A DNA stretch of 64,000 bases from Watersipora subatra (lineage: Eukaryota > Bryozoa > Gymnolaemata > Cheilostomatida > Watersiporidae): NCBI RefSeq assembly GCF_963576615.1, contig NC_088715.1, positions 27,889,463 to 27,953,462 on the forward strand, read 5' to 3'. Positions 1 to 64,000 of the stretch are shown here, piece after piece. The notes under the pieces are model-generated. The model saw only the letters and a list, made by a program, of their open reading frames with translations, was not told where the DNA came from and did not search any database. Position 1 is the stretch's first letter. Each line of letters begins with the position of its first letter. A program made the position numbers and the translations under genes.

Positions 1-283
1 ACGTCCTGGCAATAACATCACCTCAAACAACAAACCAATCTCAAGTGATAGAAAAATCTCTATACTTTTTCATGAAAACGTTTTAAACTTTACATTAGAA
101 GCATTTAATTTGAAACAAGCCATTTGTGCTTTTGATTTATACTATAGTTTGTATATGTACATGTATCTACTAATAAATAAGTAAATATATGGACTTGTGA
201 CAGTGCTCTGATAACTTGAACGCTCTGATAATTCGAACACTTTTGCTCGGTCCCTTGAAGTTCGAGTTATCCATGTTTGACTG
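1..283 (-). mobile_element. Terminal fragment of a pogo/mariner-type MITE at the window edge
   Basis: The segment is the reverse complement of the first part of the complete element at 21451-22205. It ends with a CAG...-type terminus read inward from 283 and is followed by TA. The same order of internal motifs is seen, including a stretch around positions 1-30 that matches about 21706-21725 of the full copy. The other end lies outside the window. It has no coding capacity and is a non-autonomous DNA transposon relic. Confidence 0.65.
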
Positions 284-333
284 TATATATATATATATCA
301 GCTAATGTCACCTTTTCCTTTGATCAGTTCAAC

Positions 334-845
334 ATGATGTTCTGTGCGGAATGTCCGAAGCGTATCTCCTCACTCTAACAGCTGCGACGGCATGAAAGGG
401 GTCGCGTTAGGAAAATCAAGTGTTCCTCTTATGAGAGAGCGTTTTCACCACCAGGTCAATGTTAGTCCAGCACACCGAAGAAGTGCACCGGCGATCTGTG
501 GCGATACAAACATCACCCATGAAGCCGCTGTGCACAAATAGACCGAAAGGGAAGAGAGCACCTTCTCCGAAGCAGCTGCCAAGTGGACACAGGAGACCGG
601 TGTGGCATCCATCCAACTCGGCTAGGACTTTGGCCACTCCATTATGTGATAAGTAAGTCTCCTCGCGAATCGCCGCCAAGAACCCTCGAGATCCTCTCGG
701 CCTCAATGAACTGGATGTCCTTGGGACGGAAAACATCAAAATAGGATAATTCTCTAGAATTATTCCTCCCACGACCCTTTTCAGAGCCACCACTATTTTC
801 ATAGTGTTTGTTCGTTCGAATATCTCTCTTGATTCTTAAGTTCAC
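334..845 (+). pseudogene. Decayed two-finger C2H2 zinc-finger exon (copy 1)
   Basis: It is the paralog of the open frame at 13378-13746. An ATG pair at 334/337 opens a first C2H2 finger that starts CAEC, but a stop codon falls inside that finger. A one-base insertion then shifts the frame in the second finger, and the second cysteine of that finger reads as tyrosine. The histidine pair of finger two survives in a neighbouring frame (LVQHTEEVH). A basic Ser/Pro-rich stretch (KRAPSPKQLPSGHRRP) follows and is shared with copy 2. An A+T-rich, TATA-like run at 284-298 sits about 40 bases upstream. It looks like a dead host gene copy; partners and function are unknown. Confidence 0.55.
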
Positions 846-2995
846 TACACTGCACCATATGAGTCTATTTGATTATTTGACTTTAGAGATTTGCATTACT
901 CTAAAAGGAATCAATCATTGAGCATTACATCTAAACCCGCGCTACACAATCTGTGGATCGGAAAACAGAAAGAGTACACAGATTATCCTACGATGCAAAA
1001 CATTAATGTGCCAACGACTACTTTAGAGAAATAATTTTGTGGTTCATTAAACTACTTTAAACTAATATCTACTATAATGACACTACGACCATAAGGCCCG
1101 ATTTCGCTATAAAAAATGTTCATTTCAGTTGGTTGTTCTATCAACAATCGTACACGAATAATAAACTATGCTTATTTGTCTATCTCAGATCAGTTCCATC
1201 GACATTGACCAAAAGGATCGAAAATCTTCCTTTCACAGTAAACACCATTTATAAGCTCATTAATAGACTGAATGATAGATACAAAATAATATCTGCAAAA
1301 TTAATACTCTCACAGGACTATCGATATGGGCAGGTTTACAGCCGCCTGTCCGCGACATTTCTTACCTACATGCATGAGGCAAGGTCAAAGCAGATTGCAC
1401 AAATATCTATACAAATTATGTGACTTATTTAGACGTCCCGCACAAAGCACTGAGTAACGAAAATGAACAAGCACTAATGGGCTTGCGCGTATGATTTTGT
1501 AGATAGCATGAGCCAGAGCTGTATAGTTTTGACACGTGTGAAACTTATACGGCTCGGTCATGAGCGTTTTCCATTTTCCATGTTCAAATTTTCAACCTAA
1601 ATAGCACAAGTTATGTTGTAGGAATCACAATTTCGAACCGAAATTTTGAGATAATCTTTCTCAAAAATCAGGTGACTGTAATATAATTATGAGTGCTCAG
1701 TTAGTTTTGATTGAGAATTTCGAGGAGTGTGTAAATTAATTTTTTACGCAAATAGTCTCAAACTAAACTTAAATTGTTTACTGCTACCTTGTATTCAGAA
1801 TACAGTTTCCATTTTATTTGATAATATGCCTGCAAATAAAGGTTTTCTGTTTATTTTTTATTACCAAAATAAAAGATTACCAACTTATTTTGAGAGGATT
1901 GTGAATATGTATTTCTTTGTCATTCGCAAAACGTCTGTGTCGTTAAGTCCTTGTTAGAGTCATGTATTTTTGACGAGCTCATTGTTTGACTAAATAAGGC
2001 AAACAAAATAATATTGGCTCTCGTTATGCTGTCCTGTCGTAAAACTAAACATCGCGATAGATAAAAAGGCCATGAGAGAGAACCTCCATGGAGTAGTCTC
2101 GACTAGAAAAGACACTCCACTTTGTGGAGTGACAAAAAGATGGGGCGGTCGAGCCGTTCCATATAAACTACGATTTATTGGAACAGAGATTAACCAAGAC
2201 CAGGCCGCCGATGGATGCCTTACACCGATATTCATAATCTTTGTGCAAGTGACCAACTTTGACAATTCCATTCGTTGCGTGTTCGTAAAACTAATTTATG
2301 GTCGTTATTTGCTGTCGATATGTTATAGATATTTTTTTCAATTAGTAACTACGTGCTAAAATGTTTTTAAGTATTAATTTTTTGTTTTTGCTTGCACTTT
2401 TTCTCAAGATAAGGTTTTGTATTTATTATTTATTTTCCTGTTGTGTTGCTGTTTCTCGAGAGTACTGCTCTCTATCTGCAAAAAGTAATATTTCACGGAC
2501 TTTTCGTTTGTGTCTAGTTAGTTGTAACATAAACAACCAGAGATATGCAAATATTTTAGTTGATACTTGTTCCAGTGTGATGGTCTCTACTTCCATCTAC
2601 ATTTGGTTTAAGGACTCTATTTTAACTTGAACTTGATTAATGGCTAGATTTCACTCAACAATTTTTTATTGTTGCATCTCCGGAAAACTCGCAAAGTTGC
2701 TTATGCAATACATAAATGTATAGGTAAATATAGTTTGGTGGCCACAGGGCATTTTCATGTCAACAGGTTGCAAAAGATGGGGTCTATGGTAGCTTAACCC
2801 TTTTAGCATAATTCTAACCTAGTCATTATTAATGTAGTCTCCTACAGATATTATAGTTGATAAGCTAAGAGTAAGAGTAATAGGCCTATAAATGGTGAGT
2901 AGTAATATAGTAGTAGATTTCTTACGCGCTGTACCGCCATCAGTTGAATCAGTTAACCAGAGCCGTAGACCTATATTTACGTCATGTTGTAGTAC

Positions 2996-3014
2996 GGGGG
3001 GGGGGGGGGGGGGG
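2996..3014 (+). repeat. Homopolymer G run (about 19 G)
   Basis: An uninterrupted run of guanines is followed by TGTT and six more G. It could form a quadruplex and is prone to length error. The matching place in the other duplication copy (about 16320) has no G run, so it arose after the duplication. Confidence 0.8.
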
Positions 3015-3235
3015 TGTTGGGGGGTATTAAATTACCCTGATAGAATAAGGTTTGTAGTCCGTGTCCGGTCTCGCTCAGATATTCATCAGCGTTGGATGTA
3101 ACACTCGAAAACTTTAACAAACTATTTATACTGATTTGCAAAGCTAGCTATCATGGATTGTATAATTCACTATAATTAAATACCACATTCTAATAAGCCT
3201 TACTAATAGCAAAAACCAACAATCGAGCATTTTCC

Positions 3236-4270
3236 CAACTAGGTGACTGAGACAAGTGGGTGACTTAGAATTTGCAAACCAAAGATTTCATCTGCCTGTC
3301 CGCAAGCTAAAGGTTGAATGTTGAATGATTTCTAACTGGAATGAGTCAAAAGGGGAAAAGTAATTGGAAGCATGATGTGCAGCTACTACTGTATTCAAGC
3401 AAAGACAATCTCAAAATAAGAAACCACACCTGGAGGAGAAACTACAAAAACCGTGACTCATTAGCGCAAGATCAAATGGAAAAAGATACATATAAACAAA
3501 TACCAAAAAAATACTTGGGAGCAAAACAAAAAATTTCCGCAGCTCTGATGACAAGGAGCAGATTAGAGCTTCTGACAACTTCATGGTTATCAAACTTATT
3601 TAAAAATGCTATGGTACAAATAAAACACTTTTAATTGCTATATTTACTGTTTTATTTCACACAAACATCTTGATGATGCAAGCTGGAAGCAGGAGCCAAT
3701 TACATGTACAATAGTCGGCGAAGGGCGAATCAGAGGGACTTTCAACTATTGAAAATAATAAACAATGAGGCTTGCAGAGCCTGCAGTCACTGCCTCAGTC
3801 ATGAGTTGAGAGCTAGCAAAATAATGGTTTACTTAAAGCACATCAATTACATAATTTTTTTATCATATAATTCAATACATCAGAGTTTTGGCTTACGAAT
3901 GAGCCATTGTTTGACAAGGTGAAACAGACGTTGGTTGGTGTTTATAGGATTTCCCTAGAGCTCTATCGCAGAAATGTTTAATGGTATAGACTCAAAAATT
4001 GTGATGTCACAATTTTCATATGCGGTGTTGTGTGCTCTTACCGCTTATTTTATTGCTTACCGCTTATAATTATCAACTACGATAATTACGCCTTTGTTCA
4101 GGCGAAGGTAGGACAACTCCAGAGAGCCAAAGAAGGTGACAAAGGAATCAGTGTTATTTGTTCGCCAGTACAGATTATTTCTATGATAAATAACTCAGAT
4201 TCCAAGCGCCATACTATGTTTTCCCGATGATATTATGCACTAACTCTCTCATTTTATTGTGATGTTGAGG
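3236..4270. other. Gene-free stretch between the duplicated block and the P-type element
   Basis: A 97-codon open frame at 3341-3634 is Lys/Asn/Gln-rich and resembles no family I know. It is followed by TTTTAATTGC and A+T-rich DNA and has no splice or promoter context. I see nothing else supportable here. Confidence 0.4.
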
Positions 4271-4789
4271 GTCGCGACCATAGACCTATTAACTATACTA
4301 GACTGGGCAATCCAATGCATCACGGCTCAGCATTGTGTCCCACTTAAATAGCCACATTCTTCACGACGTAACGTCAACGCTTTGTTCACTTGCAGCTGGT
4401 CAGGCAAGTGAGTCATCATTGTTTACATTGAAAGAATGGCTGAGACAGCTTTGTTGCTACATGTAATTTGACATAACTACTAAAGTACACAAGATATTGG
4501 TTTAAAATTTTAGATGCAAAGCTTATACACTATGTTTTTCCTACCCTGCAAATTTGTAAACATAAAGTTGAATATTTCATATGTAAAGTGCCAGTAAAAA
4601 TGTATATATCTATTCAAAAATATTGCAAAATTATCAATGTTGCCCTATGCTATGGGCTAACATGTCAGATAGCTAGGTGCACAAACTGATTTCAAATGCA
4701 TACCCACTGGTAAATGGTACACTGATTGCAGTCTGCCATGAATATAAATGTTGGGTCTTAGGTGTTATGCAAACAGCATCAGAAAATAG
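4271..4789 (+). repeat. Left terminal inverted repeat of the P-type element
   Basis: It pairs with 6558-7063 in inverse orientation. The inner end is at a GATGCTGTTTGC-type junction shared by both arms. The short frame reading outward here (4677-4901) is only TIR sequence, not a gene. Confidence 0.8.
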
Positions 4790-4857
4790 GTCTATGTTCA
4801 CTTTGTTCCTTTGTTCACTTTGCCTAGTCCAGGCCATATTTTTAAGTAGGAAGCCAT

Positions 4858-6409
4858 GGAGAGTGGAGCAACTACCAGCACTGGAAATGATTCAAAGGTA
4901 AATTTTACTTAAATTGTTTTCAAGGGTGGTTGTAAGAGGTACCTAGATATGAAGAGCAAGAAATCTTGCGGATTTTTTCGAGATATGCATACAAATAATA
5001 GTTATTCCAAAATGTTTTCCTAAAGTTCATTGCTGGCACTAATATTTGAAAAGTTGCTTCGCACAAAGAAGTGCCAACCGCAAAGTAGACAAAGTGTTTC
5101 CCATTTCATGAAGTTTTTCATGACCATGGTAGGTGGACATGGGCTAGTAAATGAGTATGGTGATGGCTGCCATACTAGAACCTACTGCTGTACTAAGGGT
5201 ATTTGATTTTCCGCGAAAATATTACAACCGACTCAACCAAAGCATAGACGACTGTTATGCCGACCAACACTATCTAAATCATCTCCACCAGATCGCAATG
5301 AGCCAGTCCTGGAACCTTCACTTTGCTATGAAGAGCCAACAGCCGCCAAGCAATCTGAAGAGATCATTCCCGACCCTCTACATAAGCGTACCTCATACCT
5401 TGGAATAGGGAATTAAATTTTTCAAACATTTCGCGAGGCCAAGTATTTACCTCTGTACAAGCTTAGACAAGAGCATATAGAAAGACTGTCCTCAAAGATT
5501 CGGGCCAAGGGAGGTTTCAACAATAATCCAGATGTCTGTAGCTTCAAATCTGTACTGAGAGCTCGACTAGTGAAAACAGACATCACACCAAGCACGAGTG
5601 CTAACTGTCCTGATTGTGATAGCTCAGATGGCTCCTGCTCCCTACTTCCCTCATCTAAACGAAGAAAAATTCTTGTAGAAAGTGACGATGACTTCCATGA
5701 TTATTTGGAATCAAGCGAACGGCTGGAAATCAATCTGTCAAAATCTGTCTCGGACATAGTGGAGTACATCGGTAGGTAACTACAACCAATTCCTCCAAAT
5801 TTTCTACAAAACAAGAGATCTGGCACACATTGCAGCCTTGCTGCATGTGCTAAACTGCATGACTGCCCATATTGTGGTACATGATTTATGTATGTACATG
5901 TATTTTGGTATTAGCTACTTTCACTTATTGTTAGTGTATAGAACAGATATACAGGTAGCAAAGTGGCTTGAAATAATACTGCAGCGGATCAGTGAGTTGT
6001 AGGTAAATTTATTTTACGGTTGATACATATACTTTTTATAATAATATTAACATATAATATTTATTTAGCAGGTTATGTGGTACGGAGCTTAAAACTCAAC
6101 TGCAATGACTGCACCAGCTTTATAGCCTCCTGTCCAGGTTTACGCACCAGGGATGATGCGATACTAATCAGTGTAAAAGATAGAGGTGGTCTGTTTACAC
6201 CTCATCCTGTCATCACAAAGATATGTCTAGGCTCAGAACAGATTATACGGCAGTGTGTCGACAAGGAATCACTGCAGACATACACAAGCTTGTGGTCACT
6301 AAGACTCTTTTATTGGTTTTACAAAGCAATTTGCATCAGGAATTTCCATGCTCAAGTCACAGTGCAGCCAGCGTTAGTTAAAACTATCACATCCAGATGT
6401 CAGAATTAG
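4858..6409 (+). pseudogene. Remnant exons of a P-type transposase
   Basis: Three pieces can be read. The first is a short ATG-led stretch at 4858-4899 ending at a GTAAAT donor. The second is an open piece, roughly 5431-5771, carrying YKLRQEHIERLSSKIRAKGG and then FNNNP, the conserved P-element/THAP9 region. The third is an exon at 6072-6409. The last two join across a canonical intron (donor at 5772 GTAGGT, acceptor at 6071 CAG) to give EYIGYVVRSL, as in the family C-terminus, then CNDCTSF and KDRGGLFTP. A stop lies upstream of the second piece, and the frame at 5151-5405 is not recognisable. It is read here as an internally deleted, non-functional transposase. Confidence 0.65.
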
Positions 6410-6557
6410 AATTCACCACGAGGCTACAAAGGTAGCAGCTAACAAAAGTAATCTTAGATCAAAGCTCAGCCGAATGGTCGTCTTTAGTCATGTGTAGCCT
6501 GTCACAATAATTATGTCTAGAAAAGTGTACCATTTGTCGTTTGTTTTCTACGATTTT

Positions 6558-7063
6558 TTTGATGCTGTTTGCATAACACCTAAGACTCAACATTTATGTT
6601 CATGGCAGACTGCAATCAGTGTACCATTTACCAGTGTGTATGCATTTGAAATCTGTTTGTACATCTAGCTATCTGACATATGTTAGCCCATAGCATAGGG
6701 CAACATTGATAATTTTGCAATATTTTTTGAATAGGTCAATATACATTTTTACTGGCACTTTACATATGAAATATTCAACTTTATGTTTACAAATTTGCAG
6801 GGTAAAAAAAGCATAGTGCATAAGCTTTGCATCTAAAATTTTAAACCAATATCTTGTGTACTCTAGTAGTTATGTCAAATTACATGTAGCAACAAAGCTG
6901 TCTCAGCCATTCTTTCAATGTAAACAATGATGACTCACTTGCCTGACCAGCTGCAAGTGAACAAAGCGTTGACGTTACGTCGTGAGGAATGTGGCTATTT
7001 ATGTAGGACACCGTGGCTTCGCATTGCCCAGTCTAGTATAGTTAATAGGTCTATGGTCGCGAC
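6558..7063 (-). repeat. Right terminal inverted repeat of the P-type element
   Basis: It is the inverse partner of 4271-4789, with the same GGTCGCGAC tip. The arms differ at scattered positions, including short indels, so the insertion is old. Confidence 0.8.
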
Positions 7064-8685
7064 TGAGACTAATTAATTTCAAGCATTGTGTGATCTCGCG
7101 AAAGTGCGATTGACATGTAGTCCTAGGGCCACGCAACCCAACTGCAGGTCTCAATTTAATCGATGTGATTTCATTACCTTTATCAAAGACAGTATATTTA
7201 TTGAAGCATTATTAATTAACCCAAAACATGTGTTTGTATTGGTCGGGCGCGTTAGCATGATCCCAGGGCATTGTTGATTATCTAAAATCCTAGTTTATTA
7301 TTAGCGCTCTATGAGTTTAACGGCGCCGATTTTCACAGAAAAGCGCACCCTTAATGGTAGCGAAAGGGATCGTATACCTAAGGCTAAATAATAATTGTGA
7401 CATCCCATTGTGGGAACCGCAACCAAGAGTTTTTTTATTGCAGGACATACTTTTGACACTCTGTTTTTCATAGTTCCATTATTCTTTGTGTATTGAATAT
7501 ATGCCTATTCAAAAGCCAAGACTCTGATGTATTGAACTATATAATACGGGTGTTATCCAAAGAAAAAAAATAAATAAATATGCTACCTTTCTAGACAAAA
7601 AACAAACCCCGTCTACCAATCATTAACAATTGAAAAAGCAAACCATTTAAATAACTTGCCACGTATGGAGAGTTCATTGACAAGTGACGTTCACGAGTAG
7701 GTGCCTAACTACTGACAAGAACATGTAAAAAACCAACTATACATTAATTGGATTTACATTAGAGCGTAACAAAATGACTTCTGACTTTCATAGCCAGACA
7801 ATGAAGTCTTAAGATATGGAAGCAAATCTGAAAACAAATTGATACATGTAGATAATGCTACTGACCAGGTGAAACGAATGTCCAATAAGAACATAAAAGG
7901 CGCAAAACAAAATTAATATACTTCAACTATACGGACATATTTTGGTGGCCGAATGAGTCAAATAGACAGACAAAAACTAGCATAGTAGCAATACCAATTT
8001 CATGTCAGGTGATTTTCAAGTATAATTGAGCAGAAATTAAATTCTTCAGTTGCGTTTTGAAAGCTTCCGCTTTTTACTCAAGCAAATACTGACTAGAAAT
8101 TTATAACTTGACAAAATAATTGACAAAACGGCACATGAGCAGACGATACTTATGCTATACCAGTACAATAAAAATGCAGTTCAAAAAATTGCTATCCTAA
8201 TTAATAACTATTAAATTAATTATGCATGACTCTTGTTATAACAATTTTTTAAGGTGTTGTTTCTTTTCTAGCTTATTCTGAATGATTTTTGTGGTCTGAC
8301 CAACTGATTGACTGACTCATTTGTTTTACAGGCTGCAAAGATTTCACTACTTAACATATAGCAGTAACAAAGGTGGTAGGTTGTTGACATGAAAGTCTTT
8401 TTTATTTATGATAAGGTTATTTTTAAATGATCAGGATTCGACTTGTTTTTAATTGTTTGTTATATTTTCAGAAAGCTTGCAATTTTAGCTGGAATATTTA
8501 ATAATTAAAAGTTATCAACATCCTGTTTACAATTTATTTAAAGATGTTATACATATTGACAGTAAGTAACATGGGCCCTAGAGACGAATTTCATGGTGTA
8601 GTAGAGACAACTCTGATCTTTGGCCTCCCTAAATTATTTTCTTCGATACCTGTTTGCTGGCCTCTTGTATTAAGCAAGAACCAAC
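7064..8685. other. Gene-free A+T-rich DNA
   Basis: Only short, unsupported open frames are present. A possible spliced segment near 8332-8378 (after TTTTACAG) has stops and no homology I can name. Confidence 0.4.
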
Positions 8686-8960
8686 AAAGTGTATTAGACA
8701 AGTGTATTAAAAGGTTTTCTACCGTACAATCCACTGAAACCAAAAAGGCGGGACCTGAAACCAACTCACTTGTGCTCGACTGGAAAAAATTAAGTGGGTT
8801 GAAGCCAAAGCTTCTACTGCACAACCTGCTGAAACCAACAAGAGAAAAAGCTAAGAGCCAAAACTAACCCACATCTGCCTTGTTGAAACCCACAGCGTTT
8901 GCTCAACATAATGTTTCTTAGTTTCTTACAATCTGCCAAAACCAGCAAGGGGGAGCTGAT
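8686..8960. repeat. Diverged minisatellite related to the array at 12065-12620
   Basis: Repeated CTGAAACCAAC-like and AACCAACTC-like words occur at irregular spacing, with the same order of words as in the 12-kb array (for example ACTCACTTGTGCTC). It has many more mismatches and is an older relative or founder of that array. The open frames on both strands here come from the repeat. Confidence 0.6.
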
Positions 8961-9537
8961 ACCAACTCAGTTCTCCTCTGTTAAAGATGGTAATATTTTA
9001 CTTTTGTATTGCCTAATTATATGCTTGTATATTAATACATATATTAATACGTAGAAGTATTCACTAATTGGGACAAAATATCAATCTAGCAAAATTTAGG
9101 TGAACTTTAGTATAACTGGGTGAACTCTTAATTCAAACTAAGTAAAACTCACAATAAACTGCCAGGCTTGTCAGTACACTTTTTTCTTGGTTTCTTTTCA
9201 TGCAATGAACTACAGAGTACATTCTACAAACAGACTGGATGTGCTTTTCATAGCATTAAGACCGCTTTGATTATATGTTATTCAAACTATTTTTAAAAGA
9301 AACATCAAAGAACTTATATCATTATATTTTCAGTGAAGAGCCCTGTAAATGAAATGTTAAGCAATGAAAACGAAGAATGGTTTATCTGTTATTAAATTGT
9401 TCAGTTTCAATTTCAAAATATGAAACTATGCAGTGCTGATATGTCAGTCACTTGTCTCCTACCAACAGACTTGATCATACCCAGAAGCTTACGCCATTGT
9501 ATTAAGTTTTGAATCATAGACTTTCATTCATTTACAG

Positions 9538-9709
9538 AATAAAAGAACAATTGTACAGCCTGTAGAGCAAGGCACCGAGGTAATTGCTGAAAAGCTCATT
9601 TCGAAGTCCCCAGAGAATTCATGTTCTATATCAAACACAAGTCTGGAACTAGAAGGCATTATAGATGCCGATTATAATGACCTTCTGCTGGAATGTATGA
9701 TGGTAGAAG
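9538..9709 (+). CDS. Duplicated small exon A (candidate alternative exon)
   Basis: The exon is 172 nt, preceded by TTTACAG and followed by GTAACT. It is open in one frame only (57 codons plus one base), starting NKRTIVQPVE and ending with the conserved core LLLECMMVE. It shares sequence with four other copies in the window. If the donor is not used, an in-frame stop follows two codons later, so a terminal-exon reading is also possible. An AATAAA lies downstream in most copies. The product is not recognised; the core is acidic and the start basic. Its gene partners may include the upstream C2H2 exon, but that is inference from shared duplication only. Confidence 0.45.
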
Positions 9710-9872
9710 GTAACTAGCTGAAACTGTATTTGTTAACTCATTGTGTTAATTCCCACTGTATAGATAAATTTAATACTGTCAGCAATTAACAAGGAAAGTT
9801 AAGAGCGTCACAAATTTAAACATGAAAAGTGTGACTTTACAAAAGGTACATGAGACTTACATTTATTTACAG

Positions 9873-10032
9873 AATAAAAGGACAATTGTAGAGCCAGGCA
9901 TCGAAGTAATGGCTGAGGATCTCACCTCGAAGTTCCCAAAGGTTTCGACATCAAACATAAATCTCGAGCTAGAAGGCATTGTAGATGCAAATTACGATGA
10001 CCTTCTACTTGAATGTATGATGGTTGAAGAAG
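9873..10032 (+). CDS. Duplicated small exon B (candidate alternative exon)
   Basis: The exon is 160 nt, between TTTACAG and GTAACT. It reads 53 codons plus one base, starting NKRTIVEPGIEV and ending LLLECMMVEE. The phase is 0 at the start and 1 at the end, as in copies A, C and D. The upstream intron shares about 150 bases with that of copy C, so B and C arose from a local tandem duplication. Splicing B directly to C would produce a stop at the join (G + AATAA). Confidence 0.45.
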
Positions 10033-10196
10033 GTAACTAACTGAAACTGTATTTGTTAACTCATTGTGTCAATTCACAGTGTATAAATAAATTTGATATT
10101 GTCAGTAATTGACAAGGAAAGTTTAGAGCGTCACAAAGTTGAACATGCAAAGTGTGAGTTTACAAAAAGGTACATGAGACTTACATTTATTTACAG

Positions 10197-10362
10197 AATA
10201 AAAGGACAATTGTAGAGTCAGGCATCGAGGTAATGGCTGAGGAGCTCACCACGAAGTCCCGAGCTTTGTCACGTTCCATATCAAATACAAGTATGGAGCT
10301 AGAAGGCATTATAGATGCCAACTATAATGACCTTCTGCTTGAATGTATGCTGGTGGAAGAGG
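10197..10362 (+). CDS. Duplicated small exon C (candidate alternative exon)
   Basis: The exon is 166 nt, after TTTACAG and before GTAACG, with 55 codons plus one base. It starts NKRTIVESGIEV, has the core MELEGIIDANYNDLLLECM and ends VEEG if read on. Length differences from A and B are multiples of three and fall in the middle of the exon, which supports past coding selection. Here the frame stays open for about 26 more codons past the donor, unlike the other copies. Confidence 0.45.
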
Positions 10363-10659
10363 GTAACGAACTAAAACTGTATTTGTTAACTTATTGTGTT
10401 AATTCACACTGTATAAATAAATTGAATGTCAGTAATTGACAAGGAAAGTTTAGAGCGTCCCAAATTTGAACAAGAAAAGTGTAACTTTACAAAAGGTACA
10501 CTGCGAAAGTCTATTGAAACTAATTGTGACAGTGTTATTAGAATGAAATATAGTTAATCATCAACAGAGTTAAGATGGTAATATTTTACCTTTTTATTGT
10601 CTGATTATATTTATATTTCTCAAAGTAAGTCTGTCTTCTGTATGTATATATGTGGATAT

Positions 10660-10790
10660 GTTGGTACGCATTCCCGCTATAGATCTTAAAATCTCGAAAT
10701 AAAGATTCCGTACCAATAAAATTTCGATCTCGGACCCTGCCATTCACCATTGCGACGCGCTATCTACTAGACAACGAAAATTGAATTGCC
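10660..10790 (-). mobile_element. Probable tRNA-derived SINE fragment
   Basis: Read on the minus strand it has a GTAGATAGCGCG A-box-like part and a GGGTCCGAGATCGAA B-box-like part with tRNA-like spacing. The match to tRNA is poor, there is no cloverleaf, and no family assignment is possible. Confidence 0.3.
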
Positions 10791-11209
10791 ACCTTGCCAA
10801 TATAAGCCAGCTAATACATGTATATTATTAGCCAGAGCACTCAAAATAAAATTTCATTGATTATTGAACAGATTTTTCATTCTTGAGCATAAAAAGCAGT
10901 GAATATGTAAACTTGACGTTTTGTACATGAAACAATATGAAATACAACTGCTCATTTTAGAAGTTGTAAGGCATGAAAAAAGAAAAATTTAGACGCTGGC
11001 TGGCAAAGAACTTGAATGGCCTTGCAAAACTATGTTGCTATTGAAACGTCCTGTCATCAAAAAAAATGACGATGCCTTTCTACACCATCATAGCTGTTTC
11101 CCGTTTCATGTTTAGCATATAGTTTAGGATTGTGTGTAGTATATCTTTTAGTTGAACTTGCCTTTGTGAATTCCCATGAAGTTTAAATGTTTCATGAATT
11201 GTTTTGGAG

Positions 11210-11640
11210 TGTGAGTATTATTTTAGTATTACATAGATTACATTCATGAATTTATGTGCATTCATTGTAAGCAAAGCATAAACTTAATTTTAGATAAATT
11301 GAAATCGCAATGTGATTTTTACTTTACTATTAAGTGAATTGAATAGATGTATCTATATAGGTGGTCTCATCATGACATGATTTTGATGCTAGATGAATTT
11401 CATTGCATAGTGGATACTATTTTATTATCAAGTGAATTGCATTTATGAAGTTAGGTGAGTGCAGTATTATCATGAAATGACTTTGATGCCAGATAAGTTG
11501 AACTGCTAAGTGGACCCTATTTTAATTTTTAGTGAATTGTATTTATAACGCTATATGGGTGTAGTGCCATCATGACATAATCTTGATGCTAAATAAGTTG
11601 ACCTGCAGTTAGGTATTATTTTGATATTATATGAATAGTG
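11210..11640 (+). repeat. Degenerate tandem repeat, period about 100 bp, about four units
   Basis: The word GATAAGTTGAACTGC and variants recur near 11291, 11390, 11492 and 11593. Each is preceded by a CATCATGACATGATTTTGATG-like word in the later units. Units are strongly diverged. It lies inside the distal duplicated block and is non-coding. Confidence 0.55.
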
Positions 11641-12064
11641 ATTATTAATCTACGTTAGTGCAATAATCCAGGTTGAATCAGCAGCAATGCTACAATCAGT
11701 AATTAGTCTGTATAGTTAACGTATTTATGTGCAGGGTATTGTTGGTGTTCTTTACATTACCAAATTAGACAGTGTATATTAATGTATTATATTTATGTTC
11801 ACTATTTAAATTGTAAATGCATTCAGTTGTACATTCAAACATAATAGTAAATCATTTTTATTCAGTACATAATGATAAATTTATTGTTCAATCCTTCACA
11901 TATCCATCCAATCAGATGTGATTATCTACAGTTTCATCTAATCACATGGCTGTTCATCAATAGTCCAATTAAATTCTGCAGCTAATATTATGAAACTGCT
12001 GATGAAAACTCGCTAGAGTGGGGTGGCAGCAACCCTCACCTCTAGTCACTGCAGTGTAATAAAC

Positions 12065-12620
12065 GCTGCCGTTACTACAACCTGCTGAACCCAACAGGAG
12101 GGAGCTGAAACCAACTCGCTTGTGCTTTGCTGAAACCAACAGAGTGCGCTGAAACCAACAGAGTGCACTGAAACCAATGCTACAACCTGCCAAACCCAAC
12201 AGGAAAGTGCTGAAACCGACAGAGTGCATTGAAACCAACGCTGCAACCTGCCGAACCCAACAGGGGATAGCTGAAACCAACTCGCTTGTGCTCTGCTGAA
12301 ACCAACAGAGTGCGCCGAAACCAACAGAGTGCACTGAAACCAACGCTACAACCTGCCAAACCCAACAGGAAGGTGCTGAAACCGACAGAGTGCATTGAAA
12401 CCAACGCTGCAACCTTCCGAACCCAACAGGGGGTAGCTGAAACCAACTCGCTTGTGCTCCGCTGAACCCAACAGGATGGGCTGAACCCAACACTGCCGAC
12501 AGTACAACCCGCTGAAACCAACAGGAGGGAGCTTAATCCAACTTACTTGCGCTTTGTTGAAACCAACAGACTGCGCTGAAACCAACGCGGTCCATGCTAT
12601 AACCTGCTGAAACCAACAGG
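12065..12620. repeat. Minisatellite with CTGAAACCAACAGAGTGC-type units
   Basis: Nested repeats occur here: short units of about 19-21 bp built on CTGAAACCAACAGAGTG are grouped into higher-order blocks of roughly 165 bp. Each block contains a Y-shaped order: ACAACCTGC, AACCCAACAGG, CTCGCTTGTGCT. Four overlapping minus-strand open frames (up to 174 codons, rich in VSAxxVGFS) are by-products of a repeat without stops, not genes. Confidence 0.8.
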
Positions 12621-13334
12621 AGAGAACACAAGGATGTAAGAATAATAATTATCTAATTATCCAATGTATTCATAGTATTTTGGTGTGAGCTTGATATTAT
12701 TCTGTTAGTGACGATTATGATACTTCTGCAACAATAACAACTTTATTATAGTAATACTAACTATGCGTCTAATTCAAAAGCCAAACACAAGCTGAACTGT
12801 CTAAAAATTTATGGCAGTATTTATATTACACGAGCGATTGGCCTAGAGTTTGACGGTTATCATTCAAACTGACCAATCATATCATCTTGCTGACTGCTGA
12901 CTTTTTGAAAAATTCTCCACCTTCATAACAATAAAAAAGAGTGCTAGACCATGAACCATTGCAGTATGACAATCTACATGTAGATGCTAACAGAAAGCCC
13001 AGAAAACTCTACGTATACTGGATAGCGAACAATAATCATAAAAAACAGCAAGACATATTTCGAGAATGAAAAGGAATAATCACAAAATCTTATTTCAAGA
13101 AACGTAGAACAAAAACGGAAACAAAAATTATTGAAGTAATCTTTAACAACTAACACTTAATTAGAACAGAAACTTAGATTATTTTGACACGTAACCATGA
13201 ACGTAAGAAATTTCTTCAAATGAGTTAACAGTAAGAAATAAATTAAAGACTGTTCATTGCATAAAATGCTTCATACGTGGCGTCTGCTATCTTTCCTAGG
13301 TCAAACACTATTCCAGAAGTCTCTTTTCTATATA
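12621..13334. other. Gene-free A+T-rich DNA before duplication copy 2
   Basis: It ends at a TATA-like TATATAAATATATACC (about 13328-13345) that precedes the copy-2 zinc-finger exon by about 40 bases. Nothing else is recognisable; a 60-codon minus-strand frame at 12974-13156 has no support. Confidence 0.4.
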
Positions 13335-16300
13335 AATATATACCGGCTATGTCACATTTTCCTTTGATCAGTTCATCATGCTTTTCTGTGCAGAATATCT
13401 GAAGTATTTCGCCTCACTCAGAGAACTGCGACGGCATGAGAGGGGTCACGTCAGGAAAATCAAGTGTTTCCCTTGCGAGAGCGTCTTCGCCACCAGAGCG
13501 ATGTTAGTCCAGCAAACTGAAGAAGAGCACCGGCGATCTGTGGCGACACAAACATCACCCACAAAACTGCCGAGCACAAGCAGACCGAGGGAGAAGAGAG
13601 CACCTTCTCCGAGGCAGCTGCCAAGTGGACACAGGAGACCGGTGTGGCGTCCATCCAACTCGGCTAGGACTTGGGCCACTCCAATACGAATCATTGCCAA
13701 GAACCCCCGAGATCCTCTAACTTCGATGAACTGTATGTCCCTGTGACGGATAAAATCCAAATAGCATAAGTCTCTGGAATTATTCTTCCCGCGGCCCTTT
13801 TCAGGGGCACCACTATTTTCATAGTTTGTTCGTTCGAATATCTCTCTTGATTTTTAAGTTTTCTACTACACTGCACCATATGAGTCTATTTGATTATTTG
13901 ATTTTAGAGACTTGCATTACACTAAAAAGAATTATTGAGCTTTACATCTAAGCTGCAATACACAATCCGTGGATCAGGAAACAGAGAGAGTATACAGAAT
14001 ACAGATTCTCCTACGATGCAAAAAGTTAATTCCCAACGATTATTTTAGAGAAATGTTTTTGTTGTTCATTAAACCATTTCAAACTAGAATCTACTATGAT
14101 GACACTACGACCATAAGGCCCGATTTCGCTATAAAAATGTTCACTTCAGTTGGTTGTTTTATCAACAATCGTACACGAATAACACAGTATACTTATTTGT
14201 CTATCTCAAATAAGTTCCATCGACATTTACACTGAAGTTCGAAAATCCTCACTTCAGTGTAAATACCATCTATAAGCTAATTAATAGACTGAATGATAAA
14301 TACAAAATAATATCTGCAAAATTTATAATCTCAGAGGACGGTCGTTATGGGCAAGTTTACAGCCGCCTGCCCATGGCATTTCTCGTCTGCACGTGCGGGG
14401 CAAGGTCAAAGCACATTGCACAAATATCTATACAAATTACGTGACTCATTTAGACGTCCCGCACGATGGACTGAGTAACGAACATGAACGAGTACTAATG
14501 GGCTTGCGCGTATGATTTTGTAGATAGCATGGGCCAGAGTTGCGCAGTTCCACACGTGTGAAACTAATACGGCTAAGGCATGTGCGTTTTCCATTTTTCT
14601 AAGTTGAATTTTTCAACCGTAATAGCACGAGTTATGTTGTAAGATTTACAATTTCGAACGGACATTTTGAGATAATCTTTCTCAAAATTCAGGTGACTGA
14701 AATATAATTATGAGTGCTCAATTGGTCTTGATTGATTATTTCGAGGAGTGTGTAAATTAATTTTTTACAAAAATAATCTCAAACTAAACGTAAAATGTTC
14801 ACTGCTATCTTGTATTCAAAATACAGTTTGCATTTTATTTGATAATATGGCTACAAATAGAGGCTTTTTGTTAATTAGTTATTAAAGAAATAAAAGATAA
14901 CATATTTCGAAAAGATAAAGATAAGATATTTATAAAAGATAACAGATTAACATATTTCGAGAGGATAGTGAGTATGTTTGTTTGTTTGTTTGTGAATATT
15001 ATTTATTGAGGTTTTTATGAGAAAATAATGTTCTGTTGACCTCATAATTAAAAATTAAAGCTAATATAATGTGGTATAATATGATAATTGAGAATAAAAT
15101 TGATAGTGGCTACAATAATATGATTTCTATAAGACGATAATAAGATCGTTGATTGAGCTGAGTATATATATATATATAGTGTATATATATATGCAAGCTG
15201 AGTTGATTGAGTATTTAGATTCCAAGTTAGTAATTATTAGTATGGTCTTTTTTTTTTTAAATTTTAACGCGGGTGACACAATACTCTACTATTCTTATGT
15301 ATTTTTTTCTCAGTCTCAAAACGTCTGTGTAGTTAGGTCCTTGTTAGAGTCTTGCACTTTTGACAAGCTCATTATTTGACAAAATGATGCTAACAAAGTA
15401 ATATTTGCTCTTGTTATGCCATCCTGTCGTAAAACTAAAAATCGCGACAGATAAAAATGCCATGAGAGCGCACCTCCGCAGAACAGTCTCGACTGGAGGG
15501 AGACATTCCTTTTCGTGGAGTGACAAAAGGACGGGGCTCTTTAGCCGTTCTGTATGGAACTACGATTTATTGGAACAGAGGTTAACCAAGGCCAGACTGC
15601 CGATCGATGCCTTTTAGCGAGATTCATAGAATTTTTGCGCATTTGACAAATTTATTCGTTTCGTGTTCGTAAAATTAATTTATTGTGATTTTCTGTCGAA
15701 ATTTTATAAAATATGTTCTCCAAATAGTAACTGCGTGCTAAATGCTTCTTAAGTACTATTGTTCTGTTTTACTTGCACTTATTTTCCGGTTGTGTTACTG
15801 TTTATCGAGAGTATCGTTCCTTATCTGCAAAAAGTAATATTTCACGGGCTTTTCGTTTGTGTTTAGTTAGTTGTAACATAAATAACAACCAGATATGTGC
15901 AAATATTTTAATTAATACTTTACAAGTCTGATGGTCTCCACTTGCTTTAGGGGTTATATTTTACTTGAACTTGATTAATGGCTAGTTGTCAGTCAATAAC
16001 TTTATTGTTGCGACAGTGAAAAACTCTCAAAATTGCTTATGCAATACATGTATGTACGTATAGGTAAATATAGTTTGGTGGCCACAAGGCACTTTCGTGT
16101 CAACAGCTGGCAGAAGATGGGGTCTATGGTAGCTTAACACTTTTATCATATTTCTAACCTAGTCATCATTAATGGAGTCTCCTACCGATATTTTAGTTGA
16201 GAAGTTAGGATTAATAGGCCATTAAATGGTGAGTAGTATAACAGTAATAGATTTCTTCTTACGCCGTATACAATCAGTGAATCAAAGCCGTAGACCTACA

Positions 16301-16562
16301 TTTATGTCATGTTGTAGTGTGCGGTGTATTAAATTACGCCGATAGCAAGTAGATTTGTAGTCTGTTTCCGGTCTGGCCCAGAGATTCATCAGCGCTGATA
16401 GTAACCCTCCAAAACTTTAATTCACTATTTATACTGATTTTCAAAGTTTGCTAGTAAGGATTGTATTAGCTATTATGGATTGTATAGTTCACTATAATTA
16501 AATACCACATTCTAATGAGCTAATAAGCCTTAATAATAGCAAAGACCAATAATCAAGCGTTT
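13335..16562. repeat. Segmental duplication, copy 2, proximal block
   Basis: It is the direct-orientation partner of 290-3235. It carries the better-preserved zinc-finger exon. It also has an extra A+T-rich stretch with GATAAAGATAAGATA-like and TA repeats (14880-15250) that copy 1 lacks. Confidence 0.7.
13378..13746 (+). CDS. Small C2H2 zinc-finger protein exon (copy 2, doubtful function)
   Basis: The 122-codon open frame starts at an ATG about 40 bases after a TATA-like run. It has two C2H2-like units at residues 4-23 and 29-52: FASLRELRRHERGH (spacing and histidines kept) and KCFPCESVFATRAMLVQ. Finger one has lost its second cysteine (CAEY; copy 1 has CAEC). Finger two has lost its first histidine (LVQQ; copy 1 has LVQH). 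A basic Ser/Pro-rich tail follows. The family would bind DNA or RNA through zinc; with these losses neither finger should fold normally. It could be a degenerating gene, or a first exon joined to the small exons downstream. I do not recognise an ortholog. Confidence 0.4.
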   Translation: MLFCAEYLKYFASLRELRRHERGHVRKIKCFPCESVFATRAMLVQQTEEEHRRSVATQTSPTKLPSTSRPREKRAPSPRQLPSGHRRPVWRPSNSARTWATPIRIIAKNPRDPLTSMNCMSL

Positions 16563-17105
16563 CCCGAGTCGTAAAGCGTGGGTATGAGGATAGTAATCGT
16601 AAAGACAGGGATGATGAGCTTTGAGAAAATATGTAATAGTTTTATTAAATACTTTGCAATACGCTTTTTAAAATCGATTAAAAGTTTTCAATGTATCATG
16701 ATAAGAAGACTGTGTTCCTTTGTAGACCCAGCAACAATACCTATGACAAAGAGTAATTTATCATATAGTTTATACCAAAAATGTAAAATATGAACTGAGA
16801 AGTTTGGCAATGATTCATTATAATCAACACCTATCACTCATTAATCCAGCTGACTCAAGCGAGAAGCCGCTTTCTTTTAAAAAATGCATGATTTTCTGAA
16901 AACAAGAATTTTTAATGAAGCAATGCATCTAATCTCTAATTAATGAATCATTTGATTATTTGTTGAAGTATGAAATGAATGAGTTTGCTAGTTTGCCTAT
17001 TATTGGCTTTTTTCGTTCGTAAGGCTTGTTGGCTTATTAGAATGTAGACCTTGATTATAATGAATTATGTAATCCATAATAGCTAGCTGTGGTAATCAAT
17101 TTAAA
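16470..17105. repeat. Inverted pair of about 80 bp around a gene-free spacer
   Basis: Sequence at about 16470-16530 (GCTATTATGGATTGTATAG, ACATTCTAATGAG) recurs inverted at about 17025-17100 (read on the minus strand: GCTATTATGGATTACATAA, ACATTCTAATAAG). The left arm lies at the end of the duplicated block and has a counterpart near 3165-3210. The 0.5-kb spacer holds only an unsupported 71-codon frame. Confidence 0.5.
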
Positions 17106-17545
17106 TAGAGGTATTAAATTTTTACTGCTACTACCAACATCGGCGGCAATTTCTCACAGGGCGATAGCGAAAACAGAATAAGGACCTATGTATAATCGGT
17201 GCATACAAACACGTTCTGTATGTAAAAAGCATAGATTTATGTTTACAGAGCTGATTGGCGGATTTTGCTAATTGCCCATGGCGCAAAAAATATGTGTATC
17301 TTCGTTATGTATTTCTCCTCATCTTTTAATGGCAAATAGTTACTGCTTGACAACAATATTTCTGGTAAGGATAGTTAATAAGGTATGGGATACTCTATTC
17401 TATCTATTAAACTTAAGATCTGTTATACCCCGTTTTCAAGCCTCCTTGGCAAAAAATGCTCTGTGACCATCAGACAAATACTTCCAACAGGCAGGGCAGT
17501 TTGTGTTTGGCTCTCGAAAGAGGCACACGATGTCGTGTGGAAGTA

Positions 17546-18392
17546 CAGACGGTTCCCAACCTACGAACGAGTTACGTTCCGAACGATTGTTCGTAAGGTG
17601 AATTTGTTCGTAAGTTGCTTCAGTGCTATATTTTGTATTATAATTTATGTTTAAGGCCTATATAAGTATATTGAAGGTTTATATAAGTATGTTTAAGGCT
17701 TGTATAATATTTATTTGTAAATAACATTTAATAAAATGAAGAGAATACATACAGTACTGTACTACGTATTTTATATCATGAAAGGGTCTTCGTCGTCGCT
17801 GGAATTGGCTTCAAAAGTTACTTCCTTCTCCGTAATTCCAATGGAAGAAGATGAGGGTTGATGAGTATCTTCCTTGGAGGATTTACTAGAAACTGATGGT
17901 TCTATGATTTCCCTCTTCTTTTTGCTAATGATTGTCGATTGCATAGGCACTGCACCTTTCACGTGTTCCATTATACGATCTTTCTGTTTATAAATGGTAC
18001 CGACTGTCGAACGATTCAAGTTGTATGCCCGTGCAACGCTCACCATTTTCTCACCCGCATCAAGCTTCTTTATTATTGACACTTTCGTTTCAAATGAGAT
18101 GGCTTGTCTCTTCTTTGCATTACCACTCTCACTAGAAGCCTTTCACTTTTCACCAACCACATTGAATAATGGATGCCCGAGATATTTACTGTACGTAATG
18201 ATAAAAATAAAAAAGGCAGAAGAAGGCGGGATGCTGGGTGGTGCTTCCGAGTACGTAGTGCCTCTTTCTGTCTTTTTGCCGCTAATACGTCGGTAATACT
18301 GATGGTAATTTTTACGGACATACGAACGCGCAGACCCTGTTCGTATGTGCCGTTGTTCGTAACTCGAATGTTCGTAAGTAGGGAACCATCTG
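17546..18392 (-). mobile_element. Non-autonomous Tigger/pogo-type element
   Basis: Its termini are CAGACGGTTCCCAACCTACG and, inverted, CAGATGGTTCCCTACTTACG. It is flanked by TA on both sides (544-545 and 393-394 of the respective lines), the pogo/Tigger target. At 847 bp it is far shorter than an autonomous copy. It holds the N-terminal helix-turn-helix part of a transposase on the minus strand but no DDE catalytic domain. It inserted between the two blocks of duplication copy 2. Confidence 0.85.
17771..18142 (-). pseudogene. Tigger transposase remnant: CENP-B/pipsqueak-type HTH only
   Basis: Read from about 18142 downward it gives KKRQAISFETK, then SIIKKLDAGEKMVSVARAYN and LNRSTVGTIYKQKDRIMEHV, the first helix-turn-helix of pogo-class transposases and CENP-B. 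It continues through a Ser/Lys-rich stretch to an acidic end (SSDDEDPFMI) and a stop at 17771. The second HTH, the DDE domain and the start codon in this frame are missing; a stop lies just upstream at 18143-18145. In the family this part binds the TIRs. The acidic tail resembles a transposase C-terminus joined by internal deletion. Confidence 0.7.
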
Positions 18393-19118
18393 TATTAACA
18401 AAAGCAGATAGTATAATGGAGAACTGCCTAAACCACCGGAGGTGTACACGATATTACAACGATCATGACACCGACTACATCAGAAGACCGGATATAAAGA
18501 CAGGCATCATATACTCATTTACAAGTGGATTAGGAACTGCCTGTGGAAGTAGCCCATGAGGAAAAGACATCAATTGGCCTGCTATAAAACTTTAGTAAAT
18601 GTAACATAATCACAAATGCTATTTTAGCGAGCAAACTGAAATGAGTGATAGTCTTGCAAAGGGCTACGGAGGAGCAACTCTATGAGCATTCATTTCGCAT
18701 GGATTGATGAAAAGGAAACTGTGCTACATTAAAACTGCTACTTTTATATCATGCCTAAACTAATTTCAAAGGAAACATCAATAAACTTATACCGTTATAT
18801 TTTTAGTGAAGAGCCTGTAACTCAAATCGTTTGCAATGAAAATAAAGAATGCATTATTAACTCTTTTTAGATTAACTTTTATATAACCCTCTTTAGGAAG
18901 TTACTAGTGTTTACTTATTGCTAACCAGACCAACTGTATCTTTAGAAAGTACAGGATGTAAACTGCATGAACAACTTGAATAATGTCATTAATTGACAAT
19001 ATGAAACTATGCAGTGGTGCCGTGTCAGTCACTTGTCTACGACCAACATACCTGATCATACCCAGTAGCTTACATCATTGTATTTAGCTTTGATTGATAG
19101 ACTTTCATTTATTTACAG

Positions 19119-19287
19119 AATAAAAGAAAACTCATACAGCCTGCAGAGCCAGGAATCGAGGTGATGGCTAAGGAGGTCGTCTCGAAGGCCCTAGAGGTTT
19201 CTACGTCAAACCTAAATCTCGAGCTAGAAGGCATTGGAGATGGCGATTACGATGACCTTCTACTTGAATGTATAATGGTTGAAAAAG
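19119..19287 (+). CDS. Duplicated small exon D (candidate alternative exon)
   Basis: The exon is 169 nt, between TTTACAG and GTAACT. It has 56 codons plus one base, starting NKRKLIQPAEPGIEVMAKE, with core LELEGIGDGDYDDLLLECIM. The frame and the 0-to-1 phase pattern are kept despite many substitutions relative to A-C. The upstream intron resembles that of copy A (TCAGTCACTTGTCT, TGATCATACCCAG words), so D corresponds to A. Confidence 0.45.
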
Positions 19288-19503
19288 GTAACTAACTTAA
19301 ACTGTATTTGTTAACTCATTGTGTTAATTCGAACTGTAATCTCAGGTTAAACTGTTATTAAGTTGTTCAGTTTCACTTCCAAAATATGAAACTATACATT
19401 TCTGCTATGTCAGTCACTTGTCTCCTACCAACAGACCTGATCATACCCAGTAGCTTATGTCATTGTTTTAATATTTGAATGATAGAATTTCATTAATTTG
19501 CAG

Positions 19504-19688
19504 AATAAAAGAACAACTTTACAGCCTGTGGATCCTGGCATCGAGCCTGGCCGAGGTCATGGCCGACAAGCTCGCATCTAAGCCTTTGAACTTTTAATGC
19601 TCCATATCAAACATCAGTCTGGAACTAGGAGGCATTATAGATGCCGATTATAGCTACCTGCTGCTGGAATGTATGATGGTGGAAGAAG
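19504..19688 (+). pseudogene. Duplicated small exon E, frame broken
   Basis: It has the same splice borders (GCAG before, GTAACT after) and the same start NKRTTLQP. At 185 nt its length no longer fits the phase of the other copies. A small internal duplication (CCTGGCATCGAGCCTGGC) shifts the frame and leads to a stop. The end of the exon is still clearly related (GGCATTATAGATGCCGATTA). It is a dead copy. Confidence 0.55.
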
Positions 19689-20769
19689 GTAACTAACTGA
19701 AACTGTATTTGTTAACTCAGTGGTATTTCGAACTGTATAAATAAATTTAATATTGTCAGTAATTGACAAAAAAAGTTTGAAGCATCACTAACTTTAGCAA
19801 AACATGCGATTTTACTAAAAGAAATTCATCATGAAGGTCTCATGTAACTATATGTGACGGTGTCATTAGGATGAAATATTGAGAGTTCTATCATCAACTG
19901 AGTTAGCATAGTAATAATTCCCCTTTTCCATTGTCTGATGATATATATTACCCAGAGCACTCAAAATAACATGTGATTGATTATTGAACAGTTTTACAAC
20001 TTGATCATGAAATGCAGTGAATATGTAAATTTTAAATTTTTCCATATAAATCAATATGAAATACAATTGCTCATTTTAGAAGCTGCAAGTCGCATGAGAA
20101 AAGGAAGATGAAGCCGCTGGCAGGAAAAGAGGATAAATGGCTTTGTAAGATTATGTTGCTGCCGAAGCCAAACTTGAAAAATCATATCACTAAAAACATT
20201 GACAATGCTTTCCTATTGTGAATTGTGATTATTAAGTTATGGAAGTGCATTCGCCGAGGCTTAATAAACATCAATACCATAATCAATCATTAGTCTGTAT
20301 AGTTAATCTTTTTATGTGTAGATTATTGTTGATGTCATTTCCGATACCAAATTATACAACAATGTGCATTACTGTATTTGAATTATGTTCACTACTTAAA
20401 ATTGTAAATATGTTCAGTTATACATTTGAATGTAACAGTTGTATCATTTTCATTTAGCACAACGATCAATTAGTTGTTCAATCCTTCACATATCCATCCA
20501 ATCAGATGGGCTCATCTACAGTTTCGTCTAATCAAATGTGCTCATCTAGAGCGAGCATCGTCTAAAATGCCTCCATACACCATCTTATCTACATTTCCTG
20601 TTTTATGTCTAGCAAGTTATTGACGATTGAAGCATATGTTTACTTCATATAGTTTATAAATGTGTGTATACTATATCTTTTAGTTGAACTGGCTTTTATG
20701 AGTTCCCATGAAGTTTAAATGTTTGATGGATTGACTGGGAGTGTGGGTATTATTGTAGTATTAATGTGA

Positions 20770-21450
20770 TTGCAATACTGCAATAACTATCGTCTTATAT
20801 TCATTTGTATTGTGTAGGATATTGTTGGTACTTTTTGCTGTATTTCTGTTATATTTCTTTATATTTAAAGTTTAAATACATTCTATTGTACTTAAAATTC
20901 TATACTTACACTGCCAAGCGCATCTGTTCTATGCCGAGCGCCAAGCTCTATCTACTCAACCAATTGGATAGATCCTAATATACAATTAACCCATTTATTT
21001 TAGTAATCAGATAAAGTATATCCAAGCTGTGTTGAAAATCATCCGCAGGTTCACCTATTGCTAATCCTTTAAAGGGTTGTAGAATATTTAACAAGTGACT
21101 GCCTAGTCCTTTAAGCAATCAGCCAATCACGTTTATACGCTATCACAATTCTATTTACCAGCATAGTAAAAAACGTGTCTGAATATAGGAAAAAAATTGT
21201 CCATGCATCCTATCAATGTTTAAAATATTTCACACAAAATATCATCAATTTCATGGGTTTGTTCTGATCGTTTCCATAACTAAATAACACAGTTTGTGAT
21301 TATCAAAAAATTCACACTATACCTAAATGTTATATTTTTACTGATTGATGAAATGCACGCACACTTAGCACTTGTTTCTGAACACAGGTAATTAGATTAG
21401 GAGATACCATTATCACTGGCGACTATCAAAGGTCTATCACAATAGTGTTA
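20770..21450. other. Gene-free DNA with a possible tRNA-like SINE remnant
   Basis: Around 20905-20965 the minus strand reads GGTTGAGTAGATAGAGC, a tRNA-like A-box. Otherwise nothing is recognisable up to the MITE at 21451. Confidence 0.3.
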
Positions 21451-22205
21451 CAGTGAAACTCGGCTAACTCGAACTTCACGGGACCGAGAGAAAGTGTTAG
21501 AGTTATCAGAGCGTTCAAGTTATGAGAACACTGTCACAAGTGCATGTATTATTGTATTTATCAGTACATATACAAACTATAAATAAATCAAAAGCATTGA
21601 TTGCTTGTATCAAGTTAAGGGACCTCTCATGTAATGTTTTAACAATTTTTATCAGAAAGTATAAATATTCTCCATTATTGCTTGAGATTCGTTTGTTTGT
21701 TTTAGGTGATGTGACTGCCAGGACATTTCAAATTAAAATAGGCAAAACCTGATCGCGGTTGAAACTCTCAGAAAAAAAGACATATTTTTCTTTTGAACGT
21801 TTTAACAAAAACCAGTTTTGCTGATTTTTCTTAAAGTTTATCTGAAGGTTACTTCGCTTCTCCTTGCTTGCGGAGGGCTATCCCTAAGCAGATGTTTGGT
21901 AAAATTTCATTTTTTGCAAACCTTTAGAGAAGTCGTTAACAAAAATATTTTGCAGATTGTGGTGATAATGATGCCTAAGAACTAATAAAAGTTGTTGTTT
22001 ATCTATATGGCTTGGAATAAAGTGATATTCTAAAGCGATAATAACCGTCTCGGTAGCCGTTGGGCAAAAAAACTGTTCGAGTTGACCAAGTTGAGGTCGA
22101 GTTATCTAAAGCATTTTATCATTGCGTGGGAACGAACTAAACAAATCCATTCAAGTTACCCATGTGTTCGAGATATCCGAGGGCGAGGTTATCCAAGTTT
22201 CACTG
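21451..22205 (+). mobile_element. Complete pogo/mariner-type MITE
   Basis: Its termini are CAGTGAAACTCGGCTAACTC and, inverted, CAGTGAAACTTGGATAACCT, flanked by TA at 21449-21450 and 22206-22207. It is 755 bp and has no transposase. The same family ends at position 283 in inverse orientation. The short open frames inside are by-products. Confidence 0.8.
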
Positions 22206-22329
22206 TATTTTGATAGGTATTATTGTCCACAATCATATGGCAGCCGATTCACAGCTTTGTTTTTATTACTCTGATAGTCCCACAAGAGATAGTCATGTGT
22301 ATTATTTATGTGTACAGTTATTTTCTAAT

Positions 22330-22480
22330 GAAGCAAGGTTGTCAAGTAGTGTAGAGATTAGTGTGTCGGTTTACAAAGCAGAATGTTTGTTTAATTCCTG
22401 TGTGATGATATGGTTTTCCTATTGCTTTTAGAATAGCTGAGGACAGACGGACACGACTATATTACAGTAAAGACTCTAGT
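22330..22480 (+). mobile_element. tRNA-derived SINE
   Basis: It has a tRNA-like head (TAGAGATTAGTGTGTCGG A-box region, TTTAATTCCTGTG degraded B box) and a tail GGACAGACGGACACGACTAT then TTACAGTAAAG. That tail recurs in the copies at 32865, 48185 and 48773. Confidence 0.5.
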
Positions 22481-25294
22481 AGTCAATAGTTGAATCTCAG
22501 TCTTGGCAGATTAACTTGTGAGTGGAGAGAAACTCAGGCAGTAGTTCCCTCTAATGTTGGCAGCACTAAGTATTGGTAGAAGAAATTAATAGTAAGGACG
22601 TACATGCTTGTCAACTAGTCTATCAGTTCAGTGAAAATGATCATGAGTTTCCTTCATAATACTGACTGACTCTAAGCTATTATGGTTAGCAGCACTGCTT
22701 GAAGGTAAACCAATTCAATTTGACATTATAGGCCAGTTCCAGACTTCAAAATATTGGAATTATCGTGCTTGATATACAGTCATTGTAAAAGGTAGATTGT
22801 TGTCATTTCGGGCAAAAGAAATTACGGGAGGAACTTATTAAGCTATCTCAACTTTTCCGATACAATTTGTCTTTTCATTAACAATATTAATAATTGTCAG
22901 CTTTCAGCAGCTCTGTTAAGTGCTGTAAGCTGAGTGATGAAACTGCTTTTAGGACTGCCTCCGTTGTAACTTCGTACAATCTATTAATATACGGCTTTAC
23001 ATTTTTCAATTTGTTGAATTGCCGAAAATGATTAAAGTAAAAGTGTGAAGTTATCTGGAATTTGTTGCGCAGACAAGATTTTGACAACATCAATATTATT
23101 ATAGTGAGTGTGGCTTTTATTGCTTTTCTTACATACAATTTTAGAGATCACTGTCAGGGTTTGAAACGATAGATGACCAATAAGTCAAAAAAAATAATAA
23201 ATTGTGGGATCACGAAACACCACAACTGCTGCAAAACATTGCTTTAAGCACTGCAATACATTAACAAGCAAACATGGGAGAAACAAATATCAAGCATGGG
23301 AGTTGTCCAACCATCACAGCTGATACAATGTAAATATATGGGACATCAGTTGGATTGGGAGTTGTCTGATCATTATAATGAAACGCTCATGAATGAAAAA
23401 CAGGACAAAATTGTTACTAAATCACGATTATTATTGATCAACACCACTTAATATGAAAGAGACTAACTGGCTACAACAATTATTAATGGATATTCAGCGA
23501 AGCAAACAACTCTAAAGAGTATCAGGCAAAAATGGAGGTATATCGCCAATATTACAGGAGCCAGCCAAATTTATTACTTGTTGGAGTGAAGAAGCAGCCG
23601 GCTTGCACCAGATCAGCAACCAGCCATCAGTGAAAGAATCATTTACAACACTTTATTTAGTATATTTAGTTATAGCTTATAACATCATTATAGTCTAGAA
23701 AATGTTGTATTGTAGAGCAGTAGAAAAATATAGCATAATTATTTATTAACTCAGATATTGTGTTTTATGAGAAAATATTGACGAAATGGCTGTAAAAAGA
23801 ATGGCATAATGTGATAATACTTTTTCTTACTTCATATAAATTGGCTAGCTAGTAGCGTCTTAGGGAGAGAATTATTGTAAAATTAATTTTATAATGCTGC
23901 CACTGTTAGTTTTTGAGTTATGGCCAGTTTTGTACAATTTGTTATCGGACTTAGAATATTTTTCACTTCTCATTCGCTTGTCGTCATGGAATCCCAACCA
24001 CAGTAAGGAATTTTAGCTCACCACAAGGAATCTGAAATATAAATTACACAGAAGCTTACGGAAAGACCGCAAGTCAAACACAACCAACCAATGACATTCG
24101 ACAATGGCTCAAGATCAAGTATAAAAGAGGGGCAAAATCAAGGAAAGAGCAGGAGAAGCTGGCAGCGAGCCAGACGACAAAGGGGAGCCGCAAAAAAGAG
24201 CCAAGATAGGAGGATTAACATAAGCCCAAGATAGCCAAGGAGCCAGCAGCAATCAGCTCGCCGAGGATAGACTCAACAAACACGATTCACCCAAAAAGAG
24301 GTAGCAAGCCAGGAAGCCATAAAGCCCTGAGAGAAGAGAACTAACTCAGCCGCCCCTGTTTACAGAAAGAGCTACTGCTACACGCCTAACAGATACGTAC
24401 TCATTTAGCCTAGAAAAGGGCTATAACAAGATAGGATACACAGCATATTGTTATTTTTGCTTGAGTTAGTGAGTCTTGACAGAATAATTGTTATTTTGAC
24501 CTTTGGAGAAAACTAGAGTTCACAGATCCGTGGAGACAAACCACTGGTGTGTTATTGTCGAATATAAGATAATTATCTGCAGACAATTGCAAATCTCACA
24601 ATCATAACACTACTTGTGAGCATTGATACTTGGGCTCATTATTGGCAACAGTGTAATACTGTCAAACTGATTTCAAGGAAAATTATAGTAGTACCCATCC
24701 CCATTGATTGATTGGTTGGCTCAATTTTGCTTTATAGCAACGGTCTGATTTTTGTGGGGCAAAAGTGCCACTGTGTCTGCGGTCAAAATTTGTCTTGGGG
24801 AAAAATTGAACTCAAGGTCCAGAGGCTAACCATTACACATAAAACCATTGTAGTATTTCACTCAAAGGAAACAAGTATCAAATAATCATTACAACAATTT
24901 TTATGACAAAAAAAAACAAATCTATTCATATATTCATTAATAATTCAATTTTAAACATTTGTTAAATATTAAATAACAAATTTCTCCCTTGACATCACCA
25001 TTGATTGATATAGCAAAGTTTAGTTGTCACTAGTTTTACATTTAAATAGACTGTATGCTAAATATTTGTCAAAAAAAGTATAATTTGAAAGATTTTTTTC
25101 AGATCCTTGGTTAGTGATTTTCTGCTGCACACTTTCATATGTCACATTAGTTGCATGCTACAAAATTTAGTTGGGCTAAATGAGTTTGTTTAATATATAG
25201 GGTCATTTAGTATGACCTCTTACAATACTAAAATTGGTAAGTAGGTATAAGTGTGGAATTGCCTCTAATGTTCTTACTTCTGTAAATAAATGCG
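22481..25294. other. Long gene-free stretch, no recognised gene
   Basis: An 83-codon minus-strand frame at 22887-23138 ends SLSLQHLTELLKADNY, faintly like a BACK/Kelch helix, with no other support. A purine-rich segment at 24110-24420 starts with a TATA-like GTATAAAAGAGG and could be promoter-like or a solo repeat end. I could not find paired ends. Around 24780-24840 there is a tRNA-like minus-strand word (GGACCTTGAGTTCAA), probably a SINE relic. Confidence 0.35.
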
Positions 25295-25300
25295 TTTATT
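25295..25300 (-). terminator. Poly(A) signal AATAAA of the proximal IgGFc-type gene
   Basis: A canonical AATAAA on the minus strand about 85 bases after the stop codon at 25384 gives a short 3' UTR. Confidence 0.6.
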
Positions 25301-25383
25301 TTTTCCAATAATGAAAATGAACAACTTTATAGATTATGACAATAACATTAGCTTTAACAACAGGCAACAAAGTCAAAAAACAA

Positions 25384-28300
25384 TTAGTTTCCTATCAGCA
25401 CACAATAGCTTTCCCGGTCAGCCACGCCGACCAAGTAGCCAGAGAACTTGACGCCAGGGTTTACGTTTATGATCTCGTAAGTGCCAATCCCTTCTTTTTG
25501 TAATATAATGTCAACTGCTACATAATCTGAGCCCCGAATAATCCGTCTCTCATTTGTGTTCGCGTATCTGACATCTGGATTACTGTTGACCGACACTCCA
25601 TTGATACGGATATCTAAAAGATTAAATGAAGGTTAAGCTTACAAGAGTGCCGTTTATATTTCTTCGTACAACAAATAAAATAATAATTACCATTTTGAAA
25701 CTGCTCGGGTACAATGATGGTCAGGTAGTTCTTGAAATGTTCACCATCTTTATAGAATCCACGACTGTAGAGAGGAGTTACGACTGTCGACTTGTTCGTG
25801 TACAATTCTACTGGTGCTACTGCATGCCAGCAGGGATCAGCAGGTTCACTGTTGTAAGCTGAAGCTTGCGATTTAATAAGTTGCATTACCATAATTGGTC
25901 TAAAAGAAAATAAAGGAAGTAATATTGATTCCAATGTAACAACACAGTACTGGCAAATAAAAGCAAGTTTAGTTATTTACCGGGTCGCTGTGAGGGAGTA
26001 AGCGCGAGTAGACCTCAGTTTAAGCTCGGTGTGATCGCCTGCTCGAGCAAGCGTCCTGGCATCTCCATTCCATGAAATTCTGGTATTATCATCTTTCGCA
26101 ACTACCCTGAATATATCTCCAACAGTCCTGCCAACAAATGTAATAATTAAGGGATTGCACTGTTACAGCGGACATGTGAATAGAGGCAGTGTAGCCACCC
26201 GACTTACCTAAACCAAGTTGGGACTAGGTTGAATCGGGTGCCCCAAGAAGTCGTTGGTAGAAGCTGAGACGCGAGATGATCACGCGATGCAGACAGTTCA
26301 ACTTTTGTACGTATGTTTCCAGAAAACACCGCGACTGGCTTATTGGCGGTAATTCGAGACCCTGTGAGATCATCTTTGCTTTGAGCCTACAATAATTCCA
26401 GAAACAAGTAAAAGATTGGCTCAAACAAGCACTCCCGAAGACATGCACTACTTAATCAGCTCACCTGGAAAACTTCATATCTGTGGAGATCTACATTGAC
26501 ATCCTGCACTTCATTATCATCCCATGTAATAGGAGCTTTTGGTGCAATTATTACATTTGTTGTTCCATTCATAACAGCAACAACTGCGAATTGTGTTTGT
26601 ATGGTGGCTGGAGAGTAGCTGACGGTATAGTAGTCCATCCCTAAAAAATTTAAATCATGTAACTAACAGCCATTACACAAAGTAGCTACAAAATGATTGT
26701 TAGCTTACCATACCCAATTTGCTCTGTTCCATAACCACAAAGGCATCTGCAGAAAAGGTCTCCTTGTTAATACCCATCAATGTTACGGGCTGATCGCAAG
26801 TCACCAAAATCGATGTGCGTTGCACACCAGTTCCCATAGTTCTAAGGGCAGCAGAAACAGCAAACTAAAAAGAATGATACAATATGTTCGATACAAACAT
26901 GGTTCGATTGTTCAAGGTCTAGAAACTGAATCAAGATCGGATCAGGGATATACCTGAATTCTATCAGCTCTTGCGAGTGGCTCATGGACAACTGTGGTTA
27001 CATCGTATGATGGGGCATAGCGTTTGCCTGGCGTCTCCATTCGGCATGTGCTTTTGACCTCACTCTGTGCTCCCACATAAATCTCTAGTGCGTAGTTACG
27101 AGGGTATTCTACCAAGTTCTCTTCAAATGTCTGTAAAGAATTTGCATTAAAATGTGAAATTTGCATAGCTAGCTAACTCCATGACAAATAAAAGTAATAT
27201 TATATATCACTTACGAAAATGTAAGTGTAGCCCATTGGAGGAAGCCCTAGATCTTCATCCACCTTTCCATCGCCATCATCATCAACTCCATTAGACATTT
27301 CCTCATCTATCTTACCATCGCAATCATTGTCGATGCCATCTCCTGACACCATCCGTACGTTGGTACATGTCTGTATATATAATAGAGGTTTAATATTTGC
27401 TATAAACTAACAAACGACGCGTCATGTCAAGGTTACTTACAATGTCACTGGAAAAGAAGTTGAGACCAATAGCATTTCCATAAGTTTCCCGGTTTGCTTT
27501 TCCATACAGCAGTGCCATCCATGTTGCTTCAGGACTCAGATTACTGATAAAGGTCTGGCCTGTAAAAATATCATAACAGTAATCACAGAACTATGCACGA
27601 CTTGAAAAAACTATCAACTTTGTATTATAAGAAATTACTTTCCTTGACCCTGTGGGAGACGAAACACCAATCCTTCAATTTCTGGATTGCCAGGCATTTC
27701 TACCCAATCATTGCGCGTGCCAATATCAATTTCTCTACCTTCTGTGTCAACAATAAATAGCCCCTCTCTGTATTCCTTTCGAATAGCTAGTACAATGTAG
27801 TTGTTAAACGAAACTTGGTAGTTTCCTTGCCTGCAAATATCATATTAATATCAATCATTAAAACATAAAATCAAGTTCAAGGCATAAAATCATTAAAGGC
27901 ATAAAATCTAGTTCAACGCAGGTAGGTAAAAGGTAGGTAAAATTGCCTACCTTTTGCCTGAAAGTGGCGTTACAAATCTGTACTCGCGGCTCCACCGACT
28001 TTCAGGTATTACCACAATGGCTGCTGGGTCATTGAAGAGGTAGTTTGGCGGGGCAGACTTCGTGATTTGGATAACAAGAACTGGTTTGTCAGACTGCAAG
28101 TAGTATATAAAAGGATTAGCAACAATATTTTACTATAGTAGTTTACGGCAACTAAAACCATTGGTGAACAGTACCTCTATGTTGACAGGTGAAGAATTAT
28201 TCATGAAGATTTGGTGGTATTCTCCTGGTTGTAAAGTGAATACTTCTGTTGCTAAACTCTGAACATCATCGAAGTAGGAAAATATAATTTCTGTGTTGGT

Positions 28301-31300
28301 ATCTTTAGCCAGTATCTTGAAGAGGTCACCTTCATCAGCCTCTCCTAAGTGAAAGCAAAAAATTATTGCTGGCGTGTCAATGCTGAACCGCTAACAAAGA
28401 TCTATGTTAGTGAAAGTACTAACTTGGCATTGCCATAGTTGAAAAGGAATTTCCCCACGTATCTGTTGAAGGAAGTTGTTCAACTAGATGGTCTCTGGAG
28501 CCCTTGTCAGATGGAACACGGGTTCTAATATTTCCGGAGAAAAATGAGAAATGAATGTCGTCATCGCTGTATACTCTTGTACCGGTTATATCATCTACTG
28601 ACTGTACTTCTAGAACTTGATAGGCATCAAGGATCACTGAATGAGTAGTCTAAAAATAAAAATACAATGAGAATTTACATCTGAATAATAAGACGAAAAT
28701 TATGCATCAGAATAGAATTATGAATAGAACCAAAATCAGTTATAAGTTGTAGGTCAGTGCTTGGAGTACTTACAGGACCAACAATTGGTTGACCATTGTC
28801 AATTCCATCTAAAGTGACACCATTTTGTACCACCATGTTGATTCTTGTGCCATTTTTTACACCAACAACCGCAAACTGGCATCTATCATCTTCAATTACC
28901 ACAGGACTATTGCAGTAAGCATAGTACTCGCTCCCGAGGACGTTTATGGGAAGGGCCAAAAAGCCATCAGTTGAAAACTGTTTCTTATTGATGCCGTAAA
29001 CCACCACAGGCTTGTTTGCAACTAACTTGATGCCTTTGTTTGTTATTGTAGATTTGCCAAGTCGAACACTGTTGACAGGAGTTTGTCTCATGTTTGGGTT
29101 GATAGCGAGTTGCAGCACGCTCCCAGGACTCGCAGGTACATCATTATACTAAAATTATCATAAAAATGTTAGAAGCCATCGCTTCACCTATTAAGATACA
29201 ACAAGACAATGTAAGGTAAAAATCAAAACAAAATGAAGAAATGAACTCACTGTCGGATGTCCTTCACCATTGAACAAAGGCGACGTTACAGATACCAATG
29301 TTCCTGGTTCTAAAGGAGCAATATATAACTCTACTTGATCAACATATCCCGCAGGTAAATCTCTCACAATATTAGACATGAAGGTTATAGCGAAGCTTGT
29401 GCCCGTGGCATCTCTTTGAGTCGGAGGCACCGAATAATCTAAAATAAAATCTTTGGTTAACAACATGCGAAGTCCTAGAACACATATTACACAGCCTAGT
29501 AAAACTACAAACCTTTGCAATCCTCATCGACAAGGCCATCTTCATCATCATCTTTGCCATTGCCACAAGTTTCTTCGTCTGTAGTGCCATCACAATCATT
29601 GTCTATATTGTCTGGGACCTCGAGCATATCAGTTTCTTGACATCCAAATGTGTCGAACTGGTATCCTAATGTTGAAGCAAAAGATTCCCGATCGCTAGCA
29701 CCATATCCAATAGCCATGAACCTCTGAAATGGCAGTTTTACCATTATGCAGGTCATCAAAATTAGTTGCATTTAAGACATGTACCTCACTGTTGTGTGTA
29801 TTTCACTTACCCTGCCGCCACTCATTTTTAATCTATGCATTGCGTTTGGAGTGAGTTCCACTACACCCGCACGATAGGGTAACGCTCTGCCTCGTGAAAC
29901 CGAAACCAAAGCCAAAGAAGTGAGCTCAACTCGATTATCATCAATCATCAGCCTCTCCAGTTCATTTTCAGGAACTGCGAGCAAAACCCAGACCTTGCTG
30001 TAATCCCGCTCTTCAGCATCTTTGAATCGTGGTAGATAAAACTCATTGGCATATTGGTCCACGCTTGGCAGAAAATACATAGATGGATCAGCTGGATCTT
30101 CGTCTCCCACGTTCTTTCCATTTTGCGAGCGGATGAACACCGACACCAAAATCGCTCGCTGAGCTCGAATATGAGTCAAAACGGACATGTCCATAGTTAC
30201 CGGAGACACTAAAACAACACAGTACAGTCAATGTAAGATGTAATGATAACGAGGTAGTGATTAATCAAGAAAAATTTGAAGCGTACTTACTTCCAATGAC
30301 AATCTGGCTGACAGAGTTTGATGATATCAGCTCTACTTGGGTTTCTTCGCCATATGCTATCATTTTTACTACATCGCCTGGCACTGCTCGAGGAGTTGGA
30401 ACATATATAAATTCTTTACCCCATCGATGTGTTCCAAGAACCTGCTCCACAAGGTGATCACGAGATGTCTGGTTGTGATCTTGATAACTACGAACATTCC
30501 CAGTGAAAACAGAAATCTTTCTGCTAGATTGAATTTTCACTCCTGTCAGATCACCGGCCGATTGAGCAAGGTATGTGGTCTCAGGTTGAAGCTCAAATGT
30601 TATGGTTTCTCCTGAAACAAGTTTTAGTTACATAAGTTATCAATGGGAACAACAATGAAAGGAACAAGACATAAGTATATAACATAAATATAAATACAAG
30701 AAATAAAACAAGATATCCATCCAAACAAAGTAATTAAACTATACCATTTGTGTAGCGGAGGCCATTGTAGTCAACAGTAATAGTTTCACTAGCTCTGTCA
30801 GGAATTGTAATTCGAATGATCGCTGGCTCCTAAAAAATACTTGCCGATGCTCAATGCTGAAGCTCAAAGAGCGTGCAAGACAGTTATCTGATCTCAGGTT
30901 ATCTAGCCATTCCACACAACCTTTACCTTAGCGACAATAGCAAACTGTGTTTGAATGCTCTGCAGAGTGTAAGACATGACGTAATAAACATGGTTGTTCA
31001 GCTCCCATGGGAGAATAGAATACGAGTCGGCCGAAAATTTTTCTACATTGAATCCTTGCACCGATATGGGTTCTTGAGAGAACACTTCCACAACTTTGTT
31101 TGCAAGCGAACCATCAACATAGGTATGCCTAAAACAGATAATGAAAACTAACGAAGTTGCCAAACAAACAAAATGAAGCCTGTGCCATCAATCTATTCCA
31201 AGAGCAGTGGCCATTCAAAGCTGATACTGATACCTATTTATTTATACTGATCTATCACAGCACAGTGCTCAAGATGGCCAGTGGACTAGTAGATACATAA

Positions 31301-31942
31301 TATTTGCGAACCTGATGTCTTGGCAGAGTTTAAAGCGATAGCATTGTCGAGACATGATAGTTTGGACAGTTGATTTTTCACAGTCGCTATCCATCAGATA
31401 CGGTATGGTAATGTTAACACGGTTTCCAATTGTTGCCTGGTTGCATACATAAAGATCAACAGGCCTGTCTACTGGGTAATCAACAAAATTGTCGATGAAC
31501 ACCATTCTGAAGTACGTTCCATATGTGCTCACACTAGACTGCCCTACAACAAATTAAGTCCCATCAAAAATAATTAATAGGGAATTACTAGCAGCGGAGT
31601 TATTTTACTATTAGTATCCAGAAAAGATCAGAAACAAAATCTTGTTTTTTTATAAAAAAAAAACATCCATCATTATCATCCAAAAATGTTCATAGCAAGG
31701 TGTAAACAACATCCGTAAAGTTTGCTGGATGATCTTTCAGAGGCTTAATTAAAAAATGTAACTTCCGGTCAAAATTGTTAAACAAGGTTACTGTTATTCA
31801 CACATTCAGTTGAGTAAAATCTTTGGCTATCTAAGCTATTCATGCTAAAAAAGACAACAGAACTTGAAACCTGAGCCTACTTACCATCCGTGAGTGCTAT
31901 AGCAAAAGTTAAAGCAATCAAGACCGTCCGTATGACAGCCAT
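25384..31942 (-). CDS. Secreted protein with three IgGFc-binding-N-like modules (proximal paralog)
   Basis: 22 exons, 1,444 residues: 31942-31885, 31543-31312, 31128-30927, 30829-30745, 30611-30291, 30208-29811, 29723-29513, 29438-29251, 29148-28774, 28649-28424, 28344-28175, 28093-27951, 27830-27649, 27559-27441, 27370-27215, 27130-26954, 26864-26714, 26640-26465, 26386-26208, 26127-25981, 25899-25691, 25613-25384. All joins are GT-AG and phases agree. Residues 1-19 form a signal peptide (MAVIRTVLIALTFAIAL). Three modules each carry FxGNxR...RDHL..Q...WG: residues 227-249, 726-748 and 1210-1231. Asp-rich pairs DNDCDGTTDEE/DDDEDGLVDEDC (473-501) and DNDCDGKIDEE/DDDGDGKVDED (984-1010) separate them, probably binding Ca2+. 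No membrane segment and no VWD domains are seen. The IgGFc_binding family occurs in mucus and adhesion proteins; an extracellular adhesive or mucosal role is inferred. Exon 13 uses a donor 6 bases upstream of the paralog's position. Confidence 0.85.
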
Positions 31943-32034
31943 GTTGGCAGCAAACATATTTCAGATTGCAGCAACACTCTTTCCTCTCTGTGTCCACCAC
32001 AGCTCCGTATGATTACCCTCCAAAGACCAAATGC

Positions 32035-32071
32035 AACTGATTCTCTGAGGGTTTGAGCTGGTATTTATTTA
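32035..32071 (-). promoter_or_regulatory. Core promoter of the proximal IgGFc-type gene
   Basis: A TATA-like TAAATAAATA (32071-32062) lies 33 bases from the A of an initiator TCAGTTGC (32040-32033). This predicts transcription start at about 32038 and a 96-base 5' UTR. The paralog has the same TCAGTTGC at matching spacing, which supports the call. It is predicted from sequence only. Confidence 0.5.
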
Positions 32072-32864
32072 GATTCTCAGAGTTAGCTATCAGCTTTTTT
32101 ATTAACAATTTTGGATTAGCAACATGATGAAGCAGCTAATTGCCTAGAAAAGCTAAAAGGCTTGTTCAAATTAATCTTATCAGTAAAGCGCAGCTGATTT
32201 CACTGTCATGTAAAATAAAGTGTTTGCACACATGCTTGTGGGTGGAATGGTTTATGCTGTAAGAAATAAAGTGTGTACACACCGTTTATCGATTGAATCG
32301 TCCGTGTTGCCAAATAGAAATACTTGTCTGCGATAACCAGCAACGGACCGAAAGCTAAAGCCGAACAATCGTCAATGAGCAATATTCTTAGACTGGTTTG
32401 GTTGGTGAACAGTTAGTTTTTTTTCACACTTTATGTGATATTTGCTAAGTCTGAAATGTAAATCAAAAAATGTTGTCTTTCATTAAAATGTAAAGAACAG
32501 TAGACCGATGATAAGTATTCAACTAGTAAAAAGACAACATTATTCAACTCAATTCTGGACAGCCCTTTGTAACCATTGTTTGCAACACTGTACTTATATC
32601 AACACAACGTATTACCATTGACGATTAGTAGCGTTGTAAGTTGAGTGCAAACTTATCAGATAAACAAGAAATGTCCAGGTAAAGAGACAATATTCTCCAT
32701 CCACTCCAATCAGAGTTGTTCCAGACTAGTTAATGTTCAAAGTATTTTAACTAACACTGTTGCAGTGAGGTGTGCTGTGGGAGATTATCAGGTGTTTCAG
32801 TAATGCACTGAGAATGACTGTATGCACAATAATTCTACAAAAATGCGAGTCAATGATTGGTGAA

Positions 32865-32995
32865 TATGGTTAGTGTGTGGGCATACCAAGCAGATAGTTG
32901 AGAGTTCAAATCCAGTGCAATGGAATCTTTTTTCAACATCTAAATATGGATTCAGACGGATCTACGCAATTGTTATTATAGTAAAGAATAGATCA
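32865..32995 (+). mobile_element. tRNA-derived SINE
   Basis: It has an A-box-like TGGTTAGTGTGTGGGC and a good B box GAGTTCAAATCC, then a tail with GGATTCAGACGGATCTACGC and TTATTATAGTAAAG shared with other SINEs here. It directly abuts the 30-bp tandem array, which may have grown from its end. Confidence 0.6.
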
Positions 32996-33126
32996 ATATT
33001 CTCAATATAATATTATTAGATACAATTATTCTCAATATAATATTATTAGATACAATTATTCTCAATATAATATTATTAGATACAATTATTCTCAATATAA
33101 TATTATTAGATACAATTATTCTCAAT
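32994..33126. repeat. Tandem array, 30-bp unit, four identical copies plus partial ends
   Basis: The units at 33001, 33031, 33061 and 33091 are identical (CTCAATATAATATTATTAGA plus ten bases). Identity between units points to recent expansion or slippage. Confidence 0.9.
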
Positions 33127-34877
33127 AGATCAACGCAAACATTTAATTAGCCACTATCTCGTAAAGATAAGCTAGTAGCTTGTAACATGTACTTCATTCA
33201 CCCTCTCTGGTTCAATTTCGAGGAACAAGTCTTAGCATGGTGACTGCAGCTGTGAAAGAGCTTTTTTGCAACAAGGACGCTTGGAGCCCTTTTGCTACCG
33301 ATAGCCTCAGGACCGTATCTACCTGTTTGAAAATGGTACTGCAGGAAGAGTCCGAGAGGGGTGCCGAGCTCCCTCTAGGTGGGGGGGTCTGGGGGTTCTC
33401 CCCGGGAAATTCTTTAGTATATCTAGTCGAAATGGTGCAAATCTAGCACACTTGCCTTCTGATGGGGCACATGTTCTAACAGCAAATTTGACATTATAAT
33501 CCAGTTTTCTAAATATATAAAACTGTTTATTGAGATTGTCTTTAACAACGCTTATTAAAAATATAATGTGAATGAGAGCTGCTAAAGGGGTTGGCCACAG
33601 CTAGCATGAGGTAGAATTATCACCGGGTACAATGCTGAATGGTGTAGGACACGAGTAGTCTCTTATGAAATAATTTAATTAAATAATATTGTAGAGTTAA
33701 AAAGTAAAATTAATAGAGCATCATGTTAAAAATAATGCACTTATACTATAGTCTATAATACTGAGCAAGTAGTACATTTAAGTTTGAGCTATGAATGTTA
33801 CATTCATAGCTCAAACTTAAATTTATTTCTATAAACAAAATATTTTGTACATAAGTATTCATTCACATATCTACTACTACAAAAAAAATACAACCATGTA
33901 CAATTGTTTCCGTATGAAATGCTTGGAAGCATTCCCTTCATTAGAATCCAACGCTATAACGTTGCTGTGCTAGCTATCATAACGATTGTTTTTCTCGGTA
34001 TATTCCAAGTATAATAAAAGTCTGAAAAGTTTGCATCACTTCTATCACCTGAATTATTTTTATTCTGATCACACAAAAAATCACTTACGATCGCAGGATG
34101 AAATAATATTTTATTTTATTGCTTTGAAAGTCGAGCCGATGTTGAGCGGTTTTTCCAACTTTTATTCTTTTCCAAGGAGGCACGATTTCTTTAGCTTTTA
34201 GCACAAAGCAACGCCTTTCAGATAATTGTTTCATATTGTAATTCATCGACTAATATCTTATTGATGATATTTAAAACTTACTAGCATTCACATCCTTACT
34301 AGATAACAGCTTTGTAAACGTCTACCAAAAGAAACATAGATGTCATTTCCCTACGCAACCGATAAATGACATTTTGGTGGTTTCTCCAGCCAAAGAGTTA
34401 AAATCAAGCAAAAATGGCGTGAATTCCAGGATTTTTAACCACAAAAAATGGTACTGCCATGGCAGTAGCTGCAGTATTATAGGAGGATACGGCCCTGGAT
34501 AGCCTATACATGTAACTTGAGTGGCTTTGCTTACACATAATATTTAAGCCTATTGTTTTAGTCATCACGGTGAATAACTCATGTAAAATATAATTTTATC
34601 TCATTCAACTGTGTAGGAGGGTCCTTACAATATTCAGAGATTAGTTCTATGAGAACAATGTAGATCCGAGTCAATGTTTAGCTTCTTATCTCACCAAAGC
34701 TCATAACCAGGTAGAGCTGCTCACTCACATGTAGCTGGGGGATAAGACATTTGGCCAGGCAGGCTTGTATTAAAAAGTTCTCCAATGACAAGTGATCTAA
34801 TAGTTTGAATGTTGCGGTGTGGGAGATTGGCTGAGGCAAATGCATCCAACCACTTATGGCTGCAGTCAACACGCCTA
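33127..34877. other. Gene-free stretch with a perfect hairpin
   Basis: A perfect inverted repeat with 23-base arms and a one-base spacer lies at 33776-33822. Short open frames (33237-33446, 33986-34201) lack support. No gene is recognised. Confidence 0.4.
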
Positions 34878-35046
34878 TAAAATTTCACATTGTGGAAATC
34901 TCCATTGACATTTTGCCTTTCACTATTATTCCATATGATTAGAGCTTCAATGAAAGGATTACATTGGTTGTTCCATTCATAACAGCGGCAACTGCAAATT
35001 GCTTTGTATGGTGGCTGGAGAGAAACTAGCAGTGTATTAGTTTATC
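34878..35046 (-). pseudogene. Relic exon of a third IgGFc-type gene copy
   Basis: The segment matches exon 18 of the proximal gene (26640-26465) along most of its length on the minus strand. It shares words such as ACATTGGTTGTTCCATTCAT, AACTGCAAATTG and ATGGTGGCTGGAGAG (plus strand). The frame is broken and the neighbouring exons are not found. It lies between the two complete paralogs, downstream of the distal gene's stop, so a third tandem copy was probably lost here. Confidence 0.65.
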
Positions 35047-35209
35047 CCTACAAACTTGACCCCAAAATTTAGGATAAAATGTGCTAAAGAAGCAAGTTAT
35101 GCCACTTGACTTACTGTACAGTCTGTAGGTTTCTTTTTCAAATGAGCAAAAATACTAATAGTAATGTGTTAGCATGGTTATGTTGGCGTTATGTGCATTT
35201 CATTTGCAA

Positions 35210-35293
35210 GTCAGGATGGCCGAGCGGTCTAAGGCGCTGCGTTCAGGTCGCAGTCTACTCTTGTAGGCGTGGGTTCGAATCCCACTTCTGACA
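35210..35293 (+). tRNA. tRNA-Leu (anticodon CAG), possibly the head of a SINE
   Basis: The acceptor stem GTCAGGA/TTCTGAC, D arm GGCCGAGCGGTCTAAGGC, anticodon loop TTCAGGT (CAG), long class-II variable arm, and T arm GTGGG-TTCGAAT-CCCAC are all intact. The discriminator is A. A run of nine T follows at about 35298, a Pol III terminator. The downstream 150 bases resemble the tail of a degenerate SINE at 36340-36545, so it may be either a working gene or a young SINE head. Confidence 0.85.
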
Positions 35294-35450
35294 AAAAGTT
35301 TTTTTTTAACAAGTTTCTGCATGCGATATTAAATCCCTATATGAGTTTCATGACAAAGCAGTACAACAATCTTTTGAGCTATTTGGGTTCCCCTTTTCTC
35401 TATCAAAAGCCTCTTTTAAACACTGGCTGCCCTACCAAGATCTTTGAGTC
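35294..35450 (+). mobile_element. SINE-like tail following tRNA-Leu
   Basis: It shares, over about 110 bases, the words GACAAAGCAGTAC, GAGCTATTTGGGTT and AAACACTGGCTGCCCT with 36440-36535. There the same tail also follows a tRNA-like B box (GGGTTCAAATCCC). Confidence 0.5.
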
Positions 35451-35897
35451 CCCAAAAAGATAAAAAATGAGATTTTTCGTGCATCGAAGCTAGAAGAGTG
35501 AAATAGATGAGAAAATCTTTGAAGTTGGTTAAGAGACAATAATTTCAAGATAATTAAAGGAAAATTGTTTGACCACAAGAAAAAACTGTTTAAATAGAAA
35601 AATTTTTGGAGACAGCTGAGTGAAAGAGGTTTTTTAATTGGTTCAGAGGTTGTTTTTAATTGATTGTCCGGTAGTTAATATTATAGCTGAATGGCTCTCT
35701 TCGCCACGCCAAAAAGAAACAGTGAGCTGCGATGTCTCAAAACATCTCAAAATAGCTGTTTGACATACTGCATATTTGAACCAAAAAGGTTTAACTTTGG
35801 TGAGTACGCCTATAGAACTCTCGCTATGTAGCCACAAAGAATAGCGATAAAGTTTATGTTAACATTTAAATAGCTTATTTAGCAGTAGTAAGGTATT

Positions 35898-35942
35898 TGT
35901 GTAAAGTACCTGCTGAAAGTACAACTATCAGCAGGTACTTTA
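35898..35942. repeat. Perfect inverted repeat (16-base arms)
   Basis: GTAAAGTACCTGCTGA and its reverse complement are separated by about 12 bases. Part of the right arm is repeated once more downstream (CAGCAGGTAC). It could form a hairpin; no gene nearby explains it. Confidence 0.7.
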
Positions 35943-36339
35943 CAGCAGGTACTAATGCTAAATATGCATGGCACCTGTTTAGCCTTATTTAGAAAGGATA
36001 AAAAGCAGGTAAACCTCATGCCTGGAATTTTTGGTCACATCTATGCTCACGTTTGCTTGACCAGCAGATCTTTTAACTCAAGCAGGCATTTAACTTAAAG
36101 GTTGACTTGCAATAAACTTCACATTACAGTTATTTGGTGTTAAAAGATTCACCATGTCTTACTCTGTTGTGTTGTAGGTGCAAAATATGTGGAAATGTGA
36201 TTACAAGCTCTTAAATGCTCAAAAACGAAGAGCCGCAGTAGATTGCAATCTCTTTATTTCGGTGGCGCAGCCATGAAATTTGGTTATTTTCTTGTCACAT
36301 GATGTTCAATATTTTTTTGCAAAACTCTGCAACTTAATG

Positions 36340-36545
36340 ATGCAACTAATAATGCGGTTGGAGATTGATAGAGTTTGTAGGAGTGGGTTCAAATCCCAAT
36401 ACATATTTCTGTAAATAAACTTACATCCGTACAAGTTTTGAGTGCAAAGCAGTACGACACTCCCCGGAGCTAGTTGGGTTACCCTTCCCTCTGTCAGCAA
36501 GTCATTTTTAGACACTGACCGCCCTGCTTTGGTGCAACACTTCTT
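36340..36545 (+). mobile_element. Degenerate tRNA-Leu-type SINE
   Basis: A decayed tRNA-like head ends in B box GGGTTCAAATCCC. The tail is shared with the sequence after the tRNA-Leu at 35210. The head no longer folds. Confidence 0.5.
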
Positions 36546-36876
36546 ATAAAGAAACCTTTGAACCTTTTCAACTTAATAGATCGGAGTCATGGTTACTGGC
36601 ATCTATAGAAATGTTCAGCTCTCCATCGACAACGTTGCTGTTTTGGTGAGTGTACAATGCAACAGTTTCTCAAAGTGGCAGACAAAATGTAACAAGTTAT
36701 GTTTGCTTCTGAGCACCTGATAGCTGGAACCACGTTGCATTTGTATTGCTATGGTTGATACATCAACAATGAGCACCCTTGAGCTTGCTAGCAAATGACA
36801 AGAAACTATAGCATCAATACAATAGGATTGTGGGTATATTTTTTGATAAACAATGTATTCATGTCAAAATAGCTTT

Positions 36877-36882
36877 TTTAAT
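36877..36882 (-). terminator. Possible poly(A) signal ATTAAA of the distal IgGFc-type gene
   Basis: A minus-strand ATTAAA lies about 50 bases past the stop at 36934. No AATAAA is closer. Confidence 0.4.
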
Positions 36883-36933
36883 AACCATTAAAATATTCAT
36901 CTACAACAATTATTAAGAGGTAACAAACAACAT

Positions 36934-39900
36934 TCATTGGTTTCCTAATGGCACGCAATAACTCTCCCTGTCAGCGACTCCAACCAAGTAACCAGAGAAC
37001 TTAACACTAGGGTTGATGTTTATAATCTCATAAGTACCGAGACCGGGTTTTTGGATGATCAGGTCAATAGCAACATAGTTCGACCCAAGAATTGTTCTAC
37101 GACGATAGGTACGGAGCTTGGCTACTGTACTCGCGTCTATAATATCTGGGTTACTGCCAACCGACATCCCGTTCACTCTGATACCTGTAAGTGCCAAGAG
37201 GATCAAGCTAAACAAATGATAATATGTTTCAGTGTAAGGGGAACATAACTGACACCTGAGCCACATCATTGATACAATTAGAGTTTGTGAAGTAAAATCA
37301 GGAAGCAGATAAACTGGTAGTAGTCACTTGTGTAGTCATTCCTGGAGGCCAGGAATGCCTGATGGTTGAACAGTGCTAAGTTGTGTTATCTCTGGTTAAG
37401 GTTTATGAAAATATCATTGGTCTGTAAGTCATGAGCAAGTTTCTGCATAAAATTTTATTCAGCTGTATTTGAAAAGGTGGTTAAACAATAGTTTAAACAA
37501 GAAAAACGCAGCCACGCAATTCTTGTGACAAAGAAAATTTAAGAAATTAACGCGCTTAGTGTTCAGCAAAAACAGTTACAATGTTTCATTTTACAAGATC
37601 GCAGTTACTGCGATTCGAAGGTGCTTAAAAGTAAGTCAAAGTAGCAAGGAGTTTTATATTATTCGCATTGTATATTATTTACTATATTATTTGATTATTA
37701 TAATATGTTTATACCATTAATATAAATGAATATTTATATTAATAATTATGATATATATTTGTAATATTTGGCGGTTGTCAACTAACCATTTTCGGTTTGC
37801 TGTGGAGTAATGATGGTGAGATAGTTCTTGAAGTGTTCACCATCTTTGTATGACCCTCGACTGTATAAAGGAGTTACCACTGTAGTCTTATTGGTGTACA
37901 ACTCTTCTGGAAGGACTACATGCCAACATGGGTCCGCTGGTTCACGGTTATAAGCAGATGCTTGCGATTTGACAATTTGCATCACCAAAACCGGCCTATA
38001 ATATAATGAATAATAAAATTTATTACATTAATTACATTACATTAATACATCCATACATAATACAACTTAAAATCATAAAACTACGATAGAAAAATCCTGT
38101 GTAAATTACCTTGTCGATGTCAGCAGGAAAGCTAGCATAGTGCCCAAATTAAGATCAACATAACCTCCAGCACGTGCTATGCGTGTCGTTTCCATGTTCC
38201 ACGAGATTACTGTATTATCTTCCTCAGCAACAACCCTGAATATGTCTCCAACAGATCTGTAAAAATAAATAAAAATGAAGCGGCAAATATATCACTACAA
38301 TGAGGTCTAGAGGTAGTCAGTTGCTACTGACCTGAACCAGGTAGGAACTATGTTAAATCTCATCCCCCAAGAGGTCACTGGAGGAATCTGAGAAGCCAGG
38401 TGATCACGCGATTCAGACAGGTCAACTTTGGTTCGTATGTTACCAGAAAACACGGCAACCGGTTTGTTGGCAATTATATGCGATCCAGTGAGATCATCGC
38501 CACTTTGAGCCTGCGAAAACAAAGAATATTTGCCCATCGAAAGCTTCTGACTAAAACTGCGAGACATAAGTTAGATAATTAGACTAGTCATATTTTTAAA
38601 AGCAAGTTGATAGTCATGATGTTTCAAACTTTTTAAACACAATTCCGAGTCTAAAAAATAACTAATATAAATTAAAGGAATAAGTAAACTTGCGTAATAA
38701 AAATTTTTGTTATCGACAGGGACCAAGAAAACTTCAATGTCGTAGCAAGCAAGATGTTTGTAATACTTGATGCTAATCTAATATCAAGTGCAAGTTAGAG
38801 GCTTTAAAACTAATCCAGGTCATCCTACCATTTTTAATATTTGTATACCATGTTGATGGAGCCATAGATCATACCTGGAATACTTGATACTGGGCGAGAT
38901 GAACATTTACATGGCTACGTTCACTCCTGTTCCAAATTATTGGTGTTTTGAGGGCAACTTCCACGATTGTTGTTCCATTCTCAACGGCAATCACAGCAAA
39001 TTGCGTGCGCAAACTGGCTGGAGAAAAACTCACAGAATAATACTCCTTCCCTGTAACACAAAACAAAAAAGAGTGACCATGTTTCTCACCGATGTTTAAA
39101 GCAACGTATCTTCATGATTAGCCTATACCTAATAAACTCTCCTCCAGGACTGTGAACGCATCAGTAGAGTAGGTTTCCTTGTTGATACCCATGACGGTGA
39201 CAGGCTGGTCACATGTCATTACAATAGCCGAGTGTCGTAAATTAGTGCCTCTGGTACGAAGAGAGGAGGCAACGGCAAACTAAAATAAAAATTTGTTTAT
39301 CAAACAATGCATGTGCGTGTTATCCTGGCAGAACAACTGGAAAGAGAAAAAACGGGAACATTCTAGAACTAGCTAGTTCTATCATGATTGCTTCTACGAG
39401 TGAAGCAATCGTAAAAGCGATTATCGTATGTTATCTTTTTAGATATTAGCAAGGATATGGATTTTATATTCATGCATAGATTACAAAGTAACTCGAATAT
39501 GTTTATGTGAGCAATCCCTCAATTATCGTGTAAAATTATCGTGTATGCTTGTTTTTAAAACATAGTGGCACAACAATGTCACCATGTCTTAGCCAAGTGG
39601 CAAGACAACTGAAGGTGCCCAGTTACTGCAGTACAGTTGTAGTGGACGTCATTCTAGTCACCACCAGCAGTTTTCTGGTAATCGAATTGTCAACATGTCA
39701 TTCACATATCGAGTGTTCTAGGGCCTAGACCATGAGGCGGCAGCTACTTATGAAGTGGCATGCTTTTATGCTCTTATAGGCTCTTGTAGGCTGCCATTCC
39801 AAATGTTTATCCTTTAATATAAAACAAGAAAAAATGGCTAATCACAACATCTAGAGCAAATTGAGAGCTTTACCTGTATTTTGTCCGATTTCCTAGCTGG

Positions 39901-42900
39901 GTCGTGGATGACTGTCGTGATGTCATACGTAGGGTCGGCATACCTTTCAGGAGTCTGCATGCGGCACGTGCTTGTCACCTCTCTCATCGGTCCAACATAC
40001 ATTTCCAAGGCGTAGTGCCTCGGATATTCGACCAAGTTCTCCTGAAACGCCTATAACCAAAAGGCTTTCAAAATGAAGCTAACTCTAAAAGACCAAGCTT
40101 GTAAGATAGATGCAAAAGCTAGCACTGTATTTAAATACTGAAGTTGACTTACAAAGATGTACTTGTAACCTGTGGGCTGTAGCCCGAGATCTTCATCCAC
40201 TTTACCATCTCCATCATCATCAACTCCATTAGACATCTCCTCATCAACATTCCCATCACAATCATTGTCTATTTTGTCACCTGGTTTCATTACACCATTG
40301 ACACAGCCCTAAAATCACAAGTATTCATTGAGCTTTTAGGACTGATGGTCCCTGGGGGTAACAAGTACAATTTTTTAGCAGCTTACACTATATTGCGAGG
40401 TGAACCTCATTCCAATGGCACTTCCATAGGTTTCCATGTTTGCCTTGCCATAAAGGAGCGCCATCCAAGTAGCATCTGGGTTCCTGTTGCCGATAAACAT
40501 CTGACCTGTTAAATTTAATCATTAATTTACTTTATAACCTGGGAGCAAATTAAAGTAATTTATTTCAAACATTTCATTTGAAGTTTAGAAACAAACAATA
40601 CAATTTGGCTATCATTGTTTTACCTTGACCTCGTGGAAGTCGAAAAACCAATCCTTCAATATCCAAATTGCCTGACATTGACCTCCAACCTGTCTGAGTG
40701 CCCATGTTTATCTGTCTACCTTCAGTGTCGAGAAGGTAAAGCCCATTTTTAAATCGTCTTCTGACAGTCAAAATTATGTAGTTGTTGAAGGATAGTTGAA
40801 AACCGTGACTTCTGCAAACACAACGGCCAGTGAGCAATGGGTAAGCCGTGGTTCACCCTAAATCATAAGAATCTAAATCATAAGAAAATCACTAAATTAT
40901 AAGAAAGCCTTCATCAAGAACTCACTTCTGGCTGGACAGTGGCGTGACAAATCGGTAATCTCTAGTCCACATGTCTTCAGGAACCACCATGATAACTGAT
41001 GGGCTATTGATCATATTGTTCAGAGGCGCCGACTTTGTAATTTGCATCACAAGAACTGGCTTGTCAGCCTGCAAAATCATAATATGCCATTCAAATTCTC
41101 TAGTTGCTATTCACAGAGCTTGCTTACTATTTACTGTTACCAAGTAATGCTGCTTTTACCAATCTCACTAGGTTTACTAAAATTATATCCATTATCTGTA
41201 TTGTATCAAAAAGTTATGATTACTATAGTCAGTCAACTTTTTAGTACTTCTATTATTATGATCAAATTCATGATCAATATTAGCGATTTATCTTTATCCA
41301 TTATCTCGTACAATTATAAATTATATAACTATGTAGAAGATTGCTTTGTGCTAAGCTCAAACTCGGTCACACCCGGATAAATAGACCGACAGTCTTTCTG
41401 TTTCCATATTTATTATCAACATTATCGAACAATGATATAAACATTACCTCTATATGAATTGGAAATGAGTTGTTCATGAAGATTTCTCGATGGTCACCTC
41501 GTTGCAGAGTGAAGGAAATTTCACGAGGAATTTGGGAGTCGTCATAATAGAAGAATGTCAACTGGCTGTTATCCTCTTTTGCTATGATCTTGAACAAGTC
41601 GCCGTCATTGCTTTGGCCTAAATGAAAAGTTATGAAATGTGGAAACGTTTTTAAAACTTGGAACCGAACTTGGACCTTCAACCTCGTGGATACATACCAG
41701 TAGTTGCCATTGTGGCAAACGCTTTCCCCCAAGAGTTGGTAGGAAGGAGCTGCTCCACAAGATGGCTTGCAGAGATTTCTTGAGCTGGTACCCGAGCTCG
41801 AACATTACCAGAGAAAAATGAGAAGGGGGTGCCATCTGCAGTGTACACTCGGGTCCCGGTTATATCATCTACCGACTGAACCTCGAGAACTTGAAAGCTT
41901 TGGAGCATCACAGTGACTGTTGTCTGCAAAAATGGATTATAACTATTACAGAATCTGCTTTAAAAAGATGTAAACCTGGAAATATTTTATAAGCAATACT
42001 TACAGGGCCTACAATCTCTGGCACAGTTTCTATCCCGTGCATGGTGATACCACTGCGTACATCGATATTGATCCTGGTATTGTTCTGTACAGCCACGACT
42101 GCCAACTGACATCTATCCTCAGCGAGGACAATCGGACTGTTGCAGAACGCGTAGTACTCGCTTCCCAACACATCGACTGGAAGGGCAAAGAAGCTATCTG
42201 TGGAATACTTATTCTTGCTGATTCCATAAACAGCGACTGGCCGATTAGAAACGATGTTAATGCCCTTGTTCGAAATAGTTGACCGGCCAATCAGGGTGCT
42301 GTCTGCTGAAGTTTGTTTCATGTTAGAGCTTATAGGGAGTTGGATCACACTCCCTTTACTGGCGGCAACATCTTTAAACTGCAAGAGACAATTGCTATAA
42401 TGTAAACCGAAAATTTCAGTGTTGGAGCAAAGCAATGCTATGATGCCTCCATACTCACCATTGGAGCACCGGGGCCATCGTACATTGGTGAGGTGACCGT
42501 TAAAACAGTACCATCCTCCATCGATGCTATGTACAGCTCAACCTGATCGGCAAAGCTTGCAGTCGACATGTCGCGCACTACATTCGACATAAAGCCAACA
42601 ACGAAGTGTGTTCCAGACGCATCTTTGTAGGTGGGAGGTATGAAATCACCTGCAAGCATAGCATCGGACAGTAATTTTCGGTTATGACAAAATACACAAA
42701 ATATGCAGCTATAACGAGACTTACTTTTACAATCTTCATCGACAAGTCCATCCTTATCGTCGTCTTTCTGGTTGCCACAGATTTCTTCATCGACAACATT
42801 GTCGCAATCGTTGTCAATGCCATCACCGACCTTGAGCATGTCCGTTTCTTCACAACCAAACAAATTGAACCGATAGCCCAAAGTTGAAGCAAATGATTCT

Positions 42901-45718
42901 CGATCTTTGGCTCCGTATCCGATAGCCATAAACTTCTAAAATATAACAATAAACTGTAGCAGTTAGGCAACTCGTTAAAATAAATTGGACATCTTGTAAA
43001 TGTCTTGTAAACTTCTACTTGATGTGGACATGTACTTACAGCTCCATTCATAACAAAGCGGTGCATTCTGCTCGGGTTAACAGCCACTGCACCAGCGATA
43101 AAAGGCAAAGCTCGGCTTTTAGAGACGCTACTCAGCGATGTCAAATCTGCACGGACACCATCTACCATCAAATTTAGAACTTGGTCATCAGGAACTGCCA
43201 CCAAAGCCCACACTTTTTGGTAGTCATGTTCTTCAGCATCTCGAAACCTTGGCATCAGGAACTCGCCAGCAAACTGTTCGACACTTGGCAGAATATACAT
43301 GGATGGATCCGCGGGATCATATATCCCAGATTCGCGACCATCTTGTGAGCGAACGAAGACAGCAACTAGTATCGCCTTCTGCGCTCGTATATGCGTCAAT
43401 TCTGACAACTCTAGAGTCAGTGGTGATTCTGGCAAATAAAGCATTCAATGAGACAAAATAGAACACAACTACCAATTTGAGGCACACACAGATGAAGACT
43501 TGCCAAATCATCAGCTCATGCTGCAGTTCACATGTTTACTTTGTTCGATATATTGTGCTTATCTACATATATAAATTCAAATTCAGCCGCCATGATTTTT
43601 CGTTTTTGGAAATAACTATTTTTTATATGAATGTTCTAAAAATGTTTTTTTGAAAAATTAAATAACCTTGCAAGTGGTTGAAGTAGCCCAGCACCATGAC
43701 TAGTTTGACTAACAGTCACATAGAAGATAAGACGCAACACTTACTTCCAATAATTATCTGCCGCGTACGAGTTTCAGATATGAACTCTATGCGCGTTCCT
43801 TCCGACAATGCTATCATTTTCAAGACATCACCTTTTACTGCCCTTGGTGTAGGCACATATATAAAATCTTTACCCCATCTATGCGTTCCAGGTACCTGAA
43901 AGAGCAAGGAACATTGCAGGAGACCATGATAGAAGGCATAATCCTTTGTTCACTATAAAAAATTAGCTCAGTAACTCCGTAACAAAATTAGAATTCGTAC
44001 CTGCTCAACTAGATGGTCGCGAGATGTCTCATTATAGTCATTGAATGTTCGAACATTTCCTGTGAATACAGCTACACGACGACTAGATTGAATCATTACT
44101 CCAGTAAGATCTCCAGCAGATTGTGCGAGATAGCTATTCTCAGGCTTGAGCTCGAAGGTGAAGGACTCTCCTAAAACAAAAATGATGAAACCATAAAACA
44201 AGATACATTTTAGTAATTCGGTAACAGGACAGATGAATCTACACTCATACCGTTGCTGTATCGTAGGCCATTGTAGTCCACTGTGATCGTTTCTCCACGT
44301 CGTTGGGGAATCGTTATTCTGATACTTGTGGTCTCCTAGTAACATTACAAGTTCATTTACATCAGATAATAATCTTGTGTAACTAATGAAAATGGTACAG
44401 TATTTGTGTATTTGTTACCTTGGCAACAATGGCAAACTGTGTTTGTATGCTCTGCAGAGTGTAAGACATAACGTAATGGACATGATTGTTCAACTCCCAT
44501 GGTATGATGTGGTATGCATCGGCAGAGAATTTTTCTACATTAAAACCTTGCACAGATATTGGCGATTGGGCAAAGATCTCGACTACCTTCCTGGATAAAG
44601 ACCCATCAGCATAAGTGTGCCTAAAACCACAGATGTCATTTGGTATAGTTTAAAATATATAGAGCACTTATCAGTTATGCAATCGGTACCAATTTGCTTT
44701 AAGCAGAAAACTTGCTTTACCAACAGGTGACATTTGAGAAATGGAATTCAATATGGCAGTGAATGATTGTGAGAGATTTTTATGGTCAATTCTTTTATGG
44801 TCAATAATCCCAATCAACTAATGATAACTCCTTTTTTGAAATGGCTGAGCACGCAACACCTGGCTAGCCTGCACAATGCAAGTTTGTTTTATCTAATGTA
44901 AATGTGGGAAAAACCAGCAATCTAAAATGAATAGTAATGTTCGATATATTGTGCTTATCTACATATATAAATTCAAATTCAGCCGCCATGATTTTTCGTT
45001 TTTGGAAATAACTATTTTTTATATGAATGTTCTAAAAATGTTTTTTTGAAAAATTAAATAACCTTGCAAGTGGTTGAAGTAGCCACTTGCAAGGTTATTG
45101 CAAATGGCTTGCAAATAATTACCAACAAAGGCAACGATTACATGTTTTGCTCATGTTTGTATAGGTTTTACATTCCTAACGTAACAATCTAATTTGCATT
45201 ACTCAAAATTATTTAAACAGTTGTACCAAAACATGTATAAAGAATTGATCAAATTAAGTCGATTGGCAATTACCTGATCTTATCGCAAAGCTTGAAGCGA
45301 TGGCAATCTCGAGGAGCGACGAGGTCGACGACAGACTTGGGACAATCGCCGCGATTGTAGTAGGGAATAGTTACATTCACTTCGTTGTTATATGTGCCTT
45401 TGTTGCAGACGTAGAGATCAACTGGGCGCTTCAGCGGGTAATCAACAAAATTGTCAATAAACACCATTCTGAAGTACGTGCCATACGCACTTGCAGCACT
45501 AGTGGCCTGGCCTAAAACAAAGACATCAAAATGTAGATTCAATAAATAATTGTGCATTGGAAATTGCTATGTATTACATACCAAGATAAAGAAATTAAAA
45601 AAAGAAATTAAAAAAAAACAGTTTTATTTACAGAGAACACCGAAAAAAACTATACATACTCACCCTTCACGGTTGAGATAAAGAGCAGACTGAACCAAAC
45701 CATCCGCAAGGCAGCCAT
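36934..45718 (-). CDS. Secreted protein with three IgGFc-binding-N-like modules (distal paralog)
   Basis: 23 exons, 1,452 residues: 45718-45664, 45511-45274, 44620-44419, 44335-44251, 44170-44001, 43895-43745, 43428-43040, 42935-42725, 42649-42459, 42378-42004, 41923-41698, 41617-41448, 41068-40926, 40811-40624, 40505-40387, 40308-40153, 40050-39874, 39279-39129, 39050-38875, 38510-38332, 38256-38110, 37995-37787, 37184-36934. All introns are GT-AG with consistent phases. The ATG at 45718 has A at -3 and G at +4; an in-frame ATG six bases upstream is weaker. Signal peptide: MAALRMVWFSLLFISTVKG. Three modules repeat VFTGNVR/FFSGNVR/VFSGNIR with RDHLVEQ or variants, and two Asp-rich segments (DNDCDNVVDEE, DNDCDGNVDEE with DDDGDGKVDED) lie between. 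Compared with the proximal gene, 15 internal exons have the same length, and an intron splits the first VEQ-V site. An extracellular, mucus- or adhesion-type role is inferred from the family. Confidence 0.85.
43542..43688. repeat. 147-bp identical intronic repeat, copy 1
   Basis: It is identical base for base to 44938-45084, 1,396 bases away in the same gene. It lies in the intron between exons 6 and 7 of the distal gene and starts TGTTCGATATATTG. The intron DNA around it is not similar, so it is a recent copied insertion. Confidence 0.9.
44938..45099. repeat. 147-bp identical intronic repeat, copy 2, ending in a hairpin
   Basis: It lies in intron 2 of the distal gene. Its last part forms a perfect 17-base inverted repeat (AATAACCTTGCAAGTGG, arms 45057-45073 and 45083-45099, 9-base loop). 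Copy 1 has only the left arm. This may be a small mobile repeat end. Confidence 0.85.
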
Positions 45719-45789
45719 GGTCATGGAAACCAAAGCCAACAAGCACTCCCTTCCTTAGACAGCTCAACCCAACTGACCTACCCAGCAGC

Positions 45790-45824
45790 AACTGAATTAC
45801 ACTCAGCAAAACTTGTGATTTTAT
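45790..45824 (-). promoter_or_regulatory. Core promoter of the distal IgGFc-type gene
   Basis: A TATA-like CATAAAATC (ATAAAA at 45824-45819) lies 31 bases from the A of an initiator TTCAGTTGC (45796-45788). The predicted start is about 45793 with a 75-base 5' UTR. The initiator matches that of the paralog. Confidence 0.5.
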
Positions 45825-46682
45825 GGGAAACTTAGCTGGCGTAAGCCGTAGGCTTGTTTAAGTATAGCGGGATTATCTAGCATTTAGAAAAAGTGAAGCT
45901 TCCTGATGAAGTACATGCTCATTGGATGAATCAAATTAAAGGCTAAGTGAAATGATAAATAGGGGAAACTAAAAAGCTATCCGTGAAAGATTGACAATTC
46001 CAACCTGGGAAAATGATTGAGACTTTGCAATTGCATAACACATCTTACAACAGAATCCTATAGCTTGTGGTTTGTCACGAGCACACAAATATTCTTGAGC
46101 AAGTTGAGTATGAATTCTCGTTTTTCTGCATCATCTTTGTGGACAATAAAAATATAAATGACGGAAAAGAAACTAAGAAAAAAGAGGAATGCAGATTTGA
46201 TGGCAAAATGTCCACAAATCTTCACAACAAGGTAGTATTGCATCAGCAAAAACATGAGTAAGGCTACTTGAAGCTCAGAATAGCTTATAGTTTCTGTTTG
46301 GCGCATTGCCACATAAATAGTATATGACAGCTTTTCGTGCTAGATATTTCAGGTATAGAAATTACCTTCACTTTTGTTAGTACTATTTTATTTTTAACTG
46401 ACAGTCACAAATAAAAATACTCAACAAAAGAGTGGTGATCAGGTCTATTTTATGCATCTATTGCGATCAGGTGCGTCTATTGCTTTAGTTTCATTGAAAA
46501 TAATGAAGGCTCTTGTGTCTCTAGATATTTCTAGCTTAAGATAACCATGGACCAAGTTGTGGTGTTAACACTGTGTACATACTTAGTCACACTGGTACAG
46601 GCAGTCACTATACATGGAAAATACATTTCCAGTCGCGTGCTGAATCTATATACTGGGGTTATACATACTGATGAAAAAACCA
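45825..46682. other. Gene-free upstream region
   Basis: Short frames on both strands around 46058-46312 have no family signature. No element ends were found. Confidence 0.35.
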
Positions 46683-46755
46683 AGCCACCAATGAGGATCG
46701 AACTCATGACCTCCTGTTTACTAGACAGGCGCTCTAGCCACTGAGCTATGGCGGC
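46683..46755 (-). tRNA. tRNA-Thr (anticodon AGT), copy 1
   Basis: Read on the minus strand it has acceptor GCCGCCA/TGGTGGC, D stem GCTC/GAGC, anticodon stem CCTGT/ACAGG with loop CTAGTAA (anticodon AGT), and T arm ATGAG-TTCGATC-CTCAT, with no CCA encoded. A run of T (TTTTTT) follows on the minus strand, a Pol III terminator. The gene body is identical to the copy at 58449. The plus-strand open frame over it is not a gene. Confidence 0.92.
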
Positions 46756-47400
46756 ACATGCTATTGATTACTATTGGATAAAAAATAACTCTATAGTCAT
46801 GCTCAATGTATTATTTAACTTAGGAACTATAATTCAAAATTCAGGACTACAGCTACTCTGCGAAATATTTCTTATGCTAGTATTTCAGAGAACCTAATAA
46901 ATAGGAAAGGTAATAACAATAAATAGGATTATTTTTACCTTTATATTAAAAACTCTACAAATGCTCGAAATTATAAAAAATCAAATGACTCCCATTTATG
47001 AGTTTAAAATTCCACCAACCTTATTGAAATTACTATTATTTATACTACAAATAATCACAGTTACTCTCCTGGATACAAGTTATAAATATGTGACATAAAC
47101 CTACAAGATGCACCCTTAGTAAAGCGATAGACGCTCGTCATTAGGATGAACATGAGCTGCAAGCCCAAGCTATCACCCATAGAGTTATCTCCCCCTAGAG
47201 TGATAACTCTATGCTATCACCATTAGTAAGATTTTTCATTGGTTACTTATAAATTCAAACTTCCGCTCGATCATCTTACAAAACTTAAACTCAAAACTCA
47301 ACCTTACTACACAAACTTTCCAACCTCCATATATTATGTAAAACATGAGCATATCTTTGACTTTACACCGGAAATTATTTTAACTGTTCAATATGGCATA
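46756..47400. other. Gene-free DNA with a short hairpin
   Basis: CATAGAGTTATC and its inverse lie at 47170-47206 around a C-rich loop. Nothing else is recognised. Confidence 0.35.
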
Positions 47401-47520
47401 AAACATTGCGGTTTTGTGAGAAATGTTGCGGTTTTGTGAAAAACGCTGCGGTTTTGTGAGAAACATTGCGGTTTTGTGAGAAACGTTGCGGTTTTGTCAG
47501 AAGCATTGCGGTTTTTTCGA
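47401..47520. repeat. Tandem array, six 20-bp units
   Basis: The unit is AAACATTGCGGTTTTGTGAG with small changes per copy, in exact 20-base register across 120 bases. Confidence 0.9.
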
Positions 47521-48184
47521 TTTCTTCCCAAATGAGTTCATCAATCTTCTATAATGAAAAAGGAACTGCACAAACTGATCTGATTGGCTGCTGGGGTTAA
47601 ACATTGGTTTGAAAGTTCTATAAGTTCGAACTGTAATTCAACCAATTTTTAAAATATTTTTTTATTTATTATATCTTTTTAGTTATGGCCACGTGCCCTG
47701 ATTTGCTGAAATCTGAATTGGACAGTGAAATAAATTATGATCAAATCAGATAAAACCACTAAGCTGAAATTGCACCGATGTAGCAATTTTTTTTAATTTA
47801 TCAGCCAATCAAAACTTTTGCAAAATCTGCTCGATGATTGGCTAATGTACAATCAGCTTTGCAGCTGGCACACACAAAAACCCTTTAATTGCTCGAGAAC
47901 AAATCACCTGGCACCACAGCGAGGTTATTCATGTTCATCATGTCACTCCATACTCTACTGGCGAGCTCTGGTGAGGGTGGAGACAACTAGCTGTAATGGA
48001 ACTGCGTACATATAGTCTGACCTGATAGAACCCACAATCCAATTAAAAAGCTGTTTGAAACCGAATTGTTTAAATTCTAAAATGGTTATATACTTTAGAA
48101 ATTATATAAACTAATACGCTGGCTGTTTTTTGCACTGTGAGAGCTCGTCAGGTTTAATCAGTATGTCCATGATTTTTTCATGAT
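47521..48184. other. Gene-free A+T-rich DNA
   Basis: I see no gene, element ends or repeats that I can support. Confidence 0.35.
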
Positions 48185-48345
48185 GTTGCAAGGTGGTTCA
48201 GTGGTGCTATGGTGCGTATGTGTCTGTCTATGAACGCTGTGACCATGGGTTCAAATCCCAGATGGTGCATAGTTTTTTCCTAACGCTATTTGTGTAGCTT
48301 TGAATAGATGGATGGACGCGAGCCTTATAATAAATTATTCCAATC
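48185..48345 (+). mobile_element. tRNA-derived SINE
   Basis: The head GGTGGTTCAGTGGTGC, B box GGGTTCAAATCCC and tail GATAGATGGATGGACGCGAG then CTTATAATAAA are the same tail words as in the copy at 48773. No cloverleaf remains. Confidence 0.6.
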
Positions 48346-48772
48346 TTCCAAAACTATAAGCCAACATTTTAAAACATTTTGACATAATTTTACATCATAA
48401 ACTGTATACCAACAGGTAATACATAAAGCACGCTGAATTTTTTAAAGTATTTCATTGAGAGAGCAGACTAAGCTGGTGAATACATTGTCATACAGTGACC
48501 ATAGCAATCACACCTGAATACGTCTGCTGATTACTAAAAATAATGAGAGAGAAACACATTATATTTTCTCGGCTTATCTTGTTTTCAAAGTTTTATGCGG
48601 CATCCGAAGGGAAGAAACCTTAAATATTTCGATAAATTTCCTTAGTTCAAAATCTGTGAGATTTACAAGCTGTTATAAGCCTGAATATAGATATATACAA
48701 GCACCTTGGCTGTTTATGCCATGAGACATCATCATGTGTAATAAATAATTGCACAACTATTCTGAAACATGG

Positions 48773-48925
48773 CAAGGCAGCTGATTAGTGCATGTGAGCG
48801 TTACTTTACGAAGTGGAAAGTTGTGAGTTAGACTCCTGCTGAGAGTGATCTATTTTCCAACCTCTAATCGTGGCTCTGGATAGATGGATTGACACGACTC
48901 TTATTATAGTAAGAATTATAATGTA
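48773..48925 (+). mobile_element. tRNA-derived SINE
   Basis: The head GCTGATTAGTGCATGTGAGC, B-box-like GAGTTAGACTCC and tail GGATAGATGGATTGACACGA then CTCTTATTATAGTAAG belong to the same family as 48185. Confidence 0.6.
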
Positions 48926-50299
48926 ATTAGCAATAACATCTGTATACATATCTTCACTGGTGTGATTTGTCATCGCTGAGTGATTTTTATGACAATTACT
49001 ATTGAAACAAATAGATATGAGTGTACCCCCCAACTCTCGTATAAGTTAACTGGATTGACTCAACATTAATTTCTGAGACATTAACCAAGTTTGTTTCGTA
49101 TAATAAAAACGTGTATTTATAAATTTCAGAGAACCTTAAGCAAATATATTTGACCTTAAGAAGAGTGTATCAAATCGAAGAAGGTGAGATTTTCCACTGT
49201 TTATTAACTCTGTTAGACATGTATGGCTAGGAAGCCTAAGATGTCACAGAAGCAGAGAGCCTACCCGTTGATAAAAACTGCAGCATGATATGAACAGGTC
49301 AGTTTAAAACTATAATATCGAGCACTTTAGCAAGAATGAGCGAGATTTTAAACTAGATCACTAAAAATCGGGTGTTGATCTAACCTTAATGAATCGAATT
49401 TCTTAGAAACTGAAGCTAAAGGTAAACTATAACACTTAATGGAAGTGAATGCTGATGGTAGAAGTTAAATTAAGTGAACACACAGGGTTCGCATTTCACT
49501 GCATATTCTTAGACGGAGACTGCTTACTTATAGATACATAAATTATATAAAAAATTATAACAACAACGAAAATATTAAAGCGTATTTTAGAATGCACAAT
49601 AATTTGTTGATGAGTATTCACTGGCAGCGCTGCCTCTACAATAGAAGACCTTCTATCCAGTTATTCTACAGATAAATAACTTTGTCATTAGTTGAAAGCA
49701 TGAAGTTATTATTATGTAATCACACTTGATGTTGCGTTTTTTGTTCAAAAAGGACAATCGATGACTCTAAAACTTTGGTTTACAATAAAAATATTTTTGA
49801 CACAAAAATGCCGAGAACGCGGTCAGCAATTTGAGAGGAAAACAAGACGGAGAGTTCATGTAGAAGAAGGTTTATTAGTGCCACAAGATATGCAGTGAAT
49901 CATTATGGCACAGAGACATCAAGAAAGGGGCCAACCATTACATAAGATCTAGTAGCATGAGTACCTTGTACTAATTAGTATTGCGGACATAACTGAATAA
50001 AAACACACAAGAAAGTCCTTAGGATAGTCACTTTAGCTAAAGGCGTCAAATAAAATAAAAATTGTCATAGAGTGGAAACAAACATCTGCATAGGGATTGA
50101 TTTATAGATAAATTCTCATCAATGATTCGGCGAAATGTCAAAAGTAATGCATTCTTGACTATTTCAGATAACAAAATATCACACAGATTACTTGTAGTGG
50201 CGAATTGTGTTTCTTTGACTGACCCGTATTAACTTCTATGCTAAATATACACTCAAATCCTGTAGGTATAGTGATTTGTTCAGCGAAAGTTTCAGTTTA
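48926..50299. other. Gene-free region 3' of TUBGCP3
   Basis: The 3' UTR of TUBGCP3 should lie in its upper part on the minus strand, but no clear AATAAA is close to the stop; the nearest minus-strand one is near 49871. Nothing else is recognised. Confidence 0.35.
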
Positions 50300-53200
50300 T
50301 CATTCAGTGAATGAATTACCAAGTTGTACCGCATCAGGCACCCGGCCGCCTAAAACTCCTACAAGGCCACCCACAGGTTGTGATACTCCGGCGCCTGGCA
50401 GAAGTGTGGCAGTCCGGGGTTGGTACTTCTTCAGCACCTGCAACAGATTCAATGCTTGGTTCAAAGCTAAAGAGTATTGAAATTTCATTCAACTTTTAAA
50501 CCAACTGCGAAATCACCAGAATATTAACCATGGTCTACGGTCTATTAAGCTAAAGATCAAGCAAAGACAATGTTATAATATCCAATCAACTACTAATGAA
50601 ATTTTCTGTGTACATAAAGGCGTCTAATGACCAATAATTATTGGTACTATTAAAGGACAAGTTCGGTTGTCTCAATAGCTAATCTTTAAGCGATATACCG
50701 AGGAACCTCTCTATAAGAAATTAATTCGTTCTGGAAACAGTTTCACGAGTAGAGAATTTACTATGTAGAAACACATTTCACCATATAAATAATCTACTTT
50801 GTTCCAAACCCCCACAAACCTAAAAAATTAACATAAATTTGTATAAATACAGTAGATACTCTTATAACGTAAATTCCAGATAACGTAAAAAAATTATGTG
50901 AAGTTTTTGCTTCCTACTACGTAACAAATTCCATATAACGTAAAGTGTTAGGTCGGGCAAAATCAATTTGAATGTTAGTTTATTTCGCCGCACTTGCGGA
51001 AGAAAGAACGCTGTGTGATTAGCGTACTATTTATTATATATAACTTTCGTGACATTCTAGTTCGTCATAATAGATCCTTGAATGTGTCGACAAAAAGCGA
51101 ATAGGATAGCTGCGCAATTGTTCATGAATACAAAGGTGATCGGTTAGTGTAGGTGTTACAGCGTTGGTCTACCAGTCTTATCGTCACGAGTTGGAGTATG
51201 GTCAAAAATTATCCCTATCCTAGCCTTGACCCCTGGATAGTAATAGATGACAAACAGGTAGAACTGCTTTTTATAGCAGAACTATTTTGCTGTTTTTTTG
51301 CCTTATTGTAGACGTACAAAATATTTGTTATTAGCTTTACTTTGCAGGATAACTTTGCGGTTTTGAAAAATAAGCAAATCGTTGTCAATGAACGTCCAAA
51401 ATGTGCAGTCCCCATCAACTTGTTGTAAATTTACCGCAATCATGGTCTATAAAACCAGTGAGATTGATCATAAAAAGGAGGAAGTTGTTGATGCAAACCA
51501 ATAATTCTGCAGTTACGGTACATCCCACAAATTAAAAGAGTTCAGTGAAGATTTTCCTTCCAGCATTGCCGAATGGGTGAGATTGGAAAGATCTTGGAAT
51601 GGATTAGGCGATTTACATGTATTTTACTGTTCTTATAACATAAATGCTCCTGGAACGGATTATTTATGTTATAGGAGTGTCTACTGTACTGTATATGTAA
51701 TGGTTAAAACCAGGAACAAATACCTGTTAGAAATACGTTACTATAAATAAATAAAAAGAAAGAACAGAGAAATAATAACTAAAAACTACAAATGCTATGA
51801 CTGTTTATCTTTGGTTTTGGCCGCCTAGAATAGGCTAGGAAAAAACCACAGGGAGCAAGATGGTAGTCAGAAATGGGTAAGTGTATTGTAATGTTGTCAT
51901 GGTTCTGTTTTGTCAAAAATAAATGTTTTCAAGGATTGAAGTTGAAAGATTAATTTACATCAGCATGAAATTAAAAAACCTTGATCATACACAAATTATT
52001 CCTTGAATTGCTAGAAACTCAAGTTGTCCTACTCTGCATGTGATACATGATAACTCCCAATTATACAATGAACAAAAACAAAACACTTGTCATTTGCTTG
52101 ACTTTGGCTAGCAAATGAAACTGAGTGAGACGCATTGCACGTTATGCACACCGGAAGCAAACAGGCCAAAATACAGTCCAAAGTATGAAAGGCCTAGATC
52201 TAGTATCTAGAAATATCTTTCGTAAGTTAGAGCAGAATTTCCACTAAAAGTTGTAACATTGTTTTGTAACCTTTGCAGCAACAAGTCACCTAAACTTCAT
52301 GCATTCTTTAAGCTACTAACAGCAGAGTGTGCCATTGTATTTTGTGATATCATCATGTGACAAGTTCACTAATTCCAACTTGTCAACATTATGCACTGTC
52401 GTTAGGATCTATGAAAGTAATGCACTAGATAACTTTTATTTTTACTTCCATCGACAAAATGTTGATAAAGATGTATTAGATTAAAGTAATAATAGGAATG
52501 CTAATTATTACCATGTATAAATAACTACTGTAGTCATTTTTGTTGCCTCATAAAAAACCTAAAGTGTCTAAAAGTCAGCGTCGAAAGATATCGTCATGAC
52601 GCGCATGTAAACGATTGAACAGTTTGAAATTCTGTATATTTTTGCCTCCCAGTACCTTGGTGGAGTTTTATCTATGACCTTCACCTTGCCAATCTCTTAT
52701 TAGTCATCAGTTACCAGCTAAAGCACCATAAACAATTAGAAGAACAGCAAGACCTTAATGTTCTCGAGACTGCTCGCTGCTATATTGAGAAGCGCTGAAA
52801 CTAGAGTAGTGTGAGCAGCAGTCGTACCTGTGGGCTGGCAAGTATCGGCTCTTTAGCCTGATAGTGCTCATTGAAGTCGAGTCTGAACCTGAGAGCCTGC
52901 AGCTTATCGTCAGCTTGAGTGGCCAGCATGACTAGGAACTTAGTCACCATATCCTGTGGTGAAAGGAGAAAATGGATATGAGAGAAGTAAAAATACAAGC
53001 AGAAAACATACCAGAAGATGTTTAGGTAGAGACTGGTTCACACTATATCGCCGTATCTCGGCACTGTCATTTCAATGTTAGTCGTCGCTTATGTGAACTG
53101 TAAAATGATGTCATCGACAAAGCATCGCGGACACGTCGAGAAAGTTTGCAGCTGTCAAACTTTCTCAATGCTTCGCATCGACGACCGCTTTTCAAATGTG

Positions 53201-56200
53201 AACCATTTCACCAATTCACGGTTGTGGATAGCGTGATCGATTCATATCCGTTTATGATAGTGGCTGCGAGACTAGATTCTGATTACCGCATGCGAAAACA
53301 AAGAGGTTTACCGTGAAAATTAAAAAATATAAATGTCACAGAGTATTTCCTGATGCAAACGCGGATGAGTTTGTGATAGTATGAACATTGGTTATCATCG
53401 ACGATCACCAAAGTATTGTGGCATCAACGCCGAAATACGGCGATACAGTGTGAACCAGCCTTCATCGAATATAAAGGCAGACGTTATAGAAAATGTTGTA
53501 AGCAAAATAATAATAATAAAAACTAATATATGCTAAAAGTCTGTTCATTTGTGAATAATGTAACAGACCTTGACCCCTAAACATACATTTTGACAGCTTC
53601 AATGTTTAACCACAAAGTTTTATTGTGTAATATATAGAAATAGTTTATTTTTATGTACATTTTAAACTTCAAGTTTCCATGACACAACACAATTTAAGCT
53701 TGTCAGTTTTCAGGAGATTTGAGAAAAGTACATCAAAGAGGCATGTCAACTGTTGACATCATATCTTCCTACCTGCTGACAAAAGGTACAGATATGGCTG
53801 AAGTATTTTTGTCATCAGAATTGGTTAGATTATAATATATTGTTTTAATGTGTTATTTTCAGAAGGTGAGAACGGATTAATTAGTATTCAGTTATTTTAT
53901 ATATGAAAAATTGATTTGAGATACAATTGAAATGCCATATGAGCTCAGTCCTGGAATGCATTCAGCTAATATCTAACACTACTACTGTATTTGTCACACA
54001 CACTTCCCAAATTGCAGTTCTCTCAATATTTTGATAAACCTTTCAATACTCATTTTAGTAGTTGGGGCTCGGATGACTAGGTCCTTACGTTAGATGCTTT
54101 GAGTTTTATGCCAGCATTTATCTGCTGGACGTAAAGAATGGTAGAGTGTATGAGACTCACTCGAACTTACCTCACTGATCTCACGGTAGACACTCAAAAA
54201 CTTGCTGGATTTTATTGCCAAACTATTACTGATTAAGGAAATAAAACTAAGCACATTGTATGGCAATGAAAACTGATTGTATGCTGACCTAAGTTGACCA
54301 ACATCAGGGTTTAAAAACATGTCGGGTTAGGCAATGGACCATCACATGACCTGCTATATTCTCATTGACACCCAGTGTTACACCTAGTTGTGTTCCTGTT
54401 TTTATTTACATGAATTTAATCGTTAGCCGATTTATTAGCGCTGCAAAAACACAAACTAGTAACTAAGAATAGCAATGATTAGCTTTACAAGTTGATTTAC
54501 AAATGATGTTGATTCATAGTGACTTAGCTAAAGCTGACAATTGTAGGTTAGTTTTAGCCAAATGAAGAACACCTGTAAGATAAAAAACCTGCCATGGCCA
54601 CTAGTTACACTATATTACATATATTACATATACCGTTGAACCTTTAATTGAACGCCACCCCTTTTTGAACGCCACCTCCAATTGACCGCCACCCTGAAAG
54701 AAGGGTCGAAAAATAGACCGCCACTCTCCAATTGAACGCCACCGCCATTTAATCACCATTTTGACATTATTTGATTTTTACGAGCCCATAATATCAACTG
54801 CTCAGTAGAAAAGTGTCCACAAAATCATATTAATAATAAATCGTTTATATCAATAACACTTAATTCTCTCGTAGTCCAATTCCAAAGTTTTCGTTTTTTT
54901 CGTTAAAACTTTGAAAGCGACACCAGAGAAATAATCAATAACGGTCTCATGCTAGTAGTAGTTCTCTGTTTAACGCGGTCTTTCTACTTCGAAGAAGTCT
55001 ACATATATAAAAACGGCTTGAATTTAAAATGGTAGATGAACTTTCAAAGCAACGCCATAGAAATAACTCCTAACTGTCTCAGGCTAAAAGTAGTTTCTTG
55101 TTTAATGCGGTCCTAATTCTTCGAAAGGCATGCGTATAAAAACCGGTTCGGAAGTTTTGGACCAAAGGTTACGTTTACTAAGCAAACTTTTAAGCGTTGC
55201 ATTCATGTTAAATGCTGCGCTAAAATGTTTGGACGCTGATATTGACTAGTTCAGCATTGCAAAAGAAGAGTTGTGGTGAGAATATAATGTGGAAGGTAAT
55301 TGGACAACTAAAAGATGTTCTTTCCATCGAAAGCAACAATCCGAACACAGCTATCCGAGCAAACGATAGAAATATTTTTGTGTTAAAACGTTAATTTTTG
55401 TTTCTGTATGTAATATAAGTATGATTCGTTTATGTCACTTGTTCATAAATATTTATATTTGTACCATTTATTAGATTATTATTGTATAATTTACAAATAT
55501 GCAGATTTATAGCATGTTATTTAATAGCATCCTTGCAGCTATCTTAACACGGCTTACGAAGGATCGATGCTCACAACTCCACTTCTATTGCACATAAAAA
55601 GCTAGTTTTGGTTGCAAACTGTAGCAAACATATCAGTAAGTGCAATGGGCTTTCATTCAACAATGACAAATACAGATATAAAATAAAAGTATGCCTTCAA
55701 ATTTAGAATGAAATAAAAATTGAAAATGCCAGCAAATTGCAAAGAAGAACATAGGCTATAATATCGTTGCAGGTCAATTGCAAGCAATAGATATCAACTA
55801 GTAGAGATATTTCTCGATTTCTCTATGCACATTTACTATTAGTTATTTACAGTTAGTTAGTTATTATGAGTTAGTTATTATGAGTTAGTTAGTTATTAGT
55901 TAGTTATTATGAGTTAGTTATTGCATCCAAAAGGTTTAATATAGCTCCACCAAAAAAAGCAAAACATAGGCGACATTCGTTTTGCTCGTAATAGTGCTCA
56001 ATTTACCTTCCGAAAATTCTGACGAGCCAGTTGAAAAATACACCGCCAGTCTCTATTTGAACGCCGCCTCCAATTGACGGCCACTATAGAAAAATGGTTG
56101 AAAAATAGAGCGCTATGGCGTTAAATTAGAGGTTTTACGGTATATCATATATATATACTAATATTATACTTAGTATCTAGTGCATTAAAATTAATCCAAA

Positions 56201-59200
56201 TTAATTTAGTGCATTAATCCAGTATATGTTTGGTGCGAGCTACCCAAACTTTCAATAAATGTTGTATTATAAAATAAAAGTTTTATATTATATCTATACA
56301 TTGTTATCATACAATTAGTTAAGGCGCGCTGACTTGGGACTTTAATCAAGTTGCTTGCTAACTCTCAATAGTAGAATTCCAAATGCTCAACTTACAGCAC
56401 TCTGAACATCTGAGAAGCAAAACAACTCCCAAAAGCCTACAGAGATTTAAATCGATGTTTCAGATATTGATCGAAGAGACTTACAGTGACTATGAGTGCC
56501 CCCAGCACGCCGACGACTCAAATGTAATGTGTATATTTTTAAACAGACAGTTCTGCTGCAGCTGATAGTAAATAAAAAATGAAATTTCACATATTAATTT
56601 TGTAACAATATTATTTCTGTTATTATTATTATTCCACGATTGTCATTAGAGGACCTGGGAATAATATTTAAAAATTTAATATATGAAAAGGTCATTCCTT
56701 ATTTTGATTAAATCTTCCACCTTCCTCTTCCACTGGTGGCCATAGATAAGTTGCCTATTATGTGTCATCAGCGTGACATTCCTTGCTAATTTTGCTAAGG
56801 AAAGTTGATAGTCATGAGGGTTTTAGGGCTGCTTTGAAGCAATACTTGCTGGACTCTCTGGAATAGATTTATTTTGATTTCTTTTGCTTAGACAACTATG
56901 TTTTCTTTCTTAACAATCTCATCTGCTAACGCGGCTCTCATCGCACCTTACTTTTTCTAACATCTTGTTGTTATGACTTAATGTAAATAAAACAAAAAAA
57001 CAAACAAGAGGAACTGCATTACCTGATTGAAACAGGGAGTTGCGACACTTTTCTCAATTATCACCACCATTTTATATTTAGGTAAGCTAGCGTAGAATGC
57101 TAGTTAGAAACACATCAGACATTTTTTACACCCTTGGACCTTCAGGTGACAGTTAGTGACAGGTGACATGTAGTGACAAGTAGTGGCAGGTGACACCTAC
57201 TGACAGGTGACACATAGTGACAGGTGCCAGTCATTTGATATTATAATATAGCTCACCTGATAGGCTTGACTCAACACTTTCAGTTGACTCCTTGTGGGTT
57301 TTATAGTCATCTTCAAAAACTCAGTTCTCCTTTCCTTCTCTTCAGCCTCTCTCTCCTCTGTGGTTCCCCACTCAGACTAAATTACACACATAAAACCGTG
57401 AGGTAAAATAGGTGAACCTTATTTATACATGCAAGCTGTAGAAATAACCTCATTAAGGTATAAATTAACTTGTAGACCAGTTATGGCCAAATGGCGGATC
57501 TAGATCCGAATCTCTGTAGTGTTTTTGTGGATCTTTCAAGTTGGCTGTCAACAAATATTTTTGAAGTATTTTTTTAAAAATTTGGTTTAAAAAAGATTTT
57601 TGTAAACTTTTCTTAGAATTTTTGTAAATTCATTGTTTTCAGCAATGAATTACGTGAGAAACAATCATAGAACACGGCTCACAAACAATTTTTAGTCAAA
57701 TTATGGATATAACCAAAGTTTTTTAAAATCGCATTCGACGCTTTGTTTTAAGATGTACACAAATAATTGCATGTTTATATATGATAAAAAATAAAAATGC
57801 ATATCTTCAGCTCGTTATGAATATTTAATTTGTCAGATTTTACTGTAGCGGATCATGACCAAAATCATTTGGCCTGCTGTAGAACATTGCAACATCTTCT
57901 CTATGAAAAACACCAACAATATAATAAACAGCCACCTAATAGCTTGATCGGAGGCCCATCTATACCCTTCTTGCAGAGACAGCAGCCCATAAAAAGACTA
58001 GGGTGCATTTGTGGGGTTAACAGCAGACCTGACAAGTCAGGTGCTATGAAGGCAGCTAGACACTAGGCTCTAAAACGAGCTCACAAAATTTCAAGGCCAG
58101 TGTGGCCAATGGTGGCTAACTATGACCACGCAGGCTATAACTAATGAGCAAATCAATAATTGTTTTTGTACTACAAAAATTCTGTCATGTTTGCTTTTAC
58201 ACAATTTAACCATAACTGTTGTAAAGATGTAAGCTTAGAAAATACAGCACAAAGAACGCAAAACAAGACAAACAACTACAATGAAAAGCCAAGCAATAAA
58301 TCAAGCAACTCTGTTGTGTAATGTCGAATGTTTTTTGTTAGCATTATAGGTGTGCCCAGATTAGGCTTAATAGTCAAAAGTTAGCGATTTAGAAATTCTT
58401 GCCTCGGTCGCTCATGTGATTAGAGTTATACAAATGAGAAAAAAGTAAGCCACCAATGAGGATCGAACTCATGACCTCCTGTTTACTAGACAGGCGCTCT
58501 AGCCACTGAGCTATGGCGGCACACGTTTACGACGTCCATTCATAATCAATTTATTACAAAGCCGCGTTACGCTTCAATCGCGCTCGGTAATTTCTTTGTC
58601 AATAGCGTTAGCTGAACCGTAGCGTACGTAAATGGGCCTCTTTTCAAATGCGGGTCAGCCTTCGCCAGTGGAACTTACTAACCCTCTGTAATTTTACCCA
58701 TATACATGTATATATATTAACCAAACACCATTGCATCATCTTACAGAAGATAAACACTAACAATATGATAAACAGCCGCCTGTCATTCGGACCACTCAGT
58801 TTTGATGCTCTCTATCAACATGTATGTATTATGAATGAATTTTCATATGAATTTCAACTTTTCTAACAAATACATAAGGTCAACTCTCTTTATACCATTT
58901 TAATTCCTTCCAGTGTTGGCATCGCAAAGTGAAACTGTCGTATAGAGACGTATAGCAACCCATAGTACTAATTATCTAATGCAAACACCCCCTGAGAAAA
59001 ACAGTTAACATTCATATACATGTTCATGTTAAAATTAGTAACAAAACAATATGTTTACCGGTGATAAATATAGTTACTTACAGTAACTTTAATGCGCTTA
59101 GTAGTTATGATTTGCAATAAAATGTAACATTACGATGTATTATGTGCAATACGTATCGTAGGGAGTTGTTACCTTCGGGACAGACGTATAACATAAATGT

Positions 59201-60066
59201 TGAATTTAGCTTAATTAAATTTAGCTTACTATATTATATATAGTATATACTATATGTATATATAGTATATATTAGTATATATATAGTATATATGTATATA
59301 TTATATATATATAGTATATATGTATATATTATATATATATATACTATATGTATATTTACTAAACCACTCTTCAACTTTAGCATCGTCTAAAATTTTATCA
59401 CCTATCTGTTTCCTGTTTCATTTTCACTATAACCAACAACGAATATCTCTGAGCTGAGAGGGAGCATCGTATTTCTTTCAGGCGTTGTTAGAGGGATTTC
59501 GCGAACAGCATATACACGTCTTCGTTATTCCGACTTATTCAGCACACCAACTGCCAAATTCTAATTTCGAGAGAAATTTTTGTTGATATCATATGGCGAA
59601 AAGAATGTCGTATATCAGGGATGAAAAATCCCAGTGTTTCATATAGTCAGAGGAAAAAAATCGTATAAAAGGAAGTTAGGAACATCGTAGCCTGGAGACG
59701 CATCGTATGCTAAAAATCAAACAGTTTCACCCAATTTTAAACTGCTGAAGTTTTAATTGTTCTTTGAATTTCCTCACAGCGTATGATCAAACTGATGCCT
59801 AATAATATCAAAAAAAATCTTTCTCAAAAGATATTCTTCATCGACCTAGAACTTGCTATCACACGTAGCGTTATGTTGTGGGGCCACACGATGCTACTGA
59901 CTACTCTAATACTGATCCCACCCACTTCACTGGTTCTCTGTACCATGCCCTTCTCGAACTGCTGCCGGTAGTCGTTCTCTCTCGACGCCTTCTCAAAGAA
60001 ACCTTCAAGGATCTGCTGGAACTTGATGATGAGGTCAAAGATGGTACGAAGTTGCGAGAAGACATC
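50300..60066 (-). CDS. TUBGCP3: Gamma-tubulin complex component 3, last four coding exons
   Basis: The protein is a core subunit of gamma-tubulin small/ring complexes, nucleating microtubules at centrosomes. Exons: 60066-59926, 57376-57257, 52953-52828 and 50437-50300, all phase 0 with GT-AG borders, giving 174 C-terminal residues and a stop. Vertebrate GCP3 matches in order: [12 protein letters not shown] (family QLRxxFDQIIEx), then SEWG with an acidic [14 protein letters not shown] linker and [11 protein letters not shown], then VTKFLVML and the hallmark [14 protein letters not shown]. This is the end of the GRIP2 domain, which contacts gamma-tubulin. The last exon encodes a 45-residue Gly/Val-rich tail ([13 protein letters not shown]) not like the short basic vertebrate tail. 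The GRIP1 half and upstream exons were not found up to 64000. Introns hold MITEs and a tRNA-Thr. Confidence 0.85.
50850..51686. mobile_element. TA-flanked MITE with about 28-bp TIRs
   Basis: Its ends are CAGTAGATACTCTTATAACG and, inverted, CAGTAGACACTCCTATAACA, flanked by TA on both sides. It is 837 bp with no transposase. A tRNA-like SINE head (GGTTAGTGTAGGTGTTACAG, about 51138) lies inside. The 150 bases upstream (50690-50840) look like a truncated relative of another short element (ACCTCTCTATAAG). Confidence 0.75.
51687..52827. other. Intron of TUBGCP3 without recognisable content
   Basis: It is A+T-rich. No paired termini, repeats or exons were found. Confidence 0.35.
53031..53460. mobile_element. 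Short TIR element (MITE) in a TUBGCP3 intron
   Basis: Its ends are GACTGGTTCACACTATATCG and, inverted, GGCTGGTTCACACTGTATCG; the inverted match runs about 40 bases. It is 430 bp and non-coding. Target duplication is not evident, so the superfamily is left open. An internal AGTTTGCAGCTGTCAAACTT palindrome is present. Confidence 0.7.
54633..56140. mobile_element. TA-flanked DNA element with GAACGCCACC repeats
   Basis: Its ends are CCGTTGAACCTTTAATTGAA and, inverted, CCGTAAAACCTCTAATTTAA, flanked by TA. Each end carries several TTGAACGCCACC-like subterminal repeats (54655-54745 and 56045-56125). It is 1.5 kb with no transposase read. A TTAGTTAGTTATTATGAG microsatellite lies at 55850-55920. Confidence 0.7.
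57143..57233. repeat. Tandem GTGACAGGTGACA repeat next to a TUBGCP3 exon
   Basis: Irregular units of AGTGACAGGTGACAC end about 25 bases from the splice donor of exon 57376-57257, on the intron side. Confidence 0.7.
58449..58521 (-). tRNA. tRNA-Thr (anticodon AGT), copy 2, inside a TUBGCP3 intron
   Basis: The gene body is identical to the tRNA-Thr at 46683, including the AGT anticodon and T arm. On the minus strand it is followed by TTACTTTTTTCTC, a Pol III terminator. The 3' flank is also partly alike (both have TTTTTT then GTATAAC), so the duplication took some flank with it. It lies on the same strand as TUBGCP3. Confidence 0.92.
59216..59356. repeat. (TA)n-type microsatellite
   Basis: Long imperfect TATATAGTATATA repeats cover about 140 bases in a TUBGCP3 intron. 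Confidence 0.85.
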
Positions 60067-60227
60067 CTGTAAAATAATACGACAAGCCATAAAATCTACT
60101 CCATTATAATTCTATATAACTTGTATATATTATACTTTCTCTTTCTACCAAAGCAGTCCTGCATAACACAGCGAGTACGTAGTAGCAAAAATGCAAGTTA
60201 TGTAGTAGCTTGCCATTCTTCATAGCA

Positions 60228-60699
60228 CAGGGGTTCCCAACCTTTTTCATTCAGTTCCCCCTTATGCCTTTTCATAAATTTGATTCCCCACTCACTTCTA
60301 ACTCACATGACTAAAAACAACCGACACAAATTATAATCCCATTTTCTTGTACATATCTAAACATATAACAACATATTATTAGTTTTTATACAGCATGCAT
60401 ACAAGGCACAACAATACATGACCTTCAGCATGGCGGTGAATTGGTATATGACTAGGTTAACTTACTATCCAATTAAAATCTGGATGAATGTGTTCACATA
60501 TATCTGGGTTCTGACTAGTAGCTCATTATTAGCAACTAGTGTTATAGATATAACCAAAATGTTAACTGATGAAACCCAAACTCAGATGACACAGCAGGAC
60601 ATAAATTAAAAATTTGACAAATCAGACACCTCGCTGTTCCTCCCTCGTATATTCAAAATTCCCCCCTTGGGGGAATTTCTCCCTGGTTAGGAACCCCTG
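60228..60699. mobile_element. hAT-type MITE with perfect 8-bp target duplication
   Basis: Its ends are CAGGGGTTCCCAACCTTTTT and, inverted, CAGGGGTTCCTAACCAGGGA. TCATAGCA is duplicated exactly on both sides (60220-60227 and 60700-60707), the 8-bp hallmark of hAT transposition. It is 472 bp and non-coding; the 63-codon frame inside is chance. It lies upstream of the first visible TUBGCP3 exon, presumably in an intron. Confidence 0.9.
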
Positions 60700-61113
60700 T
60701 CATAGCAGAAGAATGTCTAAAGAAGCTGCTGTTCTGAAGTTGGTTGAATACGAAGCTCAAGCGGAAAACATATTGAACGCTCATCACATGTGGTCAAAAT
60801 TTCATAAAACACACACTGCCTTTTATGATACGGTTTTTATGTAAAATTCAAGTCCTAAATCTTTTAATCAATTTTTTGAAGTAAAACCTAAAATTGCTTT
60901 TGTATTTGTCCAAATCGCATCTGATCATGAGAAATTAACTCAAATCACCAGAACTTTGAAAACTGAGAAGTTTTTTTTACAGATATTTAAGCATTTAAAT
61001 CAAAATTCAAAAATTCAAAATGTTACAGTACAGCACTTTAGCAGGTATCTACTTATACGCACAATTTGATCTGTCTGAAGCCAGGCTAAGTTGGGAAAAA
61101 AGATTGATTTTAA

Positions 61114-61848
61114 CCCTTTCACTGGCGTCCATGTACAAATTTAGGTATCGGCCTACAGCCAGCCATTTTACCGAAAATTGCTGATATTGCGTAATGATAT
61201 GTAGACACTATTTGGTCAATTTAAAACTTTATCTAAAACCTAATTGTTATATATTTCATTTTTCCAACATGTTAACAAACACTGCTAGGCAACAGATTCA
61301 ATGTTTCTATACTTTGTGCATTGCTAAGGCTAGGTGATTATACAATTGCTACGAAGCTAAAACGATGCTCTACAATGTTCCTTACTCTTACAAAGCTATT
61401 ATTTTCACCACCTTCAGAGTCAATGCTGCTACTTTAAATATCTGTGTAATCACTAAAATCTGAATCTGAATTGTCTATAATGTCATCAACATAAGTAATT
61501 ATCTTTTTCCCAACTCGGGAGGTACTTACAAAACTTACGAAAAAAATGGTCGCTTTCAAGTTGGCAATTCCGGAACCAAAATCTGAAATTGCTTCGTAAT
61601 TTTATAGAGAAATCTTCGGCCAACACTGCCAATACCGTGACAGACCTAATTATTGTTGGTTATGTTGTGAACAAATAATAAAATTAAGCTACCGCGCAAT
61701 TGCTGAGAAATTCGCATAAATACGCATACGGCAGTCATCCATAGATTTCGCATAAATACGCATACGGCAGTCATCCATAGATTTCGCATAAGTGTATACG
61801 ACAGTCATCCATAGATTTCGCATAAATACGCATACGGCAGTGAAAGAG
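61114..61848. mobile_element. piggyBac-like MITE flanked by TTAA
   Basis: Its ends are CCCTTTCACTGGCG and, inverted, CTCTTTCACTGCCG, with TTAA immediately outside each (61110-61113 and 61849-61852). It is 735 bp with no transposase. The right part is filled by a 36-bp tandem array that runs to the terminus. Confidence 0.75.
61711..61840. repeat. Tandem array, 36-bp unit, about 3.6 copies
   Basis: Starts at 61711, 61747, 61783 and 61817 share TTCGCATAAATACGCATACG and GGCAGTCATCCATAGA. The third unit is shortened. The last unit merges into the TIR of the piggyBac-like MITE. Confidence 0.85.
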
Positions 61849-61852
61849 TTAA

Positions 61853-61925
61853 CAGGATCTGAACTCTCAACTATCTGCTCGGTAAGCTGACACTATACTA
61901 ACAACGCTAACCAACCCCCTTGCAA
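61853..61925 (-). mobile_element. tRNA-derived SINE head
   Basis: The minus strand reads GGTTGGTTAGCGTTGTTAGT, then CAGATAGTTGAGAGTTCAGA. It is closely related to the head of the SINE at 32865. It abuts the TTAA of the piggyBac-like MITE. Confidence 0.55.
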
Positions 61926-64000
61926 CCTTTTAGAATATTTGTACATATAGCTATTACACATGACTGTCATGGTACTAGTATACATGTATATCTATATTTA
62001 GTCTAACAACAGTTTCTAAATACCATAGATTTTGAACTAATGAAAGTTATTGAAAAATTGAATGTTGAATTATGCCAAAATGCTTTAAAAGGTTGGTTTA
62101 TAATCTTGGAAAACTAATATAATTTACATAATTTTAATTCAGCACAGCACAGCCAAATTATTTTAAGCAAAAACAGAATAGATCACTATCGGTGATGAGA
62201 TACCCAGATTTCATCAGAAGAATTTAGTAAATGGACTACTATTTAGCAATAACCATCGGGTTTCAAGAAGAAACCAAAATGATTTAAAATAATGGACACT
62301 AACAAATTACAAAGTTATTCCATGAACAGACAACTCCAAATGGAAATGATGTCAGCCCTCAAGAATTTCTGATAAAGCTGCCATAGAGGAAGGATAGAGG
62401 CCATGCAAACTACGGTGTATACTTGAGCTTCTATATGACAATGCTTTATCATTAGCTTCTGCAGTCTCATACTATATATCCCATACCGATAAAACATGGC
62501 CGTGTGAGGATTCGAACCTAAAACCTTATGCACGGTGTATGGGATGAGAAATTTTTCAACTTTACGCTGTGATAACTTTTTATTATTTTGGTTTGTGTTA
62601 AAACTAAAGTTAGAATGGGTTCCCTAGTTATGGTATGTTTAGATGATACCTACTACATAGCCTATTGTTCCTGCGCTGAAGCAGAGTTATCCACTCCCAG
62701 CAAATATAATAGTGTACAATAAGTCTTCGGCATACGACCGCGTTTGGTTCTGGCTGGCCGTAAGCCAATGCGGACGTAATTCGATTCTGTATATTCTGTC
62801 GATTCCGATTTGATGAGTTTAGTTTACTAAACACATACATTACTTGAAGGAAGTTTTAGTACTTATTTTAGTAAACTTCAAACTAAGATTTTATCATTTA
62901 TCCGTTTGCGAATCCATTTTTGCCATAACGGATAACGCTGAACTGGCCATGGCGAGCAATGTATTCCTCTTAATAAAATATATAAACAATACACAAATAG
63001 CCAAATTTTACTTTTGAGAGAAATTATTGCTGATAGTGCAGCAGAAAATAACTTTGCCCGAAGGAAAAAATAACGGAAAAGCTTAACAAAATAACGAAGA
63101 ACGGCTTTTGGCGGCCCCTCGCACTGAGTTGCTTGACTTTCCCATGGACGTGGTCGTAAAGTCAGGTGGACGTATGTCGAATAGGACGTAAGTTGCCGAC
63201 TTACTGTATATTTTAAGATTCAGGAGATTATGGAAAATTAGAACCAAATGCCATCTTTTAGCTACTCTGGAAATGTAATGTCTGCGATTTTAAATTTCAT
63301 CGCAACTTATAAAAATTCCAAAACTGGCTTAATTTAATTACATCAGTTTTACTGAGCACGATTGGAAAACTCCTTTTGCGGAACAATCCACTTTTTATTG
63401 TAGATTTTAGAAAATCATTAGTATTTTATTGACCATCTTTTATTATAAATGAAAATCTGGCAGCGTTTAGATACACTGTTTATAGGAGACCAATCACAAC
63501 CTTGGTCATGACAAAATTTGAAAGCCTGTGATCCAATCCTTGCAGCTTGATGTGGTCCAAACTCTCAGTTTCGCTCAACAAATACAAATTTAAACCATAA
63601 CTGTCACGAACAACTTTTATCGTATTTTCTAGGTAAATCAGCCACGCTGATTCAGATGTTGTACTCAAAATAAAGATTAGTACACTAACGTTCAAAGTCA
63701 TTTAGGCTTTTTTAAAGCGTTTCACTATCCGTTTCGAAAACAACACAATCAGCATTATAAGCTCCGTCCATAAATACGTGACGTAACCTAGCTTTTTAGG
63801 AACAGAAGTTACGTAGGGATGTTTAGACCGATTTAGAATAATAGAGATGGGTGCCTTAAAATTCATTATTATCTAAATCCAGCCTGTAAAATAGTCTCAG
63901 TCTTTTATGAAAGGTATATAAACTATGTAAAATTGCTCGTATCTTGTTACATAATGTTTAAATGGGCTGAACGCCGAGAAAAATGAGCTCAAAAAGCCCG
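61926..64000. other. Gene-free end of the window
   Basis: A tRNA-like minus-strand word (TTAGGTTCGAATCCTCACAC, about 62500-62520) marks another SINE relic. A 73-codon minus-strand frame at 63480-63701 is open but not recognised. No further TUBGCP3 exon was found by eye. Confidence 0.35.

Follow-up and report, generated by a model that had tools for sequence, protein, structure and literature searches.

According to a study of human mutually exclusive exon clusters, 60% of them hold exons whose length is not divisible by three (PMC5740500). Pipe-type alternative 3′ modules are described as exon groups repeated in tandem where a gene ends, every group having its own last exon (PMC9013439), and at the Drosophila Gr39a locus alternative exons are reported to have been duplicated, pseudogenised and lost (PMC2204066). 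Here we analysed a window of 64,000 nucleotides (C8:27889463-27953462) in the 784-Mb, 239-contig assembly of Watersipora subatra, in which an initial annotation had marked five copies of a small exon (cassettes A to E) as candidate mutually exclusive exons. These cassettes, with copies of a 23-nt microexon and of a last exon, lie downstream of two predicted parent genes, the nearer of which we call gene 2.

Cassettes A-D share with the human clusters, as described in that study, their similar sequence, common frame and phase, length steps of three and lengths that are not multiples of three, and joint inclusion of two of them breaks the frame. E, at 185 nt and broken, does not follow this pattern. 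The human candidates are internal and were checked by RNA-seq, whereas A-E are not flanked by one common pair of constitutive exons: A-C and D-E are both past the last exon of gene 2 and are split from each other by a last-exon copy. The grouping of tandem exons at a gene's 3′ end, each group with a last exon, is common to the published account of pipe-type modules (PMC9013439). Unlike those, the modules of the window have no normal microexon donors, have shortened last exons and are known from sequence alone; of their parts, the acceptors and cassettes A-D are intact, the last exons yield 10 residues, the microexon copy before D is broken and that before A lacks a normal donor. With Gr39a, as reported, the locus has in common duplicated exons at different stages and weaker purifying selection after duplication, but the fly locus has four large alternative exons spliced to three small conserved ones (PMC2204066), and here the 3′ end itself is duplicated.

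Frames and splice borders of the cassettes

The five cassettes are located in the window as follows.
9538-9709, + strand: cassette A, 172 nt, open, phase 0-1
9873-10032, + strand: cassette B, 160 nt, open, phase 0-1, without its own microexon copy
10197-10362, + strand: cassette C, 166 nt, open, phase 0-1, without its own microexon copy
19119-19287, + strand: cassette D, 169 nt, open, phase 0-1
19504-19688, + strand: cassette E, 185 nt (2 modulo 3), broken by a 10-nt insertion and stops

Recomputation reproduced the initial annotation's description of A-D as open in one frame with lengths of 172, 160, 166 and 169 nt, all 1 modulo 3: frame 1 contained no stop, and each other forward frame contained four to six. 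In E, stops were found in all three forward frames. The splice borders reported as shared by all five copies were also recovered, the acceptor being TTTACAG in A-D and TTTGCAG in E, and the donor GTAACT in A, B, D and E and GTAACG in C. Length differences in threes were borne out by the indels among the open copies (3, 6 and 9 nt); in the same comparisons, flank indels included 1, 2, 4, 10, 22 and 26 nt, some of the compared flanks not being homologous. The immediate stop predicted for a direct join of two copies appeared in all six ordered joins within A-D, one codon beyond the junction codon. The picture of a coding cassette that starts in phase 0, ends in phase 1 and exists in several copies, no two of A-D ever being in frame together, thus held.

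Two predicted parent genes upstream

The parent gene lies outside the window, represented by two tandem paralogues directly upstream on the + strand.
C8:27765369-27785643, + strand: gene 1, 27 exons, 1219 aa, predicted from sequence
C8:27844087-27869275, + strand: gene 2, 33 exons, 1400 aa, predicted from sequence

Both gene models run from an ATG to a single terminal stop without internal stops, with GT-AG borders at all introns and compatible phases. The predicted order is the ATG-bearing first exon, a 957-nt exon, an array of repeated exons, a 90-nt exon, the 23-nt microexon, the cassette as penultimate coding exon, and a 92-nt last exon. All junctions are phase 1, except that from microexon to cassette, which is phase 0: the microexon is entered at phase 1 and left at phase 0, and the cassette runs from 0 to 1. 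The 0-1 asymmetry of the cassette therefore arises because the microexon shifts the phase, and microexon and cassette together make one symmetric unit. A direct join of the 63-nt or 90-nt exon to the cassette was rejected, since it enters AATAA in phase 1 and creates a stop; the microexon was sought, and found, for this reason.

The array consists of exons of 165, 42 (once 45) and 63 nt, each symmetric with phase 1 on both sides and oriented as the cassettes are. BLAST recovered 22, 12 and 14 copies of them in the region, all of which fit the models, and their numbers differ between the paralogues (10, 5 and 6 against 12, 7 and 8). Exon borders were placed from conservation and splice motifs, and the lengths of 165, 42/45 and 63 nt hold in every BLAST copy. 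In an alignment profile of 12 units, the 42- and 63-nt exons reached 0.96-0.99 nearly throughout against 0.7-0.96 in their surroundings; the 165-nt exon, at 0.77-0.91, was not distinct from its flanks. Earlier models of 31 and 25 exons (1290 and 1109 aa) were discarded because some 165-nt exons were missing from them. Further open repeats lying among the array exons were not taken as exons, and the one set inspected had no clear splice borders.

The 957-nt exon (319 aa) had nine matches in the genome, two of them intact, in genes 1 and 2, and the other seven weak, with stops, on the opposite strand at C8:27.26-27.35 Mb. Among the 23 genome matches of the 165-nt exon, 22 belonged to genes 1 and 2 and the remaining one lay at C8:25.1 Mb, with none near A-E, and the only two full matches of the 90-nt exon in the region belong to genes 1 and 2. 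Pfam searches with three cassettes, the 319-aa exon, one repeat stretch and the C-terminal part returned nothing over the cut-off (best, Gemin6, E 0.15), and PDB searches with cassette A and the 319-aa exon returned no match to a solved structure (best E 1.3 and 1). Judged by these Pfam and PDB searches of its parts, the predicted gene family is an unfamiliar one.

Cassette cluster, downstream modules and selection

DNA and protein searches of the genome found the same cassette places, at least 13, all on the + strand at C8 27.785-27.909 Mb; the counts are lower bounds, and all 13 matches listed sit inside one 125-kb cluster. Nine of the 13 are open, the exceptions being a2, a6, b2 and E. Four further diverged pieces lie in the cluster (region positions 80248, 81194, 157481 and 158404). 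They resemble remnants of this 3′ module, and two last-exon copies among them are open over 33 residues. Self-comparison revealed a pair of large blocks in tandem, roughly 77-84 kb apart, block 1 with six cassettes and block 2 with the same six kinds plus b2. Among A-D, cassette D is closest to the cassettes of both intact genes.

Copies of the microexon, the cassette and the last exon were found near both A-C and D-E, the non-cassette parts being as follows.
9334-9356, + strand: microexon copy before A, 23 nt, acceptor CAG intact, donor GT now TT
9400-9530, + strand: intron stretch from A's microexon copy to cassette A, with 82-93% similarity to 8 other places
10961-10992, + strand: last-exon copy T′ after C, acceptor TTTTAG intact
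18807-18828, + strand: microexon copy before D, one base and the donor lost
20080-20111, + strand: last-exon copy T″ after E, acceptor intact

A-C and D-E read as two duplicated 3′-end modules, each with its own shortened last-exon copy; a common last exon is found only for A, B and C, which make up a mini-array. In genome coordinates, the microexon of gene 2 occupies C8:27868435-27868457 and its last exon begins at C8:27869184, while T′ and T″ begin at C8:27900423 and C8:27909542. Read from a cassette, T′ gives EVVRHEKRKI and a stop, 10 residues instead of 30, and T″ read from D gives EAASRMRKGR and a stop. Within the microexon copy before A, an inner GT (CCCT/GTAAAT) would yield an 11-nt version in the same phase. 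The distance from the stop of gene 2 is 29.7 kb to cassette A and 39.3 kb to D; gene 2's own cassette (b1) is 30 kb upstream of A. When the microexon of gene 2 is spliced in silico to any of A-D, the product reads without a frameshift as far as the stop in the last-exon copy that follows. A further module, b2, lies 2.8 kb ahead of the window with an intact microexon and a broken cassette of its own; no last-exon copy was found for it.

Pairwise dN/dS among the nine open copies ranged from 0.23 to 0.71, with 28 of the 36 pairs between 0.3 and 0.6. A codon model in which omega was tested against 1 at fixed kappa and tree gave 0.52 for these nine (2dlnL 7.75, p=0.005), so that the ratio proposed as a check in the initial annotation is below 1 over the family. 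Similar values were obtained for the seven orphan cassettes (0.51, p=0.007) and for the A-B-C group, of which the two blocks together contain five open copies (0.47, p=0.009); for A-D alone, purifying selection was not detectable (0.62, p=0.09). The four open block-1/block-2 pairs, which include the resident pair a1-b1 and leave out the pair with the broken a2, carried 9 synonymous and 17 nonsynonymous differences (p=0.15 against neutrality). Ten exon pairs of the resident genes likewise did not differ from neutrality (ratio 0.79, 11 synonymous and 33 nonsynonymous, p=0.46), and a lack of recent constraint therefore does not single out the orphans. For the 165-nt exon (17 of 22 copies) omega was 0.81 and did not differ significantly from 1 (2dlnL 1.83). 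In a neutral simulation that began at the consensus of the nine open copies and allowed only substitutions, all nine stayed open with P=0.076, and at least nine of 13 were open with P=0.32. Since nine open copies are not very improbable under neutrality, open frames by themselves say little; the stronger coding evidence is the codon model over the nine copies and, above all, the complete predicted gene models. Past purifying constraint on the cassettes is supported by these sequence comparisons.

Similarity was distributed unevenly between cassettes and the introns before them. In 40-nt steps along the 460 nt that precede the cassette, b1 and A were 78-90% alike, and in the cassette itself 76%; between b1 and the broken E, 130 nt of intron were 88% alike and the cassette 60-72% over most of its length. 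The pattern was reversed for D, with 87% in the intron and 93% in the cassette. A separate comparison placed the intron of b1 at 88-90% likeness to those of A, D and E. The stretch has nine genome matches including itself, each preceding a cassette of the cluster, and two weaker matches (76%) in the region; four single-strand folds showed nothing clear. The uneven pattern could stem from gene conversion, from constraint on the intron (for example through a role in choosing splice sites) or from maintenance of diversity among the cassettes.

Proposed decay or alternative use of the orphan modules

The relations among the copies, the compatibility of splice sites and phases, and the gene models can be read from the sequence itself, and we infer from them that the modules began as 3′-end duplicates and are now mostly decaying. 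With modest confidence, we favour the reading that A-E are orphan duplicates of the parent gene's 3′ end. The microexon, cassette, last exon and flanks would have been duplicated several times downstream, A-C and D-E being two such orphan modules; a large block would have been duplicated afterwards, giving the 13 recognisable cassettes, and the orphan modules would serve at most occasionally as alternative gene ends. The two complete predicted gene models, which take in every array-exon copy, argue for such an origin, as do the copies of the microexon, cassette and last exon near A-C and D-E, where no full 90-nt match, no intact 957-nt exon and no 165-nt match lies, and the lost donor before A, the lost base and donor before D, the 10-residue last exons, the broken E and the failure of the four block pairs to differ from neutrality argue for decay. 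Decay alone does not predict the omega of the seven orphans, the open frames or the indels in threes, although the constraint seen on these orphans may be older than their isolation. Also counting against decay are A-D as in-frame partners for gene 2's microexon, the intact microexon of b2 and the inner GT before A.

These last points bear on a different reading, in which gene 2 would sometimes skip its own cassette and last exon and splice a microexon to A, B or C (ending in T′) or to D (ending in T″), changing the cassette and replacing the basic 30-residue tail with 10 residues. The choice of cassette would then be exclusive because the frame forbids two. All four in-frame products run to a stop, the cassette acceptors and donors are intact, the orphan omega and the indels in threes suggest constraint, and the intron before A, D and E has stayed close to that of b1 while most of exon E has not. 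This use would require introns of about 30-40 kb that skip the last exon of gene 2 (12 kb from the b2 microexon to A); apparent damage affects D's microexon copy and the two last-exon copies, and selection on A-D alone was not detectable. We regard such alternative gene ends as a serious but tentative possibility: mutually exclusive use of the cassettes is possible on sequence grounds, and decay of orphan copies is somewhat likelier, the balance being tipped slightly by the damaged microexons, the shortened last exons and the position past the gene end. The initial annotation's other suggestion, that each cassette is the terminal exon of short transcripts, is very unlikely as stated, since both full gene models place the cassette second to last, with its donor joined to the last exon. 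The stop and AATAAA that it noted after most donors stood in part: A, B and D do stop two codons past the donor (GN and a stop) and C runs on to 80 residues in total, and AATAAA occurs within 100 nt past the donor in three of five copies (B, C and E; none there for A and D), which carries little weight given that 17.3% of 100-nt windows within 9000-20500 contain the motif and that the copies are related. A dispersed repeat open by chance is the least probable reading; an ORF between the two groups (13378-13746) is one, with 138 genome matches reported, and was rejected on that account as a first exon for D, but the confinement of all 13 listed cassette matches to one cluster on one strand contradicts dispersal of the cassettes, the genome-wide check that the initial annotation had proposed.

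The unusual 0-1 phase has been traced to a concrete cause, a 23-nt microexon inside a predicted gene otherwise entirely in phase 1, and what began as a guess at exclusive splicing has become a test at named junctions. It is conceivable, if unlikely, that the family varies in two ways, through the copy number of its mid-gene phase-1 exons and through a choice among exclusive downstream C-terminal modules whose cassettes are kept diverse and whose preceding introns stay similar. Differing in the number of their repeated exons, the two paralogues offer a useful case for the growth of exon arrays and for the survival or decay of 3′-end duplicates.

Repeats in the window

Tandem, inverted and dispersed repeats were all found in the window:

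12075-12667, tandem repeat with a 166-nt unit, rich in GAAACCAACAG
4335-4607 and 6739-7011, arms of a 273-nt inverted repeat
13378-13746, + strand, open frame of a dispersed repeat, from a genome search
near 333-740, partner of the 13378-13746 repeat

A stretch at 8738-8808 is also related to the tandem repeat. The arms of the inverted repeat, which is possibly a mobile element, are 97% complementary and spaced 2.1 kb apart. For the dispersed repeat, 138 matches were reported in the genome, many with open frames of 169-170 aa, and it was zinc-finger-like by weak, below-cut-off Pfam matches only.

IgGFc-binding-protein-like exons

Exons of IgGFc-binding-protein-like genes (Pfam PF17517) were present in two tandem copies:

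28675-30227, - strand, one copy
41367-42935, - strand, the other copy

On this strand, the PF17517 score was above the Pfam cut-off at 41908-42537, slightly below it at 29772-30227 and far below it at 41367-41804. Akin open frames also lie upstream of the 125-kb cassette cluster, and a related fragment is carried at the end of block 1, one of its large tandem blocks.

Sequences related to the parent gene

Two features resembled the parent gene, predicted as two tandem paralogues upstream of the window:

G000 C8:27.26-27.35 Mb, - strand, seven matches to its 319-residue exon
9400-9530, intron stretch preceding cassette A, with counterparts preceding cassettes D and E

The seven matches, at a distance of ~0.5 Mb, were weak and stop-containing. 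For A and E, the intron stretch was closer to its counterpart in gene 2, one of the paralogues, than the cassette was to the gene 2 cassette.
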